From Capnocytophaga cynodegmi DSM 19736 (GTDB taxonomy: Bacteria; Bacteroidota; Bacteroidia; Flavobacteriales; Flavobacteriaceae), in NCBI RefSeq assembly GCF_000379185.1, contig NZ_KB900704.1:1-64000 (forward strand): 64,000 nt of DNA, written 5' to 3'. The stretch's first letter is position 1, and the number at the start of each line of letters is the position of its first letter. This document shows positions 1 to 64,000 of the stretch, piece by piece. Made by a program: the position numbers and the translations under genes. The notes below the pieces were generated by a model that saw only the letters and a list, made by a program, of their open reading frames with translations, searched no databases and had not been told where the DNA came from.

Positions 1-74
1 ATTTCACACAAAAACTTTCAAAATAGAATTTTAAACTTTAACATTTTATTTATATTCATATTTCTTATAAAGTT

Positions 75-82
75 TACTTTTG
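75..82 (+). promoter_or_regulatory. Bacteroidota -7 box for the first barrel gene
   Basis: TACTTTTG matches the Bacteroidota -7 consensus TAnnTTTG and lies 31 bases before the start codon at 114. The first 113 bases hold nothing else that I can support. Confidence 0.55.
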
Positions 83-113
83 CATTATTAACAATTTAAT
101 TTATTTAAAAAAG

Positions 114-611
114 ATGAAAAAAATTATTTTATTATTCGGATTGTTTGTGTCTTTTATGACAACGATGTCAGCTCAGGGCTCATTGGAAGTTAATAATTTC
201 CAAATAAATGGAGGTTTTGGATTTTCAGGCTGGGGTGTTCCTGTTTACGTAGGTGTTGATTATGGTGTGGCAGATGATTTCACTGTAGGAGGCGAAATTT
301 CGTTCCGTTCTAGTTCTAAAGAAAACGTAAAATATTCAGGATTAGGGATTATGGCAAATGGCAACTATCACTTCAACAGAATACTAAGAATTCCCTCAGA
401 ATTCGACGTTTACGCTGGTGCAACTATTGGTTATTATCATTGGTCACACAATTACAAACATCCGTATTTAGAACCATATTACTCTTCTGGATTAGGATGG
501 GGATTGCAAGTAGGTGGACGCTACTTTTTTAACGATAACTTCGGGGTAAACCTTGAATTAGGAGGAGGACACGTTGTTAACGGGAAATTCGGAATCACAT
601 ACATTTTTTAA
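114..611 (+). CDS. small outer-membrane beta-barrel protein
   Basis: 165 residues. The N-terminus is a classic Sec signal (MKKIILLFGL then a hydrophobic core, ending SAQ at about residue 21). The mature part alternates aromatic and glycine residues (GFGFSGWG, GLGWGLQVGGRYFF) and ends in YIF, a terminal aromatic as in barrel proteins inserted by Bam. This resembles the OmpA-like/PorT-like 8-strand barrels common in Flavobacteriaceae, but no specific family is recognised. It has its own TAnnTTTG promoter and is followed 24 bases later by the CPBP protease gene, so the two may be co-transcribed. Ligand and role are unknown. Confidence 0.8.
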   Translation: MKKIILLFGLFVSFMTTMSAQGSLEVNNFQINGGFGFSGWGVPVYVGVDYGVADDFTVGGEISFRSSSKENVKYSGLGIMANGNYHFNRILRIPSEFDVYAGATIGYYHWSHNYKHPYLEPYYSSGLGWGLQVGGRYFFNDNFGVNLELGGGHVVNGKFGITYIF

Positions 612-635
612 CAAATTAATAAAGGTTCCAAGCTG

Positions 636-1550
636 ATGTACATTGAAAATGCATATCGTGGAAAAAGCCCAAAATGGCTGTATATAATCTGTCCTACACT
701 ATTTTTTGGTTTAACTGGACTAAGTTTTTTAGCTTTGTCGGTTGTCGACACTAGCGAACTCATCAAAATATCTATCGAAAAGAAGGGAGAATTACGTTTT
801 TTTGCAGAAAATTTGGCATCTTTCGCTTTTTTCTGTGTAGCTTTACTACTTTGGGTTCGTTACGTACACCAACAACCACTATTACATTTTCACACATCAC
901 GAAGTAAAGTAGATTGGAAACGTTTTTTCTTTTCTTTTTTTCTGTGGGGAGGTATTGTAACAGCGGTTACTTTTGGTAATTATATGGTATATCCACAAGA
1001 TTTTGAATGGAATTTTCAACTTGAACCGTTCTTGATATTGTGTGCAATTTCCATATTACTCATACCCTTTCAGGCAGGATTTGAGGAATATTTTTTTCGA
1101 GGATATTTAATGCAAAGTATAGGTATTTTCGTTAAAAATCGTTGGTTTCCTTTGTTATTTACTTCCGTAACCTTTGGATTAGTCCACGCTGCTAATCCTG
1201 AAGTATTAAAATTAGGATACTGGTTGTTAGCGTATTATATCGGAACAGGTTTTTTCCTCGGGATAATTGTTCTGATGGATGAAGGGTTGGAATTGGCATT
1301 AGGTTTTCATATTGCAAACAATCTTTTTTCTGCTATTTTAATGACGAGTAGCTGGTCTGTTTTTCAGACACCCTCACTGTTAAAAGACGTGTCAGAACCA
1401 TCACTCATAGCAACGATGCTATTTCCTTTATTGTTCTATTTTCCGTTAATGTTATTCATTTTTTCAAAAAAATATAGTTGGAACAACTGGAAAGAAAAAT
1501 TATTCGGTCGGGTATTATCTGAAAAAGAATTCTTTGAAAATCAACAATAA
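636..1550 (+). CDS. CPBP family intramembrane metalloprotease (CAAX/Abi type)
   Basis: 304 residues, strongly hydrophobic with about seven to eight membrane segments. The family's catalytic motifs are visible: the EExxxR motif (EEYFFRG, E150/E151/R155), a first histidine in LVHAAN (H184), and a second in GFHIANN (H225). These are the residues that position water or metal in Rce1-like CPBP proteases. Bacterial members cleave or mature membrane peptides, and some confer bacteriocin immunity; the substrate here cannot be told. The protein lies in the inner membrane. A strong hairpin terminator directly follows the stop, so any operon is limited to this gene and the barrel gene before it. Confidence 0.85.
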   Translation: MYIENAYRGKSPKWLYIICPTLFFGLTGLSFLALSVVDTSELIKISIEKKGELRFFAENLASFAFFCVALLLWVRYVHQQPLLHFHTSRSKVDWKRFFFSFFLWGGIVTAVTFGNYMVYPQDFEWNFQLEPFLILCAISILLIPFQAGFEEYFFRGYLMQSIGIFVKNRWFPLLFTSVTFGLVHAANPEVLKLGYWLLAYYIGTGFFLGIIVLMDEGLELALGFHIANNLFSAILMTSSWSVFQTPSLLKDVSEPSLIATMLFPLLFYFPLMLFIFSKKYSWNNWKEKLFGRVLSEKEFFENQQ

Positions 1551-1551
1551 A

Positions 1552-1580
1552 AGAGAGCTAAAAGCTCTCTTTTTCTTTTT
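1552..1580 (+). terminator. Rho-independent terminator after CPBP gene
   Basis: Perfect 8-bp stem agagagct/agctctct with a 3-base loop, followed by a T-rich tract. Confidence 0.85.
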
Positions 1581-1647
1581 TAAGATAACAATAAATATCG
1601 TATCCAATTAAAACTTTCAATTCGTACAAATATATCAAAAAAAATTG

Positions 1648-1655
1648 TAACTTTG
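1648..1655 (+). promoter_or_regulatory. -7 box of fur-purA
   Basis: TAACTTTG (TAnnTTTG) lies 23 bases upstream of the fur start codon. Confidence 0.55.
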
Positions 1656-1678
1656 TCCTTTGATAACACAAAATAGTT

Positions 1679-2155
1679 ATGACAAATACTACCCAAGAAA
1701 ATCTAGAAATTGTTAAAAAAGTTTTTACCAAATACTTGGAAGAAAACGGGCACCGAAAAACTCCTGAACGTTACGCAATCGTTCGAGAAATTTATGAAAG
1801 TGGTGAGCATTTTGATATTGAAACTCTCTACATCAAAATGAAAAATAAAAAATATCGTGTGAGCCGTGCTACACTCTATAATACTATTGAACTTTTATTG
1901 GAATGCGGCTTGGTTCGTAAACACCAGTTTGGACAAAATCAAGCACATTATGAAAAAGCGTATTTTGACCGCCAACACGACCACGTAATTCTTACCGACA
2001 CTGGTGAAATTATGGAGTTTTGCGACCCTCGTATTCAAGGAATTAAGCAAACTATAGAAGAGATTTTTGATATAAAAATTGACAATCATTCACTATATTT
2101 TTACGGGGTGAAAAACAAAAAAGAAAATACAAATAACTCAGAAACAAACAAATAG
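1679..2155 (+). CDS. fur: Fur family transcriptional regulator
   Basis: 158 residues, normal Fur length. The N-terminal winged helix includes [14 protein letters not shown] and the recognition-helix region [18 protein letters not shown]. The C-terminal dimerisation and metal-binding half carries [16 protein letters not shown]. The CxxC pair that makes the structural zinc site in many Fur proteins is absent: the region after DHVIL reads [10 protein letters not shown] with a single cysteine. Fur/PerR-type proteins repress iron or peroxide genes; which metal is sensed here is not decided by the sequence. The gene ends six bases before purA, an arrangement common in Flavobacteriaceae that implies co-transcription. 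Confidence 0.9.
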
Positions 2156-2161
2156 CTAAAA

Positions 2162-3436
2162 ATGGCAGTAGATTTACTTCTCGGGCTTCAATGGGGCGAT
2201 GAGGGAAAAGGAAAAATAGTTGATGTTCTAACTCAAAAGTATGATATAATCGCTCGTTTTCAAGGAGGACCAAACGCTGGACACACTCTTGAATTTAATG
2301 GAATTAAGCACGTTTTACATACAATTCCTTCTGGAATTTTCCACGAAAGTGCAATAAATATTGTAGGAAATGGCGTTGTTATCGACCCTGTGATCTTCAA
2401 AAAGGAAATTGACGCTTTAGAGAAATTCAATATTGACCTGAAAAACAGATTATTAATATCAAGAAAAGCCCATCTGATTTTACCCACACATCGCTTATTA
2501 GATGCAGCTTCTGAAGCTTCAAAAGGAAAAGCTAAAATAGGTTCTACTTTGAAAGGAATAGGTCCTACATATATGGACAAAACAGGAAGAAATGGGCTTC
2601 GTGTAGGTGATATTGAGTTAGATGACTTTGAAACCAGGTATAAAAGTCTGAGGGACAAACACGAAGAAATGATTTCTCACTACAATATTGAAATTCAATA
2701 CAACTTATCAGAATTAGAAGCTGAATTTTTTGAGGCTATAAAAACATTAAAATCACTACAATTTATTGATAGCGAAGAGTATATATACCAAGCTATCAAA
2801 AATGATAAAAAAATACTAGCTGAAGGAGCTCAAGGCTCATTATTAGATATTGATTTTGGAACGTATCCTTTTGTAACTTCCTCAAATACAACTGCTGCTG
2901 GAGCTTGTACAGGATTAGGAGTGGCTCCGACAAAAATCGGTGAAGTTCTCGGAATTTTCAAAGCTTATACAACTCGTGTTGGAAGCGGTCCTTTCCCTAC
3001 TGAATTATTTGACGAAGATGGGGAAACAATGGGGCGTGTTGGACGAGAATTTGGTGCAACTACAGGACGAAAACGCCGTTGTGGTTGGCTTGATTTAGTT
3101 GCATTGAAGTATGCTGTTCAAATAAATGGAGTTACACAACTTATGATGATGAAGGCCGACGTACTTAGCGGTTTTGAAACTTTAAAAGTGTGTACCGCTT
3201 ATAATTACAAAGGTAAAGAAATTAGTCATTTGCCTTATAACATTGAAGAACAGAATGTAACTCCCATCTACACAGAACTTAAAGGTTGGGCTCAAGATTT
3301 AACCTCTATAAAAGATGATAGCCAGTTACCGCAAGAATTATTGGATTATATCACATTTTTGGAAAAAAAATTAGAAACTCCCATAACTTTGGTTTCTGTA
3401 GGTCCTGACCGAACGCAAACCATTATGAGAAATTAA
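2162..3436 (+). CDS. purA: adenylosuccinate synthase
   Basis: 424 residues, the usual length. Converts IMP plus aspartate and GTP into adenylosuccinate, the first committed step to AMP, in the cytosol. The N-terminal nucleotide-binding motif WGDEGKGK (residues 11-18) and GPNAGH are intact, as are TLKGIGPTYMDK, GSGPFPTE and TGRKRRCGW. The C-terminus ends in the usual SVGPDRTQTI region. It starts six bases after fur and is followed 21 bases later by panB, so fur-purA-panB look like one transcription unit that ends at the hairpin near 4293. Confidence 0.97.
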   Translation: MAVDLLLGLQWGDEGKGKIVDVLTQKYDIIARFQGGPNAGHTLEFNGIKHVLHTIPSGIFHESAINIVGNGVVIDPVIFKKEIDALEKFNIDLKNRLLISRKAHLILPTHRLLDAASEASKGKAKIGSTLKGIGPTYMDKTGRNGLRVGDIELDDFETRYKSLRDKHEEMISHYNIEIQYNLSELEAEFFEAIKTLKSLQFIDSEEYIYQAIKNDKKILAEGAQGSLLDIDFGTYPFVTSSNTTAAGACTGLGVAPTKIGEVLGIFKAYTTRVGSGPFPTELFDEDGETMGRVGREFGATTGRKRRCGWLDLVALKYAVQINGVTQLMMMKADVLSGFETLKVCTAYNYKGKEISHLPYNIEEQNVTPIYTELKGWAQDLTSIKDDSQLPQELLDYITFLEKKLETPITLVSVGPDRTQTIMRN

Positions 3437-3457
3437 AAAAATTGAAAGGATAAAAAT

Positions 3458-4279
3458 ATGTCTGTTGCAAAAAAGAAAGAATACAAACGCGTAACAACAA
3501 AGTCGTTAATTGATATGAAATCTCGTGGAGAGAAAATTTCAATGCTAACGGCTTACGATTATACATTTAGCAGAATTATAGACGGAGCAGGAATTGATGT
3601 AATTCTTGTTGGAGATTCGGCAAGTAACGTGATGGCTGGACACGAAACAACTCTTCCAATTACTTTAGACCAAATGATTTACCACGCCTCATCGGTAGTT
3701 AGAGGTGCAGGGCGTTCCTTGGTTGTAGTCGATTTACCTTTTGGTTCATATCAATCAAATCCGAAAGAAGCTTTGCGTTCGGCTATCCGAATTATGAAAG
3801 AAAGTGGTGGACACGCTGTAAAATTAGAAGGAGGAAAAGAAATAAAAGAAAGCATCAAACGCATTTTGAATGCAGGAATTCCCGTTATGGGACACTTGGG
3901 TTTAACTCCGCAGTCTATCTACAAATTTGGTTCATATACAGTACGAGCTAAAGAAGAAACCGAGGCTCAAAAGCTAAAAGAAGACGCTATTATGTTAGAG
4001 AAAATGGGATGTTTTTCTATTGTTTTAGAAAAAGTTCCTGCAACTCTGGCTGAAGAAGTAGCAAAGAGTGTCAGCATTCCAGTTATAGGAATTGGAGCAG
4101 GAAGTGGCGTTGATGGTCAAGTTCTTGTACTCCACGATATTTTAGGAATGACAAACGAATTTCACCCAAGGTTTTTGCGTCGCTACGCGAACTTGTATGA
4201 TGAAATTACATCGGCAGTTTCCCGTTATGTAGAAGATGTTAAGAACGTTGAGTTCCCTAATAAAGAGGAATCTTATTAA
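3458..4279 (+). CDS. panB: 3-methyl-2-oxobutanoate hydroxymethyltransferase
   Basis: 273 residues, full length. Transfers a one-carbon unit from 5,10-methylene-THF to 2-oxoisovalerate, the first step of pantothenate and hence CoA synthesis. Family signatures include [37 protein letters not shown], a metal-binding VVDLPFGSY, and [11 protein letters not shown]. The [17 protein letters not shown] stretch near the C-terminus is typical. It is the last gene of the fur-purA-panB unit and a terminator follows. Confidence 0.96.
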
Positions 4280-4292
4280 AAAGTAAAAAATC

Positions 4293-4328
4293 AGATTCAG
4301 GAATTTATTTTCTGAATCTAATTTTTTT
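4293..4328 (+). terminator. terminator after panB
   Basis: Stem agattcag/ctgaatct with an 11-base loop, then a 7-T run that ends just before the first possible DUF1275 start codon. Confidence 0.8.
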
Positions 4329-4346
4329 ATGATCAGGTTCATTATA

Positions 4347-5198
4347 ATGTTTCGGCATCAGGGAAAAAATAGAACAGCAAAGAATAATTTACAAATTGCT
4401 GTAGTGTTATCATTTGTTGCGGGTATCGTTAATGTTGTTGGTTTTTTGTTCTTAGGAAAGTTAACTACCAATGTAACAGGGCATTTTGCACTTTTCATTT
4501 ACGATGTTTCCATAATGGAATTTTGGAAAGGGACTATCTATTTTCTATATATTTTCTCATTTCTGGCAGGTTCTTTTACTTCAGGTTGGCTCATCGAAAC
4601 GGCAAATTATTACAAAAAACACAATATTTTTGTAGCACCTACATTGGTTGAGTGTTTTCTACTATTTAGTGCGATTGTTTTAAATTATTTTTTCACAGAC
4701 TTCCCAACAGATATTACTGCTTGTATATTACTTTTCGCGATGGGAGTTCAAAATTCTTTTGTGACAAAAATTTCTAACTCTGTGGTAAGAACCACGCACC
4801 TTACAGGGCTATTTACTGATTTAGGCATTGAACTTTCCCAATGGATTTACTTAAAAAAGAACAACTTAGAAGTTCTGTTAAAGAAAACTAAATCGAATAT
4901 CAAGCTACGATTATTTATTATTATTTTCTTCTTTTTAGGAGGATTAAGTGGTGGTTTTTTCTTCATTAAAATGGAAATGGCTTTAAAAACCTTGTTTATT
5001 CCTATTATTGTTTTACTTTTGGGGCTATTTTATGACGATTTCCGTTTTGTATATCTTACCAAAAAAAGAAAATATGAAAGTAAAATCCAGCGTAGAAAAT
5101 CTGCAAATACTTTACGAAGACAATCATCTGATAATCATAAACAAAAGAGCAGGAGATATCGTTCAGGGCGACAAAACAGGCGACTCCCCGCTCAGTGA
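4347..5198 (+). CDS. DUF1275 (YoaK-like) integral membrane protein
   Basis: About 283 residues from the ATG at 4347. An in-frame ATG at 4329 is less likely because it touches the panB terminator. About six membrane segments are visible. The sequence VGFLFLGKLTTNVTGHFA and GVQNSFVTKISNSVVRTTHLTGLFTDLG are hallmarks of DUF1275, a widespread family without settled function. The last 41 residues, after the final membrane helix, are extremely basic and polar (RRKS, RRQS, KSRRYRSGRQ). They are encoded by DNA that also encodes the start of the next gene in another frame. This tail is probably not an original part of the family fold. Confidence 0.8.
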   Translation: MFRHQGKNRTAKNNLQIAVVLSFVAGIVNVVGFLFLGKLTTNVTGHFALFIYDVSIMEFWKGTIYFLYIFSFLAGSFTSGWLIETANYYKKHNIFVAPTLVECFLLFSAIVLNYFFTDFPTDITACILLFAMGVQNSFVTKISNSVVRTTHLTGLFTDLGIELSQWIYLKKNNLEVLLKKTKSNIKLRLFIIIFFFLGGLSGGFFFIKMEMALKTLFIPIIVLLLGLFYDDFRFVYLTKKRKYESKIQRRKSANTLRRQSSDNHKQKSRRYRSGRQNRRLPAQ

Positions 5199-5778
5199 AA
5201 TATTAAAAACATACCTAAAACAGAGATACAACAAACCAGGAGAAGCCTTTCTGGGAGTGGTACATCGTTTGGACCGCCCGACTACAGGTATTGTAGTTTT
5301 TGCCAAAACATCGAAGGCTTTATCTCGAATGAATACATTATTTTCTGACAAACAAAATGTTGAAAAAATTTATTGGGCAATTACGGAAAACAGCCCCTCT
5401 CCTACCGAAGGCTCTTTAACACATTGGCTGACCAGAAATCAAGAAAAAAATAAATCAACAGCTCATAAAAAAGAGGTAAAAAACAGCAAAAAAGCCATTC
5501 TAAACTACAAATTACTAAAAAAATTTGACAATTACTATCTATTAGAAATTCAGTTAATTACAGGACGACATCATCAAATTAGGTCACAACTCTCTGCCAT
5601 AGGTTGCGTTATAAAAGGAGATTTAAAATATGGCGCAAAACGCTCCAATCCAGATGGAAGTATTCATCTTCACGCACGAAAATTAAGTTTTACCCACCCT
5701 GTTAAAAAAGAAAAAATTGAAATTACAGCTCCCGTTCCGAATGATAAATTATGGAACGCTTCTAATGATTTATCTTGA
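5074..5778 (+). CDS. RluA family RNA pseudouridine synthase
   Basis: 234 residues from the ATG at 5074 (MKVKSSVENLQILYEDNHL). The open frame extends upstream but that part lies inside the preceding gene and has no family similarity. Catalytic motif HRLDRPTTGIVVFAKT with the invariant aspartate is intact, followed by the LITGRHHQIRSQLS motif of the RluA group. It converts specific uridines in rRNA or tRNA to pseudouridine; the target cannot be assigned. It has no S4 domain, so it is more like the short RluA/RluC-type family. The first 125 bases overlap DUF1275. Confidence 0.9.
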   Translation: MKVKSSVENLQILYEDNHLIIINKRAGDIVQGDKTGDSPLSEILKTYLKQRYNKPGEAFLGVVHRLDRPTTGIVVFAKTSKALSRMNTLFSDKQNVEKIYWAITENSPSPTEGSLTHWLTRNQEKNKSTAHKKEVKNSKKAILNYKLLKKFDNYYLLEIQLITGRHHQIRSQLSAIGCVIKGDLKYGAKRSNPDGSIHLHARKLSFTHPVKKEKIEITAPVPNDKLWNASNDLS

Positions 5779-5805
5779 TAGTTTTGTACTAATTTTAACT
5801 TTTTT

Positions 5806-6633
5806 CTAAAAAATAGCTCCAACTCCAAAACTTATACCCGATGCTTTGCTTCCTGCCAGATTAACATACTGATACTTAACTCCTATGTTATAATTTCGGA
5901 AATAGAATTTGGGTCCGATTGAAAAATGGTAAACATCACTATTCCTGGAAGAACTATATTTCAAATCCGTGTATAAAGAAAATGGCTTGATGAAAATTTC
6001 ATTTCCTAACTCAGTTGCAAACCCAAACTGATTGATTCCGTTAGCAATATAACTTGCTCCAAGTCCCCAATGAAGAGAAACTATCGGAGTTCGTATACGG
6101 AAATATTGACCCGTTAACGTGAATATATCCAATTTACTATTTTTACTTACCAACAATTTTTCCCAAAAATGTAAATATTCAGTTTTTATAGCAAAACGAC
6201 TCCCTAACCTGATTCTTAAATTCAAGTCATTCATAAAAAATCTACCTTTTTCAGAAAAATAATAATTAGAACCTTCTAATCTCCAAAAAACATAATCGCT
6301 TGACTTTGTGTACTTATAGTCTCCCTTAGCTCCTGCATAAAACGGATAATGATTTAACGTGGCGTTATACATTCTACCTTGTTGTTCCAGAGGAGTTTCG
6401 AAAGCTACATAATATGCTAAAAACACGGTCAAATCTAACAAAATCCCCGTAAACATCTCTCTTCCAAAGGAATATGAGTCGGAGGAAGATGTATAGCTTC
6501 CGTCAGAATTTGAAGCTGCTCTACCTTGAATTGGTAATTCTTTAGATAAATTTTCTTTTGCCTCTTCTATTTTACTTTGAGCTGAAATAGAAAAAGTTAG
6601 CATTGAAAAAAGAATTATATAAACAAATTTCAT
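5806..6633 (-). CDS. secreted outer-membrane protein, probable beta-barrel
   Basis: 275 residues with a clear signal peptide (MKFVYIILFSMLTFSISAQ). The mature protein contains many short amphipathic strands with aromatic residues (YNIGVKYQYVNLAG, GISFGVGAIF) and ends in phenylalanine, consistent with an outer-membrane barrel. A Ser/Tyr-rich stretch (about residues 45-60) precedes it. No family is recognised. It is convergent with the RluA gene and has a long (285-base) upstream spacer shared with the divergent 87-residue protein gene. Confidence 0.7.
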   Translation of the reverse strand: MKFVYIILFSMLTFSISAQSKIEEAKENLSKELPIQGRAASNSDGSYTSSSDSYSFGREMFTGILLDLTVFLAYYVAFETPLEQQGRMYNATLNHYPFYAGAKGDYKYTKSSDYVFWRLEGSNYYFSEKGRFFMNDLNLRIRLGSRFAIKTEYLHFWEKLLVSKNSKLDIFTLTGQYFRIRTPIVSLHWGLGASYIANGINQFGFATELGNEIFIKPFSLYTDLKYSSSRNSDVYHFSIGPKFYFRNYNIGVKYQYVNLAGSKASGISFGVGAIF

Positions 6634-6886
6634 CGTAGCTAATTTTATTCATTGTTTAAAACGCTACAAAAATACTAAAATTACCTTATCACAGCAGAAT
6701 ATCACTTTTTTTGATTATAAAACTTTTTTACCAGAAATAATCCTGCTCAACTATGCAGAAGGTTTACTCTATCATAAAAAGCCTTTTCAATGTTTTATAA
6801 AAGTGGAAATACAGGTAAGTTATTAATAACTATAAATTTTAACACGAATACGCAATTAATATTTTGCTCTTATCTCTTTTTTATTG

Positions 6887-6894
6887 TACATTTG
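6887..6894 (+). promoter_or_regulatory. -7 box
   Basis: TACATTTG 24 bases upstream of the start codon at 6919. Confidence 0.5.
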
Positions 6895-6918
6895 TAACCG
6901 AATTAAAAAGAAATAAAT

Positions 6919-7182
6919 ATGGCAAGTATCAGAAATTTAAAAAAAGAGATTAATTACGTTTTCGGAGATATTATAGATAGCGTGTTTCATTGGGAATACA
7001 CAAACGGAAATACGGGCAAAGGTTCAGAACTTATTCAAGAAATCTTGGTTACTTATGACGATTTGATTGAAAAAATTTATCACCGAGATGTAGAGAAAAG
7101 AGGTGCTCATTTAAAACAAGTTAGAAAAGATTTTGAGCAAAAAGCAGGAACTTTTATTGGGAAGTTAAATAAGTTGGGATAA
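6919..7182 (+). CDS. small conserved alpha-helical cytosolic protein
   Basis: 87 residues, no signal peptide, no membrane segment. Charged and helical throughout (NLKKEINYVFGDIIDSV, LKQVRKDFEQKAGTF). It looks like the small uncharacterised Flavobacteriales proteins found alone near tRNA genes. It has its own TAnnTTTG promoter. Codon use is like its neighbours and the reading frame is free of internal stops. Function unknown. Confidence 0.75.
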   Translation: MASIRNLKKEINYVFGDIIDSVFHWEYTNGNTGKGSELIQEILVTYDDLIEKIYHRDVEKRGAHLKQVRKDFEQKAGTFIGKLNKLG

Positions 7183-7222
7183 TTTTTTTCATAAAAAGAT
7201 TTGCAAATTAAAAAAAAGTTAC

Positions 7223-7230
7223 TACATTTG
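7223..7230 (+). promoter_or_regulatory. promoter of tRNA-Thr
   Basis: TACATTTG at the -7 position, with TTGC at 7201-7204 at the -33 position (18-base gap). The tRNA starts 13 bases downstream. Confidence 0.65.
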
Positions 7231-7243
7231 CACCCGCAATAAC

Positions 7244-7317
7244 GCCGATATAGCTCAGTTGGCCAGAGCACGTGATTTGTAATCTCGGGGTCGTGGGTTC
7301 GAATCCCTCTATCGGCT
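7244..7317 (+). tRNA. tRNA-Thr (anticodon TGT at 7278-7280)
   Basis: 74 nt. Acceptor stem gccgata pairs with tatcggc. D-arm is normal (agctcagttggcc...gagc) and the T-loop is ttcgaat. The anticodon stem (cgtga/tctcg) and the T stem (gtggg/ccctc) each contain one U-U mismatch. CCA is not encoded. A hairpin terminator follows. Confidence 0.9.
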
Positions 7318-7325
7318 CAAGGACA

Positions 7326-7354
7326 AAGCCATCTTTATTGAGATGGCTTTTTTT
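7326..7354 (+). terminator. terminator after tRNA-Thr
   Basis: aagccatct/agatggctt stem followed by T7. An apparent upstream ATG of the tex frame at 7343 lies inside this hairpin and is not a real start. Confidence 0.8.
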
Positions 7355-7387
7355 ATTGAATTTATCTACAAATTTCATAACTTCATA

Positions 7388-9514
7388 ATGACAAATATTC
7401 AGTATATTCAAAATCAGAATAATACCTTTCAGAAAAATCAAATTGAAAACACCCTATTATTGCTTTCCGAAGGTTGTACAATTCCGTTTATTGCCCGTTA
7501 CAGAAAAGATAAAACGCAAAACTTAGACGAAATAGCCATTGAGCAAATTTCGAAATGGCAAACCGAATATGAAAACATTCTTAAAAGAAAAGAAACCATC
7601 TTGGCTGCCATCGAAGAGCAAGGAAAATTATCCGATGATTTGAAACAAAAAATCGAATCCTGTTTTGTTCTAAATGAATTGGAAGACCTTTACTTACCCT
7701 ACAAAAAGAGAAAGAAGACACGTGCCGACATTGCTAAAGAAAAAGGATTAGAACCTTTGGCTAAAATTATTATGTCGCAAAAAGTAAATGATTTGGAGTT
7801 TACTGCATCAAAATATATCAGCAAAGAAATTCCCACAGAAAAGGAAGCCTTACAGGGAGCTTCCGACATCATCGCCGAATGGATTAGTGAAAATATTTTT
7901 ATTCGGAAAACTTTAAGGCGTATGTTTCAACGCAATGCAAACATAACTTCGCAGGTGGTTAAAACGAAATCTGAGGAAGAAGAAGCTCAAAAATTTTCGA
8001 TGTATTTTGATTGGCAAGAAAATCTTTTAAAAACGCCCTCTCATCGTATTTTAGCAATGCTTCGAGCCGAAAGTGAAGGTTTTGTTCGTTTGAAAGTTGA
8101 AATCGATTCGCAAGAAGCAATTGATTTTATAGGAAAAACCATAATTAAAACCAAAGGGGAAGTAGCTGATTTTTTATACGACACGATTGCGGATAGTTAC
8201 AAACGCCTTTTAGCACCTTCCATATCAAATGAAACTTTACAAGAAGCTAAGGAACAAGCTGATAACAAGGCTATTCAAATATTCGCTGAAAATTTAAAAC
8301 AATTGCTATTGGCAGCTCCTCTGGGAGAAAAAAGAATTTTAGCCATCGACCCTGGATTTAAAACAGGCTGTAAGGTTGTATGTCTGGATGAAAAAGGAGA
8401 CTTGTTGTACAATGAAACTATCTTTCCGCATCCTCCGCAAAAAGATATTGCTATGGCAACAAAAAAAATTAAATCGATGGTTAATTCCTACAAGATTGAG
8501 GCCATTGCTATTGGAAACGGAACTGCTTCACGCGAAACGGAATTGTTCATTAAAAACATAGCTTTTAGCTCTCCTTTACAAGTTTTTGTAGTAAATGAAG
8601 CGGGAGCATCGGTGTATTCAGCCTCTAAAATAGCTCGGGAGGAATTTCCAAACTATGATGTTACAGTGCGAGGAGCCGTGTCGATAGGTAGACGCCTTTC
8701 AGACCCGTTAGCAGAATTAGTAAAGATTGACCCAAAAGCAATCGGAGTGGGACAATATCAGCACGATGTAAATCAAACAAAACTAAAAGAAAACCTTGAT
8801 TCTGTAGTAATTAGATGTGTAAACTCGGTAGGAGTAAATCTCAACACAGCAGGAAAATCTCTTCTTTCGTATGTCTCTGGAATTGGGGAAAAAACGGCAG
8901 AAAATATTGTAAAATATCGTTCTGAAAAAGGAGCTTTTACAGAAAGAGAAGAACTTTTGAACGTTCCCAGATTGGGTTCCAAAGCCTACCAACAAGCAGT
9001 AGCGTTTTTGCGTATTCACGAAGGAAAAAATCCGTTGGATAACTCAGCTGTTCACCCAGAGGCTTATCCAATTGTTGAAAAAATGGCAAGTGATTTGGGG
9101 ATTTCACCTGAAAAACTCATCGGTAATAAAGAGGCTATAAACAAAATAAATATCAATAAATACATTAATGATAATGTAGGAGTTATCTATTTAAAAGATA
9201 TTCTTAAAGAATTAGAAAAACCTGGACTAGACCCACGAAAATCTGCTAAAATTTTTGAATTTGACCCTAATGTAAAAACATTTGATGATGTAAAAATTGG
9301 AATGATTTTACCTGGGATTGTAAATAACATTACAGCTTTTGGTTGTTTTGTTGATATCGGAATAAAAGAAAGTGGACTTATTCATATCTCTCAACTAAAA
9401 GATGGTTACGTAGCTGATGTAAACGATGTGGTAAAAATGCATCAACATATAACCGTGAAAGTAGTTGATGTTGATATTCAGCGAAGAAGAATTGGATTAA
9501 GTTTAGTGAGTTAA
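7388..9514 (+). CDS. tex: Tex family RNA-binding transcription accessory protein
   Basis: 708 residues from the ATG at 7388. The upstream in-frame ATG at 7343 sits in the tRNA terminator. Domain order is typical of Tex: an N-terminal helical region (GCTIPFIARYRKDKT), a YqgF/RNase H-like domain (ILAIDPGFKTGCKVV, about residue 320), helix-hairpin-helix (VSGIGEKTAENIV, about 500), and a C-terminal S1 domain (GIVNNITAFGCFVDIGIKES, about 640). Tex binds nucleic acid and aids RNA decay and transcription fidelity in the cytosol. It is monocistronic with a strong terminator. Confidence 0.95.
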   Translation: MTNIQYIQNQNNTFQKNQIENTLLLLSEGCTIPFIARYRKDKTQNLDEIAIEQISKWQTEYENILKRKETILAAIEEQGKLSDDLKQKIESCFVLNELEDLYLPYKKRKKTRADIAKEKGLEPLAKIIMSQKVNDLEFTASKYISKEIPTEKEALQGASDIIAEWISENIFIRKTLRRMFQRNANITSQVVKTKSEEEEAQKFSMYFDWQENLLKTPSHRILAMLRAESEGFVRLKVEIDSQEAIDFIGKTIIKTKGEVADFLYDTIADSYKRLLAPSISNETLQEAKEQADNKAIQIFAENLKQLLLAAPLGEKRILAIDPGFKTGCKVVCLDEKGDLLYNETIFPHPPQKDIAMATKKIKSMVNSYKIEAIAIGNGTASRETELFIKNIAFSSPLQVFVVNEAGASVYSASKIAREEFPNYDVTVRGAVSIGRRLSDPLAELVKIDPKAIGVGQYQHDVNQTKLKENLDSVVIRCVNSVGVNLNTAGKSLLSYVSGIGEKTAENIVKYRSEKGAFTEREELLNVPRLGSKAYQQAVAFLRIHEGKNPLDNSAVHPEAYPIVEKMASDLGISPEKLIGNKEAINKININKYINDNVGVIYLKDILKELEKPGLDPRKSAKIFEFDPNVKTFDDVKIGMILPGIVNNITAFGCFVDIGIKESGLIHISQLKDGYVADVNDVVKMHQHITVKVVDVDIQRRRIGLSLVS

Positions 9515-9515
9515 G

Positions 9516-9555
9516 AAAAAATCTGAGAGAAATCATAATTTCTCTCAGATTTTTT
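9516..9555. terminator. bidirectional terminator between tex and the Spy-like gene
   Basis: Long perfect inverted repeat built around atctgagagaaa/tttctctcagat, with A and T tracts on opposite sides so it can serve both converging genes. Confidence 0.85.
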
Positions 9556-9556
9556 C

Positions 9557-9988
9557 TCATTTAGCATTCTTATAATGGTTCATTAATTTTCTGTGAAATT
9601 CCTTTTCAGCTTCTTTTAACGAAAGTAATTTTTTTGCTGAAATTATCTTCAAAAGTTCTTTATCTTTTTCCTTAATTACTTGTCGTATTTCATCGCTAAG
9701 TTCACTATCTTTTTTTAGAATCTCAAGAGCCTCTTTTTCTGTTAAATTACTCTTTTTATCACAACCTTCTTTCCTACAAGTTTTTATTTGGCTATGTAAA
9801 TTGTGTAATTTTTCGTTATATTTTTCGTAAACAGGCCAGAAAACTTTTGCTTCATCTGGTGTAAGATTTATTTTGTCAGTAATATATCCTATTTTTAAAG
9901 TTTTTATTCTCTCATAATTATCCTCTTTTTGAGAAAAAACAGAAAAACTAATAAAGAAGAACAAAATAATAGTAAAAAATGCTCTCAT
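9557..9988 (-). CDS. periplasmic Spy/CpxP-like stress sensor protein
   Basis: 143 residues with a signal peptide (FFTIILFFFISFSVFSQ). The mature part is all-helical and contains LTPDEAKVFWPVYEKYNEKL, which resembles the LTxxQ-type helices of Spy/CpxP and of 'heavy-metal sensor' proteins. It has two cysteines (TCRKEGC). It is the last gene of an operon with an ECF sigma factor and a probable anti-sigma factor (12 bases after the latter). This placement suggests it belongs to an envelope-stress circuit. The family call is by resemblance only. Confidence 0.65.
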   Translation of the reverse strand: MRAFFTIILFFFISFSVFSQKEDNYERIKTLKIGYITDKINLTPDEAKVFWPVYEKYNEKLHNLHSQIKTCRKEGCDKKSNLTEKEALEILKKDSELSDEIRQVIKEKDKELLKIISAKKLLSLKEAEKEFHRKLMNHYKNAK

Positions 9989-9999
9989 AATTTTATCTT

Positions 10000-10488
10000 T
10001 TAATAATTTTCATCTAATTTATAATCATATTCTTGTAAATAATCATCAAGATTTTCCATATTCTGATTTTCATTTACAATGGAATTTAAACTTACTGCTT
10101 CTAACTCTTCCAAAATTAAATATGTTTTATCTTCTAAATAACTGTCATTCAGATAATCTTGTATCTCTGCTGAAGTTAAATCCGAAAAATAAACATTTTG
10201 TGAAGTCTGAGAAGTATATTTCCAAACTACAGAAACAAACAACAAAATCAAAACAGAAGCAACAGCATACCTAATTATTGAGAAATGAGATATTTTTGTT
10301 CTTTCTGTAGTTGATTTCAAAATAGATTCCTTTGAATGTTCAAAATAATTCTCTGGAACTTTGAAGCCTTGTTTGTTTTCTATAAACAATTCAGCATCAA
10401 TAGTTTTTTTCAGATTTTTTTTGAAATCATCAAAGTACGTTTCTGGAACTTTCATTCCTGATTTTATATTTAATTCACTTCGTTTCAT
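10000..10488 (-). CDS. probable membrane-bound anti-sigma factor
   Basis: 162 residues with one membrane segment (about residues 86-104, YAVASVLILLFVSVVW). The cytosolic N-terminus holds two copies of a VPExYFxxxK motif (KVPETYFDDFKKNL at about 14, KVPENYFEHSKESI at about 43). The periplasmic tail is acidic and ends in repeated asparagine/aspartate/tyrosine. It lies 37 bases downstream of an ECF sigma factor gene, the usual place for a regulator of that sigma factor. No zinc motif of the ZAS type is present, so the identification is from topology and position. Confidence 0.6.
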   Translation of the reverse strand: MKRSELNIKSGMKVPETYFDDFKKNLKKTIDAELFIENKQGFKVPENYFEHSKESILKSTTERTKISHFSIIRYAVASVLILLFVSVVWKYTSQTSQNVYFSDLTSAEIQDYLNDSYLEDKTYLILEELEAVSLNSIVNENQNMENLDDYLQEYDYKLDENY

Positions 10489-10525
10489 ACTTCCTCGTTG
10501 TAAGACGACAAAATCAGTAAAAAGT

Positions 10526-11065
10526 TTAATGCGTTTCCAAATAATTTTTGATTTTTTGCACTGCGTGATGATATGACGCCTTTAAAGCACCTACCGAAGT
10601 ATCCAATATTTGAGATATTTGCTCATATTTAAGTTCTTCAAAATATTTCATATTAAATACAAGTTGCTGTTTTTCAGGAAGAGTTGCAATAGCTTTTTGA
10701 AATTTGATTTGTATTTCATCTCCTTCAAAGTAAACGTCAGTTTCTAAATGTATACTTCTATCATATTGCAAATCCTCAATTGAATAATTCCGCTCATTGG
10801 CTTTTTTCTTTAAAAAATCAAGGGCTTGATTGGTGGCTATTCGGTAAACCCACGAGAATAAAGAACTCTCACCTCTGAATTTATCAATGTTTCGAAAAAT
10901 TTTAATGAAAGTTTCTTGTAACACGTCATCAGTATCTTCGTGTGAAATAACTATTCTTCGGATATGCCAATAAAGCCTTCTTTGGTAGGTATCTACCAGA
11001 TTTTCAAATGCTTTTGAACGTGTTTTTGAATTTTGAAGTAATGTTATGAATTCTTTTTCTTCCAA
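10526..11065 (-). CDS. ECF-type RNA polymerase sigma factor
   Basis: 179 residues. Region 2 (HEDTDDVLQETFIKIFRNIDKF, FSWVYRIATNQALDFLKKK) and region 4 (LPEKQQLVFNMKYFEELKYEQISQILDTSVGALKASYHHAVQKIKNYL) are both complete; regions 1.1 and 3 are absent, as expected of the ECF group. It starts two bases after the ABC exporter stop codon and is followed by the probable anti-sigma gene, so these four genes form one unit. Target promoters are unknown. Confidence 0.93.
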   Translation of the reverse strand: MEEKEFITLLQNSKTRSKAFENLVDTYQRRLYWHIRRIVISHEDTDDVLQETFIKIFRNIDKFRGESSLFSWVYRIATNQALDFLKKKANERNYSIEDLQYDRSIHLETDVYFEGDEIQIKFQKAIATLPEKQQLVFNMKYFEELKYEQISQILDTSVGALKASYHHAVQKIKNYLETH

Positions 11066-11067
11066 AT

Positions 11068-12903
11068 TTATGATTCAAAAGATTGCATTTCAACTAATTT
11101 TTTATACATACCTTGCTTTAACAAAAGCTCATTGTGTGTTCCTTGCTCCACAATGCGTCCCTTCTGCATAACTACTATTAAATCAGCTTTTTGAATTGTT
11201 GAAAGACGATGAGCAATCACAATGGAAGTTCTGTTTTTCATCATATTTTCCAGAGCATTTTGAACCAAACGTTCACTTTCAGTGTCAAGAGCGGAAGTTG
11301 CTTCGTCCAAAATCATAATTGGAGGATTTTTTAAAACCGCACGAGCAATACTTAAACGTTGTTTTTGCCCACCGCTTAGCTTACTACCTGAGTCTCCGAT
11401 ATTTGTATTAAACTGTTCGGGTAAATCCTTGATGAATTCATAAGCATTTGCTACTTTGGTTGCTTCCAAAAGTTCTTGTTCACTCGCATTTGGTTTTCCT
11501 ATCAGAAGGTTATTTTTAATAGTATCATTAAAAAGAATTGAGTCCTGTGAAACCACTCCTATCAAACGTCGTAAAGAGCTTATTGTTAAATCTTTGATAT
11601 CAATTCCATCAACTTGAATTGTCCCTTTGTTTACATCATAAAAACGCGTAATTAGGTTTGCGATAGTACTTTTTCCGCTTCCTGATTGCCCTACTAAGGC
11701 AATAGTTTTTCCCTTAGGAATTTCTAAAGAAAAATCTGTTAAAACCTCATTATCACTATATCCAAATGTAATATTTTTCAACACGATTGAAGACTTAAAT
11801 TCCTGTATATCAAAAGCATTTTCCTTTTCTTGAATAGGACTTTCATAATCCAATATTTCAAATACACGTTCAGCTGCGGCATTTCCTCTTTTTAAGTCAT
11901 AAGAAGCTTTACTAATAGCTTTCGCTGGAGTTAAAATATTGTAAGCCAACCCCATAAAGGCAATAAAAGCAGCTCCGTCCAAAGTTTTATTAACTAAAAC
12001 CATTGTTCCACCAAACCAAAGTAGAACAGCAATCATCAGAATTCCAAGAAATTCACTCATTGGTGAAGCTAAATTTTGTCTGTTTGCCAAATTGTTAGCT
12101 AATTTAAAAAAACGTGAAGTAGAATCTTCAAATTTGTTTTGAAAAATCTTTTCAGAATTAAAAGCCTTAACAACTCGCAGTCCGCCAACAGTTTCTTCTA
12201 TAAGAGATAAAAATCGCCCTTGTTCTTGTTGTACTTTAGTGGATTGCTTTTTCAAAGATTTTCCAATTTTGGAAATAATCCAACCTGAAATTGGGATAAA
12301 AACAAAAGTAAAAATGGTTAATTTTACGCTAATTCCCAACATCATAACAATCGAAAAAATAATTGTAAGAGGCTCTCTAACAATCAATTCCAATATTGAA
12401 AGAAAAGAATGTTGCACTTCTCCTACATCACCCGCCACACGAGCAATTATATCTCCTTTTCTTTGTTCAGAAAGATAAGAAAGAGGCAAATTCGTTATTT
12501 TTTTGTAAAGTGCATTTCGTAAGTCTTTCAGTACGCCATTACGCAAATGTGTGATAAAAAACACAGCAGTATAATTAAACGCATTTTTAAGCAAAAAAAG
12601 TACAATAACAAGAGTAATGACAATTGTTAAAGCGGCAACGGAATCTTCTCCAACAATATTTGATATTCTATAATTTAGTACATTTTTACCATAACTTACC
12701 AAATCTGAAATTTTTCCTGAAAAAACAGGCTCCTCAACGATTTTTTTGGTATCCTTTCCAAATAAAATGTCCAACATCGGGATAAGTGCTACAAACGAAA
12801 TAGCACTAAATAAAGCATACAAAATATTAAAAAAAATATTCAAAAAAGCATATTTCTTGTAAGGAATTATATAGGGTATAAATTTCTTTAAATACGGACT
12901 CAT
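11068..12903 (-). CDS. ABC exporter, fused permease and ATPase (MsbA-like)
   Basis: 611 residues. The N-terminal half has six membrane helices (ABC transmembrane type 1); the C-terminal half is an ATPase with Walker A (GQSGSGKST), Q-loop (VVSQDSILF), signature LSGGQKQR, Walker B (IMILDEATSALD) and H-loop (IVIAHRLST). Such half-transporters act as homodimers in the inner membrane. MsbA-type lipid A-core or lipid flippases are the nearest function, but drug or peptide exporters look alike. It is the first gene of the operon with the ECF sigma factor. Confidence 0.92.
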   Translation of the reverse strand: MSPYLKKFIPYIIPYKKYAFLNIFFNILYALFSAISFVALIPMLDILFGKDTKKIVEEPVFSGKISDLVSYGKNVLNYRISNIVGEDSVAALTIVITLVIVLFLLKNAFNYTAVFFITHLRNGVLKDLRNALYKKITNLPLSYLSEQRKGDIIARVAGDVGEVQHSFLSILELIVREPLTIIFSIVMMLGISVKLTIFTFVFIPISGWIISKIGKSLKKQSTKVQQEQGRFLSLIEETVGGLRVVKAFNSEKIFQNKFEDSTSRFFKLANNLANRQNLASPMSEFLGILMIAVLLWFGGTMVLVNKTLDGAAFIAFMGLAYNILTPAKAISKASYDLKRGNAAAERVFEILDYESPIQEKENAFDIQEFKSSIVLKNITFGYSDNEVLTDFSLEIPKGKTIALVGQSGSGKSTIANLITRFYDVNKGTIQVDGIDIKDLTISSLRRLIGVVSQDSILFNDTIKNNLLIGKPNASEQELLEATKVANAYEFIKDLPEQFNTNIGDSGSKLSGGQKQRLSIARAVLKNPPIMILDEATSALDTESERLVQNALENMMKNRTSIVIAHRLSTIQKADLIVVMQKGRIVEQGTHNELLLKQGMYKKLVEMQSFES

Positions 12904-12921
12904 CGGGTTATTAAAATTGAA

Positions 12922-12966
12922 TAAAGCTCAAAATCTTTATTTATATTATTGATTTTGAGCTTTTAT
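12922..12966 (-). terminator. terminator after menE
   Basis: Inverted repeat aaagctcaaaatc/gattttgagcttt between menE and the ABC exporter gene. It implies that the ABC-sigma unit has its own promoter. Confidence 0.65.
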
Positions 12967-12968
12967 GT

Positions 12969-14066
12969 TTATCCTTTGTATTTCTTTACAGTTTCTTTAC
13001 GTTGAATTTTTCCGTTACCAGTAAGTTCAAATTTTGGCATAAAATAAATAACTCTGGGAACCTCATATTTTAAAATTTCTTTGTCTACATATAAATCGTG
13101 AGATAGACTTGGATAATCTTCTTTATTGCCCTCTACGTACAGAACAGCTCTTTGTCCAAGTTCATCATCGTCTTCACCTATAATGAAGTAATTATTTTTA
13201 ATGTACTTCTTAATTTTACGCTCAACACTTTCAGGGAATACTTTAAATCCTCCTGAATTGATTACGTTGTCCAAGCGACCTAACCAAATAAATTCAGTAT
13301 CGGAAATTAACCTTACAATATCATTAGTAATAACCTCGTGATCAGATATTTGAGGAGCATTAATTACCAAACACTTTCTCTCATCTTGGCGGAATGTCAC
13401 ACCTGGCAACGCTTTGTAACTATCTTCGTGCGATTCCGTATGATTAACGTGTCGCATTGCAATATGCGAAATAGTTTCCGTCATTCCATAAGAAGAATAC
13501 ACCTCCGTTGAAACATTTTGTAGTTTGGCTTCCAAATCGTTATCAATTGCGGCTCCACCGAGAATTAATTTTTTTACACGATGCAAATCATACAATGATT
13601 TTGATGCTTGAAGCGGAATCATTGCTGTGAAATCATAGTCTCTATTCGTTAAAGCCAGTGGCATTGATGAAGGCTGAATGATATCCAAATGCAATCCTAA
13701 TACAATAGCACGAATTATCATCATTTTTCCAGCAATAAAATCAGCTGGTAGACACAATAACGCTGTGTTTTTAGGAGATAAATTTAAGTGTTTTCCCGTA
13801 GCCAAAGCCGAATTTACCATATGTTGCTTTTTCAAGCGGATTACTTTGGGAATTCCTGTTGAGCCTGAAGTAACTGCCTCAACGTAATCATTATCATCGA
13901 GCCAATTCAGTAAAAAATTTCCAATAGATTTTCGGTAAGGTTCACCATCTTTGATGTATTCCATCGCCAAAATAACCAAATTCTCTCTATCAATAGAAAA
14001 ACCATTGATTTTTAAATGCCTATGTACAAAAGTATAATCTACTTTATCCATTTCTTTTTCTATCAT
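12969..14066 (-). CDS. menE: o-succinylbenzoate-CoA ligase-like AMP-binding enzyme
   Basis: About 365 residues from the ATG at 14066. The longer frame starting at 14093 would overlap the -7 box at 14091-14098 and is rejected; 14051 is a further alternative. ANL superfamily motifs are visible: AMP-binding loop VTSGSTGIPK, SSYGMTETISH, and the C-terminal hinge WLGRLDNVINSGGFKVFPESVE, with the catalytic lysine region GNGKIQRKETVKKY. It lacks about 130 N-terminal residues found in long acyl-CoA ligases, as in the short MenE enzymes of Bacteroidota, which activate o-succinylbenzoate for menaquinone synthesis. Other men genes are not in the window. Confidence 0.8.
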   Translation of the reverse strand: MIEKEMDKVDYTFVHRHLKINGFSIDRENLVILAMEYIKDGEPYRKSIGNFLLNWLDDNDYVEAVTSGSTGIPKVIRLKKQHMVNSALATGKHLNLSPKNTALLCLPADFIAGKMMIIRAIVLGLHLDIIQPSSMPLALTNRDYDFTAMIPLQASKSLYDLHRVKKLILGGAAIDNDLEAKLQNVSTEVYSSYGMTETISHIAMRHVNHTESHEDSYKALPGVTFRQDERKCLVINAPQISDHEVITNDIVRLISDTEFIWLGRLDNVINSGGFKVFPESVERKIKKYIKNNYFIIGEDDDELGQRAVLYVEGNKEDYPSLSHDLYVDKEILKYEVPRVIYFMPKFELTGNGKIQRKETVKKYKG

Positions 14067-14090
14067 TTTTCCTAAAACTAAAACAAGTTG

Positions 14091-14098
14091 CAAATGTA
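14091..14098 (-). promoter_or_regulatory. -7 box of menE
   Basis: TACATTTG on the minus strand. It decides the start codon by excluding the longer reading frame. Confidence 0.55.
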
Positions 14099-14309
14099 CA
14101 AAAAAGATTTGAAGTCTAATAAAAATTTATATTTTCAAAAACAGAGTTTAATGAATTGTTAGTAATCTTCCGTTAGTCAATTTCTTCGTAGTAGAATTTA
14201 ATCAATTTTAAAAATCACAAATTTTTGAATAATCAATTAAAAATCAAATGAAAAAATATTGATTCAAAAAAAACACATTGTTTTCTTTTAAATTTAAAAA
14301 GAAATTTAG

Positions 14310-14317
14310 TAGATTCG
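14310..14317 (+). promoter_or_regulatory. -7 box of ilvE
   Basis: TAGATTCG, a one-base variant of TAnnTTTG, 15 bases before the ATG. Confidence 0.4.
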
Positions 14318-14332
14318 CAAAAAAATAAAATT

Positions 14333-15400
14333 ATGGGAAATTTAGAATTTAATTTAACAATAGAAAAAATAAAAGAGAGTCGCATAAATCAAGTAGACTT
14401 TTCAAACTTAGCATTTGGTCAAACTTTTTCTGACCATATGTTTGTTTGTCATTACAAAAATGGAAGTTGGCAACAACCTCAAATCAAGCCTTATGCACCT
14501 ATTTCGTTAGAACCTTCAGCAAGTGTTTTTCATTACGGACAGGCAATTTTTGAGGGAATGAAAGCATACAAAGACGACAATGATAATATTTTTCTTTTCC
14601 GTCCACAGGAAAATTACAAACGTATGAATAAATCAGCTGTGCGTTTAGCTATTCCTGAGTTTCCTGAGAATTGGTTTGACGAAGGGCTAAAAGCATTGTT
14701 AAAAGTTGATAGAGATTGGATTAAGAAAGGAGTTGGAAATTCATTGTACATTCGTCCGTTTATCATAGGAACTTCTACAGGAATAATGGCTTCTCCTTCA
14801 AAGGAATACATTTTTTTCATTATTACTTCTCCAGTACAGGCTTATTACGGAGGGGATGTGAAAGTAAAAATTGCTGATTATTATAGCCGTGCCGCTAACG
14901 GAGGTTTTGGAGCAGCAAAAGCAGCAGGAAACTATGCAGGGCAATTCTATCCGACGCAACTAGCTATTCAAGAAGGATATCAACAAATTATTTGGACGGA
15001 CGATACAACTCACGAATTTTTAGAAGAAGCTGGAATGATGAATTTGTTCTTTCGAATAGATGATACGTTAATTACTTGTCCCACCAGCGACCGTATTTTA
15101 GATGGTGTTACACGAAAAAGTGTACTTGCTATTGCAGAAAAATTAGGTATCAAAACAGAGGTCCGACCTATAAAAGTACAAGAATTATTACTGGCTACAG
15201 AAAACGGTTCTCTTCAAGAAATCTTTGGAAGTGGTACAGCAGCAGTTATCAGTCCAATTTCAGGATTTGGCTACAAAGGAAAAGACTATAAGATTAATCG
15301 TCCAACAGATTTATACGCTTCGAAAATTAAAGAAACCATCTTAAATATTCAATATAACAAATCAGAAGATCCTTTTGGTTGGAGAGTTGAAGTTATTTAG
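14333..15400 (+). CDS. ilvE: branched-chain amino acid aminotransferase
   Basis: 355 residues, class IV PLP aminotransferase of the long eukaryote-like BCAT group. Transfers the amino group between glutamate and the 2-oxo acids of leucine, isoleucine and valine. Visible features include HYGQAIFEGMKAYK, FLFRPQENYKRMNKSA, AAKAAGNYAGQF with the PLP lysine in the AAKAAGNY region, EEAGMMNLFF and GSGTAAVISPI. It stands alone between menE (divergent) and tRNA-Arg. Confidence 0.95.
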   Translation: MGNLEFNLTIEKIKESRINQVDFSNLAFGQTFSDHMFVCHYKNGSWQQPQIKPYAPISLEPSASVFHYGQAIFEGMKAYKDDNDNIFLFRPQENYKRMNKSAVRLAIPEFPENWFDEGLKALLKVDRDWIKKGVGNSLYIRPFIIGTSTGIMASPSKEYIFFIITSPVQAYYGGDVKVKIADYYSRAANGGFGAAKAAGNYAGQFYPTQLAIQEGYQQIIWTDDTTHEFLEEAGMMNLFFRIDDTLITCPTSDRILDGVTRKSVLAIAEKLGIKTEVRPIKVQELLLATENGSLQEIFGSGTAAVISPISGFGYKGKDYKINRPTDLYASKIKETILNIQYNKSEDPFGWRVEVI

Positions 15401-15453
15401 CATACTGAAAATAAGCTATTAGCAAAAAAGTTTATTATTTTTTATAAAAAATA

Positions 15454-15484
15454 TTTGGAGATTTAAAATAAGTTTGTATCTTTG
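15454..15484 (+). promoter_or_regulatory. canonical Bacteroidota promoter of tRNA-Arg
   Basis: TTTG at -33 (15454-15457), a 19-base gap, and TATCTTTG at -7 (15477-15484). It is the clearest textbook promoter in the window. Confidence 0.75.
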
Positions 15485-15502
15485 CAACCGATTTAAAAAT
15501 CA

Positions 15503-15576
15503 GGCCTCGTAGCTCAACTGAATAGAGCACTTGATTACGGCTCAAGAGGTTTCAGGTTTGAATCCTGACGAGGTCA
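15503..15576 (+). tRNA. tRNA-Arg (anticodon ACG at 15537-15539)
   Basis: 74 nt. Acceptor ggcctcg pairs with cgaggtc (one G-U). Anticodon stem cttga/tcaag is perfect, and T stem tcagg/cctga is perfect with loop tttgaat. CCA is not encoded. A34 is expected to become inosine and read CGU, CGC and CGA. Confidence 0.93.
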
Positions 15577-15586
15577 CAAAACATAA

Positions 15587-15620
15587 AATAACTCTCTGAT
15601 AAACAGAGAGTTATTTTTTT
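15587..15620 (+). terminator. terminator after tRNA-Arg
   Basis: aataactctctg/cagagagttatt stem with a short loop and a following T run. Confidence 0.85.
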
Positions 15621-15741
15621 ATAGATAAATACAAAGGAAAACTCCTAATATATAAAAAACAACTTACTAAAAACAGAAAATAAATCTGTAAAATTTTATA
15701 TTTTTGGATTGTCTTTTATCAAAAATCAATTGAAAATTCTA

Positions 15742-15885
15742 TTAACGTTTTTCTTTCTTCTTGAAATAATTTTCCCTGAAATTTCTTCCTTGTCGTTTGT
15801 ACAATTTATCCCGATTCTTTCTATCATTCCAGAAAATAAGTAAAAAGAATACAGGAATAGCCAATAATCCCCATAACCACCACAT
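15742..15885 (-). CDS. 47-residue single-pass membrane protein
   Basis: A short frame missed by size limits: 47 residues starting MWWLWGLLAIPVFFLLIF, a membrane helix at residues 2-19, then a strongly basic tail rich in Arg, Lys and aromatics (NDRKNRDKLYKRQGRNF). It starts 17 bases after the stop of the LolD-like ATPase gene on the same strand, so the two are probably co-transcribed. The frame has sensible codon use for this genome. It follows the positive-inside rule with an N-out/C-in orientation. No family recognised. Confidence 0.6.
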   Translation of the reverse strand: MWWLWGLLAIPVFFLLIFWNDRKNRDKLYKRQGRNFRENYFKKKEKR

Positions 15886-15902
15886 ATATCTATTTTTTAA
15901 AA

Positions 15903-16586
15903 TTACTCTTTCCTAAAATCACTATCTATTAATCCGTCACGCAAACGAATAATACGATGTGCGTGTTGTGCAATATCTTCCTCGTGCGTCACTAATATAA
16001 CTGTATTTCCTTTCTGATGAATTTCATCAAAAAGTGCCATAATTTCGTATGAAGTTTTTGAATCCAGATTTCCAGTAGGTTCATCTGCCAAAATGATAGA
16101 AGGGTGATTCACCAAAGCCCTTGCCACAGCCACTCTCTGCCTTTGACCTCCCGATAACTCGTTAGGTTTATGCATCATTCGATCGCCAAGACCGACAAGT
16201 TCAAGCACTTCTGTAGCTCGTTCTCTTCGTTTATTTTTTTCTATTCCTGCATAAATCATCGGTAAAGCTACATTATCCAATGCTGTAGTTCTGGGCATAA
16301 GGTTAAACGTCTGGAAAACAAATCCAATTTCTTTATTACGAATGTCAGCAAGTTCACTATCAGAAAGTTTACTAACATCTCTTCCGTTAAGAATATATTC
16401 CCCCGAAGTAGGTGTATCCAAACATCCTAAAATGTTCATTAAAGTAGATTTTCCCGAACCCGAAGGTCCCATAAGTGCCACATATTCTCCCTTTTCGATT
16501 GATAGCCAAATACCTTTCAAAACGTGAAGAACTTCATTTCCCAATTTAAAATCACGTTTGATATCTCTAATCTCTAACAAACTCAT
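15903..16586 (-). CDS. ABC transporter ATPase of the LolD/MacB type
   Basis: 227 residues, a stand-alone ATPase. Walker A (GPSGSGKST), Q-loop ([21 protein letters not shown]), signature [15 protein letters not shown], Walker B ([12 protein letters not shown]) and H-loop (VTHEEDI) are all intact. The [12 protein letters not shown] region is characteristic of the MacB/LolD/FtsE branch, which works with FtsX-like permeases in lipoprotein sorting or export. No permease gene is adjacent; the only neighbour in the operon is the 47-residue membrane protein downstream. Confidence 0.9.
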
Positions 16587-16653
16587 ATTTTCACAAATTA
16601 AACAGCTGATACTCTCGCAAGTTTCCAGCAGATAAAATTCTAACTATTTTTTG

Positions 16654-16661
16654 CGAATGTA
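16654..16661 (-). promoter_or_regulatory. -7 box of LolD-like gene
   Basis: TACATTCG on the minus strand, one base from TAnnTTTG, 67 bases before the start codon. Confidence 0.35.
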
Positions 16662-16671
16662 CTAAAAATCA

Positions 16672-17220
16672 CTATAACTTGATGTAAAAAACTTCTTTTT
16701 TTTGCTCCTTTCGTATAAAAATGTAGCCTTGTGTAAACGTGTTTATACAAGCAGTTGTTTTTGAATGTTTTACCAAGTTTTCCCAATAATTTTTATTCTT
16801 TTTTTTATGTATATCATTAATTATCAAAACACTATCATTATGCATTTTTTCTAAGAATGATATAATATTCAAATTTTTAGTATTCTTGTTTATGAAAATG
16901 AGGTCGTATTTTTCTGTTACGGAATCGGATAGTTTCTCTGTTTCAACAAAAATATTTTCTTTTGAAAGTTGCAAGATTTTTTTTAACTTTTCATCATCTA
17001 CAAAAACATATTTTACATCAAAATATTCAATAAATTGTAACAATAATTGCAATTTTCTTTCAGAAATTCCTATTTCTCTGAAATTACATATTTCCTCAAT
17101 TTGAATTTTATTTTTAGAGCGTAAACAATTGTTAATCAAACTAAAAACAAAAGGAGAATGCACTCCGTGAAGATGAATTGATTTTACAAAAAATAAAATA
17201 TAGTCGAATATAAATTTCAT
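16672..17220 (-). CDS. class I SAM-dependent methyltransferase-like protein
   Basis: 182 residues, no signal. The N-terminus HLHGVHSPFVFSLINNCL is a signature of a Flavobacteriales methyltransferase-like family. The middle alternates strand and helix as in a Rossmann-like fold (VKYVFVDDEKL, KYDLIFINKN, DSVLIINDIHKKKN). A clear glycine-rich SAM loop (GxGxG) is not visible, and the protein is some 40 residues shorter than the usual form, so activity is uncertain. It is monocistronic. Confidence 0.6.
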   Translation of the reverse strand: MKFIFDYILFFVKSIHLHGVHSPFVFSLINNCLRSKNKIQIEEICNFREIGISERKLQLLLQFIEYFDVKYVFVDDEKLKKILQLSKENIFVETEKLSDSVTEKYDLIFINKNTKNLNIISFLEKMHNDSVLIINDIHKKKNKNYWENLVKHSKTTACINTFTQGYIFIRKEQKKEVFYIKL

Positions 17221-17331
17221 TCGTTTTTTGGCAAAAATAGAAAAAACAATTTACAAATTTCTTGTATTCAAAAAAAGTTATATATTGCGAAACTAATTAA
17301 AAGTACAACAATTATTTTCCATTTTTGGTTT

Positions 17332-18621
17332 ATGAAGAAAAATATAAAAATTGCGTTACACTGGCAAATCATTATTGGTATGCTTGCAGGGAGCTTATTA
17401 GCCCTGCTGATGTTACAATTTTCGTGGGGGAAAAACTTTGTGTTAGATTATATAAAGCCTTTCGGAAATATTTTCATTAAACTACTTAAAATCATAGCAA
17501 TACCTCTAATTTTAGCCTCTCTCATCAAGGGAATTTCCGATTTGAAAGATATTTCTAAATTCTCCCGAATTGGTACTCGAACAATTGTTATATATATGTT
17601 AACAACCGTTTTAGCTGTTTCCATCGGATTGACAGTCGCAAATATTGTTCAACCAGGAAAAATGCTAAAAGAAGAAACGCGTGTCGAATTGATGCAAAGC
17701 TTTAAATCACAAGCAGATATAAGCATAAGTATTGCCCAAAAACAGAAAGAAGCTCGTCCCTTAGATGCTATCGAAAACTTAGTTCCAGATAATCTCATTT
17801 TATCAGCAACCAACAATGCCAATATGCTTCAAATTATTTTCTGTGCAATATTATTTGGATTTGCAATGATTTTAATTCCTGAAGAAAAAACTAAACCTGT
17901 CAAAGATTTTTTCAATAGTCTTAATGATATTATTTTGAAAATCATTGATATGATTATGAAATTTGCTCCCTATGGGGTTTTTGCTCTCATCGCTGGATTA
18001 ATTGTAGAAGTTCCCAATTCTGAAGTACTTTCTGCTCTGTTAATCTATGCTTTATGTGTATTTGGTGGTTTAACAATACTGATGTTAGTGTATTGCATTT
18101 TGGTGTGGACTTTTACCAAGAGGACTCCCAAATTTTTTCTTCAAAAAATGGCTCCCGTACAGCTACTAGCTTTCTCAACAAGTTCAAGTTCAGCGACAAT
18201 GCCTTTAACTATGGAACGAGTAGAAGATGAATTAGGTGTAGACGAGGAAGTCGCTAGTTTTGTAATTCCGCTGGGAGCAACCATAAATATGGATGGAACA
18301 AGTCTGTATCTGGGAATTGCAACAATTTTCATTGCACAGGCTTCAGGAATGGACCTAAGCTTTGTAGCTCAGCTCGGGATTGTTGTAACGGCAACATTAG
18401 CTTCTATAGGAACGGCTGGTGTTCCTGGTGCTAGTATTTCTATGCTTGTCATTATCTTGGAACAAGCAGGTATTCCCGAAGCAGGATTAGCGTTAATTTT
18501 CGCCGTCGACCGCCCATTGGATATGATGAGAACTGTTGCAAACGTTACAGGAGATGCTTGTGTGGCAATGATAGTAGGAAAATCAGTCGGAAAACTACAC
18601 GAGGTAAAAGGAAAAGAATAA
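17332..18621 (+). CDS. dicarboxylate/amino acid:cation symporter (DAACS)
   Basis: 429 residues with eight helices and two re-entrant loops typical of GltP/GltT. Signatures present are the serine-rich hairpin AFSTSSSSATMPLT (about residue 280), the NMDGT motif in GATINMDGTSLY, and DRPLDMMRTVANVTGDACVAM near the C-terminus, which bind aspartate or glutamate with Na+ or H+. Inner membrane. A DUF294 regulatory protein follows 24 bases later and is probably co-transcribed, perhaps linking uptake to a nucleotide signal. Confidence 0.93.
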   Translation: MKKNIKIALHWQIIIGMLAGSLLALLMLQFSWGKNFVLDYIKPFGNIFIKLLKIIAIPLILASLIKGISDLKDISKFSRIGTRTIVIYMLTTVLAVSIGLTVANIVQPGKMLKEETRVELMQSFKSQADISISIAQKQKEARPLDAIENLVPDNLILSATNNANMLQIIFCAILFGFAMILIPEEKTKPVKDFFNSLNDIILKIIDMIMKFAPYGVFALIAGLIVEVPNSEVLSALLIYALCVFGGLTILMLVYCILVWTFTKRTPKFFLQKMAPVQLLAFSTSSSSATMPLTMERVEDELGVDEEVASFVIPLGATINMDGTSLYLGIATIFIAQASGMDLSFVAQLGIVVTATLASIGTAGVPGASISMLVIILEQAGIPEAGLALIFAVDRPLDMMRTVANVTGDACVAMIVGKSVGKLHEVKGKE

Positions 18622-18645
18622 CCAATATCTATTTTAATTTTATTT

Positions 18646-20568
18646 ATGAGAAATACTATCTCCAGAAGAGTACACGATTTTTTAAAAAAATATCCTCCTT
18701 TTGATATTATTGATGAAAATAACTTACTCAATTTATCAAAGGAAGTTGTCGTCATTTATTTAGAAAAAGGTAAAATCCTCTTCAAAGAACACGAAGAAGC
18801 TCATCAATATCTCTACATTGTTAAGGAAGGAGCCATCGAAATGAAACAAACGATAAATGATAATTCAGAAATGGTTGATATTTGTGACGAGGGTGATGTT
18901 TTTGGTGTTCGACCGATGATTACAAACACACCTTACCAAATGACTGCCATCGCTCAAGAAGAATCTATCATTTACGGAATTCCAGCAAATGAATTTCGCC
19001 CACTTATTGAAAGTGATACAAAAATAGGCTTATATCTTATTGAAATTTTTGCATCGAAAACAAGAAATCCATATTCTGTTGACTATACCAAATTTTTGTA
19101 TCAAAATTTCGACAGAAATATGCTTCAAAAAGATTTCTTTGAGCTACAACCTGCAATTTATGTTCGGAAAGTAGTGAAAACCAATCCAGATGAAAATATT
19201 CAACAAGCTGCTTTTTTGATGACCGAAAAACGAGTTAGTAGCATCGTTGTAGTAGATTCAGAAAAAAAACCTTTAGGTATTGTTACTGATAAAGATTTGC
19301 GAAAACAAATAGCAACGGGTTGTTTTTCATTAGATATGAAAGTATCACAGGTAATGAGCAGTCCTGTTAAAACGTATCCGAAAAAGATGACAATCGCACA
19401 AGCTCAGTTCGAAATGATTAAAAGTAATATCAATCACCTAATAATCACAGAAGATGGTAGCAATAAAACTCTTGTATGTGGCATAATGACACAACACGAT
19501 ATTGAAACGGTGAAAGGCGATAGCATTCCTGAGCTAATGAAAGCTGTTAAACGTTCAAAAAAATCAAAACATTTAAAGAGAATCCGAAAACAATCACTTA
19601 ACTTACTGAAAGGATATGTATTACAAAATATTCCATTGGGATTAATTACCGATTCATTCCATCAACTATTCGAAGCAATCATTTCCAAAGCTATTGAAAT
19701 ATGTATCAAACGAATGCCTACTCCCCCACCCGTTCGGTTTGCGTGGGTCAGTTTGGGAAGCCACGCTCGAAAAGAACAATTTTTGGTAACTGACCAAGAT
19801 AATGCAATTGTTTTTGAAAATGTTACAGAAGAAAATTACGAAAAAACACAGCAATATTTTTTACAATTAGCTGATAAAATCAACACAATGCTCAACAAAA
19901 TTGGGTATGAGTATTGCCCTGCAGATATGATGGCAAGAAACCCAAATTGGTGCTTGAGTTTAGAAAGATGGGAAGAACAATTTCAGAAATGGATTTCTAA
20001 CGCAAATGATGCTGACCTTTTGATGTTTTCAATCTTCTATGATATGGCTTTTTCATTTGGAGAACCCACTTTGGTTGATAAATTAAGTGATAAAGTATTT
20101 GAATTAACACAGAATAACGAGCGTTTTATGGCTTTGTTAGCAAAAAGTGCATTAGAAAATCCATCTCCTCTTGGTTTCTTCAGAAACTTTATCGTAGAAC
20201 ACGATGGAAAGTATAAAGACCAATTCGATTTAAAAGCCAGAGCTTTGACAACAATTAATGATAGTGCAAGATTGCTTTCATTATCTTACAAAATCAAAGA
20301 AATAACCAATACTTCTGAGCGTTTTGAAAAACTGGCTGAGTTGGAACCTCAAAATAAAGACATATACTTAGCTGGAGCCTATGCCGCCAAAGCATTGTTA
20401 AAATTCCGTATAAAAAGTGGATTAAAAAATGATAACAATGGTAGATATCTGGATTTAAACAGCTTAAGCAAAGAAGAGAAAACAAAATTAAAACGTTGTT
20501 TTAAAGCTATTGCAGGAGTACAAGAATTAATAAAGCTACGTTTTAAAGTAAGCCTTACTTACGTTTAA
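18646..20568 (+). CDS. cNMP-binding/CBS/DUF294 putative nucleotidyltransferase
   Basis: 640 residues. Order: cyclic-nucleotide-binding domain (about 20-140, LEKGKILFKEHEEAHQYLYIV), two CBS domains (about 175-290, SIVVVDSEKKPLGIVTDKDLR and HLIITEDGSNKTLVCGIMTQHDI), a DUF294 nucleotidyltransferase-like domain (about 330-480, WVSLGSHARKEQFLVTDQDNAIVF with G-S-x-x-R-x-E and D-x-D), and a DUF294 C-terminal domain. The GlnD-like DxD metal site is intact. A cytosolic signalling protein that senses cNMP and adenine nucleotides; substrate unknown. A DnaQ-like exonuclease, a frequent partner, is absent here. Confidence 0.88.
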   Translation: MRNTISRRVHDFLKKYPPFDIIDENNLLNLSKEVVVIYLEKGKILFKEHEEAHQYLYIVKEGAIEMKQTINDNSEMVDICDEGDVFGVRPMITNTPYQMTAIAQEESIIYGIPANEFRPLIESDTKIGLYLIEIFASKTRNPYSVDYTKFLYQNFDRNMLQKDFFELQPAIYVRKVVKTNPDENIQQAAFLMTEKRVSSIVVVDSEKKPLGIVTDKDLRKQIATGCFSLDMKVSQVMSSPVKTYPKKMTIAQAQFEMIKSNINHLIITEDGSNKTLVCGIMTQHDIETVKGDSIPELMKAVKRSKKSKHLKRIRKQSLNLLKGYVLQNIPLGLITDSFHQLFEAIISKAIEICIKRMPTPPPVRFAWVSLGSHARKEQFLVTDQDNAIVFENVTEENYEKTQQYFLQLADKINTMLNKIGYEYCPADMMARNPNWCLSLERWEEQFQKWISNANDADLLMFSIFYDMAFSFGEPTLVDKLSDKVFELTQNNERFMALLAKSALENPSPLGFFRNFIVEHDGKYKDQFDLKARALTTINDSARLLSLSYKIKEITNTSERFEKLAELEPQNKDIYLAGAYAAKALLKFRIKSGLKNDNNGRYLDLNSLSKEEKTKLKRCFKAIAGVQELIKLRFKVSLTYV

Positions 20569-20596
20569 AATTATTGAAATTGATTTTAGAAAAACA

Positions 20597-20632
20597 AAAG
20601 AGAGAAAACATTAAATGTTTTCTCTCTTTTTC
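20597..20632 (+). terminator. terminator after DUF294 gene
   Basis: 14-bp stem aaagagagaaaaca/tgttttctctcttt with a 5-base loop and T run. Confidence 0.85.
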
Positions 20633-20663
20633 AGTTTAATATAAATCTCTATTATGAACGTTC

Positions 20664-21620
20664 TTATTTAAGTGAGAATTCTGTCTCGCCTATAGATTTC
20701 AATTTATCGTCAAAAACAACAACTCTGTAAGTTCCTTTTTCGAATTTAGCACCTGATTTTGAAACGAAATCACACACATCTATATTTTTATTCTCATAGA
20801 TAAATCTAGTTGCAACACTATAGTTAACAGTATTATCACCTACTGAAGTGGTTCCATTTTCTCCTAAAGTAATACCGTTAGGGTCTACTAATTGTATGTA
20901 AAAATGTCTTGTTCCTGATTTAGCAATTCTGTTTGCAGCAACAGTAAAACACACACGAATTTTGTCAGCGGCTTTTGATCTACTTGTTTCAACTAGCCTA
21001 CCACTCGAACGCTCCTTAACAGCCTCAGTAGTTAATTTATTGATTTGTAGCTCTTCTCCACTTTCAACTACTTTTCTAAGTTTCGTATTTTGTTGTACTA
21101 ATGAGTCTGCATATGAAACTGTCGTTTGCAGAGCTCCAGCAACACTATCACGTTCCTGACGAATTAAAGCGTTAGATCTTCTCAATGAATCGTTAATTGC
21201 TAATAAACGCTCACGCTCCTTAGTTAAGGTAAAAACTTGATTTCTGTACTTTGTCAGTGATGCCATTGACATTTTCATTGTTTTTAAGGAATCAATGTAC
21301 ATACTTACCTTGTTACGAGCATCAATAAGATCCTGATTAGTAGTTTTGTTCTCTTCAACAGCTTTATCATAGCTTGTTTTCAAAGCACTTAACTCCTTAA
21401 TTATCTGTTCTTTTTGCTCATTTAACTCAATCTCATTTTTATCCTTCTGCTCACGAAGCGAATAAGCGTGATAGCCAACAAAACCTGTTGTAATAGCTAA
21501 GACTCCTATCAAAATCTTAGAAATTATTCCGCCTCCTTTTCTGGGTTCATTTGCATACCCTTCATCGAATGTAAATTCTTCTTTTTGAGAAGAATCATCA
21601 AATTTTTCTGAATTTATCAT
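20664..21620 (-). CDS. membrane-anchored coiled-coil protein
   Basis: 318 residues. A short acidic cytosolic N-terminus, one membrane helix (about residues 35-52, ISKILIGVLAITTGFVGYHAYSL), then a long coiled coil (about 55-200) rich in Glu, Lys, Leu and Asn (NEIELNEQKEQIIKEL). The C-terminal 100 residues form a compact beta-rich domain (RHFYIQLVDPNGITLGENG, YRVVVFDDKLKSIGETEF). Flavobacterial relatives are often labelled as chromosome-partition proteins, but no ParA or SMC motif is present. Probably an envelope-spanning structural protein. Function unknown. Confidence 0.7.
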   Translation of the reverse strand: MINSEKFDDSSQKEEFTFDEGYANEPRKGGGIISKILIGVLAITTGFVGYHAYSLREQKDKNEIELNEQKEQIIKELSALKTSYDKAVEENKTTNQDLIDARNKVSMYIDSLKTMKMSMASLTKYRNQVFTLTKERERLLAINDSLRRSNALIRQERDSVAGALQTTVSYADSLVQQNTKLRKVVESGEELQINKLTTEAVKERSSGRLVETSRSKAADKIRVCFTVAANRIAKSGTRHFYIQLVDPNGITLGENGTTSVGDNTVNYSVATRFIYENKNIDVCDFVSKSGAKFEKGTYRVVVFDDKLKSIGETEFSLK

Positions 21621-21655
21621 AGCTTTTTTCTTTTTGTTTGCTGGGCAAATATATA

Positions 21656-21663
21656 TAAAACTT
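21656..21663 (-). promoter_or_regulatory. -7 box of coiled-coil gene
   Basis: TATATTTG on the minus strand, 35 bases before the start codon. Confidence 0.45.
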
Positions 21664-21847
21664 TATTATCCTCATAATATTTTACATTTTTTTATGTTTT
21701 TATCACATATTTCATTTTCCTTAAGTTATCATAATACACCTTTAACCAAATACTTATAAGAAACACAATTAAAATACAGATTTTCATTTTTTTTGCTACA
21801 AAAAACAAATATATTTTCAAAAACTTCTTCATTTTTATAAAACGAAG

Positions 21848-21855
21848 TACCTTTG
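21848..21855 (+). promoter_or_regulatory. -7 box of lrgAB-like genes
   Basis: TACCTTTG, 16 bases before the ATG at 21872. Confidence 0.5.
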
Positions 21856-21871
21856 CGACAAATTTTTTAAT

Positions 21872-22222
21872 ATGTTAGTTCGATATTGTGCTATAATTTT
21901 TGGTTGTTTAGCCTTGGGGGAGCTGATTGTATTTATTACTGAAATACAATTTCCTTCAAGCATCATTGGTATGTTTCTTTTGACACTTTTTTTACAATTA
22001 GGTTGGATCAAATTACACTGGGTAAAAGCCATTTCGGATTTGTTATTAGCAAATTTGGGACTTTTTTTTGTTCCTCCAGGTGTCGCAATTTTGGCTCATT
22101 TTAACCTAATAGCTACCAACTTTTGGTCTATCGCTGTCACAGTGATTATCAGTACAATTATTGTGATTGTTGTAACAGGACATAGTTATCAAATTTTACG
22201 AAAAAAGATTAAAAAACAATGA
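21872..22222 (+). CDS. CidA/LrgA family holin-like membrane protein
   Basis: 116 residues with four membrane helices and the family motif FPSSIIGMFLLTLFLQLG, followed by LLANLGLFFVPPGVAIL. CidA/LrgA proteins are holin-like factors that control murein hydrolase export or act with LrgB in pyruvate or glycolate transport. Stop overlaps the start of the LrgB gene by four bases, so translation is coupled. Confidence 0.9.
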   Translation: MLVRYCAIIFGCLALGELIVFITEIQFPSSIIGMFLLTLFLQLGWIKLHWVKAISDLLLANLGLFFVPPGVAILAHFNLIATNFWSIAVTVIISTIIVIVVTGHSYQILRKKIKKQ

Positions 22223-22920
22223 ACACATATTTAGAAAATCCTTTACTACTTTTGGGACTTACTTTCGTTATTTACTATTCGGCTCAAATGTTGCAAAAAA
22301 GATATAAATCTGCTTTTCTGAGTCCTGTTCTGGTAACAACTGCTATTCTTATAGGATATTTATCTATTTTCAACATATCTCATAATAAGTATGAAGAAGC
22401 GGGAACTTATATTGAATTTTGGCTCAAACCCTCTATTGTTGCACTTGGTGTACCTCTATATTTACAAATTTCGAAAATAAAAAGACAATTAATTCCATTG
22501 TTTGTATCTCAGTTTTTTGGTAGTTTAGCGGGTATTTTTTCTGTCTGTTTGGTTGCAAAATTGTTTGGAACAGATAAAGAAATTATATTGTCATTAGTTC
22601 CAAAATCAGTAACAACACCTATTGCTATTGAAATTTCAAAAGTTCTTGGAGGAATTCCTCCTCTTACAGTAGCCTCAGTGATAATTACAGGAATACTTGG
22701 CAGTATTTTTGGGTTTAAAATTCTTGATTTTTTCAGAGTTAAAAGCCCTATGGGCAAGGCAATTGCTGTAGGAACTGCTTCTCACGGATTAGGTGTCATG
22801 GCTGCTTTCGAGCTTGGTGAAAAACACGCTGTTTATGCCAGTTTAGGAATGATACTTAATGGCGTTTTTACAGTGATTTTAGCTCCTCCAATAATTCAAT
22901 TAATTGAACCTTGGCTATAA
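22219..22920 (+). CDS. LrgB family membrane protein
   Basis: 233 residues, full length for LrgB. Many helices; signature stretches include FWLKPSIVALGVPLY, LVPKSVTTPIAIEIS and GTASHGLGVMAAFELGE. LrgB partners with LrgA; in plants and some bacteria such pairs move glycolate or pyruvate. Inner membrane. Translation-coupled to the LrgA-like gene and closed by a terminator. Confidence 0.92.
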   Translation: MNTYLENPLLLLGLTFVIYYSAQMLQKRYKSAFLSPVLVTTAILIGYLSIFNISHNKYEEAGTYIEFWLKPSIVALGVPLYLQISKIKRQLIPLFVSQFFGSLAGIFSVCLVAKLFGTDKEIILSLVPKSVTTPIAIEISKVLGGIPPLTVASVIITGILGSIFGFKILDFFRVKSPMGKAIAVGTASHGLGVMAAFELGEKHAVYASLGMILNGVFTVILAPPIIQLIEPWL

Positions 22921-22950
22921 AAAAAGCCTTGTAAATTACAAGGCTTTTTT
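22921..22950 (+). terminator. terminator after lrgB
   Basis: Near-perfect stem aaaaagccttg/caaggcttttt with following T run; may also serve the converging GH109 gene. Confidence 0.85.
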
Positions 22951-22966
22951 TATATGTTCAAAATTT

Positions 22967-24397
22967 TTAGTCTGCAAAAGCGTGTCTGTACTCTTTAATT
23001 TTATTCCAAGCTCCACGTGTAAAATCAGGAATCTCAACAGGTGCACTTCCATTTTCAAGTGAAATTTTTGAAAGAGGCACTAAGCAAGACCATTCTGCCA
23101 AATCGTACACATCCATATCCAACGGAAGTCCATTTCTTAAACAATAAACTAACCGGTAATCCATTATGAAATCCATTCCGCCGTGTCCACCTACTTGTTT
23201 AGCTTTCTCTTCCAACTCAATATGAATTCGATGTTTGTATTTTTTCATAAGAGCTTCTTTGGCTTCTTTCGGAACAAACCCGTGAGAACTTAAATTCTCG
23301 TGATTGGGAACATCATCTTTTGAAACATTTTCAGGTTCTACCGTGTAACCTTCTGTTGGGTATTTATTAGCAAATCCTTTTGTTCCAGTAAGTTGATACA
23401 TACGTGAATACGGACGAGGAGTCATTACATTATGCTGAATTTGCATTGTTTTTCCCTTCTCTGTTTTAATCATTGTCATCGTATGGTCTCCATTTTGGAA
23501 GTTATCCCCATTCTTACCTGTAACTTTTTCGTAAAGTTTTTTACCTTTGAAAGGTTTTGTATCGAATGAAACCAAGTAATTCATTTTATCGCCTCGGTGA
23601 ATATCAAGTGCTTGACAGGCAGGTCCCATTCCGTGTGTTGGATACACATCTCCACGATGTTTAGCGTTATAGTCCAATCTCCAGTTATTCCAATAAGCTG
23701 TCCAAAAATCGTCCAATGCGTGTATGTACGAACCTTCAGCGTGAATAATCTCACCAAACAATCCTTGTTGAGCCATATTTAGTGAAGTTAATTCAAAATA
23801 ATCATATACACAATTTTCAAGCATCATACAATGCAAACGTTTTTTCTCAGCCATATCAATTAACGACCAGATTTCTTCCATAGTCATTGCACCAGGCACT
23901 TCAATAGCTACGTGTTTACCTTTTTCCATAGCATACAAAGCCATAGGAACGTGTGATTTCCAATCAGTTACAATATAGACCAAATCTACATCATCGCGTT
24001 CACAAAGAGCTTTCCAAGCATCTTCCGAACCACTATAAGTTGCCGCTTTTTCAACTCCTGCTTTTTCCAAAATTGTTTGAGCTTTCTCAACTCGTTCTGG
24101 ACGGATATCACAAAGAGCTGTTACTTTAGCTCCTGGAATATGCATAAAACGTTGCACTGCACTAGGGCCACGCATTCCTAATCCGATAAATCCTACTCGA
24201 ACTGTTTCTAACTTTGGAGTTACTAAGTTTACTACGTCCTTCTGACCAGCGGCACGTTTTGGTGTATGAACCTTAATCGGCTGATACATCGTTGTTTTTT
24301 CAGTAACGGGATTATTTGCTTTTTGTACAGAATTACAAGCCACAAAGCTCAAGCATAATATCCCTCCTAAAAGTACTTGGTTAATTTTTCTTAACAT
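22967..24397 (-). CDS. GH109-type alpha-N-acetylgalactosaminidase lipoprotein (Gfo/Idh/MocA fold)
   Basis: 476 residues. A lipoprotein signal (LCLSFVAC, lipid-bearing Cys about residue 21) places it on a membrane facing the periplasm or cell surface. The N-terminal NAD-binding fold (VGFIGLGMRGPSAVQRF) and the downstream AIEVPGAMTMEEI, MLENCVYDYFELTSLNMAQQ and HRGDVYPTHGMGPACQ are characteristic of GH109 enzymes, which use bound NAD+ to remove terminal GalNAc (blood group A activity). A host-glycan role suits a host-associated organism. Plain oxidoreductases share the fold, but secretion and these motifs favour GH109. It has its own promoter. Confidence 0.85.
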   Translation of the reverse strand: MLRKINQVLLGGILCLSFVACNSVQKANNPVTEKTTMYQPIKVHTPKRAAGQKDVVNLVTPKLETVRVGFIGLGMRGPSAVQRFMHIPGAKVTALCDIRPERVEKAQTILEKAGVEKAATYSGSEDAWKALCERDDVDLVYIVTDWKSHVPMALYAMEKGKHVAIEVPGAMTMEEIWSLIDMAEKKRLHCMMLENCVYDYFELTSLNMAQQGLFGEIIHAEGSYIHALDDFWTAYWNNWRLDYNAKHRGDVYPTHGMGPACQALDIHRGDKMNYLVSFDTKPFKGKKLYEKVTGKNGDNFQNGDHTMTMIKTEKGKTMQIQHNVMTPRPYSRMYQLTGTKGFANKYPTEGYTVEPENVSKDDVPNHENLSSHGFVPKEAKEALMKKYKHRIHIELEEKAKQVGGHGGMDFIMDYRLVYCLRNGLPLDMDVYDLAEWSCLVPLSKISLENGSAPVEIPDFTRGAWNKIKEYRHAFAD

Positions 24398-24436
24398 ATT
24401 ATTTATTTGTTTAGAGGTTAATTACAAAATTCCGAG

Positions 24437-24444
24437 CAAAGGTA
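24437..24444 (-). promoter_or_regulatory. -7 box of GH109 gene
   Basis: TACCTTTG on the minus strand, 39 bases before the ATG. Confidence 0.5.
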
Positions 24445-24562
24445 CTTATTTTAAGATTAATTACAAAAGTATTTACATTCGAATATTTTAAAAATTTTCA
24501 CATTACAAAAAGCATTCGTTTAATTTCCTAATCACAAACATTAAAATCTGAAATACTTTTCA

Positions 24563-24570
24563 TAAATTTG
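24563..24570 (+). promoter_or_regulatory. -7 box of proS
   Basis: TAAATTTG, 48 bases before the proS start codon. Confidence 0.5.
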
Positions 24571-24618
24571 CAACTTTGACAAAATTACGAGAATAGCAAT
24601 TTTACGAGATTAATAAAA

Positions 24619-26097
24619 ATGAGTAAAAACTTAACAAAACGCGGAGAAGATTATTCAAAATGGTATAATGAATTGGTGGTAAAAGCCGAATTAGCAGAAA
24701 ATTCTGGTGTTCGTGGCTGTATGGTTATAAAACCCTATGGATATGCTATTTGGGAGAAAATGCAAGCAGAACTCGACCGAATGTTCAAAGAAACAGGACA
24801 CGTTAATGCCTATTTTCCACTTTTCGTACCAAGAAGTTTTTTTGAAGCAGAAGAAAAAAATGCTGAAGGATTTGCCAAAGAATGTGCTGTGGTAACGCAT
24901 TATCGTTTGAAAGCTGACCCTAATGAAAAAGGGAAATTAATGGTTGACCCAGAAGCAAAATTGGAAGAAGAATTGGTTGTTCGACCCACTTCGGAGGCAA
25001 TCATCTGGAATACATATAAAAATTGGATTCAATCATATCGTGATTTGCCTATTTTGATTAATCAATGGGCAAACGTGGTTCGTTGGGAAATGCGTACTCG
25101 TTTGTTTTTACGTACAGCAGAATTTTTATGGCAAGAAGGACATACCGCACACGCAACCAAAGCAGAAGCCATTGAAGAAGCTGAAAAAATGATGCACGTT
25201 TATACAGAATTTGCTGAAAATTTTATGTGCGTACCTGTTATTAAAGGATTTAAAACTGAATCTGAGCGTTTTGCGGGAGCTGACGAAACCTATTGTATTG
25301 AAGCTCTGATGCAAGACGGAAAAGCTCTACAAGCAGGAACTTCGCACTTTTTAGGACAGAATTTTGCTAAAGCCTTTGATGTGAAATTTGCTTCAAAAGA
25401 GGGAACACTTGACTATGTTTGGGCTACTTCTTGGGGAGTTTCAACCCGACTGATGGGAGCCTTAATTATGACTCACAGTGATGACAATGGATTGGTTCTT
25501 CCTCCAAAATTAGCTCCAATTCAAGTAGTTATAATTCCCATTTACAAAGGAGAAGAACAATTAGAAGCCGTAAGACAACGTGTATTACCTTTAATGGATA
25601 AACTGAAAAAACAAGGAATTTCGGTAAAATTTGATGACCGAGACACACAAAAACCTGGTTTTAAGTTCAATGAATATGAATTGAAAGGTGTTCCTGTGCG
25701 TTTGGCTGTAGGACAACGTGATTTAGAAAATAATACCTTTGAAGTGGCTCGACGTGATACACTTACCAAAGAAACCATTTCAGGAGATGTGATTGTTGAA
25801 CATATTGAAAAATTATTGGTTGAAATTCAGCAAAATATCTACAAAAAAGCTCTTGATTACCGAAATACGCACATTACCGAAGTAAATTCGTACGAGGAGT
25901 TTAAAAATGTTTTGGAAAATAAAGGAGGATTTATATCCGCACACTGGGATGGAACTGCTGAAACTGAAGCAAAAATTCAAGAAGAAACCAAAGCAACTAT
26001 CCGTTGTATTCCGTTGGACGCTGAGGAAGAGCAAGGTGTATGTATTTTTTCAGGAAAGCCTTCAACCAAACGCGTATTATTTGCTAAAGCGTATTAA
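24619..26097 (+). CDS. proS: prolyl-tRNA synthetase
   Basis: 492 residues: the short eukaryote/archaeon-like class II ProRS without an editing insertion, usual in Bacteroidota. Class II motifs are visible: motif 2 ([26 protein letters not shown]) and motif 3 ([17 protein letters not shown]). The anticodon-binding domain follows ([16 protein letters not shown]), and the C-terminal zinc-type domain ([21 protein letters not shown]) ends in the usual FAKAY tyrosine. Charges tRNA-Pro in the cytosol. Monocistronic with a terminator. Confidence 0.97.
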
Positions 26098-26130
26098 TAT
26101 TAATTGATTAACTAGAAATTATGTAAATTG

Positions 26131-26173
26131 AGACTTGGAACTTCCGTGTGATTTTCAAGTCTCATTTTTTTAT
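26131..26173 (+). terminator. terminator after proS
   Basis: Stem gagacttg/caagtctc, then a T run. Confidence 0.8.
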
Positions 26174-26226
26174 GATAAAAAAGACAAAAAAATATCAAAA
26201 AACTATTTTATGTCTACTAAATTTAG

Positions 26227-26234
26227 TAATTTTG
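26227..26234 (+). promoter_or_regulatory. -7 box of fumC
   Basis: TAATTTTG, 52 bases before the ATG. Confidence 0.5.
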
Positions 26235-26286
26235 TAGGGCTTAAAAACTTAGAAAAAATTGTTTAATAACATAAAAATAGAATAAA

Positions 26287-27684
26287 ATGAGTTACAGAAT
26301 TGAAAAAGACACTATGGGCGAAGTGAAAGTTCCTGCCGATAAATATTGGGGGGCCCAAACTGAGCGTTCACGTAACAATTTTAAAATTGGAGCTCCTGCT
26401 TCAATGCCAATTGAAATCGTAAGAGGTTTCGCTTATTTGAAAAAAGCTGCTGCGTATGCCAACTGTGATTTGGGTGTACTTTCAACTGAAAAGAGAGATG
26501 CAATCGCACAGGTTTGTGATGAAATCTTGGCAGGAAAATTAGATGACCAATTTCCACTTGTAATTTGGCAAACGGGTTCAGGTACGCAATCAAATATGAA
26601 CGTTAATGAAGTAATTGCCAATCGTGCGCAAGTACTTGCTGGTGGAAAAATAGGTGAAGGAGAACCTGTTTTAAAAGCAAATGATGACGTAAATAAATCA
26701 CAATCTTCAAACGATACTTTCCCAACAGGAATGCATATTGCTTGTTATAAAATGGTGGTTGAAAAAACTATTCCAGGAGTAGAACAGCTTCGTAATACTT
26801 TAAAAGCGAAAGCAGAAGCCTTCAAAGATGTAGTAAAAATTGGACGCACTCACCTTATGGACGCCACGCCACTTACCTTAGGACAAGAAATTTCAGGATA
26901 TGCAGCTCAATTAGATTATGGACTCAAAGCCTTGAAAAATACATTGGCTCACCTTTCTGAATTAGCTTTAGGTGGAACTGCCGTAGGAACAGGACTTAAC
27001 ACTCCAAAAGGATACGACGTGAAAGTAGCTGAATACATTGCTAAATTCACTGGACATCCATTTGTTACAGCTCCTAATAAATTCGAAGCATTAGCCTCAC
27101 ACGATGCTATTGTGGAAGCACACGGAGCTCTAAAACAATTAGCAGTTTCATTGAACAAAATTGCAAATGATATTCGTATGTTAGCATCTGGTCCACGTTC
27201 AGGAATTGGAGAAATATTAATCCCTGAAAATGAACCAGGTAGTTCAATTATGCCAGGAAAAGTAAACCCTACACAATGTGAGGCACTTACAATGGTTGCT
27301 GCTCAAGTTATGGGTAATGACGTTGCTATTTCCGTTGGAGGAGCTCAAGGTCACTACGAGTTGAATGTCTTCAAACCTTTGATGGCATCAAACTTCTTGC
27401 GTTCAGCAGAATTATTAGGAGATGCTTGTGTGTCATTTGACGAACATTGTGCACAAGGAATTGAACCTAATCACAGACGTATCAAAGAGTTAGTCGATAA
27501 TTCTTTAATGTTGGTTACCGCTTTAAATACAAAAATAGGATATTACAAAGCTGCTGAAATTGCTCAAACAGCACACCGAAACGGAACTACTCTGAAAGAG
27601 GAAGCCGTTCGTTTGGGATACGTAACCCCTGAAGATTTCGATGCTTGGGTAAAACCAGAAGATATGGTTGGAAGTCTAAAATAA
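26287..27684 (+). CDS. fumC: class II fumarate hydratase
   Basis: 465 residues, full-length iron-independent fumarase. Interconverts fumarate and malate. The class signature [15 protein letters not shown] (about residue 318) is intact, with upstream [27 protein letters not shown] and the C-terminal [23 protein letters not shown]. Aspartase shares the fold, but the length and [10 protein letters not shown] pattern fit FumC. In this window it would supply fumarate alongside the Dcu/asparaginase block, though they are far apart. Confidence 0.96.
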
Positions 27685-27695
27685 TGATGTATAAT

Positions 27696-27728
27696 AAAAA
27701 AGGCTGTTTTAAAACAGCCTTTTTATTT
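27696..27728 (+). terminator. terminator after fumC
   Basis: Perfect stem aaaaaggctgtttt/aaaacagccttttt followed by T-rich DNA; it abuts the converging acyltransferase gene. Confidence 0.85.
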
Positions 27729-28454
27729 TTCTATCCTCGAAATGATTATTTTTTCTACTTCTGCAATTTGATTTTGAATATTTTCTACTTCAATTTTTAT
27801 TGGCTTATGAACATAGAAGCTGATTTTATTACCTATGCCTACAGGAAAAGAACCATATTTCAAAATCTTCCAAGAATTGTTTATTGTAATTGGTACAATA
27901 TAACCATCTGGCATATTTTTCATAATAGCCTCTAATCCCTTTGTTTTAAATTGTTTAGGCGTATTCCCTCTACTTCGAGTTCCTTCTGGGAAAATTAATC
28001 CCGAGTCTTTATTCTGTTGCAATGATTTTCCAAATTCTTCTAATTGAGGAATTGCATCTTGAGGTCTGCTACGATCAATCAGAACTGAACCATTATGTCG
28101 TAAATTGATGGTTATACTCGGCGTTCCATTTCCCAATTCTTTCTTTCCAACAAAACGAACACTATACTTTCTTAAATACCAAATAAGAGGAGGAATATCA
28201 TAGATACTTTGATGATTTGCTGCAAAAATCAGAGGAGTGTTTTTAGGAAGAGGAACCTCAAAACTAAACTTCACTCGATTACCCGTAATTAGTAATGATT
28301 TAATGATTAAGATATTCAAAAAATCAACTAAATTCTTATGCGTTTTTCTACCCAAGAAATGAATGGAAATCCACTGTAAAGGATGAAAAATCAATAACAA
28401 AGAACTCAAAACAACATAGTGAAGTATGCTCAGAGGGTATGCGAGTATTTTCAT
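27723..28454 (-). CDS. plsC: 1-acyl-sn-glycerol-3-phosphate acyltransferase
   Basis: 243 residues from the ATG at 28454 (MKILAYPLSILHYVVLSS). The open frame extends to 28523 but that part overlaps the preceding gene and reads poorly as protein. PlsC motifs are present: NHQSIYD (H-x4-D catalytic block), FVGKKELGNG, FPEGTRSRG, and VPITINN. Makes phosphatidic acid from lysophosphatidic acid at the inner membrane. It lies directly downstream of a bacilliredoxin gene. Confidence 0.9.
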   Translation of the reverse strand: MKILAYPLSILHYVVLSSLLLIFHPLQWISIHFLGRKTHKNLVDFLNILIIKSLLITGNRVKFSFEVPLPKNTPLIFAANHQSIYDIPPLIWYLRKYSVRFVGKKELGNGTPSITINLRHNGSVLIDRSRPQDAIPQLEEFGKSLQQNKDSGLIFPEGTRSRGNTPKQFKTKGLEAIMKNMPDGYIVPITINNSWKILKYGSFPVGIGNKISFYVHKPIKIEVENIQNQIAEVEKIIISRIEK

Positions 28455-28516
28455 TGCGATATTTCGTGTGATTAAAAATTTGCCAAAGTATGTGTACTTT
28501 GGCAAATTAAAATATT

Positions 28517-28927
28517 TTAGCAAAATTCGTCATAAGCCTGTTGAAGATTTTCAGCGATAGTTTCTGCGTATCTTCCTTCAATATGATGACGTTCAAGCAT
28601 ATGGACTAACTCTCCATCTTTAAAAAGAGCGATACTAGGAGAAGACGGCGGGAAAGGCAACATAAAACTTCTTGCTTCTTCAGCAGCCTCTCTATCCACA
28701 CCAGCAAATACTGTTGTTAAATAATCTGGTTTTTTTGCATTTTGAAGGCTCATCAGTACTGCAGGACGTGCATTTCTTGCTGCACAGCCACAAACAGAAT
28801 TCACAACAACTAGCGTTGTTCCCGATTTTTTTAATGCTTCTTGAACTTCTTCAATTGTTTTTAATTCTTGAAAACCAACCTCAGTTAGTTCCTCTATCAT
28901 AGGTTTTACCAAATCTGGTGGATACAT
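28517..28927 (-). CDS. BrxA/BrxB (YphP/YqiW) family bacilliredoxin
   Basis: 136 residues. Thioredoxin-like with the family active site CGC in VNSVCGCAARNARPAV, and the C-terminal FPPSSPSIALFKDGELVHMLERHHIEGR, typical of the DUF1094 family. In Bacillus these proteins remove bacillithiol from oxidised cysteines; many Bacteroidota carry the gene. It is the first gene of a two-gene unit with plsC. Confidence 0.93.
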   Translation of the reverse strand: MYPPDLVKPMIEELTEVGFQELKTIEEVQEALKKSGTTLVVVNSVCGCAARNARPAVLMSLQNAKKPDYLTTVFAGVDREAAEEARSFMLPFPPSSPSIALFKDGELVHMLERHHIEGRYAETIAENLQQAYDEFC

Positions 28928-28953
28928 AATATTTTGCGTTTTTAGTTAAGCCA

Positions 28954-28961
28954 CAAAGATA
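28954..28961 (-). promoter_or_regulatory. -7 box of bacilliredoxin-plsC
   Basis: TATCTTTG on the minus strand, 26 bases before the ATG. Confidence 0.55.
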
Positions 28962-29053
28962 GAAAAAATAATTTAATGAAAAGTAAAATTAGAACTAAAC
29001 CAATCTTTTTTGAAAGTTTACAAATATCATTTTTAGTGATAAGAGCCTGAAAA

Positions 29054-29084
29054 TTTGAATTTTCGAAAAAAAAATGTAACTTTG
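29054..29084 (+). promoter_or_regulatory. canonical promoter of the acyl-CoA hydrolase/transferase gene
   Basis: TTTG (29054-29057), a 19-base gap, and TAACTTTG (29077-29084), the same layout as the tRNA-Arg promoter. Confidence 0.7.
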
Positions 29085-29132
29085 AAACCTATTAAATGCA
29101 TTCTACAATAATAACTAAATTTTTGAGCATAT

Positions 29133-30413
29133 ATGGCTATATACACAACCGCAGAAGAAGCTCTAAAAGTAGTAAAGAGCAACGATTTTATATATATACA
29201 GGGAGGGGCTGCAGTTCCAACACATTTAGTAGAAAGCTTAGTTGTACGAGCTCCCGAGCTGAGAAATGTAACTATTGGACATATTCACGTTGAAGGAGAT
29301 GCTCCTTACGCCGATATTAAATATAAAGATAGTTTTTTCACAAATTCTTTTTTCCTATCGAAAAATGTCCGACACGTAATTTCGGCTGGAAATGGAACTT
29401 TCACGCCCGTTTTCCTAAGCGACGTGCCTTTGTTATTTGACAGAAAACACGTATCTGTTGATGTTGCATTAATTCAAGTTTCACCTCCAGACAAAAATGG
29501 ATGTTGCTCTATGGGTGTATCAGTAGAAGCCTGTAAAGCAGCAATGAGAAATGCAAAATACGTTATAGCACAAGTTAATAAGTATATGCCTCGTGTTTTT
29601 GGAGATGCAATGCTTCATATAAATGAAATTGATTATTTGGTAGAATATGATAAGCCTCTATTCTCCGTAAACGCGATTACAACCAATGAAACAGAAAATC
29701 AAATAGGAAAACACATTGCAGGATTAATCGAAGATGGTAGTACAATACAATTAGGAATAGGCAGCATTCCTGATGCGACCCTCTCACAGATGTTCCATTT
29801 AAAAAACTTAGGCGTTCATACAGAGTTACTTACTGATGGTGTTCTGAAATTAATTCAAAAAGGTGTTGTAAATGGTTCTCAAAAAGGAATAGACAAGGGT
29901 AAAATTGTTGCTTCTTTTATGATGGGGTCGCAAGAGTTTTACGACTTTGTTAATGATAATCCGTTTGTAGAACTCAGAGAGTGTTCCTACACAAATGAGG
30001 TGTCTGTCATACGGCAAAATCCAAAAATGATTTCCATCAACTCGGCTATTGAGGTTGATTTGACGGGACAGGTTTGTGCAGATTCCATTGGAACTCAAAT
30101 ATATTCAGGAGTTGGCGGTCAAGTAGATTTTGTAAGAGGGGCTTCATTAAGCGAAGGAGGAAAATCTATCATTGCTCTTCCTTCTGTAACTAAAAGAGGC
30201 GAAAGCAGAATTGTTCCTTTCTTAAAAAAGGGAGCAGGAGTTGTTACAACTCGTTCGCACGTACAATATGTCGTTACGGAATATGGTGTGGCTGAACTGC
30301 ATAGCAAAAATATTCATCAACGAATCAAATCAATGATTGAAATTGCCCACCCCGACCATAGAGAAAATTTGGAAAGACAATATTTTGAAGAATTTCATAA
30401 AAATAGAATTTAA
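29133..30413 (+). CDS. acetyl-CoA hydrolase/transferase family protein
   Basis: 426 residues, class I CoA-transferase of the Cat1/4-hydroxybutyrate CoA-transferase group. Visible family stretches are IYIQGGAAVPTHLVESL, VALIQVSPPDKNGCCSMG, the catalytic-glutamate region AITTNETENQIGKHIAGLI, TIQLGIGSIPDATL, and GVGGQVDFVRGASLSEGGKSIIALPS. It moves CoA between acetate and another acid or hydrolyses acyl-CoA; the true acceptor cannot be read from sequence. A small Cys-rich membrane protein follows. Confidence 0.9.
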   Translation: MAIYTTAEEALKVVKSNDFIYIQGGAAVPTHLVESLVVRAPELRNVTIGHIHVEGDAPYADIKYKDSFFTNSFFLSKNVRHVISAGNGTFTPVFLSDVPLLFDRKHVSVDVALIQVSPPDKNGCCSMGVSVEACKAAMRNAKYVIAQVNKYMPRVFGDAMLHINEIDYLVEYDKPLFSVNAITTNETENQIGKHIAGLIEDGSTIQLGIGSIPDATLSQMFHLKNLGVHTELLTDGVLKLIQKGVVNGSQKGIDKGKIVASFMMGSQEFYDFVNDNPFVELRECSYTNEVSVIRQNPKMISINSAIEVDLTGQVCADSIGTQIYSGVGGQVDFVRGASLSEGGKSIIALPSVTKRGESRIVPFLKKGAGVVTTRSHVQYVVTEYGVAELHSKNIHQRIKSMIEIAHPDHRENLERQYFEEFHKNRI

Positions 30414-30438
30414 TTTTTTAATAAAACCAAGCTAAAAA

Positions 30439-30570
30439 ATGGGGATACAAAAGATTATAGCATACATTTTGGTTTTGATTGCTGTTTCTTTTTTAATTAA
30501 AAAGTTTTTTCTAAAAAATAACAAGAAAAAAACCTGCGGAAAGGACGATAACCAATGTAAATGCGGATAA
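30439..30570 (+). CDS. FeoB-associated Cys-rich membrane protein-like
   Basis: 43 residues, too short for ordinary ORF limits: MGIQKIIAYILVLIAVSFLI membrane helix, a lysine-rich linker (KKFFLKNNKKK), and a cysteine tail with TCGKDDNQCKCG. This layout (one helix, basic linker, Cys cluster at the end) is that of the FeoB-associated family often found after ferrous iron transporters. No feoB is in the window. It starts 25 bases after the CoA-transferase stop and is followed by a strong terminator, so it is real and co-transcribed. Confidence 0.75.
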   Translation: MGIQKIIAYILVLIAVSFLIKKFFLKNNKKKTCGKDDNQCKCG

Positions 30571-30573
30571 AAT

Positions 30574-30612
30574 AAAAAAAGAGTATTGTTATCGCAATAC
30601 TCTTTTTTTATT
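30574..30612. terminator. bidirectional terminator
   Basis: Perfect stem aaaaaagagtattg/caatactctttttt between two converging units (Cys-rich protein and metG). Confidence 0.9.
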
Positions 30613-30643
30613 TTATTAACCTGACAAATATTCAGTATAAAAT

Positions 30644-32707
30644 CTATTTTACAACCATTCCGTTGGCAATACTCTCATTATCAGGATTCAAGAAAACAAA
30701 TTTCCCTTCTGAATTTTCAGTCATCAGAATCATTCCGTGACTTTCAACACCTCTCAATTTTCGTGGAGCAAGATTCGCCAGTACAGTAACTTGCTTTCCT
30801 ACAATATCTTGCGGATTAAAACTTTCTGCAATTCCTGAAACTATGGTTCGAACATCGATTCCTGTATCCACTTTTAAGATAAGCAATTTATCCGCTTTTG
30901 GCATTTTTTCGGCTTCCAGAATAGTTCCAATACGAATATCCATTTTCGTAAAATCATCATACGAAATTAGTTCTTTTTGTGGCTCTACCGACATTTTTTC
31001 TTCTTTTTTATTCTGAATTTTAGTATTTTCCAATCGTTCTAATTGTTTTTCGATAGCTTCATCTTCTATTTTTTGAAAAAGAAGCTCTGATTTACCTATA
31101 ATATGCCCTATTGGAAGAATTTCATAACTTTTTTCTATATCATCCCATAGCTTTTTGACTTTTAAATCATCGAAATGAAGCATTTTCTTTAATTTTTCAG
31201 AAGTAAAAGGTAAAAAAGGTTCACTAAATATGGCTAGTGCTGCTGAAATTTGCAAAGCTACATACATTTGTGTTTTTACTCGTTCAGGATTTTCTTTGAC
31301 AATTTTCCAAGGCTCTTCATCAGCCAAATATTTATTACCCAAACGGGCCAAATTCATCAATTCTTGTGAAGCTTCACGGAATCGGTAACGCTCTATTGAA
31401 TTGGAAATCAGTTCAGGAAAAGTTTTCATTTGAGCCAAAGTTTGCAAATCTGTTTCTGTAAACTCATTAGGCTCTGGAATAACACCATTGTAATATTTAT
31501 GAGTCAGAACCATTACCCGATTGATAAAATTTCCGAAAATGGCTACCAATTCGTTGTTATTTCGAGCTTGAAAATCTTTCCAAGTAAAATCATTGTCTTT
31601 GGTTTCAGGAGCATTCGCTGTCAGAACGTAACGCAATACATCTTGCTGATTTGGAAAATCTTGCAAATATTCGTGCAACCAAACTGCCCAATTTTTAGAG
31701 GTTGAAAGTTTATTCCCTTCCAAATTTAAAAATTCATTAGCAGGAACATTATCTGGCAAGATATAACTTCCTTCGGCTTTAAGCATCGATGGAAATATAA
31801 TGCAATGAAATACAATATTATCCTTTCCTATAAAGTGTACCAATTTGGTATCTTTATCCTTCCAATATGGCTTCCAATCCTTGCCTTCACGCTCCGCCCA
31901 TTCAATAGTTGACGAAATATAACCAATGGGGGCGTCGAACCAAACATAAAGTACTTTACCTTCAGCACCTTCCACAGGAACAGGAATTCCCCAATCTAAG
32001 TCGCGTGTAACGGCACGAGGTTTCAACTCATCATCAAGCCACGATTTTACCTGTCCATAAACATTTGGTTTCCAATCTTTTTTATGTCCTTCTAAAATCC
32101 ATTCTTCGATAAATTTTTGATAACGATTCAAAGGCAAAAACCAATGTTTAGTTTCTTTAAGTGTAGGTTTGGTTCCTGTGATAGTTGATTTTGGATTTAT
32201 TAAGTCAGTAGCATTCAATGAAGTACCACATTTTTCACATTGGTCACCATAAGCCTCTGGATTGGAACATTTTGGACAAGTTCCCGTAACAAATCGGTCT
32301 GCTAAAAACTGCTGAGCCTGTTCATCATATAATTGTTCAGAAACTTCCTCGATAAAATCACCTTGCTCGTACAATTTTCGGAAGAAATCAGAAGCTGTTT
32401 TATGGTGAACAGAAAGTGAAGTTCTCGAATAATTATCAAACGAAATCCCAAAATCTTCAAATGATTTTTTAATGATTTGATGATATTTATCAATAATCTC
32501 CTGTGGTGTAACTCCTTCTTTTTTAGCCTTTATGGAAATAGCAACACCGTGTTCATCGCTTCCACAGATAAAAGCTACATCGTTGTTTTTCAATCGTTGA
32601 TAACGAGCATAAATATCCGATGGCACGTAAACTCCTGCTAAATGACCAATATGTATGGGTCCGTTAGTATATGGCAAAGCTGCCGTAATGGTATATCTTT
32701 TTGACAT
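30644..32707 (-). CDS. metG: methionyl-tRNA synthetase
   Basis: 687 residues, the long form. HIGH motif PIHIGHLAG (about residue 17), zinc knuckle CPKCSN...CEKCG (about 145-165), and the KMSKS-equivalent KLSTSKN (about 335). The C-terminal Trbp111-like tRNA-binding domain (about 580-687, [30 protein letters not shown]) is fused, as is usual for dimeric enzymes. Charges tRNA-Met and initiator tRNA. Monocistronic with its own promoter at 32730. Confidence 0.97.
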
Positions 32708-33119
32708 TTTATGAAAAATAAATGAGTCGCAAAGATAAGGTCTTCTTAGGAAAATTAAAAATTATAAAAGTTGTTTTCCTTTTTAAAAAATCAACAATTT
32801 TGTAATCAATACTCTTTTTGATTGAATAATCTCTTCAATAAAAAAACTTAAAATTCTAATAAACAACAACATAACAATCATAAAACATACTTTTTTAATA
32901 TAACTCAGTTAAAGTGATACGGAGAAACGTTTACGAATTCTTCTTATCACAAACAATTATATAGATTGACAGACATTGTTTGGCATAAATATTGTGACTT
33001 AAAATGTGAGAAGTTTATGGTTAAGAATTTCTCAATTGTGTCATTCTCAAATTTTATAAAAGAGTGAATGCATCTTGAAAAATTAAATTTGAATTTTTAG
33101 AATTAAAAAATTATTAGCT
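32708..33119. other. 412-base AT-rich intergenic region
   Basis: Between divergent metG and the Tyr-rich lipoprotein gene. It holds the metG -7 box (TATCTTTG, minus strand, 32730-32737). The remaining ~380 bases contain no ORF, tRNA or clear hairpin, so the lipoprotein gene probably has a long untranslated leader or an unusual promoter. Confidence 0.5.
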
Positions 33120-34151
33120 ATGAAAACGAATAACAAACTCCAACGAAATCTGGCAAAATTTTTGGGAATATTTGCCTTGACCGCTTTACTTACTTCTTGT
33201 GGTTCGTATTACGTTTATTATAATGACGGAATTTATGGAGAATTGCCTCCTGAACGTGTTACTATAGTTGAACGTTATGACAATTATCCTTCAAGAAATA
33301 CTTCCGTTCCGCAAAGTAAATACAGAGACTATTTCAGAGAAAAAGCACTACAATATAGTGACACGCAAGAGAGTTTTACTCACTTTACTGATGTAGATTC
33401 TTACACTTCTGACTTTTACACAAATCCTGAAAGAAAGGCTTATGCTGGTTGGGGTAACAACCCTACTCAAGTAACTGTAAATGTTTACGATAACAATTGG
33501 GGATATCCATATCACAGGTATAATTCATATTGGGGTTATGGAGCTTGGTATCCTTATGACAACTATTATTATGGTTATTATCCTTACCATAGAAATCACT
33601 TTAACTGGGGGTTTTCAATAGGTTGGGGAAATTACTACAATCCTTACTGGAATTGGTATGACCGTTATGGATATTATGACAGAGGTTATTATCCTTATTA
33701 TGGATATGGATATTATCCTTACTATGGCTATGGTAGAAGATATTATTCCAGAGATTATTACTATTCTCCCAACAATTCATACAATCGTGGTTACAACAAT
33801 CAATACTATGACAGAAGGGGTCGTGCAATAGTGAGAGATAATTCAAGAAGGGGTGACGCAAATCGTTACTACAACTATGAAAATTCAAGAAATTCACAAG
33901 GATATTATAACCGTGAAACAGCTCCTTCAGGAAGATATGAAAATCGTTCAGGAAATTATAATAATCGCAATAATAACTATAATAATTCAAGAAACGACCT
34001 ACCTACACGCGGATATGAAAACCGAAATTATAACAACTCTTCAAGAAGTTACGAAAACAGCTCCTCAAGAGGGTATAATAATTCAGGAAGCAGCGGAAAT
34101 TCGGGAAGTTCAGGAAGCGGAGGAAGCCATCGAAGCTCTAACCGCAGATAA
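33120..34151 (+). CDS. Tyr/Asn/Gly-rich lipoprotein
   Basis: 343 residues. Lipoprotein signal with lipid-bearing Cys at residue 27 (ALLTSCGSY). Residues about 125-230 are extraordinarily rich in Tyr, Gly, Pro and Trp with imperfect repeats of the type YYPYYGYG. Residues 230-343 are rich in Asn, Arg, Ser and Tyr, ending in a Gly/Ser stretch. Such proteins occur next to OmpP1/FadL-type porins in Flavobacteriaceae and are often misnamed in annotations. The composition suggests a surface or matrix-forming, aggregation-prone protein. It is followed 34 bases later by the OmpP1 gene. Confidence 0.8.
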   Translation: MKTNNKLQRNLAKFLGIFALTALLTSCGSYYVYYNDGIYGELPPERVTIVERYDNYPSRNTSVPQSKYRDYFREKALQYSDTQESFTHFTDVDSYTSDFYTNPERKAYAGWGNNPTQVTVNVYDNNWGYPYHRYNSYWGYGAWYPYDNYYYGYYPYHRNHFNWGFSIGWGNYYNPYWNWYDRYGYYDRGYYPYYGYGYYPYYGYGRRYYSRDYYYSPNNSYNRGYNNQYYDRRGRAIVRDNSRRGDANRYYNYENSRNSQGYYNRETAPSGRYENRSGNYNNRNNNYNNSRNDLPTRGYENRNYNNSSRSYENSSSRGYNNSGSSGNSGSSGSGGSHRSSNRR

Positions 34152-34185
34152 TTAAAATATCTATATAAATAATTGTTGAAAAAAT

Positions 34186-35748
34186 ATGAATAAGTTAATA
34201 TACTCATTGATTTTAGGTACTCTGTTAACAACAGGAGTTCAGGCACAAAATTACACTGATGCTTTACGTTATTCTACCGAAGATTTAAATGGTAGTGCTC
34301 GTTTTAAGGGAATGAGTGGTGCTTTCGGAGCTTTGGGAGGTGATATGTCTGCAATGAACATAAACCCAGCAGGGAGTGCTATTTTTTCAGGTACGGAATT
34401 TTCTTTCTCTGTGAGAGATGACAGACATAAAAAAAATGTTTCGTTTTTAAATCAAGAAACAGTGAACAAAGATTCTGATTTTGATTTGAACCAGTTTGGA
34501 ATTGCTTTTGTTATACCTAATGTTTCAGATAATTGGAAGAAAATAAGTTTTGGATTTAATTTTCAGCAAACTAAAAATCTTGGCAATTCAGGATTCACAT
34601 ACTTCGGAAATAACAATATTGGTATAGATGATTATTTCCGTCACTTTGCACAGAATGGAAATGTTAATGGAAGTGGTTTTCCTTTATCTACATTCGCTGA
34701 CGGAAACCTTCCGATTGTTAATCAAAATGCCATTGGAGAGTTTTACTTAGGATTGAATGATTGGAACGCAAGACGTGCCTATCTTGGGATAAAAACTGAA
34801 TTAGTAATCCCTGAGTCGCCCAATGCCTCGGAGACAAATTACATAGCAAATGCTGACAGAACTTTGCGACGACAAAAATATGAAGTGATTCAAGATGGAC
34901 AAATCAATAAATATAACTTCAATTTTGCCTCACAATTCGGGAATAATATTTATTTAGGTGTAAACCTCAATTCACATCCAGTTAATTCTAACTCTCTATA
35001 TAGTTTGCGTGATGACAATTTTGAGAATAGTTCACTGGTAAGATATGCTAATCATCAAGTGAGAGTCAATACCACTGGAAACGGATTTTCTTTTCAGTTA
35101 GGAGGTATTGCGAAGATTGGTAATCAGGTTCGTTTGGGATTAAGTTATCAGTCCCCAACGTGGTACAAACTTGAAGAACAATCACGAGAGGTTTTGTATT
35201 CAACAATTTTCAATAAACAAACAAATAGAAATGAAGATAAAGATGTTGACTTACTAAATCAATATGGTGACGAGATTTGGTTCGAACGAAACTATAAATT
35301 CCGAACACCAAGTTCTTGGGTTGGAAGTGTTGCTTATGTTTTTGGTAAAAAAGGTCTAATTAGCTTTGACTACATATACAAGGACTACGAAAATATTTAT
35401 TTTACTAGTGATAATTTGAAAGGTGAAAATACCATTATTCAAAACACATTGAGTGGTACTTCTTCGATACGTGTAGGTGGAGAATATCGTATAAACGCAC
35501 TGAGTTTACGGGCTGGTATGCGTTATGAACAAAGTCCCTACAAAGGAAGTTCTAAATACATTGGAGACCTTAATGGATATTCTTTCGGAGCGGGTTATTC
35601 TTTTGGAAGTATACGCTTAGATGTATCTTACGATATTGCTAAACAAGATAATATGTTCCAAATGTATGAATCTGTTTTAACGACTCCCGCAAAAATTTCA
35701 TCTACAAGAAGTAATTTGTTGTTTACTTTATCAGCGAAATTATTCTGA
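34186..35748 (+). CDS. OmpP1/FadL/TodX family outer-membrane transport protein
   Basis: 520 residues with a signal peptide (LIYSLILGTLLTTGVQAQ). The start of the mature protein, YTDALRYSTEDLNGSARFKGMSGAFGALGGDMSAMNINPAGSA, is the conserved hatch-like N-terminus of the family (NPAG motif). The C-terminal barrel strands end in FTLSAKLF with a terminal Phe. It would import hydrophobic compounds such as fatty acids through the outer membrane; some annotations call relatives hemin receptors, without basis in this sequence. Probably co-transcribed with the Tyr-rich lipoprotein gene. Confidence 0.9.
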   Translation: MNKLIYSLILGTLLTTGVQAQNYTDALRYSTEDLNGSARFKGMSGAFGALGGDMSAMNINPAGSAIFSGTEFSFSVRDDRHKKNVSFLNQETVNKDSDFDLNQFGIAFVIPNVSDNWKKISFGFNFQQTKNLGNSGFTYFGNNNIGIDDYFRHFAQNGNVNGSGFPLSTFADGNLPIVNQNAIGEFYLGLNDWNARRAYLGIKTELVIPESPNASETNYIANADRTLRRQKYEVIQDGQINKYNFNFASQFGNNIYLGVNLNSHPVNSNSLYSLRDDNFENSSLVRYANHQVRVNTTGNGFSFQLGGIAKIGNQVRLGLSYQSPTWYKLEEQSREVLYSTIFNKQTNRNEDKDVDLLNQYGDEIWFERNYKFRTPSSWVGSVAYVFGKKGLISFDYIYKDYENIYFTSDNLKGENTIIQNTLSGTSSIRVGGEYRINALSLRAGMRYEQSPYKGSSKYIGDLNGYSFGAGYSFGSIRLDVSYDIAKQDNMFQMYESVLTTPAKISSTRSNLLFTLSAKLF

Positions 35749-35776
35749 CAAATTCTATCTACTAACCTGTACAATT

Positions 35777-35810
35777 TAGGCTATCCGCTTTAGGGTAGCC
35801 TATTTTTTTA
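35777..35810 (+). terminator. terminator after OmpP1 gene
   Basis: Stem taggctatcc/gggtagccta with a short loop and T7. Confidence 0.85.
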
Positions 35811-35831
35811 GATTTTTATAAAATAATCCGC

Positions 35832-35839
35832 TATATTTG
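35832..35839 (+). promoter_or_regulatory. -7 box of alpha/beta hydrolase
   Basis: TATATTTG. It overlaps the longest possible reading frame and thereby supports the ATG at 35873 as the true start. Confidence 0.6.
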
Positions 35840-35872
35840 CAACAATTCTTCTTAACTAAAATTTTTATTCTA

Positions 35873-36637
35873 ATGAAATACAATTCTTTCTACAAAAAGA
35901 TAGGAAAAGGGAAAACAATAGTTCTATTACACGGATTTTTAGAAAGTTGCGAGGTATGGAATGACGTAGCTCAAGAACTCAAAAAAGATTGCCTATGCAT
36001 TATTCCTGACCTTCTCGGACACGGAAAAACTCCCGTAATTTCAAAAATTCATACAATGGAAATGATGGCGGAACACATCAATTCCATTCTCGAAACTGAA
36101 GAAATTGAGGAATGCATCTTGGTTGGGCATTCAATGGGAGGGTATGTAAGTTTGGCTTTTGCAGAAAAATATCCGCAGAAAGTAAAGGGGATTATATTAA
36201 TGAATTCAACTCCCCTACCCGATTCTGACGAAAAAAAAGCCAATCGGGAACGAGTTGCCAATGCAGTTGATAACGACAAAACGTTTTTTATTCGTAATTC
36301 TGTAACTAACTTATTTAGTGAAGAAAATAAAATATTGATGAAAGAAAAAATTGAAGATGTTATCAAAATTGCCGCTCAAACTCCTAATGAAGGTATCAAA
36401 GCAGCCTCTTTAGGAATGAAAGAAAGACCCGACAGAACCTTCATTCTGAAGTCATTATCAGTTCCAAAACACTTCATTCTTGGCAAAAAAGATGCATTAA
36501 TCCCTTACGAAGAATTAGCTACTTTAGCAAAAGAAATCGGAGCGACATATTCTTTGCTTGAAGGAGGACATATGTCATACATCGAAAATAAAACAGAAAC
36601 TATAGCTATCTTAAAGAATTTTTTTGATGAAATTTAA
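35873..36637 (+). CDS. alpha/beta hydrolase
   Basis: 254 residues from the ATG at 35873. Alpha/beta-hydrolase fold with oxyanion region LLHGFLESCEVW, nucleophile elbow GHSMGG (catalytic Ser about 94), and the catalytic His in LEGGHMSYIE near the end. The acid is likely in FILGKKDALIPYE. Resembles the small cytosolic esterases of the YbfF/BioH type; the substrate is unknown. The stop overlaps the start region of the downstream cyclophilin gene, so the two are co-transcribed. Confidence 0.88.
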   Translation: MKYNSFYKKIGKGKTIVLLHGFLESCEVWNDVAQELKKDCLCIIPDLLGHGKTPVISKIHTMEMMAEHINSILETEEIEECILVGHSMGGYVSLAFAEKYPQKVKGIILMNSTPLPDSDEKKANRERVANAVDNDKTFFIRNSVTNLFSEENKILMKEKIEDVIKIAAQTPNEGIKAASLGMKERPDRTFILKSLSVPKHFILGKKDALIPYEELATLAKEIGATYSLLEGGHMSYIENKTETIAILKNFFDEI

Positions 36638-37337
36638 ATATTTTCTTCCCCTATTTATCTTTTTTCTTACTACTAGTTGTGGTGAAACTTCTTCAAAATC
36701 AGAAAAGAAGGAAAACACCATTCAATCAACTGGAACTCAGAAAAGAATATCTGAAAAAGAAGAAAAGAATGAAAAACCCATTGAAACGCTGAACACGCAA
36801 AGCGTCATTCCTTTCTTGTTTGATTATGAAAAAGAAAATAAAGAGCGATACGTTCGTATCATTACTGATTACGGAAATATTGATATTGAACTATTTAACG
36901 AAACTCCTTATCATCGGGCAAATTTCATTTTCCTAACGAAACAAAATTATTTTGATGGTTCTGTTTTTCATAGAATTGTTAAAGATTTTATAATTCAGGG
37001 GGGCAATTCCGATGGTTGGGATATTCGCAAAAAACGCCAAAAGATTGGCTATTACTTACTTCCTCCCGACACTAAAAAAGGATTCAAACATCATCGGGGG
37101 ATTGTTTCGATGCCAAGCAGTGATATTGACAACCCACATCAGTTTGCCTCTCCTTATGAGTTTTTTATTGTGGTGCAAAGCCCTGGTGCCTATCATCTGG
37201 ACGGAAATTATACCGCTTTCGGGAAAGTTATTGCAGGAATGGAGGTCGTCGATAAAATAAATCAGGTAGAAACTGATGAAAAGAGCGAGTGGCCTAAGCG
37301 TGATGTAAAGATGAAAGTTGTTCTTCTTGATAGATAA
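36627..37337 (+). CDS. cyclophilin-type peptidyl-prolyl isomerase lipoprotein
   Basis: 236 residues from the second ATG (36627; 36624 is also an ATG). Lipoprotein signal FLPLFIFFLTTSCGE, a charged linker (about 25-65), then a cyclophilin domain: YGNIDIELFNETPYHRANF, FDGSVFHRIVKDFIIQGG (FHRI catalytic Arg), and DGNYTAFGKVIAGMEVVDKIN. Folds secreted or outer-membrane proteins on the periplasmic side. Last chromosomal gene before the mobile element. Confidence 0.9.
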   Translation: MKFKYFLPLFIFFLTTSCGETSSKSEKKENTIQSTGTQKRISEKEEKNEKPIETLNTQSVIPFLFDYEKENKERYVRIITDYGNIDIELFNETPYHRANFIFLTKQNYFDGSVFHRIVKDFIIQGGNSDGWDIRKKRQKIGYYLLPPDTKKGFKHHRGIVSMPSSDIDNPHQFASPYEFFIVVQSPGAYHLDGNYTAFGKVIAGMEVVDKINQVETDEKSEWPKRDVKMKVVLLDR

Positions 37338-37428
37338 TCTTCAAGGCAAAAAGTGACTTTCAACAGAAGTTTAATAACGAAAAAGTTTTTCTCCCAAACA
37401 CATTATAAAAAAACTGACGTCAAGGCGA

Positions 37429-37486
37429 AAATTTCTTGACGTCAAGAAATTTATTTTCTCACGGGAAGAAATTATTTTTCTCCCGT
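37429..37486. repeat. 24-bp perfect palindrome plus second inverted repeat at element left end
   Basis: Bases 37429-37452 form a perfect palindrome centred on gacgtc (half-site aaatttcttgac). A second imperfect inverted repeat follows with arms acggga (37461-37466) and tcccgt (37481-37486). Likely recombinase/excisionase binding or end structure of the element. Confidence 0.6.
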
Positions 37487-37522
37487 CAAGATTTCTCGGC
37501 TCTGAACTATCTCGCTAGATAA

Positions 37523-37682
37523 CAGGATGTTACCATTTAGTGATGGGTGGATAGGTAACGATTTAGAAATGAGCGGACTGCTTTAAGGCACACTGTTTTG
37601 AATAACCAAAGAACGCTCACTATTATCACTTGCAAAGGTACAGATTTGCGAGGGAAAGTGAGCGTTCTTGTGTGATTTTCTT
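37523..37682 (+). repeat. ~160-bp direct repeat, copy A
   Basis: Aligns without gaps to 39552-39711, at about 88% identity by eye (about 19 mismatches). Contains GTTACC (37529) and GGTAAC (37554) facing each other. Both copies sit just downstream of a minus-strand gene end. Confidence 0.85.
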
Positions 37683-37741
37683 CTTGAAAAGTATTGTCGG
37701 AGCTGAAATACAACGATGAAAGAGAAAGGGGATTTTCGGTT

Positions 37742-38059
37742 TTACAGCCGATGTAAGCGGTTACGGTTGATAAGCTGTTTCCATTTCTGCTCGCACCAAT
37801 CGGCAATGGGAAGTCCGTTGATGGTCAAAAGCGATCGCTTCTTCTCGTCTTTGATAATACGGATTTCGCTGTCCTCTTCCGTAAACTCTCTCTTGTATAA
37901 TCCCGAATAGGCTTTTGCCGTGCCTCGCTGGGGAGTTTCCGTGCGATACATCTCCGCGATTTTGTCGTCAAAAGAATCTATCTTTCTGATCATCAGACGG
38001 ATATTCAAGAGCTGGTAGAAGCTGGAAAAGCCACTTTGTCCCAATCTACGATAGTTTTA
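37742..38059 (-). pseudogene. C-terminal remnant of an unidentified mobile-element gene
   Basis: An open frame of about 105 codons on the minus strand without a proper start codon (only TTG at 38044). It reads as plausible protein (FYQLLNIRLMIRKIDSFDDK, ADWCEQKWKQLINRN) with the GC and codon style of the element. It ends 60 bases from repeat copy A, just as the relaxase gene ends close to copy B. It therefore looks like the surviving 3' end of a gene from a second, older element. No family recognised. Confidence 0.45.
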
Positions 38060-38098
38060 TAGAATAGAATTCCTGCCAAAATGTCACCTCTTTAATTC

Positions 38099-38113
38099 TG
38101 GCACACTACTTGC
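38099..38113 (+). promoter_or_regulatory. sigma-54 (-24/-12) type promoter
   Basis: TGGCAC, five bases, TTGC: the RpoN consensus with exact spacing. It lies 23 bases upstream of the cargo-1 start codon. No TAnnTTTG box is seen in this intergenic region. Sigma-54 promoters require an activator ATPase, which is not encoded in the window. Confidence 0.6.
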
Positions 38114-38135
38114 GATTTTATTTTTTGAAATAATA

Positions 38136-38330
38136 ATGATAGTTATGGATTTTTTGAAAGACAACTCAGTATGGATAACTCCTCTTCTTGTTGCTATTGT
38201 TGGAGGTGTTATTAGTGGTATTTTTTACCTGATTAAAAAAGGTGGAAAAAGTAGCAAGCAGACAATTAAAGGTGTTCATAATAGCACTATAAATCAGGTA
38301 AACGGCAATAACAATGAATTTCGGGAATGA
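38136..38330 (+). CDS. small single-pass membrane protein, cargo 1
   Basis: 64 residues (second possible ATG at 38145). A membrane helix spans about residues 13-33 (ITPLLVAIVGGVISGIFYLI), followed by a basic patch KKGGKSSK and a polar tail with HNSTINQVNGNNNEF. The tail's ST-I-N-Q and G-x-N-N pattern resembles the N-terminal beta motif of the next protein (NQSTIVQAKGDIN). The last 17 bases overlap the next gene, so translation is coupled. The topology predicted by the basic patch is C-terminus in the cytosol. No known family; it could be a membrane-damaging effector or an anchor for its partner. Confidence 0.7.
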   Translation: MIVMDFLKDNSVWITPLLVAIVGGVISGIFYLIKKGGKSSKQTIKGVHNSTINQVNGNNNEFRE

Positions 38331-39393
38331 TCAGGAAATAGAAAGTGTTAATCAATCCACCATAGTACAAGCAAAAGGTGACATTAACTTTAATGGCATT
38401 ACAGCTGAAACTGCTATGGAAATCTGCAAATATGTAGTAAAAGCAGAGTTGGCTGTTTATACTCAGGATGCAAGGGTCGAGGCCGAGAAAAGATTATCTG
38501 ACATATCGGAAAAAACAATAGACCGAATAACTTCATTAAAGGAAGATTTATTACATCGTTTCAAAGAACCTGCAATTCAGATGGCATTAAATGAGACATT
38601 TAAAAATTACATCGCATCCGGCAATGAAGACTTAGGTGAAAATCTTATAGATTTACTAATCGAACGTTTGAATGTACAAGAAAGAACAACAGAACAATCT
38701 ATAATAGATGAAGCGAGAAACATAATACCAAAACTATCTTCCAATACGGTTTCATTATTGGCAATAATGGTTTTTAGTAAACTGATATTTCCATACAACA
38801 AAAAACAATATGATGACTTGTTATTGAAGTTGGCTCCGTTAGTGGAAAAATTAAAAAATATCAGTTCATTGGATATAGCCCACCTAAAGCAAGTCGGATG
38901 TGGCTATGGAATATCGGCATTTCATGTTGTAGAACCACTTGAAAAATATCTACTTTCTGATTATGATTTATTTTTTAGACATAGCATTTCATTGGATGAA
39001 TTAAATTATATTTTTCAGAAGTATCCACAACTAATGAATGTTTCTCAGCAAACTAATTTACTATATATAATGGGTTTGTTTTCTATTGAAGGGCAATATG
39101 TGTCTTTTAATGTCACAAACACCAAGACTGTAACAGAAGCATTCAATCAAGCAAATAAAGACCAGTTAATCCCCCTGTTTGAAGATTTGAAAAATAAAGC
39201 AATTCCATTTACAGAAGATGAAGTTTGTAACTATCATATTCAGAAGGATGCTCGATGGCAATATGCATTTGACGTTTTCAAAAATAATCAAATAACAACT
39301 TTCCAATTAAATCCTGTTGGAGTTTATATCGGAATCAGGCAATTGACTAAAATATGCGAAATGTCTATACCAATGTCATTATTCTATGTTTAG
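38314..39393 (+). CDS. LPO_1073/Vpar_1526 family-like protein, cargo 1
   Basis: 359 residues, no signal or membrane helix. The N-terminal tail reads NQSTIVQAKGDINFNGITAET (about 13-33 overall), a polar beta motif followed by a helical region EICKYVVKAELAVYTQDARVEAEKR and then EPAIQMALNETFKNYIASGNEDLGENLIDLLIERL. That order and wording match what I know of the uncharacterised LPO_1073/Vpar_1526 family, a scattered accessory family. The C-terminal half has no recognised motif. It overlaps the small membrane protein gene by 17 bases and lies behind a sigma-54 promoter, between two 160-bp repeats. A role in defence is an inference from location and architecture. Confidence 0.65.
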   Translation: MNFGNDQEIESVNQSTIVQAKGDINFNGITAETAMEICKYVVKAELAVYTQDARVEAEKRLSDISEKTIDRITSLKEDLLHRFKEPAIQMALNETFKNYIASGNEDLGENLIDLLIERLNVQERTTEQSIIDEARNIIPKLSSNTVSLLAIMVFSKLIFPYNKKQYDDLLLKLAPLVEKLKNISSLDIAHLKQVGCGYGISAFHVVEPLEKYLLSDYDLFFRHSISLDELNYIFQKYPQLMNVSQQTNLLYIMGLFSIEGQYVSFNVTNTKTVTEAFNQANKDQLIPLFEDLKNKAIPFTEDEVCNYHIQKDARWQYAFDVFKNNQITTFQLNPVGVYIGIRQLTKICEMSIPMSLFYV

Positions 39394-39551
39394 AGTAGAA
39401 CTATGAGTAATTCACCTATTGGGGAATCAATTAAGGATAATCTCTAATGCGTCACTCCTGCATCCGCTTGTAAGAGTGAAGATAGTTGCGTAACTTCATA
39501 ACAAATAACGGACTCATTTTTTTTTCGTTTTCGGACTATCTTATTGAGAAG

Positions 39552-39711
39552 CAGAGTATTACCATTTAACGGTAGGTAAACAGGTAACGATTTAGAAATG
39601 AGCGGAATGCTTTGAGGCACATTGTTTTGAATAGCCAAAGAACGCTCACTATCATCACTTGCAAAGGTACAGATTTGCGAGCGAAAGTGAGCGTTCTTTC
39701 GTAATTTTCTT
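39552..39711 (+). repeat. ~160-bp direct repeat, copy B
   Basis: Partner of 37523-37682. The 5' 40 bases have diverged most; the core around aagaacgctcact...agtgagcgttctt, itself an inverted repeat, is almost identical in the two copies. Confidence 0.85.
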
Positions 39712-39735
39712 TTTCGGGAAGAGAGAATTTGTTTC

Positions 39736-40740
39736 CTACATTCTTCGTTCCCGTTTCTTTTTCTTGTTGGCTTCGTGGCGTAATCTTCGCTGAAAGGCGG
39801 TCTCGGCATAATCCTCTCCGTGGATTGGGAAGTCCAGCACACCGCCAACACCCGATACAATCCCTTCAGCAATATCCACCACGCTTTCAACAAGACTTGG
39901 TTCAGGACTTGATACTGGTTGTAGCCTTTCTTCCTGTAAAGGAGCTTTCGGCTGATAGATCGGAACAGAAGAGCGATAGGGAGTGGCATAGGATAACCCG
40001 AATTGTTTCAGCAGCGAGTTATATCCAAACTCTCGTCCTATCTCCGAAGCCTTGAAAGTCTGCCCCTCAAAATAAAACTTCAGTCCATAGACGCTACCTT
40101 TCTTGTTCATCATCTGTTCAACGGTTACTCCTTGTCGTCTCAATTCATATCGAAAGGAAGCATAGCCATTCAGTCCGCCATTCGTATATTTTCCCAACAG
40201 TCCGTAAGCCATTGTGCGCAGTTTCTCCTTGCTCGCCTCCCGTGCCAAATTGGCTCTCGGCTTTTGATACCGTTTCTCTTCCCGTATCTCATTGGCAATC
40301 GTCAGACCGTGCTTGCGACTCAGCTCTTCTGCCACCCGTGCTGCCTTGTTACTCACAAAGGTCGTATCATAAACCACTCCGTTCATACTCATCCGATTGG
40401 CAATGATATGAATGTGCAGATTGTCGGTATCCTTATGCGTAACGGCTACCACCTGATGCTCCTGCAATTTCATCGCTTGGATAAACTCATAGGCTATCCC
40501 TTGGAGCTTCTTCCAATTCATCCCTGCTTCGTCTTTCGGAGCAATACCGATTTCCATCCGCAGGAACTTGTTCCGACAACGGCTATTGAACTGATTGACA
40601 AGGCTCATCTCTTTGTATATTCTCTCTGCCGTATCTCCACAAAGGTTCTGAATCAAGAGCTTATTCTTGAGCTTCGTTTCTCGGAAGATATACTCTAACG
40701 CCGTCTTCCCGTGCGCTATGGCTTTGCACTTAGCTATCAT
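39736..40740 (-). CDS. relaxase/mobilization nuclease (MobA/BmgA-like)
   Basis: 334 residues. Contains the three-His metal motif of Pfam relaxases in VAVTHKDTDNLHIHIIANRM (HxDxxxHxH, about 96-110), an upstream N-terminal strand, and a basic C-terminus (KKKKRERR). The tyrosine nucleophile is expected in the N-terminal region (Y17 in ALEYIF). Nicks at oriT and pilots the strand into a helper's conjugation pore. Start overlaps the MobC-like gene stop by 11 bases. The reading frame is intact, so mobilization may still work. Confidence 0.92.
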   Translation of the reverse strand: MIAKCKAIAHGKTALEYIFRETKLKNKLLIQNLCGDTAERIYKEMSLVNQFNSRCRNKFLRMEIGIAPKDEAGMNWKKLQGIAYEFIQAMKLQEHQVVAVTHKDTDNLHIHIIANRMSMNGVVYDTTFVSNKAARVAEELSRKHGLTIANEIREEKRYQKPRANLAREASKEKLRTMAYGLLGKYTNGGLNGYASFRYELRRQGVTVEQMMNKKGSVYGLKFYFEGQTFKASEIGREFGYNSLLKQFGLSYATPYRSSVPIYQPKAPLQEERLQPVSSPEPSLVESVVDIAEGIVSGVGGVLDFPIHGEDYAETAFQRRLRHEANKKKKRERRM

Positions 40741-41134
40741 TGCGCTTGATATTCAGAACATCATATACCTCGTCCGTAATCCGATACCGAGGACTGTAAA
40801 ATCGCTCGAAAGCGTGTAGCGAAATGCAAGAGAGGTTCTTGGCAATGGGACCCCAAGAGGGGTCTTTCGCCTTAATCAGGTTGGAAATATGACTGAAGAA
40901 ATAGCTCACCCGTTGTAACACTCGAATGGCTTCCCGTTCGTGTTCTCCCAATTGGGGGACGGCAACAATCTCTCCCGTAAGCAACGCCTCCCGACAGAAC
41001 TCGGAGAGCTTTTTGCCCGTCCGTTCCGCTCGCTTTTGTATCCTTGTTTTCTCCTCTTCGGAACAACGTACCCGAAGAAGGCAGGTCTTATTGGACTTCT
41101 TATTCCTTTTCTCTTTATCTGTTTTTGGTTTCAT
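40730..41134 (-). CDS. MobC/MbpA-like relaxosome accessory protein
   Basis: 134 residues. N-terminal basic stretch then an RHH-like region (LLRVRCSEEEKTRIQKRAERTGKKLSEFCREALL), typical of plasmid mobilization relaxosome proteins. The C-terminal half contains the helical HEREAIRVLQRVSYFFSHISNLIKAKD. It binds oriT DNA beside the relaxase. It lies between the candidate oriT and the relaxase gene, with an 11-base overlap, the standard mob arrangement. Confidence 0.9.
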   Translation of the reverse strand: MKPKTDKEKRNKKSNKTCLLRVRCSEEEKTRIQKRAERTGKKLSEFCREALLTGEIVAVPQLGEHEREAIRVLQRVSYFFSHISNLIKAKDPSWGPIAKNLSCISLHAFERFYSPRYRITDEVYDVLNIKRNDS

Positions 41135-41184
41135 CTTTGCTTGTTTATTAAGGCATCCCAGCCGATGAGAACGAAGTGATTACG

Positions 41185-41250
41185 GCTCTCCCCCGAGCAC
41201 AGCGGTAAAGGGGGCAAGCGCAGTTTGTGGCTACAAACTGACGTCTTGCA
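41185..41250. other. candidate origin of transfer (oriT)
   Basis: Directly upstream of the mob genes. It has a perfect hairpin with 8-bp arms cagtttgt/acaaactg (41221-41240), nested in a wider inverted repeat gcaag (41214) / cttgc (41245), and a C5...G5 inverted pair (41190-41214). Such nested repeats in front of mobC are the usual oriT layout of Bacteroides mobilizable elements. No nic site was assigned. Confidence 0.6.
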
Positions 41251-41365
41251 ATGTTACCGATGGAATACCTGCGCATATACTATACTTGGCTTTCATCCCT
41301 TGTTCTTCTTGCCTTCTGAGAATGCCGATTATCCATTTCATCACTGATGGCTCGGAATGCTGTGA

Positions 41366-41864
41366 TTAGAGTTTGCGCCAGCGTTCTATATCCTCGCTGT
41401 ATTCTTCCAAATGTCGGAGAGCTATGCACTCCAAGAAACTCGAAACATTCGCCCCGTAATCACCCAAGCGACGGACAACGAACTCCAAGCGTTCCCACGT
41501 GGAGCGACTGAGATAGGTTGCCTTTCGGTCGATGATTTTATGGGGCAAGAGAAAGGCTTCTTGATAGCTCTCCAAGCTCTCTTGTCGTTGCTTGTGGCTG
41601 ATGCGTTTCGGACTGCTTGATGCCACTTGTTGCTTCTCCTGTTCGGAATTCGGCTTTCACGGCTTCCTTTACTTCAGTCAAAGGCTCGGACGGCAATGTC
41701 TGCTCGGATGCAGAGGAATGCTGTGAGCTTTCAGATTGCTCTGCTTGCTTTTTCTCCAGCTTGGCAGAGATGGGTCTTTTTGAATGAAAATCCAAGAGTG
41801 ACTGTTTTAGTTCGGGGGGCATCTCTATGTTCAAATAGTGTGATATATCAAATTTTTCTTTCAT
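41366..41864 (-). pseudogene. DUF3408 domain protein, frameshifted
   Basis: Two overlapping minus-strand frames together make one DUF3408 protein of about 165 residues. The N-terminal frame (41864 down to about 41650) reads MKEKFDISHYLNIEMPPELK and a low-complexity linker. After about 41650 sense continues in the next frame (SEQEKQQVASSSPKRISHK, then YLSRSTWERLEFVVRRLGDY and SFLECIALRHLEEYSEDIE), which is the DUF3408 domain. The first frame ends in nonsense (RELGELSRSLSLAP). A one-base change near 41650 explains this. DUF3408 proteins are mobilization-region accessory factors. Confidence 0.75.
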
Positions 41865-41867
41865 AGC

Positions 41868-42806
41868 TTATCTTATTTTGTGTTTGACAATAACAGGCTT
41901 TGGCTGTTGTACTTCTTGTTGTTGCTTACATCGAGTAACGTGGTAGTCGTTGAGGTCTTTGTATTGGGCATAGTGTCGGCTCATATCCTCTACCCTGATG
42001 CCTGCTGAGCAAAGAGTTTGGAGAGCATTTCGTCCTGCTTGGTCGTTGTCGAGGAACGCCCGAACGGAGTCGATGCCTTTCTCGTGGAGATAGTCGATGG
42101 CTCGTGGTAGATTGCTGACGGAGTTCAACACAAGGCAGGGGGAGGTTTCTTTCCCTTTCATCGTGAGAAGGGAAAGGAAGTCCATAAAGCCCTCGAAGAT
42201 GCAGAGAGGAGCGTTGTGCGCTTCTCCTACAATCACGGAAATATCCTTTGGTGCGATTGTTCCCTTGAATGTTTTGTCGTCTCGAAGTTCATACCCTCCT
42301 GCACGGTTGGCAAAGCCGATAGCGGAGTACTCTCGTCCTCCTACCTCATAGCGAACGTAACGGAGATAAGGGCTTGCCACGGCAAGGTCTATCTTGCGCA
42401 CCTCTCGGAGATAGTTTTGCAGATGTAGGGGTAACTCTTCACTGATGGAGAGAATGCGCCTTGTACTTGTGGTATTGGGCGTAGTAATGGTTGTTTCACG
42501 ATGAAAGGAAGAAGAGGCGAGGGTTATCGCTTTCCCTTCGGCAAGATGTGCCATTGCTTCGTAGGCACTGCATCCTTGCATCTTCATCACAAGGTCGATG
42601 ATGCTTCCGCCTTGGCTCGTGCCGTAGTCGTGCCACAGATTTTTCCGAAAGTCCACTTTCAAGCTGGCGTTGTGGTCTTCTCTGTAGGGTGCGTGATAAA
42701 GGGCATAGCCCTTGTACCGCTTGGCAGGCTCGATACTGCAGGCGTGCAGATAGTCTGCTATCGGTATCGCCTTGATATATTGTAAATCGTAATATCTTGA
42801 TTTCAT
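41868..42806 (-). CDS. CHC2-type zinc finger/Toprim primase-like protein
   Basis: 312 residues. N-terminal region (about 1-95) has the primase zinc-finger fold outline (YKGYALYHAPYREDHNASLKVDFRKNLWHDYGTSQGGSIIDLVMKM), but the usual Cys/His set is partly replaced: histidines stand where cysteines are expected. A Toprim domain follows (about 185-285) with the glutamate in CIFEGFMDFLSLL and the DxD-like FLDNDQAGRNAL. Common on Bacteroides mobilizable elements, where it primes replication after transfer. The start is three bases from the DUF3408 region, so they are co-transcribed. Confidence 0.88.
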   Translation of the reverse strand: MKSRYYDLQYIKAIPIADYLHACSIEPAKRYKGYALYHAPYREDHNASLKVDFRKNLWHDYGTSQGGSIIDLVMKMQGCSAYEAMAHLAEGKAITLASSSFHRETTITTPNTTSTRRILSISEELPLHLQNYLREVRKIDLAVASPYLRYVRYEVGGREYSAIGFANRAGGYELRDDKTFKGTIAPKDISVIVGEAHNAPLCIFEGFMDFLSLLTMKGKETSPCLVLNSVSNLPRAIDYLHEKGIDSVRAFLDNDQAGRNALQTLCSAGIRVEDMSRHYAQYKDLNDYHVTRCKQQQEVQQPKPVIVKHKIR

Positions 42807-43473
42807 AAGTTGTTTGGATAATTATTGAGTGATTAGAATTGGAATTTCAAACGGTGAAAGGAAAAAGCTTTTCTCTTACGGAGGACGAACTTTCTTGCCC
42901 GCAAAGCAAAAAGTCTGTCTCTGCTTTTTTCCTTTCACCGTATATTTCCTTTCACAGTGAAAGAAGAAAGTATCTATGGCATTTCTCATTCACTCGTTTC
43001 TTTTCATTGTTCGTTCTTCCTTTCGTTGCTTGATTTTGAACTTTCACCCGAAATGGGATGCTGAAACCAAGTTACAGAGCCGAATACAGAGTCCCAAGGT
43101 TTGTGTTTCTGTTGCTTCGAGGTACAGAGAAATGCTCCGAGAATGGACGACACAAACAAGGGAAATCGGGACGAAAACGCTCAAAAGGAGGGAACGGAGA
43201 GGGGAACGGCTCGGAAACCAACTTCATCGGATTGCCAATGCCTGCTTCCTTTTTCTTCGGATGAAAGAGGAGAGTCTGTTTTCATTGACAAGAGAGTCAC
43301 TTCATACCGTATCGAAGCCACAAGTACGCACTTAGATAGAAGTGGGTGAAACAGGCGGCTGGTGCTTGTATATTTGCCTGTGAGTTCCCTCTATTTCCCT
43401 TGATTTCATCGGGTCTGGGAACAAGGATTTCGACTGCGTACATTTGCATCAAAAAGAGAAAAACGATATTGAT
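42807..43473. other. 667-base non-coding region with inverted repeats
   Basis: No convincing gene. An inverted repeat with arms at 42852-42868 (cggtgaaaggaaaaagc) and 42923-42940 encloses ~54 bases; a second, smaller dyad ctttcac-a-gtgaaag lies at 42949-42963. The shared cctttcac element occurs three times. The region separates divergent primase and HTH genes and may hold their operators or a replication origin. Confidence 0.5.
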
Positions 43474-43746
43474 ATGAGATTTACCGCCATCGACACCTCC
43501 GCTTGGGAGGAACTGAAAAAGAGCATCGAAGAGCTGGCTCTTTGTATGAGAGAACAATTCGGCACGAAGCCCGAAGTCCCCGACCTGTTGCACAACGGGG
43601 ATGTGTGCCGAATACTGAACATCAGCAAGCGAACGCTCCAGCACTATCGGGACACGTCCGTGCTGCCCTTTATCCAAATCGGGCATAAGTGCTATTACAA
43701 ACGTGAGGATGTGGAAGCACTCCTTGCCAAGTCCAACCGCAAATAA
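43474..43746 (+). CDS. excisionase-like helix-turn-helix protein 1
   Basis: 90 residues from the ATG at 43474 (a longer frame begins at a TTG). A helical N-terminus (AWEELKKSIEELALCMREQF) is followed by a MerR/excisionase-type HTH: LLHNGDVCRILNISKRTLQHYRDTSVLPFIQIGHKCYYKREDVEALL. Proteins of this type act as recombination directionality factors or regulators of Bacteroides elements. It is followed eight bases later by a paralogue. Confidence 0.88.
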   Translation: MRFTAIDTSAWEELKKSIEELALCMREQFGTKPEVPDLLHNGDVCRILNISKRTLQHYRDTSVLPFIQIGHKCYYKREDVEALLAKSNRK

Positions 43747-43754
43747 CCACAGCT

Positions 43755-44042
43755 ATGGAATACGAAACCATCAACAAAGAAACGCCCGAGATGAAACAGC
43801 TCATCTCAGGCATCAGAGAAGTAAACAAACGCCTTCGGGAGATTGCCCAAACGCACCGTCCGCTCTTCGGGGGAGAAATCTACCTTACGGGTCGGGAGGT
43901 TTGCGAACGGCTTTTCGTCAGCCCTCGCACCTTGCAGGACTATCGGTACAAGGGTATCATTCCTTACACCCAAATCGCAGGGAAAATACTCTATCGACTA
44001 TCCGATATCAACAGATTATTGCAAGAGAACTATCGGAGATAA
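43755..44042 (+). CDS. excisionase-like helix-turn-helix protein 2
   Basis: 95 residues, a diverged paralogue of the preceding gene with the same plan: helical N-terminus (MKQLISGIREVNKRLREIA), then IYLTGREVCERLFVSPRTLQDYRYKGIIPYTQIAGKILYRLSDINRLL. Tandem pairs of such genes are frequent on Bacteroides elements, and both may be needed with the integrases for excision. Confidence 0.88.
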   Translation: MEYETINKETPEMKQLISGIREVNKRLREIAQTHRPLFGGEIYLTGREVCERLFVSPRTLQDYRYKGIIPYTQIAGKILYRLSDINRLLQENYRR

Positions 44043-44256
44043 AGCATTTGGAAGAAGCGTTTTCCTATCGTTTGGCAACCACACAGAAAGAACCCGCCGA
44101 ATGGTCATCCAAAAGATACTGAGCAATCTCACCATCGCTCGGTATCTTTTTGCTGATTACTCGGTATCTTTTCGCAATAAATCAAGTACATTTGCGTTAT
44201 TCACATCATAAGTCTTTTCCTCATGGATTCTGACAATGTAATATAAAGATGGAAAA

Positions 44257-44802
44257 ATGAATACCTCGAAAAAGGATATAAGTGATTTTTTTACCTCAAA
44301 CGGCTTCAACTTAATAGAAACGGAAGATTTGAGTTTAGATGAGAAGCAGAGCCTGATTAACTTGTGGAATAGAGAATATCCTCAAGGGCTATCTCATTCC
44401 TCTCTAAATAGCTTTAATCACTACTTAGATGGATTAAGCAATGCCAAACACTTCCTATTGAAGGAGCTATCTGATGGACAAATAAAAGGTTGGGCTTTCA
44501 AATTTTATAGAGATAATGCTCAATGGTTTGCCATTATCTTATCTGCCACCATTCATTCAAAGGGTTTAGGTAGAATGATGATTGAGTTGCTAAAATTACA
44601 AGAGTCTGAATTAAATGGATGGGTTATAGACCATGATTTGTACAAAAAAATAGATGGAGATACCTATTTTTCACCTTTGTCATTTTATGAAAAATGTGGA
44701 TTTAAAGTATTGCTCAACCAGAGAATAAAATCGGATGTTTTATCTGCTGTAAGAATTAAATGGATAGCAAAACATTCGGCATCAAGCAATGTTTTCTCAT
44801 AG
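44257..44802 (+). CDS. GNAT family N-acetyltransferase, cargo 2
   Basis: 181 residues. The acetyl-CoA binding loop HSKGLGRMM (Q/RxxGxG/A type, about residue 106) and the late LSFYEKCGFKVL motif are those of GNAT enzymes. Between them is WFAIILSATIHSKG, the core strand. Substrate unknown; it could modify a small molecule, antibiotic or protein. AT-richer than the mob genes, so it is likely captured cargo. The stop overlaps the first possible ATG of the next gene by 14 bases. Confidence 0.85.
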   Translation: MNTSKKDISDFFTSNGFNLIETEDLSLDEKQSLINLWNREYPQGLSHSSLNSFNHYLDGLSNAKHFLLKELSDGQIKGWAFKFYRDNAQWFAIILSATIHSKGLGRMMIELLKLQESELNGWVIDHDLYKKIDGDTYFSPLSFYEKCGFKVLLNQRIKSDVLSAVRIKWIAKHSASSNVFS

Positions 44803-45466
44803 ATTTACAGCGATTGAACATATATTAAAAGCTTCAGAAATAATGGAAATAAGCAATATCCTCACTCGGATACAGCAAATTGAACATGGATTTCAGCATA
44901 TCTTTCATGGAGCAAATGAAATCCTTTCTGCTTATTCAGAAAAACAATGTTTTGAATTTGCTCTTGACGCATTCGAACAAGAAGCCTATCAAGTCCGCAT
45001 GTTGGCAACAACAATATTGGGACGATTAGCGATAACGAATAATGATGCGCTTTGTCTTCTGAAAGCACGAGTAAGCACCGATAAAAATTGGCGTGTGCAG
45101 GAAATGCTTGCAAAGGCTTTTGATGAGGTTTGTAAACTCAGAGGATATGAAGCGTCCTTGCCACTTATCGAAGAGTGGATAAATGACAATAATCCGAATG
45201 TTATCCGTGCTGTAACGGAGGGATTGAGGATTTGGACAAGTCGCCCATACTTCAAGGAAAATCCATCGGTGGCTATTGCTCTAATTGCTAAGCACAAGGC
45301 ACACGAAAGCGAATATCTTCGGAAATCCGTAGGAAACGCTTTAAGGGATATAAGTAAAAAACACACAGACTTGATAAGACTGGAAGTGGAGCGATGGGAT
45401 TTATCCAATCCTCAAGTTCTGTTCACTTACAAACTTGCAACGAAAATATTGAACCCTGCTAAATAA
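44789..45466 (+). CDS. AlkD-like HEAT-repeat DNA alkylation repair protein, cargo 2
   Basis: 225 residues (207 if started at the ATG at 44843, which begins the conserved part). All-helical HEAT repeats: EQEAYQVRMLATTILGRL, TDKNWRVQEMLAKAFDEVC, PNVIRAVTEGLRIWTSRPYF, ESEYLRKSVGNALRDISKKH. This is the pattern of the small AlkD relatives annotated as DNA alkylation repair proteins. AlkD removes bulky cationic alkyl bases without base flipping; whether this relative keeps that activity is unsure. Coupled with the GNAT gene by overlap. Confidence 0.82.
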   Translation: MFSHRFTAIEHILKASEIMEISNILTRIQQIEHGFQHIFHGANEILSAYSEKQCFEFALDAFEQEAYQVRMLATTILGRLAITNNDALCLLKARVSTDKNWRVQEMLAKAFDEVCKLRGYEASLPLIEEWINDNNPNVIRAVTEGLRIWTSRPYFKENPSVAIALIAKHKAHESEYLRKSVGNALRDISKKHTDLIRLEVERWDLSNPQVLFTYKLATKILNPAK

Positions 45467-45481
45467 TCACATTATTTGTAT

Positions 45482-46225
45482 ATGGAATATTGGTTAACTT
45501 CACCTGGAGACCACTTAGATTTTGGTTTTGGAATTACCGCAGAAACTTATTATAACTCGGCTAAATATATGGATGAAGGAAGAGATAAAATTCAAGCCTT
45601 CCAACTTGTAGAAATGCCTATTAATTTCTTATATAGACACTCTATTGAATTAGCCTTAAAATCATTGATAATTATTTTTCATAAGAAATTATCTATCCCA
45701 TACGAGAATGATTCTTGTGAGAGTACAAAACCTAAAATCCTAAGTCAAGGAAAATGGCGACCTCTCTATAGTTGCCATTGGATTGATGAGTTATATCGGT
45801 ATTGGAAAGACGAGTTGCTACTAAAGAATATAACAAGACTTGAATCCCTTGCTAATAAAGGAGATTGGAAAGAATACGAGGATATAACAAAGGCTATTCC
45901 TATTATTGCAAAATACGACAAACAAAGTTCGTTCTTTAGATATCCTGTAACGGAAAATCCGAACTTGGATTTGGAGAAATTCACAATGAAAGAAGTGGAT
46001 ATTGAAACATTACGCAAGATATTTGAACAGCAAGAATCCATGAAAGAAAAAGAGAGTGGAGGAAATGTTATTTTGGCTATAAAAAATGATAATAATGAAA
46101 TTATAAAGGCATACAGACAACAAAAGGAATTATTGACAGAATTATCTAATTCTCTAAAGAAAGTTGCTCATTATTTTTATTGCATCCATATAATGACAAG
46201 GATTGAATTATATAAAGGAAAGTAG
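45482..46225 (+). CDS. HEPN-like hypothetical protein, cargo 2
   Basis: 247 residues from the ATG at 45482 (the longer frame begins at TTG). Helical and cytosolic. INFLYRHSIELALKSLIIIFHKK (about 40-62 overall) resembles the long helix of HEPN-type proteins where an R-x-H-type pair can form an RNase site; the C-terminal helix KKVAHYFYCIHIMTRIELY could be its partner. No direct family recognised. Follows the AlkD-like gene by 15 bases in the same unit and ends before a bidirectional terminator. Confidence 0.65.
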   Translation: MEYWLTSPGDHLDFGFGITAETYYNSAKYMDEGRDKIQAFQLVEMPINFLYRHSIELALKSLIIIFHKKLSIPYENDSCESTKPKILSQGKWRPLYSCHWIDELYRYWKDELLLKNITRLESLANKGDWKEYEDITKAIPIIAKYDKQSSFFRYPVTENPNLDLEKFTMKEVDIETLRKIFEQQESMKEKESGGNVILAIKNDNNEIIKAYRQQKELLTELSNSLKKVAHYFYCIHIMTRIELYKGK

Positions 46226-46307
46226 TATTCACCTTTTATTACAATAAGAAATGTAATATCAGCACATAGGTGTGTGCTGACTAATCGATTCAACGCACAA
46301 ATAAGAA

Positions 46308-46350
46308 AAAAGAGTTTGCTCCATTAGCGTAGAGCAAACTCTTTTCTATT
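46308..46350. terminator. bidirectional terminator between cargo 2 and integrase
   Basis: 14-bp perfect stem aaaagagtttgctc/gagcaaactctttt with a 10-base loop, flanked by A and T tracts. Confidence 0.88.
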
Positions 46351-46367
46351 TAAGCCTACATCTTTCT

Positions 46368-47534
46368 TTATCGTATCAACATGTCCATATCCCTTGCAAT
46401 CTTTTGGTCGGTGATTTGGGCATAGATTTGCGTGCTGGCAATGGACGAATGTCCCATCATCTTGGCGATGCTTTCTATCGGAATACCTGCCTCCAAAGTC
46501 AGCGTGCCGAAGCTGTGGCGACCGACGTGGTAGCCCAGCGGAGTACGAATGCCACACGCCAAGCCTACAGCTTTGAGATGGGTGAGTAGCTTTCCTTTGC
46601 TCATCGTATCGGGGAATATCTTGTAATCTCCTTTGCTTTGCTCCTTGGTGTAAAGCGAAAGTATCTGCTCCGCTATCGGGTGCAGGGGTATCAAACTTTC
46701 CACTTCCGTTTTCTGTCTTGCCTTGCGGATATATCGCTTTCCCTCGCTGTTCGTTTCGATTTGCGAAACTCTTAGGCTCTGCAAGTCGGCAAAAGCCAAA
46801 CCTGTAAAGACGGAGAAAAGAAACATCCTTCGGCTTAGTTCTGCACCTTCCTCCTGTAATGGGAATGCCAAGAGCTTTGCCACATCACCTTTGGATAGGA
46901 AACGAGGTTTGCGCTCTACGGCTTCGTACTTCACCTCTTCAAACGGATTGAAACGTATTGTCCCTTGACTGACGGCTCGGAACATCAATCGGCTCAACCA
47001 ACACAAATGCCTGTTTATGGTTGCAGGGGCATAGCCCTCCTTCTTCAAATGGAAACGATAGTCATCAAAGAACTCTATCGTAATAGCCGTTAGGGAAATA
47101 TCTTCCCCTCCACGACTTCGCACAAAGGAATTGAGCTGCTTGTCGGAAAATCGATTGTTGCTATATGTTCCCACACTCTTGCTTTCTCGTTGGGCTTTGA
47201 GTTCTTCCGCACTAAGGGCAAGAAGTGTCGTCGGATTTCTCCCGATGCCTTGCAGATGGTTCTTCAGAAGCTCGGCACTCACTGCTCCATATTTGTAGAG
47301 CAAGGTATTGTACCCTTGCTCGATTTCCTCTCGAAAAGCTTGCAGGCGTTGGTTGGTCTTCTTGTCCGTTGTTTCTCCTCGCTTCACGCTCCAATCGTGG
47401 GGAATGGTGCTTTCGCCTGTGGTTATCACCACGTTCGCTCCGTCTATGGTGATACGGCAAAGGATTGCTGTTGTGCCGTCCGTTTTGGTCTTGCTCTTAT
47501 TGATATAGAATAGGATTTTGAAGGTACTGCGCAT
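46368..47534 (-). CDS. tyrosine recombinase/integrase (inner)
   Basis: 388 residues from the ATG at 47534 (a longer frame begins at TTG). Arm-binding N-terminus (about 1-90, FKILFYINKSKTKTDGTTAI), SAM-like core-binding domain, and a catalytic domain with HVGRHSF (HxxR), GHSSIASTQIYAQI (GH and nucleophile Tyr). The first catalytic Arg position reads FTGLAFADLQSL; replacement of this Arg is usual in the IntDOT-type Bacteroides group. Intact and probably active. It lies downstream of a second, broken recombinase. Confidence 0.92.
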   Translation of the reverse strand: MRSTFKILFYINKSKTKTDGTTAILCRITIDGANVVITTGESTIPHDWSVKRGETTDKKTNQRLQAFREEIEQGYNTLLYKYGAVSAELLKNHLQGIGRNPTTLLALSAEELKAQRESKSVGTYSNNRFSDKQLNSFVRSRGGEDISLTAITIEFFDDYRFHLKKEGYAPATINRHLCWLSRLMFRAVSQGTIRFNPFEEVKYEAVERKPRFLSKGDVAKLLAFPLQEEGAELSRRMFLFSVFTGLAFADLQSLRVSQIETNSEGKRYIRKARQKTEVESLIPLHPIAEQILSLYTKEQSKGDYKIFPDTMSKGKLLTHLKAVGLACGIRTPLGYHVGRHSFGTLTLEAGIPIESIAKMMGHSSIASTQIYAQITDQKIARDMDMLIR

Positions 47535-47626
47535 AATCTTTTCGTCTGCTGTATGAATGGTAATTACTTTATCTCCCAAAGCTCCTAAACTTTCGGGCAA
47601 AAGCTTTATTGCTTTCTCGGAAAAGC

Positions 47627-48886
47627 TTAGGTGCTTTTGAGGGCATATTCTTGAATGTCACAAAGAGAGTTGTAAATCTTCGGTGAAAGAGAGAAATCGC
47701 TCGAACTCATCGAAGGGTTTCTTTGGGGTGACGTGGGCGTATCGCTCGGTCGTTTGGATGCTACTATGTCCCAGCTTCGGCTTACCGTTTCGATGGGAAC
47801 ACCTCGTTCCAAAGTAATCAAGGTCGCAAAAGTGTGGCGACCAACGTGTGCCGAAAGGGGAATGGAGATACCTGCCCGAAGTTGCAGGGCTTTAAGCTGG
47901 ACACGGTAAGCAGGATAAGCAATGGGAACGAAGAGCGTGGTATGTTCATCCGATTGATACCGCTCTATCAAACACACTGCTTCGGGCAAGAGTTTTACAC
48001 GACAAAGTGTATCTGTCTTTTGTCTGCGGAACTTCAGCCACAATGCCCCCTCATCGTCCGTAAAGAGGTGTTCTTGATTAAGGGCTACCATATCACAATA
48101 GGCTACGCCCGTATAACAGGAAAAGAGAAAGAGATTGCGAGCAGTTTCCAGCTCCACTTCATACGGCTCAAAGGTCAATCCCAGCAATTTATCCAATGAA
48201 GCCCTATCCAAGGCACGAGGTTGTTTGTTCTCTCCCCGTTCAATCTGTATGTGAGCGAACCGTTGTCGCTCGGTTAATCCTTCCCGATACGCCAAACGGC
48301 AGACTTTCTTCACGGCTAATGCCATCTTATGATAATAGGCTTGCGAATGTCCCAGCTTCCCAACAGAATAATGTTGCAAACATTCCAAGAAATCTTCTTC
48401 CATCTGTCCGAAAGGAATGTCAGCCGTGTGGTACTTCTCTCGGATAAAGGCTTGTAAGTGCTTGCGAACAGTGTGATAGCTGTTCAAAGTCGTTGCCCTT
48501 ATTTCTATTCCCACCTTTTGCTCCATATCTTCGACCATTCGGTCGTATCGCTCCAGAAAGGTGCTTTGAGTTTGCATACTGCCTTGAAACAGCTCCTTGA
48601 TGTCCGTCGCTGTAAAGACAATCCCTCGCTCACAAAGGGCTCTATAAGCTGACTGTACCGAGAGAAGCAAGTGTTCCAACTTGCCATTCGTTGCCACTGC
48701 TTCACGGCTCTTGCCGTTCAGTCTGCTCTCACGAGCATTCCACAACTTCGGGTTGCACGATAGCTTACAACTGAATTGGGCGATGGTTCGACCATAAGTT
48801 ATACGCCCCATTATCGGAGCCTGCCCCGACTTGTCCAATCCGCTCTTTTTCAGGTAGAGCAACACCTTGAATTTGTCTGTTTGCAT
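47627..48886 (-). pseudogene. tyrosine recombinase/integrase (outer), frameshifted
   Basis: The frame reads as a full recombinase up to HVGRHTFATLITLERGVPIETVSR, then turns into unrelated sequence (SWDIVASKRPSDTPTSPQRN). In the next frame the expected end is present: LGHSSIQTTERYAHVTPKK and FDEFERFLSFTEDLQLSL with a stop at 47658. One base is missing near 47775 (an ATG codon is reduced to AG before CTG). The broken product lacks the GH motif and the nucleophile Tyr, so it cannot cut DNA. Start chosen at the ATG at 48886. Confidence 0.85.
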
Positions 48887-48908
48887 ACGCTTCTTTTTTA
48901 TGGGCAAA

Positions 48909-49066
48909 GTTACCCGTTACCAAAGCGTTTTCAGCTACGCAAAACATTGTGATACAAAGCATAAGAATCGCAACGACAGAAAGGTGAGTTACCGAACACT
49001 CTTCTGTCGGTTACCTTCTCCTGCCTCCTCGTTACCATTCGGAGAATGAACTAACGATTTGGTAAC
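48909..49066. repeat. cluster of GTTACC motifs at element right end
   Basis: GTTACC occurs at 48909, 48916, 48988, 49010 and 49031, and its complement GGTAAC at 49061. A 7-bp inverted repeat gacagaa/ttctgtc (48975-49008) lies inside. The same motif flanks the start of both 160-bp repeats on the left. They look like arm-type recombinase or excisionase sites. The rest of 48887-49278 holds no gene. Confidence 0.55.
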
Positions 49067-49278
49067 GGAACTTCTGCACAAATCCACATCTTCTGCACTT
49101 TATCCCTCTGTGCAAACCACAGAGATATAACGCAAATCCCTCTCATTTCCATTTACTTACCTTCAATCCTCACCCTAATACCCTTTCCCCTAATAGTTCC
49201 ACTAAGAAATTTTTATACTTCCCTATGAAATTGATTAATCGTTATTACAAATTTTTTGAAAGCTACTTATAGCAATTT

Positions 49279-50184
49279 TTACCACTTGAATTGTATCAAA
49301 AATTCGTGTGAATTTCGTGCATACAAATTCAATTGTGATTTTGTAACCCCTTCATAGCCGTACCCCACTCTCACAAAGTATTTCGGAATGGAGAACAACA
49401 CATACCCTCCCAGAGCATTATCAGTACGATATGTCAATCCTATTTCGCTATTTTTCAGATATACTCCAGCCAAAGTAAAATTAAATGACGGACTTATGTC
49501 TTTTGCGAAGCGTACTTGCATCATTGGCTTTAATTCAAATTCGTTGGATAAGCTCCAATGATATCCGCCCAAAGCATAAAAATGAAGCCTTTCAGCCACC
49601 GAAGTTACCACATCATCCTTAAGTTTAACCTCTTTGGAAGCCAATAAATTAGGAACGGATATTCCTACATAAAATTTAGGATGCTCGTAAAAAATCCCAG
49701 TTCCTATATTTATTTGAAATTTTCCTGAAATTGTTTGTAAATAAGGATCGTAACGCGTATTATGTGGGGTTGTATAAGTATGAATACGGCTTCCATCTAT
49801 GTTGAAAAAATCTCCCCCAAATTTTAGTCCCGTATAAATTTTCGTACTATCACTTATCTGTAAAGAATATGAAAAATCGGCATAGATACCCGCTTGTTTC
49901 TGTATAAAAACTTTATTGTTAGCTATGGAAAATCCCAAACCGATACGCTCATTAATTTTATGTGTGGTAAAGAACGTTTGAGTTTGAGGAGCGTCAACAA
50001 CTCCCTGCCACTGATTGCGAATATCCACAGAAATTGTATGTCCTTTTTCTGTTCCTACCGCAGCCGGATTTACTAAGTTTTTATGTTGATTATAAAAGAT
50101 ATAGCTTGGCTCCTGTGCCTTTAATTGACTAAACATCAACAATGCTATTCCTACAAATAAGATATTATGAATATATTTTTTCAT
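49279..50184 (-). CDS. PorP/SprF family type IX secretion membrane protein
   Basis: 301 residues from the ATG at 50184 (the longer frame begins at TTG). Signal peptide KKYIHNILFVGIALLMFSQLKAQ, then EPSYIFYNQHKNLVNPAAVGTEKG, the conserved N-terminal NPAxxG of PorP/SprF. It ends in a strand-rich barrel (SHEFLIQFKW). These outer-membrane proteins assist secretion or anchoring of individual large T9SS cargo proteins carrying type B C-terminal domains. It lies two bases after the metalloprotease gene, its likely cargo. Confidence 0.93.
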   Translation of the reverse strand: MKKYIHNILFVGIALLMFSQLKAQEPSYIFYNQHKNLVNPAAVGTEKGHTISVDIRNQWQGVVDAPQTQTFFTTHKINERIGLGFSIANNKVFIQKQAGIYADFSYSLQISDSTKIYTGLKFGGDFFNIDGSRIHTYTTPHNTRYDPYLQTISGKFQINIGTGIFYEHPKFYVGISVPNLLASKEVKLKDDVVTSVAERLHFYALGGYHWSLSNEFELKPMMQVRFAKDISPSFNFTLAGVYLKNSEIGLTYRTDNALGGYVLFSIPKYFVRVGYGYEGVTKSQLNLYARNSHEFLIQFKW

Positions 50185-50186
50185 CT

Positions 50187-52760
50187 CTAATAATTGATAA
50201 ATATCCAACCTTGTCGTTTGTAAATGTCTGTATTGTCTAACGTAAAAATATAGTAGTAAGATCCCTGTGGAACCTTATTTCCGTTAGAACCTGTTCCGTT
50301 CCACTGATTTTTGTATCCTTTCACTTCATAAACCAATTGTCCCAAATGATTAAATACCCGAAATGTGTTTTGGGAATAATTTTCGGCTCGTAAAATTGTA
50401 AAGTAATCATTTACTCCATCATTATTTGGACTAAAGGCATTGGAAATCAACACATAATCCAATGAATTATCAATTGAATTTTCAATTCCATCGCCATCAA
50501 TATCATTATCACAAGCATCGCCTATTCCGTCACCATCTAAATCCTCCTGATTAGGATTGTAAACCATTGGGCAATTGTCGCTTTCATTCAAAAATCCATC
50601 TCCGTCCATATCATCATCACAAACATCTCCTATACCATCTTTATCTATATCAGCTTGGTCAGGATTAGGAATTTTAGGACAATTATCTTTTGTATTAGGC
50701 ACTCCATCTCCATCTAAATCATCATCACACACATCTCCTATACCATCTTTGTCTAAATCAGCTTGGTCAGGATTAGGAATTTCAGGACAATTATCATCAC
50801 TTGATGGAATCCCGTCTCCATCGGTATCCTCATCTTCTTTGATTGTAATTGTACCAGAATTTACTGCTAAAAATATATTTTCATCAGCCTTAACCATATA
50901 TCTTCCTTGTGTAGTACGAAGTGTTTTAGGAATTGTAACTCTCGCTATCCCATTGTTATCTATCCCTTTGGCTAATACGTGTGGAAAAGTAATTCCTCCA
51001 TCTGTTGAAAGCAAAACAGTGACTTTCTTAACATTGATGCTTCCTGTGTTAGTATTTGCTGTATCCCAAGTAATTGTTTGTTTTTGTCCTGCAAACCAAC
51101 TGGAATTTTCGGTATGTGATGTTATTTGAAAAGGTCCTGCAGAAGCATCTACAACCACTTGAATTGTTTTGTAAACACTACTTCCCATAGCATTTGTTGC
51201 TGGTTTCTTATCTAACACCATAAACGACCAGTTAAGTGTCCGCCCTATTGTCAGAACAGTTTCCCATTCCGAACCAATGGGCGGGTTACTCTGTGTGAGT
51301 TTTCCCGAAACGATACGGCTCAATCTGGGAATATAGCGTTTTGATGAAGTTGAAGGAGGGAGAGAACGTGCTGTAGCTCCGCTTTTTAAGGTGGGAGAAA
51401 ATAAATAATTTCCCCTTGCCCTGCTATCGGACTGTTCCCAAGTATACAGTAAATTATCTCCATCAGCATCAGTAGCCGAACCTTCCAACAAATAAGCTGT
51501 ACTATGTGGAATGGTATAACTTTTCAAGTTGTCTATTTCAGGAGGATTATTCGAAGAAGGAAGCATTGTTGCAGGTCTTTTTCCTTTAACTGACTGCATA
51601 ATATCATACACACTTCTGTGATGAAAATACGGGTCTGTTTTCTTCTGTACATTCTGATTATCAATAACTCCTGCGTATCCCATTATGGTGGAGCCACTAC
51701 CTGGTTCTACCTGAGAATTTGTTCCCTCATATTCATATGAAAATGTGTGGTATGCCCCCATTTGATGACCAATTTCGTGAGCTAAGATGTCTATATCAAA
51801 AAAGTCCATATCCATACCTCTTCTAAAACGAACCGAAGAAAAGGCTTTCCCTTTACGTCCTGCCTCGCATACACAGCCTATGCAACCTGCATTTCCTCCT
51901 AAATTTCTGTTATGAAATAGATGTCCTATATCATAATTATCTGAACCAACTTTCCTATCCAATGTTCCTTGTAATACACCAGATTCTGACTGAAGCCAAT
52001 TTTCATAGTTAACATTTGCAAAAGGGTCTTCTTTTAGATTATCAAATAAAATGGATTTATCTGAAACTATCTGGAACTGAATTGATAATTGAGCTCCATA
52101 AACTTGGTTTACCCGATTTATGGTACTAACAACTTGAACGAAAGCCCTATCCTTACCTCCAAAGTATTGTGTATATTGATATGTTGTGGCAATGGCAATT
52201 CTGAATGTTCGAACTTGATTATCAGTCTGGTAAGTAGCTCTACGAGTTTTATTATTTTTCTCTGACTTTAATTCTTCTAATGTTTTACATTCAAAATGCT
52301 CATTTTCTGAAGATTTGCGTTGATAAACTTTGTACTCCGTTCCTTCATCATTAATCGATTCTATAAAAGAAAGTTCGAAATTTTCTCCCATAATCGCATT
52401 CAAACCAAAAGATGACCACGTAAAACGAATTGTCTTTGAGGGATTTTTAGTTGAAAAACCCACATAGGTTTTTATATCTGTATATTTTTCGGACAAATCT
52501 TCTGAAAGTACTTGTATTGGTTCAATCCGATAGTTTTCAATATTTCCCTCACTATCAGGAATTTGAATTGTAGTTTCTCTTTTAGCTACCAAATTTTTTG
52601 TAGCCCCCAAAGCCTTTTCAAAAGCTTCTTTATCCAACGTATAGTACTGATAACCTGATTTTTGCTCCTTTTTTTCTGTGAGTTGCGTTTGTTTCCAATA
52701 GGTTTGTGCAGATAAAATCCCAAAGCTGAAAACAAAAAGCAAAACGTATAATTTTTTCAT
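50187..52760 (-). CDS. T9SS-secreted reprolysin-like zinc metalloprotease
   Basis: 857 residues. Signal peptide (LYVLLFVFSFGILSAQ); propeptide; catalytic domain with HEIGHQMGAYH (H328, E329, H332, H338) and a Met-turn STIMGYAG; a region with Ig-like folds; then five or so thrombospondin type 3 calcium repeats (DTDGDGIPSSDDNCPEIPNPDQ type, about 640-765). The last 85 residues are a gliding-motility/CHU-type T9SS sorting domain (NAFSPNNDGVNDYF). It would be exported to the surface or medium, with PorP/SprF as helper, and degrade host or environmental protein. Confidence 0.93.
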   Translation of the reverse strand: MKKLYVLLFVFSFGILSAQTYWKQTQLTEKKEQKSGYQYYTLDKEAFEKALGATKNLVAKRETTIQIPDSEGNIENYRIEPIQVLSEDLSEKYTDIKTYVGFSTKNPSKTIRFTWSSFGLNAIMGENFELSFIESINDEGTEYKVYQRKSSENEHFECKTLEELKSEKNNKTRRATYQTDNQVRTFRIAIATTYQYTQYFGGKDRAFVQVVSTINRVNQVYGAQLSIQFQIVSDKSILFDNLKEDPFANVNYENWLQSESGVLQGTLDRKVGSDNYDIGHLFHNRNLGGNAGCIGCVCEAGRKGKAFSSVRFRRGMDMDFFDIDILAHEIGHQMGAYHTFSYEYEGTNSQVEPGSGSTIMGYAGVIDNQNVQKKTDPYFHHRSVYDIMQSVKGKRPATMLPSSNNPPEIDNLKSYTIPHSTAYLLEGSATDADGDNLLYTWEQSDSRARGNYLFSPTLKSGATARSLPPSTSSKRYIPRLSRIVSGKLTQSNPPIGSEWETVLTIGRTLNWSFMVLDKKPATNAMGSSVYKTIQVVVDASAGPFQITSHTENSSWFAGQKQTITWDTANTNTGSINVKKVTVLLSTDGGITFPHVLAKGIDNNGIARVTIPKTLRTTQGRYMVKADENIFLAVNSGTITIKEDEDTDGDGIPSSDDNCPEIPNPDQADLDKDGIGDVCDDDLDGDGVPNTKDNCPKIPNPDQADIDKDGIGDVCDDDMDGDGFLNESDNCPMVYNPNQEDLDGDGIGDACDNDIDGDGIENSIDNSLDYVLISNAFSPNNDGVNDYFTILRAENYSQNTFRVFNHLGQLVYEVKGYKNQWNGTGSNGNKVPQGSYYYIFTLDNTDIYKRQGWIFINY

Positions 52761-52767
52761 AGTATTT

Positions 52768-53823
52768 TTATGCCATATAGTAATTAAAAGCCTTGTAAAT
52801 CAATTCTTCTTCTATTAAACAATCTAATTTAGGTTTGGCAATATCTTCCAAAAGCACAAAATTAATATTTCCGTGTGAATTTTTTTTATCAAATTTCATC
52901 AAATTGATAATTTCCGCTATTTCTTCTTTTTTAAAAGTTTGTTTTTCAAAATATTGAGATAAATTTTCTTTTATTTCAAAGCATTTTTCTTCTGGAAAAT
53001 TTAATTTTTCAACGGAAAGAAATCCCGCTAAAATCATTCCAATAGCAATTGCTTCTCCGTGTAATAATGTTTGTCTATCAGTATTTTGCAAACAATATGA
53101 TTCAATGGCGTGACCTAAAGTATGACCAAAATTAAGTGTTTTTCGCAAACCTTTTTCCGTAGGGTCTTGTTCCACAATACGATTTTTAATCAATACTGAT
53201 TCATAAATTAATCCATCTAAATCATTTAGAGTTAAACCACTCAAATTAAGCATTTTATCCCAGTACTCTTCAGACTGAATAATTCCGTGTTTGAACATTT
53301 CTGCCATTCCACTACGCAATTGCTCAGAGGGAAGTGTAGACAAGAAACGGCTATCAATAATTACGCCTAATGGATTGTTAATCACCCCTATTTGGTTTTT
53401 CAAAACACCCAAATCTATTCCTGTTTTTCCTCCAACTGATGCATCAACCATTGCCAAAAGTGTAGTAGGGACATTCACAAAATCAATACCTCGCATATAT
53501 GTTGAAGCAACAAACCCACCCAAATCAGTCACAACGCCACCTCCCAAATTGATTAACAAACTTTTACGGTCAGCTCCCAATTCTGACAAAGCATACCAAA
53601 CTTGTGTGCAAGTTTCTATGGTTTTAAATTCTTCTCCCACCTCAATTTCAATGATTTCAATAGGAGTTTCTGTCTCTACTTCTGGTAAAAATAACGGCAA
53701 ACAAAGCTGATTGGTATTTTCATCTACCAAAATAAAAATCTTCGAATATTTCTTCTCTCGTAACAAATCGTTAAGAAACGAAAATCCAAATTCCTTGAAA
53801 TGCACTTGCTTTATACTTTTCAT
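52768..53823 (-). CDS. aroB: 3-dehydroquinate synthase
   Basis: 351 residues. Second step of the shikimate pathway, converting DAHP to 3-dehydroquinate with NAD+ and zinc. Motifs: NLGGGVVTDLGGFVASTYMRGIDF (NAD loop), VPTTLLAMVDASVGGKTGID, GMAEMFKHGII, and the zinc-binding NFGHTLGHAIES and HGEAIAIGM. Full length. It is the first gene of a run with the metalloprotease and porP on the same strand (seven-base gap), though joint function is not expected. Confidence 0.96.
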   Translation of the reverse strand: MKSIKQVHFKEFGFSFLNDLLREKKYSKIFILVDENTNQLCLPLFLPEVETETPIEIIEIEVGEEFKTIETCTQVWYALSELGADRKSLLINLGGGVVTDLGGFVASTYMRGIDFVNVPTTLLAMVDASVGGKTGIDLGVLKNQIGVINNPLGVIIDSRFLSTLPSEQLRSGMAEMFKHGIIQSEEYWDKMLNLSGLTLNDLDGLIYESVLIKNRIVEQDPTEKGLRKTLNFGHTLGHAIESYCLQNTDRQTLLHGEAIAIGMILAGFLSVEKLNFPEEKCFEIKENLSQYFEKQTFKKEEIAEIINLMKFDKKNSHGNINFVLLEDIAKPKLDCLIEEELIYKAFNYYMA

Positions 53824-53933
53824 TTATGCTGATTTTGTGTGTGTTTGATTTTGATGTTCATTCTATAAAATTCTCTTCTGAAAAATTCGGGTAAAAATAA
53901 TTATAAAAAATGAAATACAGACAAAAAAATCTA

Positions 53934-53941
53934 TATATTTG
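53934..53941 (+). promoter_or_regulatory. -7 box of proline dehydrogenase
   Basis: TATATTTG, about 83 bases upstream of the ATG. Confidence 0.5.
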
Positions 53942-54023
53942 CGAAACCGAAAAACTTATCAAAACTTTCTTTACTTTTCGGTTGTTATAAAAATACTCAG
54001 GTTTAACGCTTAATTTTTTTAAA

Positions 54024-55202
54024 ATGGCTACACGATTTAGCGATACAAAAACTGCTTTCGCATTGAAAGACAATTTCGAATTAGGAAGGGCTTATTGGCT
54101 TTTCCGCTTCATTGGGAATAATAGCTTAATTAGCATTGGAACTGCACTGACTAACTTTTCCCTAAAACTGCATTTACCTGTGGAGTGGCTCATCAGAAAA
54201 ACTGTTTTTAATCAATTTTGTGGAGGCGTTTCAGAGGAAGATTGTAAACCTGTTATCAAAAAAATGCACGAAAAAGGTGTGAGTTCCGTTTTGGACTATT
54301 CTGTTGAAGGAAAGGAAGATGAAGCATCGTTCGAGGCAACTTTTAAGAAAACGATGGAAATCATTGACTTTGTACATCAAAATCGAAACATTGGAACTCC
54401 GTTTGCTGTTTTCAAACCTACAGGATTTGGAAAAATTTCCATATATCAAAAAATTTCTGAGAAACAACCACTTACCGAAGAAGAACAAAAAGCGTGGGAA
54501 CGAATCGTTGAACGCTTCGACCAAGCCTGTGGTAAAGCAGCCGCCTACAAGCTCCCCATTATGATTGATGCTGAAGAAAGCTGGATGCAGACCGCAGCCG
54601 ATGATTTAATCGAAAAAATGATGGAGAAATACAACCGAGAAGAAGCTATCGTTTACAATACTTTACAAATGTATCGCCACGACCGATTACCTTACCTAAA
54701 AGAACTTCACCAACGTGCCATTACTAATGGATTTTATATCGGAGTAAAAGTTGTTCGTGGAGCATATATGGAAAAAGAAAACGAAAGAGCTATAGAAAAA
54801 GGGTATCCTACCCCAATCTGTGCGTCAAAACAGGCTACCGATGATAATTACAATGCTGCAATCAAATACATTCTTGAACATACCGACCGTATTTCACTCT
54901 TTGCTGGAACTCATAATGAGAAAAGTTCGGCTTTGGTGATGGACTTAATGAATGAGAAGGGATTGAACCACAATGATAAACGCGTTTGGATTGCTCAACT
55001 CTATGGAATGAGCGACCACATCAGTTTTAACGCAGCAAAATTGGGATACAATGTAGCTAAATATCTTCCTTTTGGTCCAGTACGTGAGGTAATGCCTTAC
55101 CTGATACGCAGAGCTCAAGAAAATACTTCCGTTGCGGGACAAATGGGACGTGAACTTTCCTTATTAATGCAAGAACACAACAGACGAAAAAAAGAAAAAT
55201 AA
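54024..55202 (+). CDS. proline dehydrogenase
   Basis: 392 residues, FAD-dependent (beta-alpha)8 barrel. Oxidises proline to pyrroline-5-carboxylate. Barrel motifs include PFAVFKPTGFGKISIYQKI, LPIMIDAEESWMQTAADDL, VYNTLQMYRHDRLPYLKEL, GVKVVRGAYMEKENERA, LFAGTHNEKSSALVMDL, AQLYGMSDHISFNAA and the C-terminal YLPFGPVREVMPYLIRRAQENTSV, which matches the eukaryote-like PRODH group found in Bacteroidota. The P5C dehydrogenase is not fused. Terminator follows. Confidence 0.94.
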   Translation: MATRFSDTKTAFALKDNFELGRAYWLFRFIGNNSLISIGTALTNFSLKLHLPVEWLIRKTVFNQFCGGVSEEDCKPVIKKMHEKGVSSVLDYSVEGKEDEASFEATFKKTMEIIDFVHQNRNIGTPFAVFKPTGFGKISIYQKISEKQPLTEEEQKAWERIVERFDQACGKAAAYKLPIMIDAEESWMQTAADDLIEKMMEKYNREEAIVYNTLQMYRHDRLPYLKELHQRAITNGFYIGVKVVRGAYMEKENERAIEKGYPTPICASKQATDDNYNAAIKYILEHTDRISLFAGTHNEKSSALVMDLMNEKGLNHNDKRVWIAQLYGMSDHISFNAAKLGYNVAKYLPFGPVREVMPYLIRRAQENTSVAGQMGRELSLLMQEHNRRKKEK

Positions 55203-55545
55203 CTATCTAATCAATACTATATTATAGACACCAGATATTTTACAATTCAAAATATCTGGTTTATTTTTGGCAAAAAGTAAATCTTCAGTTATATTGAGAG
55301 TCAAACATTAAAACACAGCATACACAAAACAAATCACACCAAATGGAAACATAGATATCACAAAAAACAAGTGTAATAAAGTCAGGAATTGGAGCAATTA
55401 AGCCAATTTCTGATTTATTTTTTAGTTCCACTCACTGCTCAAACTCATTAAGTTCCGAGCGACAATATATTTTTATATTTTTCGTAAATATATAGCGTTA
55501 ATTTAAGAAATATTCATTATCTTAGCACACAAAAGAACTTAATTT
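55203..55545. other. intergenic region with two hairpins
   Basis: The hairpin ccagatatttt/aaaatatctgg (55231-55259) with T-rich tail ends the proline dehydrogenase gene. A second terminator-like hairpin (tcaggaattgg/ccaatttctga, 55383-55413, then a T run) has no gene directly upstream. No ORF is seen. The second hairpin could end a small RNA or be an attenuator for the dcu gene 130 bases downstream. Confidence 0.5.
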
Positions 55546-56874
55546 ATGGAACTGTTAATTTACATCGAACTTCTCGTGGTATTAGCTGCCATATTTATTG
55601 GTGCTAGAGTTGGAGGTATCGGGCTGGGTATCTTCGGTATGATGGGGTTAGCCATTTTAGTTTTTGTCTTCGGGCTGAAACCTGGCAGTGCTCCTATTGA
55701 TGTTATGCTTATGATTGTTGCTGTCATCACCGCAGCATCAGCATTACAATCGGCAGGAGGGTTAGATTATTTAGTACAAGTAGCAGAAAAAATCTTGCGA
55801 AAAAATCCCTCAATGGTTACTTTCCTCGCCCCTGTGGTGTGCTATTTCTTCACATTCTTCTCAGGTACAGGACACGTGGCATACTCCCTCCTACCCATTA
55901 TTGCCGAGATTGCTACTGAGAGCAAGGTACGTCCGGAGCGTCCTTTGAGTATATCGGTAATCGCTTCACAACAAGCCATCACTGCAAGTCCCATTTCGGC
56001 GGCTACAGCAGCTTTGTTAAGCAAAGACTTACTCGGCTCACACGGAATAGAACTCAGCAATATATTAATGGTGTGTATCCCAGCAACATTAATAGGTGTC
56101 ATCGTAGGTGCAATTGCTGTTAACTTCATTGGGGTACCTCTTGAGAAAGACCCTGAATACCAACGTCGGTTAGCAGAGGGATTAATTGGCAATTCGCAAG
56201 ATGCTAAAAAGGCTCTTACGCCACAGCAACAACGCAAAGCACAAACAGCCGTATGGATTTTCCTATGTGGAGTGCTTTCTATCGTGCTATTTGGGTCAGT
56301 TTCTTCGTTGCGTCCTATCTTTGCTGATGGCACACAACTGGGAATGCCTGAAATTATAGAAATTGTAATGATGACAGTGGCAGGGCTTATCTTTATCATT
56401 ACTAAGGCTGATGTTACTAAAGCCGTAAAAGGAAGTGTTTTCTTAGCGGGAATGCAAGCCGTTATCGCTATATTTGGGATTGCTTGGATGGGCGACACCT
56501 TCTTTCAAGGCAACTTAGAGTTCTTGAAATCAAGCATTGAGCATATTGTAACTGAATATCCGTTCTTGTTCTCATTGGCTTTGTTTGTGATGTCAATATT
56601 ACTATTCAGTCAGGCGGCAACCGTACGGACGTTATATCCTCTGGGGATAGCGTTAGGGATTCCTCCTATGACGATGGTTGCAATGTTCCCTGCTGTAAAC
56701 GGATACTTTTTCATTCCTAACTATCCAACGGTAGTAGCTGCGATAAACTTTGACCGCACTGGAACTACCCGCATCGGGAAGTATGTCTTGAATCACTCGT
56801 TTCAAGTACCAGGCTTTGTTGCCACGATTGTTGCTCTCGCTGTAGGATACATTATTGTACTGACAATGGGATAA
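55546..56874 (+). CDS. anaerobic C4-dicarboxylate transporter (Dcu family)
   Basis: 442 residues with about 10-12 membrane helices. Start MELLIYIELLVVLAAIFIGARVGGIGLGIFG and motifs FFTFFSGTGHVAYSLLPIIAE, SVIASQQAITASPISAATAAL and NGYFFIPNYPTVVAAINFDRTGTTRIGKYVLNHSF are diagnostic for DcuA/DcuB. Exchanges aspartate or fumarate for succinate during fumarate respiration. The asparaginase gene 57 bases downstream would supply aspartate. DcuA or DcuB cannot be separated by eye. Confidence 0.94.
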   Translation: MELLIYIELLVVLAAIFIGARVGGIGLGIFGMMGLAILVFVFGLKPGSAPIDVMLMIVAVITAASALQSAGGLDYLVQVAEKILRKNPSMVTFLAPVVCYFFTFFSGTGHVAYSLLPIIAEIATESKVRPERPLSISVIASQQAITASPISAATAALLSKDLLGSHGIELSNILMVCIPATLIGVIVGAIAVNFIGVPLEKDPEYQRRLAEGLIGNSQDAKKALTPQQQRKAQTAVWIFLCGVLSIVLFGSVSSLRPIFADGTQLGMPEIIEIVMMTVAGLIFIITKADVTKAVKGSVFLAGMQAVIAIFGIAWMGDTFFQGNLEFLKSSIEHIVTEYPFLFSLALFVMSILLFSQAATVRTLYPLGIALGIPPMTMVAMFPAVNGYFFIPNYPTVVAAINFDRTGTTRIGKYVLNHSFQVPGFVATIVALAVGYIIVLTMG

Positions 56875-56931
56875 CGTAAGTTCTGGTGTTTATTAATTTA
56901 TCAACCGAAATAACTTTTAAATAATTAATAT

Positions 56932-57987
56932 ATGCAAAAAGCTATTAGCAAAATTGCTTTGACATTGTGCTTATTGATGTCATTAGCAGTCTTCGGGCAG
57001 AAACCGAAGATACGTATTATCGCAACGGGAGGTACCATTGCAGGGGTAAGTAAATCATCTACCGAAAGTAACTACAAGGCAGGTGAATTAGGTATTTACC
57101 AACTACTACAAGCTGTACCTGAGGTAAAGAACCTCGCGGAGGTAAGCGGAGAGCAACTCGTTAAAATCGGGTCGCAAGATATGAACGATGATGTGTGGCT
57201 CAAACTGGCAAAACGCATCAACGAACTGCTTAACAAGGAAGGCTACGACGGGGTAGTCATCACACACGGAACTGATACAATGGAGGAAACTGCGTACTTT
57301 CTGAACCTTACCGTTCATAGCAACAAGCCTGTAGTGATGGTCGGAGCAATGCGTCCGGCTACGGGAATGAGTGCTGATGGTCCTGCGAACCTCTACAATG
57401 CTGTGGCAGTAGCTGCAAGTCCTAATGCTGTGGGCAAAGGAGTGATGGTATGTATGAACGATGTGGTTGTAGGTGCTAAAGATGTTGTTAAAACTAACAC
57501 TACCGCAGTAGAAACCTTTCAAGGAGCGAACTATGGTAAACTAGCTTACATACATAATGGCAAACCTTACTTCGGTATAGCTCCACAAAGCAAACACACC
57601 ACGCAATCCGTGTTCAATGTGGATAACCTAAAATCGCTGCCGAAAGTAGGCATCGTGTACGGATATGCTAATATGTCCGAGCTACCAATGAAAGCCTTTA
57701 TAGATGCTAAGTTTGATGGTATCGTATATGCTGGAGTGGGTAATGGTAACTTCTACCACACTTTGTTCGATTTAGCTATTAAAGCTCAGGAGAAAGGTAT
57801 TCAAGTGGTGCGTTCATCTCGTGTACCATTCGGAGCAACCACATTAGATGCAGAGGTAGATGATGCTAAGTATCATTTCGTAGCAGCACAAAACCTCAAC
57901 CCACAAAAAGCCCGTGTGTTACTGTTACTTGCTCTTACTAAAACAAAAGACTGGAAACAGATACAACAGTACTTTAATGAATATTAG
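56932..57987 (+). CDS. ansB: type II L-asparaginase (periplasmic)
   Basis: 351 residues with a signal peptide (LTLCLLMSLAVFGQ). First active-site Thr in IIATGGTIAG (about residue 33), second in VVITHGTDTMEETAYFL (about 110). Converts asparagine to aspartate and ammonia outside the cytosol; the high-affinity type II enzyme is inferred from secretion. With the Dcu transporter before it and a porin after it, the block makes a coherent route: asparagine in, aspartate taken up in exchange for succinate. Confidence 0.95.
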   Translation: MQKAISKIALTLCLLMSLAVFGQKPKIRIIATGGTIAGVSKSSTESNYKAGELGIYQLLQAVPEVKNLAEVSGEQLVKIGSQDMNDDVWLKLAKRINELLNKEGYDGVVITHGTDTMEETAYFLNLTVHSNKPVVMVGAMRPATGMSADGPANLYNAVAVAASPNAVGKGVMVCMNDVVVGAKDVVKTNTTAVETFQGANYGKLAYIHNGKPYFGIAPQSKHTTQSVFNVDNLKSLPKVGIVYGYANMSELPMKAFIDAKFDGIVYAGVGNGNFYHTLFDLAIKAQEKGIQVVRSSRVPFGATTLDAEVDDAKYHFVAAQNLNPQKARVLLLLALTKTKDWKQIQQYFNEY

Positions 57988-58186
57988 TTCAAAGCAATAT
58001 ATTCAATAGGATATTATTACCAACGTACAGCTGAGAAAGACATCTTTGCACCATACAAACACTATACCTATATAATATATATGGTGTAAGCTAATTTCAA
58101 ACAACAATATTCTAACACTGCAAAGTGTCTTTCACAGAAGTACGACGTGCAAAAAGAAATTATTAACTATTAAAAATACTATGATT

Positions 58187-58906
58187 ATGGGAAAGATGAA
58201 AGCTTGGCTTAAGCCTAACCTTTTAACAAAAGGCGATACGACTGATTTTATCGCAGTCCCAGTAACAATAGGGAGCGTTTCGATGCAAGACATTATCCAA
58301 AGCCTGAAGGAAGAGGGTATGGAGATACGCACAGAAACAGCTCAGGACATTATTAGCCGTTTCAATCGTAAAGTAGCAGAAATGGTCTTAGAGGGTTACA
58401 ATGTGAATACTGGATTGGTGTATATGCGTCCTACCATACGTGGCGTGTTCCGTGAAAAAGCGTGGAATCCAGAAATACATAATGTGCAAATTAGTATAAC
58501 ACAAGGTGCTGAACTACGCAAGGAAGTAGCACAAACCGCCGTGGAAATACTTGGTGTACAGGCAGACCCGATGACCATACTGAGCGTCACCGATAGTGCG
58601 ACTAAGAAGACTGATGGTTCTATAACCAAAGGAAAGAATGTTGAAATCAAAGGGGCATATCTTAAAATTGCAGGTAGTTCACCGAACAATGGCGTATACC
58701 TACGAAACATCGACACAGGTAAGGAAACAAAACTTCCTGAGGAAGACATCGTGTTCAATGAGCCTTCGAGATTGCTTATTCTTGTTCCTGCAGATTTAGA
58801 ATCAGGGTCATACGAACTAAGTATAGTCACTCAATTTAGTCAAGGAAAATCACTCCTTAAAGAACCAAGAAAGACTACTTTTGAAGGAACTATCACAGTC
58901 GGATAA
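58187..58906 (+). CDS. HU-like DNA-binding domain/DUF4469 protein
   Basis: 239 residues from MGKMKAW (an ATG at 58181 is also possible). The N-terminal half (about 1-120) resembles the Bacteroidota HU-like DNA-binding domain (TDFIAVPVTIGSVSMQDIIQSLKEEG and GYNVNTGLVYMRPTIRGVF). The C-terminal half is a DUF4469-type beta domain (KGKNVEIKGAYLKIAGSSPNNGVYLRN, LEPRKTTFEGTI). No signal peptide. Widespread in Bacteroidota, often many copies per genome; function unknown. It lies between ansB and the porin gene but may be separate. Confidence 0.8.
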   Translation: MGKMKAWLKPNLLTKGDTTDFIAVPVTIGSVSMQDIIQSLKEEGMEIRTETAQDIISRFNRKVAEMVLEGYNVNTGLVYMRPTIRGVFREKAWNPEIHNVQISITQGAELRKEVAQTAVEILGVQADPMTILSVTDSATKKTDGSITKGKNVEIKGAYLKIAGSSPNNGVYLRNIDTGKETKLPEEDIVFNEPSRLLILVPADLESGSYELSIVTQFSQGKSLLKEPRKTTFEGTITVG

Positions 58907-59141
58907 AGCAAGTAACTCACACTCGTCCGTGTGTTATGCAAACACACAACCAAGCAAGAGTATCACACACAACCGAGTGTAGTTATCTATAACGAATATT
59001 CTACGTTATTTATTTAAGTAGAACAAAAATTAAACACTCTAATAAGCAATATAATATATATGTAAAACCAATCTAATGCACACATATATGGAATAGCTTT
59101 AGGAGTACAACAGACCAATATCATATTTAATTATACTAATT

Positions 59142-60275
59142 ATGAAACATTTATGTACGGCAATGACTTTCTTGATAGGAAGTGTTGCAATAGCACAACA
59201 AGGCTTTCAGGAGCAAATTGATGAGCTGAAAACCAAGTCAGATAAGTTTAATGTGTATTTGAATTTTCAGTCAAGTTTTGATGCTACGACTGCAAAAGAT
59301 GCAGACACACACTTTAATTTTATGGCACGACAACTTCGGTTGGAGTTTCGAGGAAACATTAACGAACGCATATTCTATCGTCTTCGTCACCGATTAAACC
59401 GCTCGAACGGAGGAGCTTCTCTTGATAACCTTGCACGTGCTACCGATATGATGTATGCAGGTTTCCGTTTGAATGAGGAGTGGACACTTACTGCCGGTAA
59501 GATGTGTCAAGCGTGGGGCGGATTTGAGTTTGACCTCAACCCGATGAACATCTATGAGTATTCTGACTTTGTAGAGCATATGGATAACTTTATGGTGGGT
59601 GGTATGCTTACGTACGCCCCTAATGAAAACCACGAATTGAACTTTCAGGTAACGAACAGCCGAACAAACAAGTTTGATGACCTCTACCCTGAGAATAAGG
59701 ATATAAAAGCAACTACCGCACCACTTGCTTATATCTTCAATTGGAACGGCTCAATGTGGGACGGACTCATCAAAACGCGTTGGGGTGTTGGGTACGAGCA
59801 AGAAGCTAAAAACCACAGCGGAACTATGGTGATGCTTGGTACGATGTTAAACTTACCTAAGTTCCAGATGTTCTTCGACTATATGATGGCTAATCAGGGG
59901 CTTGACCGATTTGGGTATGCTTCTATCTATCCTGAAGCTCTTGGAATAGAACACAAGGGGGCTCTTAAAGGAACCACTTATAACTCCTTTGTTACCAAAG
60001 CCGAGTATCAGCCACACGAACACTGGAACATATTCGGAAAGTTTATGTATGAGACAGCTCGTGTAGGTAAGAGTGACCTTCCTGCTAACTTCAAAGATAG
60101 TGAACGTAATTCTTTCGGGTATTTCGTAGGGGTTGAGTACCTGCCGTTTAAAGACCAAGACTTACGCTTCTTTGCAACTTATGTCGGTCGTAAGTACACT
60201 TATGTAACAGACGCACTGAATACGCACACCAATCGCTTCAGTATTGGAATGATGTACCGAATTAAAGCATTTTAA
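59142..60275 (+). CDS. outer-membrane porin
   Basis: 377 residues with a signal peptide (LCTAMTFLIGSVAIAQ). A short coiled segment (QEQIDELKTKSDKF) then barrel strands (YLNFQSSFDATT, RQLRLEFRGNINERIFYRLRHRLNRSN) and a terminal strand RFSIGMMYRIKAF ending in Phe, as in OprP/OprO-like porins. Probably passes small anionic or amino acid substrates and may serve the asparagine/aspartate route encoded just upstream. Strong terminator follows. Confidence 0.88.
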   Translation: MKHLCTAMTFLIGSVAIAQQGFQEQIDELKTKSDKFNVYLNFQSSFDATTAKDADTHFNFMARQLRLEFRGNINERIFYRLRHRLNRSNGGASLDNLARATDMMYAGFRLNEEWTLTAGKMCQAWGGFEFDLNPMNIYEYSDFVEHMDNFMVGGMLTYAPNENHELNFQVTNSRTNKFDDLYPENKDIKATTAPLAYIFNWNGSMWDGLIKTRWGVGYEQEAKNHSGTMVMLGTMLNLPKFQMFFDYMMANQGLDRFGYASIYPEALGIEHKGALKGTTYNSFVTKAEYQPHEHWNIFGKFMYETARVGKSDLPANFKDSERNSFGYFVGVEYLPFKDQDLRFFATYVGRKYTYVTDALNTHTNRFSIGMMYRIKAF

Positions 60276-60290
60276 TCGGAGCTTATGAAT

Positions 60291-60334
60291 AAAAAACCTT
60301 TACTTTACAACTTTAAAGTGAAGGTTTTTTATAT
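60291..60334 (+). terminator. terminator after porin
   Basis: 16-bp stem aaaaaaccttTacttt/aaagtgaaggtttttt with one mismatch, then T run. Confidence 0.85.
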
Positions 60335-60405
60335 TTATGCTTGTCAGTTTGAATGGCATACACATTTAGCTTCGGTATAATGATTCTATTTCGTATATTT
60401 TTTTA

Positions 60406-60413
60406 TACCTTTG
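60406..60413 (+). promoter_or_regulatory. -7 box of endonuclease I gene
   Basis: TACCTTTG; lies inside the longest open frame and supports the start near 60437 rather than 60353. Confidence 0.5.
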
Positions 60414-60436
60414 ACACCCAAAAAATAATATGTATT

Positions 60437-61444
60437 ATGAATAAGATTATATTCCTTGCTACTTGCTTCCTTGCTGCCTGTAGTTCCAAATCAACAGATA
60501 CCAACAACCGACCACCTAATAGCTTTGCTGTTCGGGTAATGAACGTCACTACCAATACAGCAACAATTGCTTGGACAGAAGCCACTGACCCAGACGGTGA
60601 CTATGTTACGTATTCTATTTCAGGAGATAATATTGATGTTAGAAGCATACAAGCAACTCATTATACAATCATTAATCTGAAGCCTAACACTACTTATAAC
60701 ATTACTATCACCGCACGTGATGGCAAAGGAGGAGCAACAGACCTTAAGCATCACTTCACTACCGAAAAAGAACCTAATAACAATACGTCCTTTGCTATTC
60801 CGCCTATGTTGAAGGATTACTATAAGTCAGTAGATTTTACCAAAGCAGGACAGGCTTTATTCAATGAATTGGCTACACTAACCATTGAGAAACACTCTAC
60901 TTTTCTGGAATATAGTAGCCGACACAAATATTTACCCACAGCAGACCGCTCAGCAAACGATGCTAACAAAGTAGTGTTAATCTACACTGGTGAAGTACGC
61001 AGCTCCCGAAACAATAATGTGAATACGGAACACGTCTACCCGCAATCTAAAATTGGTAATACTGCCAAAGGAGACTTGCATCACCTAAGGTATTGCGACT
61101 CTAACGTAAACTCAAAACGTGCTAACTATCCGTTCATTAGTGGCAGTGGCAGTGCAAGGTTAGTAAACGGCAACAGCTGGTACCCTGGTGATGAGTGGAA
61201 GGGTGATGTAGCCCGAATGGTACTATATCTGAACTTACGCTACAACGAGGATTTAGGAGAAGATATCTCGAGAGAGGGAATTAATTTGTTCCTGAAATGG
61301 AATGCTGAAGACCCTGTGTCTGCTATTGAAATCAATCGCAATGAGGTAATTCAACAAGCTCAAGGCAATCGCAATCCGTTCATTGATAATCCTTATTTGG
61401 CTACCCTAATATGGGGAAAGGATAAAGCTCAGAATCGTTGGTAG
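60437..61444 (+). CDS. endonuclease I family lipoprotein with fibronectin type III domain
   Basis: 335 residues from the ATG near 60437. Lipoprotein signal IIFLATCFLAACSS (lipid-bearing Cys about residue 14). A fibronectin type III domain (about 25-115, NTATIAWTEATDPDGDYVTY and LKPNTTYNITITARDGKG) precedes an endonuclease I domain (about 140-335). That domain has the catalytic NTEHVYPQSK, GDLHHLRYCDSNVNSKRANYPF and WYPGDEWKGDVARMVLYLNLRY. A non-specific DNase on the outside of the cell, perhaps for nutrient or phosphate scavenging or to degrade host DNA traps. Confidence 0.92.
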   Translation: MNKIIFLATCFLAACSSKSTDTNNRPPNSFAVRVMNVTTNTATIAWTEATDPDGDYVTYSISGDNIDVRSIQATHYTIINLKPNTTYNITITARDGKGGATDLKHHFTTEKEPNNNTSFAIPPMLKDYYKSVDFTKAGQALFNELATLTIEKHSTFLEYSSRHKYLPTADRSANDANKVVLIYTGEVRSSRNNNVNTEHVYPQSKIGNTAKGDLHHLRYCDSNVNSKRANYPFISGSGSARLVNGNSWYPGDEWKGDVARMVLYLNLRYNEDLGEDISREGINLFLKWNAEDPVSAIEINRNEVIQQAQGNRNPFIDNPYLATLIWGKDKAQNRW

Positions 61445-61498
61445 CTATTCCTCAAACAAAGAGTTAGATGAAATGTTTTAAATTTTGGCACAAAGTAG

Positions 61499-61506
61499 TA
61501 TCTTTG
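61499..61506 (+). promoter_or_regulatory. -7 box of DUF1599 gene
   Basis: TATCTTTG 21 bases before the ATG; the nearest TTTG is too close to be a good -33 box. Confidence 0.4.
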
Positions 61507-61527
61507 CCCAACTATTTCTAATAACAA

Positions 61528-62067
61528 ATGAATAGAACTATAGAACAATATAATAATGTTATCAACACTTGCAAGAGTATGTTTGTCAATAAGATGAAAG
61601 ATTATGGCAGTGCTTGGCGTATCCTGAGGTTACCCTCACTTACCGACCAAATTTTCATCAAAGCACAACGTATCCGTAGTTTGCAACAAAATGGTATTCG
61701 CAAGGTAGATGAAGATGAAATATCCGAATTTATTGGTATTATAAACTACTCTGCCATTGCTTTAATTCAACTTGAATGTGGCGTTGCTCAACAGCCTGAC
61801 TTGGACACAGAACAAGCCGTAGCACTTTATGAACAGAAAATTAAAGAAGCTCGTTCGCTAATGGAAAGCAAAAATCACGATTATGGTGAGGCGTGGCGAG
61901 ATATGCGAGTAAGTTCACTAACTGACCTTATATTACAGAAAGTGTTGCGAGTGAAGCAAATAGAAGATAATCAAGGTAGAACACTTGTTAGTGAAGGCAT
62001 CGAAGCAAACTACCAAGATATGCTTAACTACGCTGTTTTTGCATTAATCCACCTAACTGAATCATAG
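61528..62067 (+). CDS. DUF1599 protein (tandem nucleotide-modification-type domain)
   Basis: 179 residues made of two similar halves: VNKMKDYGSAWRILRLPSLTDQIFIKAQRIRSLQ (about 20-53) and ESKNHDYGEAWRDMRVSSLTDLILQKVLRVKQIE (about 110-145), each with a K-x-x-DYG-x-AWR core. This is the DUF1599 family of Bacteroidota. It is related by pattern to nucleotide hypermodification or pyrophosphatase-like folds but not characterised. It lies 40 bases before the BT_3928-type gene, a conserved pairing in the phylum. Confidence 0.88.
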   Translation: MNRTIEQYNNVINTCKSMFVNKMKDYGSAWRILRLPSLTDQIFIKAQRIRSLQQNGIRKVDEDEISEFIGIINYSAIALIQLECGVAQQPDLDTEQAVALYEQKIKEARSLMESKNHDYGEAWRDMRVSSLTDLILQKVLRVKQIEDNQGRTLVSEGIEANYQDMLNYAVFALIHLTES

Positions 62068-62107
62068 AATTACACAATCAATCACTATCATTAATTATTA
62101 TCTGAAT

Positions 62108-63202
62108 ATGAGATATATTACACATTTTGTCCGTTTTATCGTAGGCGTACTATTTATCATTAGCGGACTTATCAAACTCAATGACCCTATCGGGTTTTCA
62201 TTTAAGTTAGAAGAATACTTTAGCGAACCTGTACTAAATCTGCCTTTCTTAGAACCTTTCGCTCTTTGGTTAGCAATTGCTGTTTGTATAGTAGAAGTAC
62301 TTTTAGGGGTAATGTTACTTGTTGGCTACAAAACAAAACTTACGTTGTGGTCATTACTTGCTATGCTGATATTCTTTGGCTTCCTTACCTTCTACTCTGC
62401 TTATTTTAATAAAGTTACAGATTGTGGCTGCTTTGGTGATGTTATCAAATTCACTCCTTGGCAATCCTTCGGAAAAGATGTGTTTCTATTGGTATTAACT
62501 TTAATCCTCTTTATTGGTCAAAAGTATATTACGCCCATCATAAAAGGGAACACTCCTTTAGTTATCAGTGTATTATCTTTAATAGGTTGTATTGCTTTTG
62601 TACACCACGTTTATAATCATTTGCCTGTGGGAGACTTCAGAGCTTACAAGATAGGCACAAACATTCCCGAGGGGATGATTGTTCCTGAAGGGGCTCCCCT
62701 ACCAAAGTATGATTATCACTGGAAATTCAACGTAAACGGAAAAGAGGAAGTATTTGTAACACAAGGTAATTACCCAAAAGTAGATGGAGAGTTCGTGTCT
62801 TTTGATACAAAATTAATAGATCCTGGCTATACGCCTCCCATTCACGATTTCTTCATAGAAAAAAATGGTGAAAGTTACTTTGACGAAATGATGGATAAAG
62901 AAAAGCTACTTGTAGTGACTTCTTATCGTATTGATAAATCTGACAAAGAAGCATTTAAAGCCATCAAAAAGGTAACAGATAAAGCATTAAAACAGGGATA
63001 CACCGTAATCGGCTTAACTTCTATCATTGAACAAGTTGAACAAATTAAAAAAGATTACGAACTAAATTTCGACTTTTATTTTAACGACGAAACTACTTTA
63101 AAAACAATGATTCGTTCTAATCCTGGAGTTATTACACTCAAAAAAGGGAATATCACGGACAAAAAGCACTTTAACGATGTGGATAAATTGCAATTACATT
63201 AA
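62108..63202 (+). CDS. BT_3928 family DoxX-like membrane protein
   Basis: 364 residues. The N-terminal half is a DoxX/MauE-like four-helix membrane domain (FVRFIVGVLFIISGLIKLNDPIGFSFKLEEYF, ending with TDCGCFGDVIKFTPWQSFGKD). The CGCFG cysteine pair faces the periplasm as in MauE/VKOR-like relatives. The C-terminal half (about 190-364) is a soluble thioredoxin-like domain without a CxxC. Probably involved in redox or respiratory functions at the inner membrane; the conserved DUF1599 neighbour gives no direct clue. Confidence 0.88.
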   Translation: MRYITHFVRFIVGVLFIISGLIKLNDPIGFSFKLEEYFSEPVLNLPFLEPFALWLAIAVCIVEVLLGVMLLVGYKTKLTLWSLLAMLIFFGFLTFYSAYFNKVTDCGCFGDVIKFTPWQSFGKDVFLLVLTLILFIGQKYITPIIKGNTPLVISVLSLIGCIAFVHHVYNHLPVGDFRAYKIGTNIPEGMIVPEGAPLPKYDYHWKFNVNGKEEVFVTQGNYPKVDGEFVSFDTKLIDPGYTPPIHDFFIEKNGESYFDEMMDKEKLLVVTSYRIDKSDKEAFKAIKKVTDKALKQGYTVIGLTSIIEQVEQIKKDYELNFDFYFNDETTLKTMIRSNPGVITLKKGNITDKKHFNDVDKLQLH

Positions 63203-63238
63203 TATTTTTGCAAATCACAAACATACAATTTAACACAT

Positions 63239-63272
63239 AAAGGGAAGCAATACAAAATTGTTTCCCTTTCTT
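63239..63272 (+). terminator. terminator after BT_3928 gene
   Basis: Stem aaagggaagcaa/ttgtttcccttt (one G-U) followed by T-rich DNA. Confidence 0.8.
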
Positions 63273-63404
63273 ATTTTGACACAAAACACTAATTATAAGA
63301 TTTTTACACATCAGTCATAACAATCTATTTTAACATATTCGAAAGAAATTTTGTTTATTCTATTTTTAATTCTTAATTTGCGTTGTAATTTTAAATGAAA
63401 AGCT

Positions 63405-64000
63405 ATGAATGCTGTTACGCGTTTGTTTGATATTCCTTATCATCAATTGAAAAATTCTCCATCAGAAGCGGCTTTCGTTACAAAATACAACGGAAAATGG
63501 GAAAAAACTTCAACTCAGGAATATATCGATAAATTCAATAAAATTAGTCGTGGGTTGTTGCGTCTGGGTGTCGAAAAAAACGATAAAATTGCTGTCATTT
63601 CGTCAAATAATCGTACAGAATGGCACGTTCTTGATATGGGAATTCTGCAAATTGGAGCTCAAAATGTTCCTGTTTATCCTACCATTTCTTTAGAAGATTA
63701 TGAGTATATATTCAATCACGCTGAATGCAAATATTGCTTTGTTTCAGATAAAGAATTGCTTGACAAAATAACTTCAATTCAAGATAAACTTCCAAATCTT
63801 AAAGGTGTATATACATTTGATGATGTCCCTTATGCCCATAGCTGGAAAGAAATATTAGATTTGGGAGAAGATAGCAGTAATCAAAAGGAAGTAGAAAGAC
63901 TCAAAACCAGCATTCAACCCAATGATTTAGCTACAATTATCTACACTTCAGGAACTACTGCTCGTCCAAAAGGAGTGATGCTTTCACATAATAATATCAT
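63405..64000 (+). CDS. long-chain fatty acid-CoA ligase, N-terminal part
   Basis: Starts MNAVTRLFDIPYHQLKNSPS at 63405 and stays open to the window edge (198 codons visible). AMP-dependent synthetase features are clear: VISSNNRTEWHVLDMGILQIGAQNVPVYPT and the phosphate-binding loop IIYTSGTTARPKGVMLSH at the end. Activates long-chain fatty acids as acyl-CoA at the inner membrane face. The C-terminal two thirds lie outside the window. Confidence 0.9.
   Translation, partial: MNAVTRLFDIPYHQLKNSPSEAAFVTKYNGKWEKTSTQEYIDKFNKISRGLLRLGVEKNDKIAVISSNNRTEWHVLDMGILQIGAQNVPVYPTISLEDYEYIFNHAECKYCFVSDKELLDKITSIQDKLPNLKGVYTFDDVPYAHSWKEILDLGEDSSNQKEVERLKTSIQPNDLATIIYTSGTTARPKGVMLSHNNI

Follow-up and report, generated by a model that had tools for sequence, protein, structure and literature searches.

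A small membrane protein and an LPO_1073/Vpar_1526 family protein form a conserved, motif-coupled gene pair that may act as an amyloid-type defence switch

Introduction

Bacterial amyloid signalling sequence (BASS) signalosomes composed of an NLR and a BELL protein were reportedly described by Dyrka et al. in 2020. BASS signalosomes are presented as NLR and BELL pairs encoded by adjacent or overlapping genes and falling into several motif families (PMC7889193, PMC8086366, PMC12261475), in which the motif closes a small membrane-helix protein at its C-terminus and opens the larger partner at its N-terminus (PMC7889193). The fungal pairs NWD2/HET-S and PNT1/HELLP share this layout of small membrane protein and larger partner, and the core of the RHIM and PP motifs is given as G-(I,V)-Q-(I,V)-G (PMC7885112).

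Here we describe a gene pair from the window, the whole stretch of 64,000 nucleotides of Capnocytophaga cynodegmi DSM 19736 that was analysed. Its closest precedent is BASS: the genes are adjacent or overlapping, and a motif occupies the C-terminus of the small putative effector and the N-terminus of the larger putative sensor in 16/16 loci. Unlike in BASS, the larger partner is not an NLR and matches only NF045477, the model of the LPO_1073/Vpar_1526 family; because it lacks an NLR domain, we do not file the pair as a BASS member. Within open-licence PMC literature, we found no mention of LPO_1073 by name, noticed no report of a small gene paired with LPO_1073, and found nothing on bacterial amyloid signaling together with phage.

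Results

The gene pair in the window

A sequence-only reading of this DNA had placed two open reading frames here, overlapping by 17 bases, the first of them encoding a single-pass membrane protein. Both features hold (Table 1), hydropathy giving one hydrophobic helix in the small protein, with a net charge of -1 ahead of the helix and of +5 over the next 15 residues. Since a near-identical copy in a Muribaculaceae genome (L004) begins at the ATG equivalent to the second start in Table 1, the window effector may be 61 residues long. This copy and one from Prevotella disiens (L005) show 97% and 93% protein identity, respectively. Changed codons in the large gene are 20 synonymous and 12 nonsynonymous against L004, and 32 and 24 against L005; the corresponding counts in the small gene (3 and 4 against L004, 3 and 3 against L005) are too low to judge.

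Table 1. Features of the gene pair and its flanks in the window
Feature	Coordinates	Strand	Basis or remark
Small membrane protein, putative membrane effector	38136..38330	+	64 codons as listed
Alternative start of small protein	38145	+	would give 61 aa
LPO_1073/Vpar_1526 family protein, putative sensor	38314..39393	+	359 aa; NF045477 E 1.1e-39
Single transmembrane helix of effector, residues 17-33	38184..38234	+	hydropathy
Effector copy of shared motif, QTIKGVHNSTINQVNGNNN, residues 42-60	38259..38315	+	alignment
Sensor copy of shared motif, QEIESVNQSTIVQAKGDIN, residues 7-25	38332..38388	+	alignment
All-helical core of sensor, residues 31-200	38404..38913	+	AlphaFold2 model, block pLDDT 61-90
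Left copy of 153-bp imperfect direct repeat (90%) bracketing the pair	37530..37682		self-BLAST
Right copy of bracketing direct repeat	39559..39711		self-BLAST

The large protein had been assigned to the LPO_1073/Vpar_1526 type, and its match to NF045477 bears this out at 136.6 bits, against a curated cut-off of 45 bits. The match covers residues 28-356, so that the named family model opens right after the motif, and 20/20 aligned sensors match the same model (E <= 0.001). The E. coli pair L007 matches phrog_27656 and phrog_19542, the latter also being matched by the window sensor at 1.7e-9; the names of NF045477 and of both phrogs carry no function. Pfam scans of the window sensor and the 20 aligned sensors found no NACHT/NB-ARC or other NLR domain. 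AlphaFold2 predicts a helical protein in which the N-terminal motif is poorly ordered, with two short low-confidence strands, and structure comparison of this model gave no informative match to known folds.

Relatives and sample

Relatives were gathered by family and profile searches of genomes, a genome-contig scan, viral-contig scans and tblastn of plasmid and phage records. The LPO_1073 family is rare, with matches at E <= 0.001 in 2/395 genomes of the window's phylum (its own included) and in 2/392 of a second phylum, where one is the centre genome itself and the other a weak fragment; a broader profile at the same threshold matched 5/399 genomes of the Prevotella disiens family, including the centre genome. 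Any DNA match to the L007 pair was present in 7/5426 E. coli genomes, extending over >= 80% of the pair in 6. No match was returned by tblastn of phages with the window and L030 LPO queries, by tblastn of plasmids with the L006 LPO query or by blastn of L040 against E. coli, and viral contigs yielded no relative in single-protein scans (window and L006 queries) or in a pattern search.

We kept 16 distinct loci from at least three phyla, defined by a readable LPO start with upstream DNA, after removing near-identical copies (L003-L005, L008-L011, L014, L017-L028, L031, L037-L039, L041 and L048). L033 was left out because its LPO gene starts at the very end of the contig and hence has no upstream DNA, and L029 (Pantoea vagans) because its LPO gene is frame-broken and the N-terminal motif region unrecognisable. 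L013 was kept; its LPO frame stops early, at 161 aa, and its N-terminus is intact. The pattern matches L032, L034 and L036 were dropped, having no LPO ORF at E <= 0.01. The match in G741 (L016) has 21 bits and internal stops. Sensors share 13-22% identity with that of the window and 18-43% with the E. coli one where aligned.

A conserved two-gene unit

The pair is a real, conserved and motif-coupled unit. A small membrane gene lies directly upstream of the LPO gene, on the same strand, in 16/16 distinct loci with intact ends, the two genes overlapping by as many as 20 bases or standing as many as 14 apart. Counting the broken locus L029, in whose upstream DNA no small gene with the motif was seen, the proportion becomes 16/17 loci with upstream DNA. 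Two outcomes had been named as damaging to the sequence-only reading, a small ORF that is not conserved and homologues mainly in core or housekeeping contexts, and neither was seen.

Two effector architectures occur, one with a single helix (n=6; window, L006, L013, L046, L047 and L049) and one with a two-helix hairpin (n=10), and effectors give only weak, scattered matches to Pfam. Net charge over the 15 residues past the last helix lies between +1 and +5 in all 16 effectors; before the first helix it is -1 to -3 for one-helix effectors and 0 to +2 for hairpins. By the positive-inside rule, this bias suggests that every effector tail faces the cytoplasm.

When 201 genomes were searched for the one-helix effector type beside other partners, 4 gave matches, among them one true pair with an LPO gene, in G1346, whose sensor N-terminus the one-helix effector profile also picks up (E 0.0018). 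Two of the three other weak matches, L051 and L052, look unrelated on inspection. In the window's own genome, an 18-row effector profile recovers this copy and two weak matches (E 0.027 and 0.27). A variation on the two-gene arrangement is found on phage contig G1578 (L067, 579-2468), in which one effector is followed by two tandem LPO_1073 genes, the second beginning with the motif and lacking a small gene of its own, as if one effector were served by two sensors. By eye, the effector tails of L013 (1215-1493) and L049 (2370-2597) contain two copies of the motif; HET-s likewise has two repeats.

A shared motif that co-varies between the partners

That the effector C-terminal tail and the sensor N-terminus contain a common polar motif had been noticed in the window (NSTINQVNGNNN / QSTIVQAKGDIN, with cores STINQVNG / STIVQAKG). 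The motif is G/N/Q-rich, and the alignment of its two copies proves to be above chance. Its local score is 39, against a mean of 21 for shuffled tails, and was reached by 1/1000 shuffles; elsewhere in the large protein, 54 stretches of 45 aa score no higher than 20. Across both effector architectures, the effector tail aligns with the first ~35 sensor residues in 16/16 loci, and shuffled tails reach the locus's own score in <= 8/1000 cases per locus, except in the weak case of L006 (58/1000).

The motif differs between lineages, and the differences recur in both partners. Given as effector tail and sensor N-terminus, the pairs read IKQISGNDSININSGRDT / IKQSAGNNSENINSGRDT in L044, AGDNATQSQTGIINNYY / AGDNSTQVQAGTVNNYY in L047, GDNSKGYQAGRDINI / GDNSNSYQAKRDIII in L045 and SIGLQADVIKEVVIN / SIALQADHISGLTIN in L042, the last with a two-residue insertion relative to other loci in both partners. 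Quirks repeated on both sides include NSGRDT/NSGRDT, NNYY/NNYY and a common insertion after LQAD. Summed over own pairs, the alignment score is 818, compared with a permutation mean of 510 (sd 44), and 0/100,000 re-pairings reach 818. Because related loci have related motifs, re-pairing was also confined to three groups, in which case 58/100,000 reach the observed sum. Taken singly, group A (n=8) gives 85/20,000, a statistic from which kinship inside the group is only partly removed; co-variation is not significant in group B alone (n=5; 3784/20,000) or in group C alone (n=3, including the window; 3257/20,000). Co-variation beyond relatedness can thus be seen in group A and in the full set of loci, and cannot be seen in the window's group taken by itself.

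The motif can also be recognised from one partner to the other. When the 16 sensor N-termini were made into a profile and run on 3590 distinct ORFs from the window and the loci, 14/16 effectors came out ahead of all unrelated ORFs, the best of which had E 2.5; the effectors of L012 and the window did not rise above noise. Conversely, a profile of the 16 effector tails placed 15/16 sensors ahead of all unrelated ORFs (the best at E 7), the L012 sensor not being recovered. The motif pairing as such is well supported.

Identical motif residues (n=161) use the same codon in 78 cases and a different one in 83, and the DNA identity of the motif copies is 58%, which argues against a recent duplication as the source of the match. 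The likeness seems to be kept by selection on the protein rather than by recent copying. It is not strict over short times, since the E. coli effectors read STAVQARGD in L007 and SIGVQAGGD in L014, L019 and L021, with identical sensor N-termini.

Many pairs contain near-matches to the core of the RHIM, PP and BASS3 motifs (GIQAG, GVQAG, QIQIG and QTQIG), taken as raw strings; on the same basis, GIQAG occurs in the effectors of L002, L030, L040 and L043, and QIQIG in the L013 sensor and the L049 effector. Such near-matches are absent from the window effector and from both partners in L012 and L044. The LPO pairs may share with RHIM and fungal PP motifs (RIPK1-RIPK3, HELLP-PNT1) a comparable core with N/Q/G flanks; they differ in that the second hydrophobic position is often Ala, and the window copies depart further.

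Mobile and defence surroundings

The sequence-only reading had placed the pair inside a mobilizable element and likened its layout to that of several abortive-infection systems. Phage, mobile-element or defence genes lie in the fetched flank of 13/16 loci; flank lengths are unequal among loci and a subset of neighbours was scanned. The window flank, part of a mobilizable element, encodes a relaxase, an MbpA-like protein, a primase and an integrase. In L007 and L030 the pair sits between P2 gpA and the portal gene. Integrase ends are found in the flanks of L002 and L043, an integrase in L013 and L042, a terminase in L035, a terminase small subunit in L044, a tail fibre in L040, and inovirus Rep and Zot in L045. 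Two loci belong to defence clusters: in L046 the pair directly follows BrxC, PglZ and BrxL of a BREX locus, and in L049 it lies between hsdS and hsdR of a type I RM cluster, with an AAA_5 protein. The fetched flanks of L006, L012 and L047 show no clear mobile or defence gene, L047 having Fic and Bro-N genes.

Half of the loci (L013, L030, L035, L040 and L042-L045) come from phage or virus collections, an origin that biases this count, so that only the other eight speak without that bias. Mobile or defence genes flank the pair in 5/8 of these, and one of the five, L007, is itself an E. coli phage-plasmid.

Beside the L007 pair, three genes (4690-7437) match PADLOC Hp1, Hp2 and Hp3, which, going by the PADLOC naming, may be the three-gene system that Rousset et al. 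reportedly found protective against P1. L007 holds two candidate defence systems in one P2 hotspot. The pair occupies the same P2 site with other neighbours in L014, and L015 has an insertion sequence at this site and a pair match of only 89 bases. This gpA-gpQ interval corresponds to the P2 hotspot described by Rousset et al. 2022, and the E. coli LPO pairs resemble its cargo in sitting there; the LPO pair is not among the systems described as tested in section 10 of that paper (PMC9122126). In PADLOC-DB, no profile matched the window pair (E <= 1), the L012 pair or the L007 sensor (both E <= 0.1), and the L007 small protein gave a weak '2TM' match (E 0.017). A match of the L006 sensor to PADLOC Cas6 (2.3e-4) was taken as chance.

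Discussion

The BASS- and fungal-like layout and the RHIM/PP-like cores lead us to propose a sequence of sensing, seeding, assembly and cell arrest. The LPO_1073 protein, with its helical core and N-terminal motif, would sense a foreign element, most probably phage infection. Once activated, it would cluster and expose its G/N/Q-rich N-terminal motif as a cross-beta seed, which would template its counterpart in the small membrane protein's tail, predicted to be cytoplasmic. The templated protein would then assemble in the inner membrane, and stop or kill the cell. The signal would be homotypic templating of the RHIM or BASS kind, without an NLR, and the motif evidence suggests a working mode like that of the amyloid switches behind cell death in fungi and animals. 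We moderately favour this reading, in which the pair is a two-gene sensor-effector switch of the amyloid-signalling type acting by abortive infection. Defence and amyloid formation by the pair are likely, as predictions from sequence; the LPO protein may be the sensor, phage infection the trigger and membrane damage the outcome.

Other arrangements of the same two proteins can be envisaged. Two adjacent or overlapping genes with a small hydrophobic product first, carried by a mobilizable element, phages and plasmids, would also suit a toxin-antitoxin module maintaining the mobile element, in which the LPO protein holds a small membrane toxin inactive through the paired motifs. However, a motif that is alike on both sides is a better fit to co-assembly than to neutralisation, copies inside BREX and type I RM loci seem in no need of stabilisation, and one contig has two sensors for one small gene; we regard this explanation as unlikely. 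Small membrane proteins are common in superinfection exclusion, and the presence of the pair in P2-like phages, an inovirus and other prophages would agree with a small protein that blocks DNA entry by related phages, with the LPO protein serving as a scaffold that the motif recruits and no cell death taking place. Such a blocker has no obvious need for a partner of 280-400 aa, and the pair is found as well on a mobilizable element and at chromosomal loci for BREX and type I RM. Exclusion is the least probable of the readings considered.

The motif might instead serve for pairing without amyloid, through a two-stranded or solenoid contact by which the small protein anchors a killer LPO protein, soluble by itself, at the membrane. 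No function is assigned to the helical core of the LPO protein, and a paper on the Veillonella outer-membrane proteome tabulates Vpar_1526, a namesake of the family, in its subcellular-fractionation section, with the localisation given as 'unclear' (PMC5491611). Against such an anchor, the cores GIQAG and QIQIG, again taken as raw strings, resemble the RHIM/PP core (PMC7885112), and the gene layout is that of amyloid pairs. We regard the anchor, too, as unlikely.

If the amyloid switch that we favour is correct, it would extend amyloid signalling from the NLRs of filamentous bacteria to phage-borne defence in unicellular bacteria. It would also offer a model of amyloid cell-death signalling that consists of two genes, measures ~1.2 kb and is tractable in E. 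coli, its many natural motif variants being available for testing templating specificity, and would suggest a role for the uncharacterised LPO_1073/Vpar_1526 family. More tentatively, and with somewhat less than even confidence, the pair could rank with the smallest immune switches of the amyloid type. Prion-like templating by a sensor that is no NLR would fire a membrane peptide of 61 residues; P2-like phages, a filamentous phage and mobilizable elements would carry the switch across phyla, and motif codes particular to each lineage would keep each sensor wired to its own effector. In that case, RHIM-like amyloid signalling would depend on neither NLRs nor multicellularity of the bacterium, and phages would trade in it.

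Repeats and other cargo of the elements

Imperfect direct repeats bracket the pair in L005 (4235-4374/6263-6402 and 4437-4695/6430-6688; 85% over 142 and 259 bp by self-BLAST) as they do in the window (Table 1), and the bracketed pair may be a cassette exchanged by recombination. By eye, the longer L005 repeat falls in the 3' end of a mobilization-like gene. Elsewhere on the window's element, positions 44257-46225 encode a GNAT-like acetyltransferase, a HEAT-repeat protein and a 249-aa protein without clear family, and no PADLOC match was found for this cargo. At the end of the element (46368-48907) lie two adjacent tyrosine-recombinase-like ORFs, the first recognised by Pfam and the second by eye.
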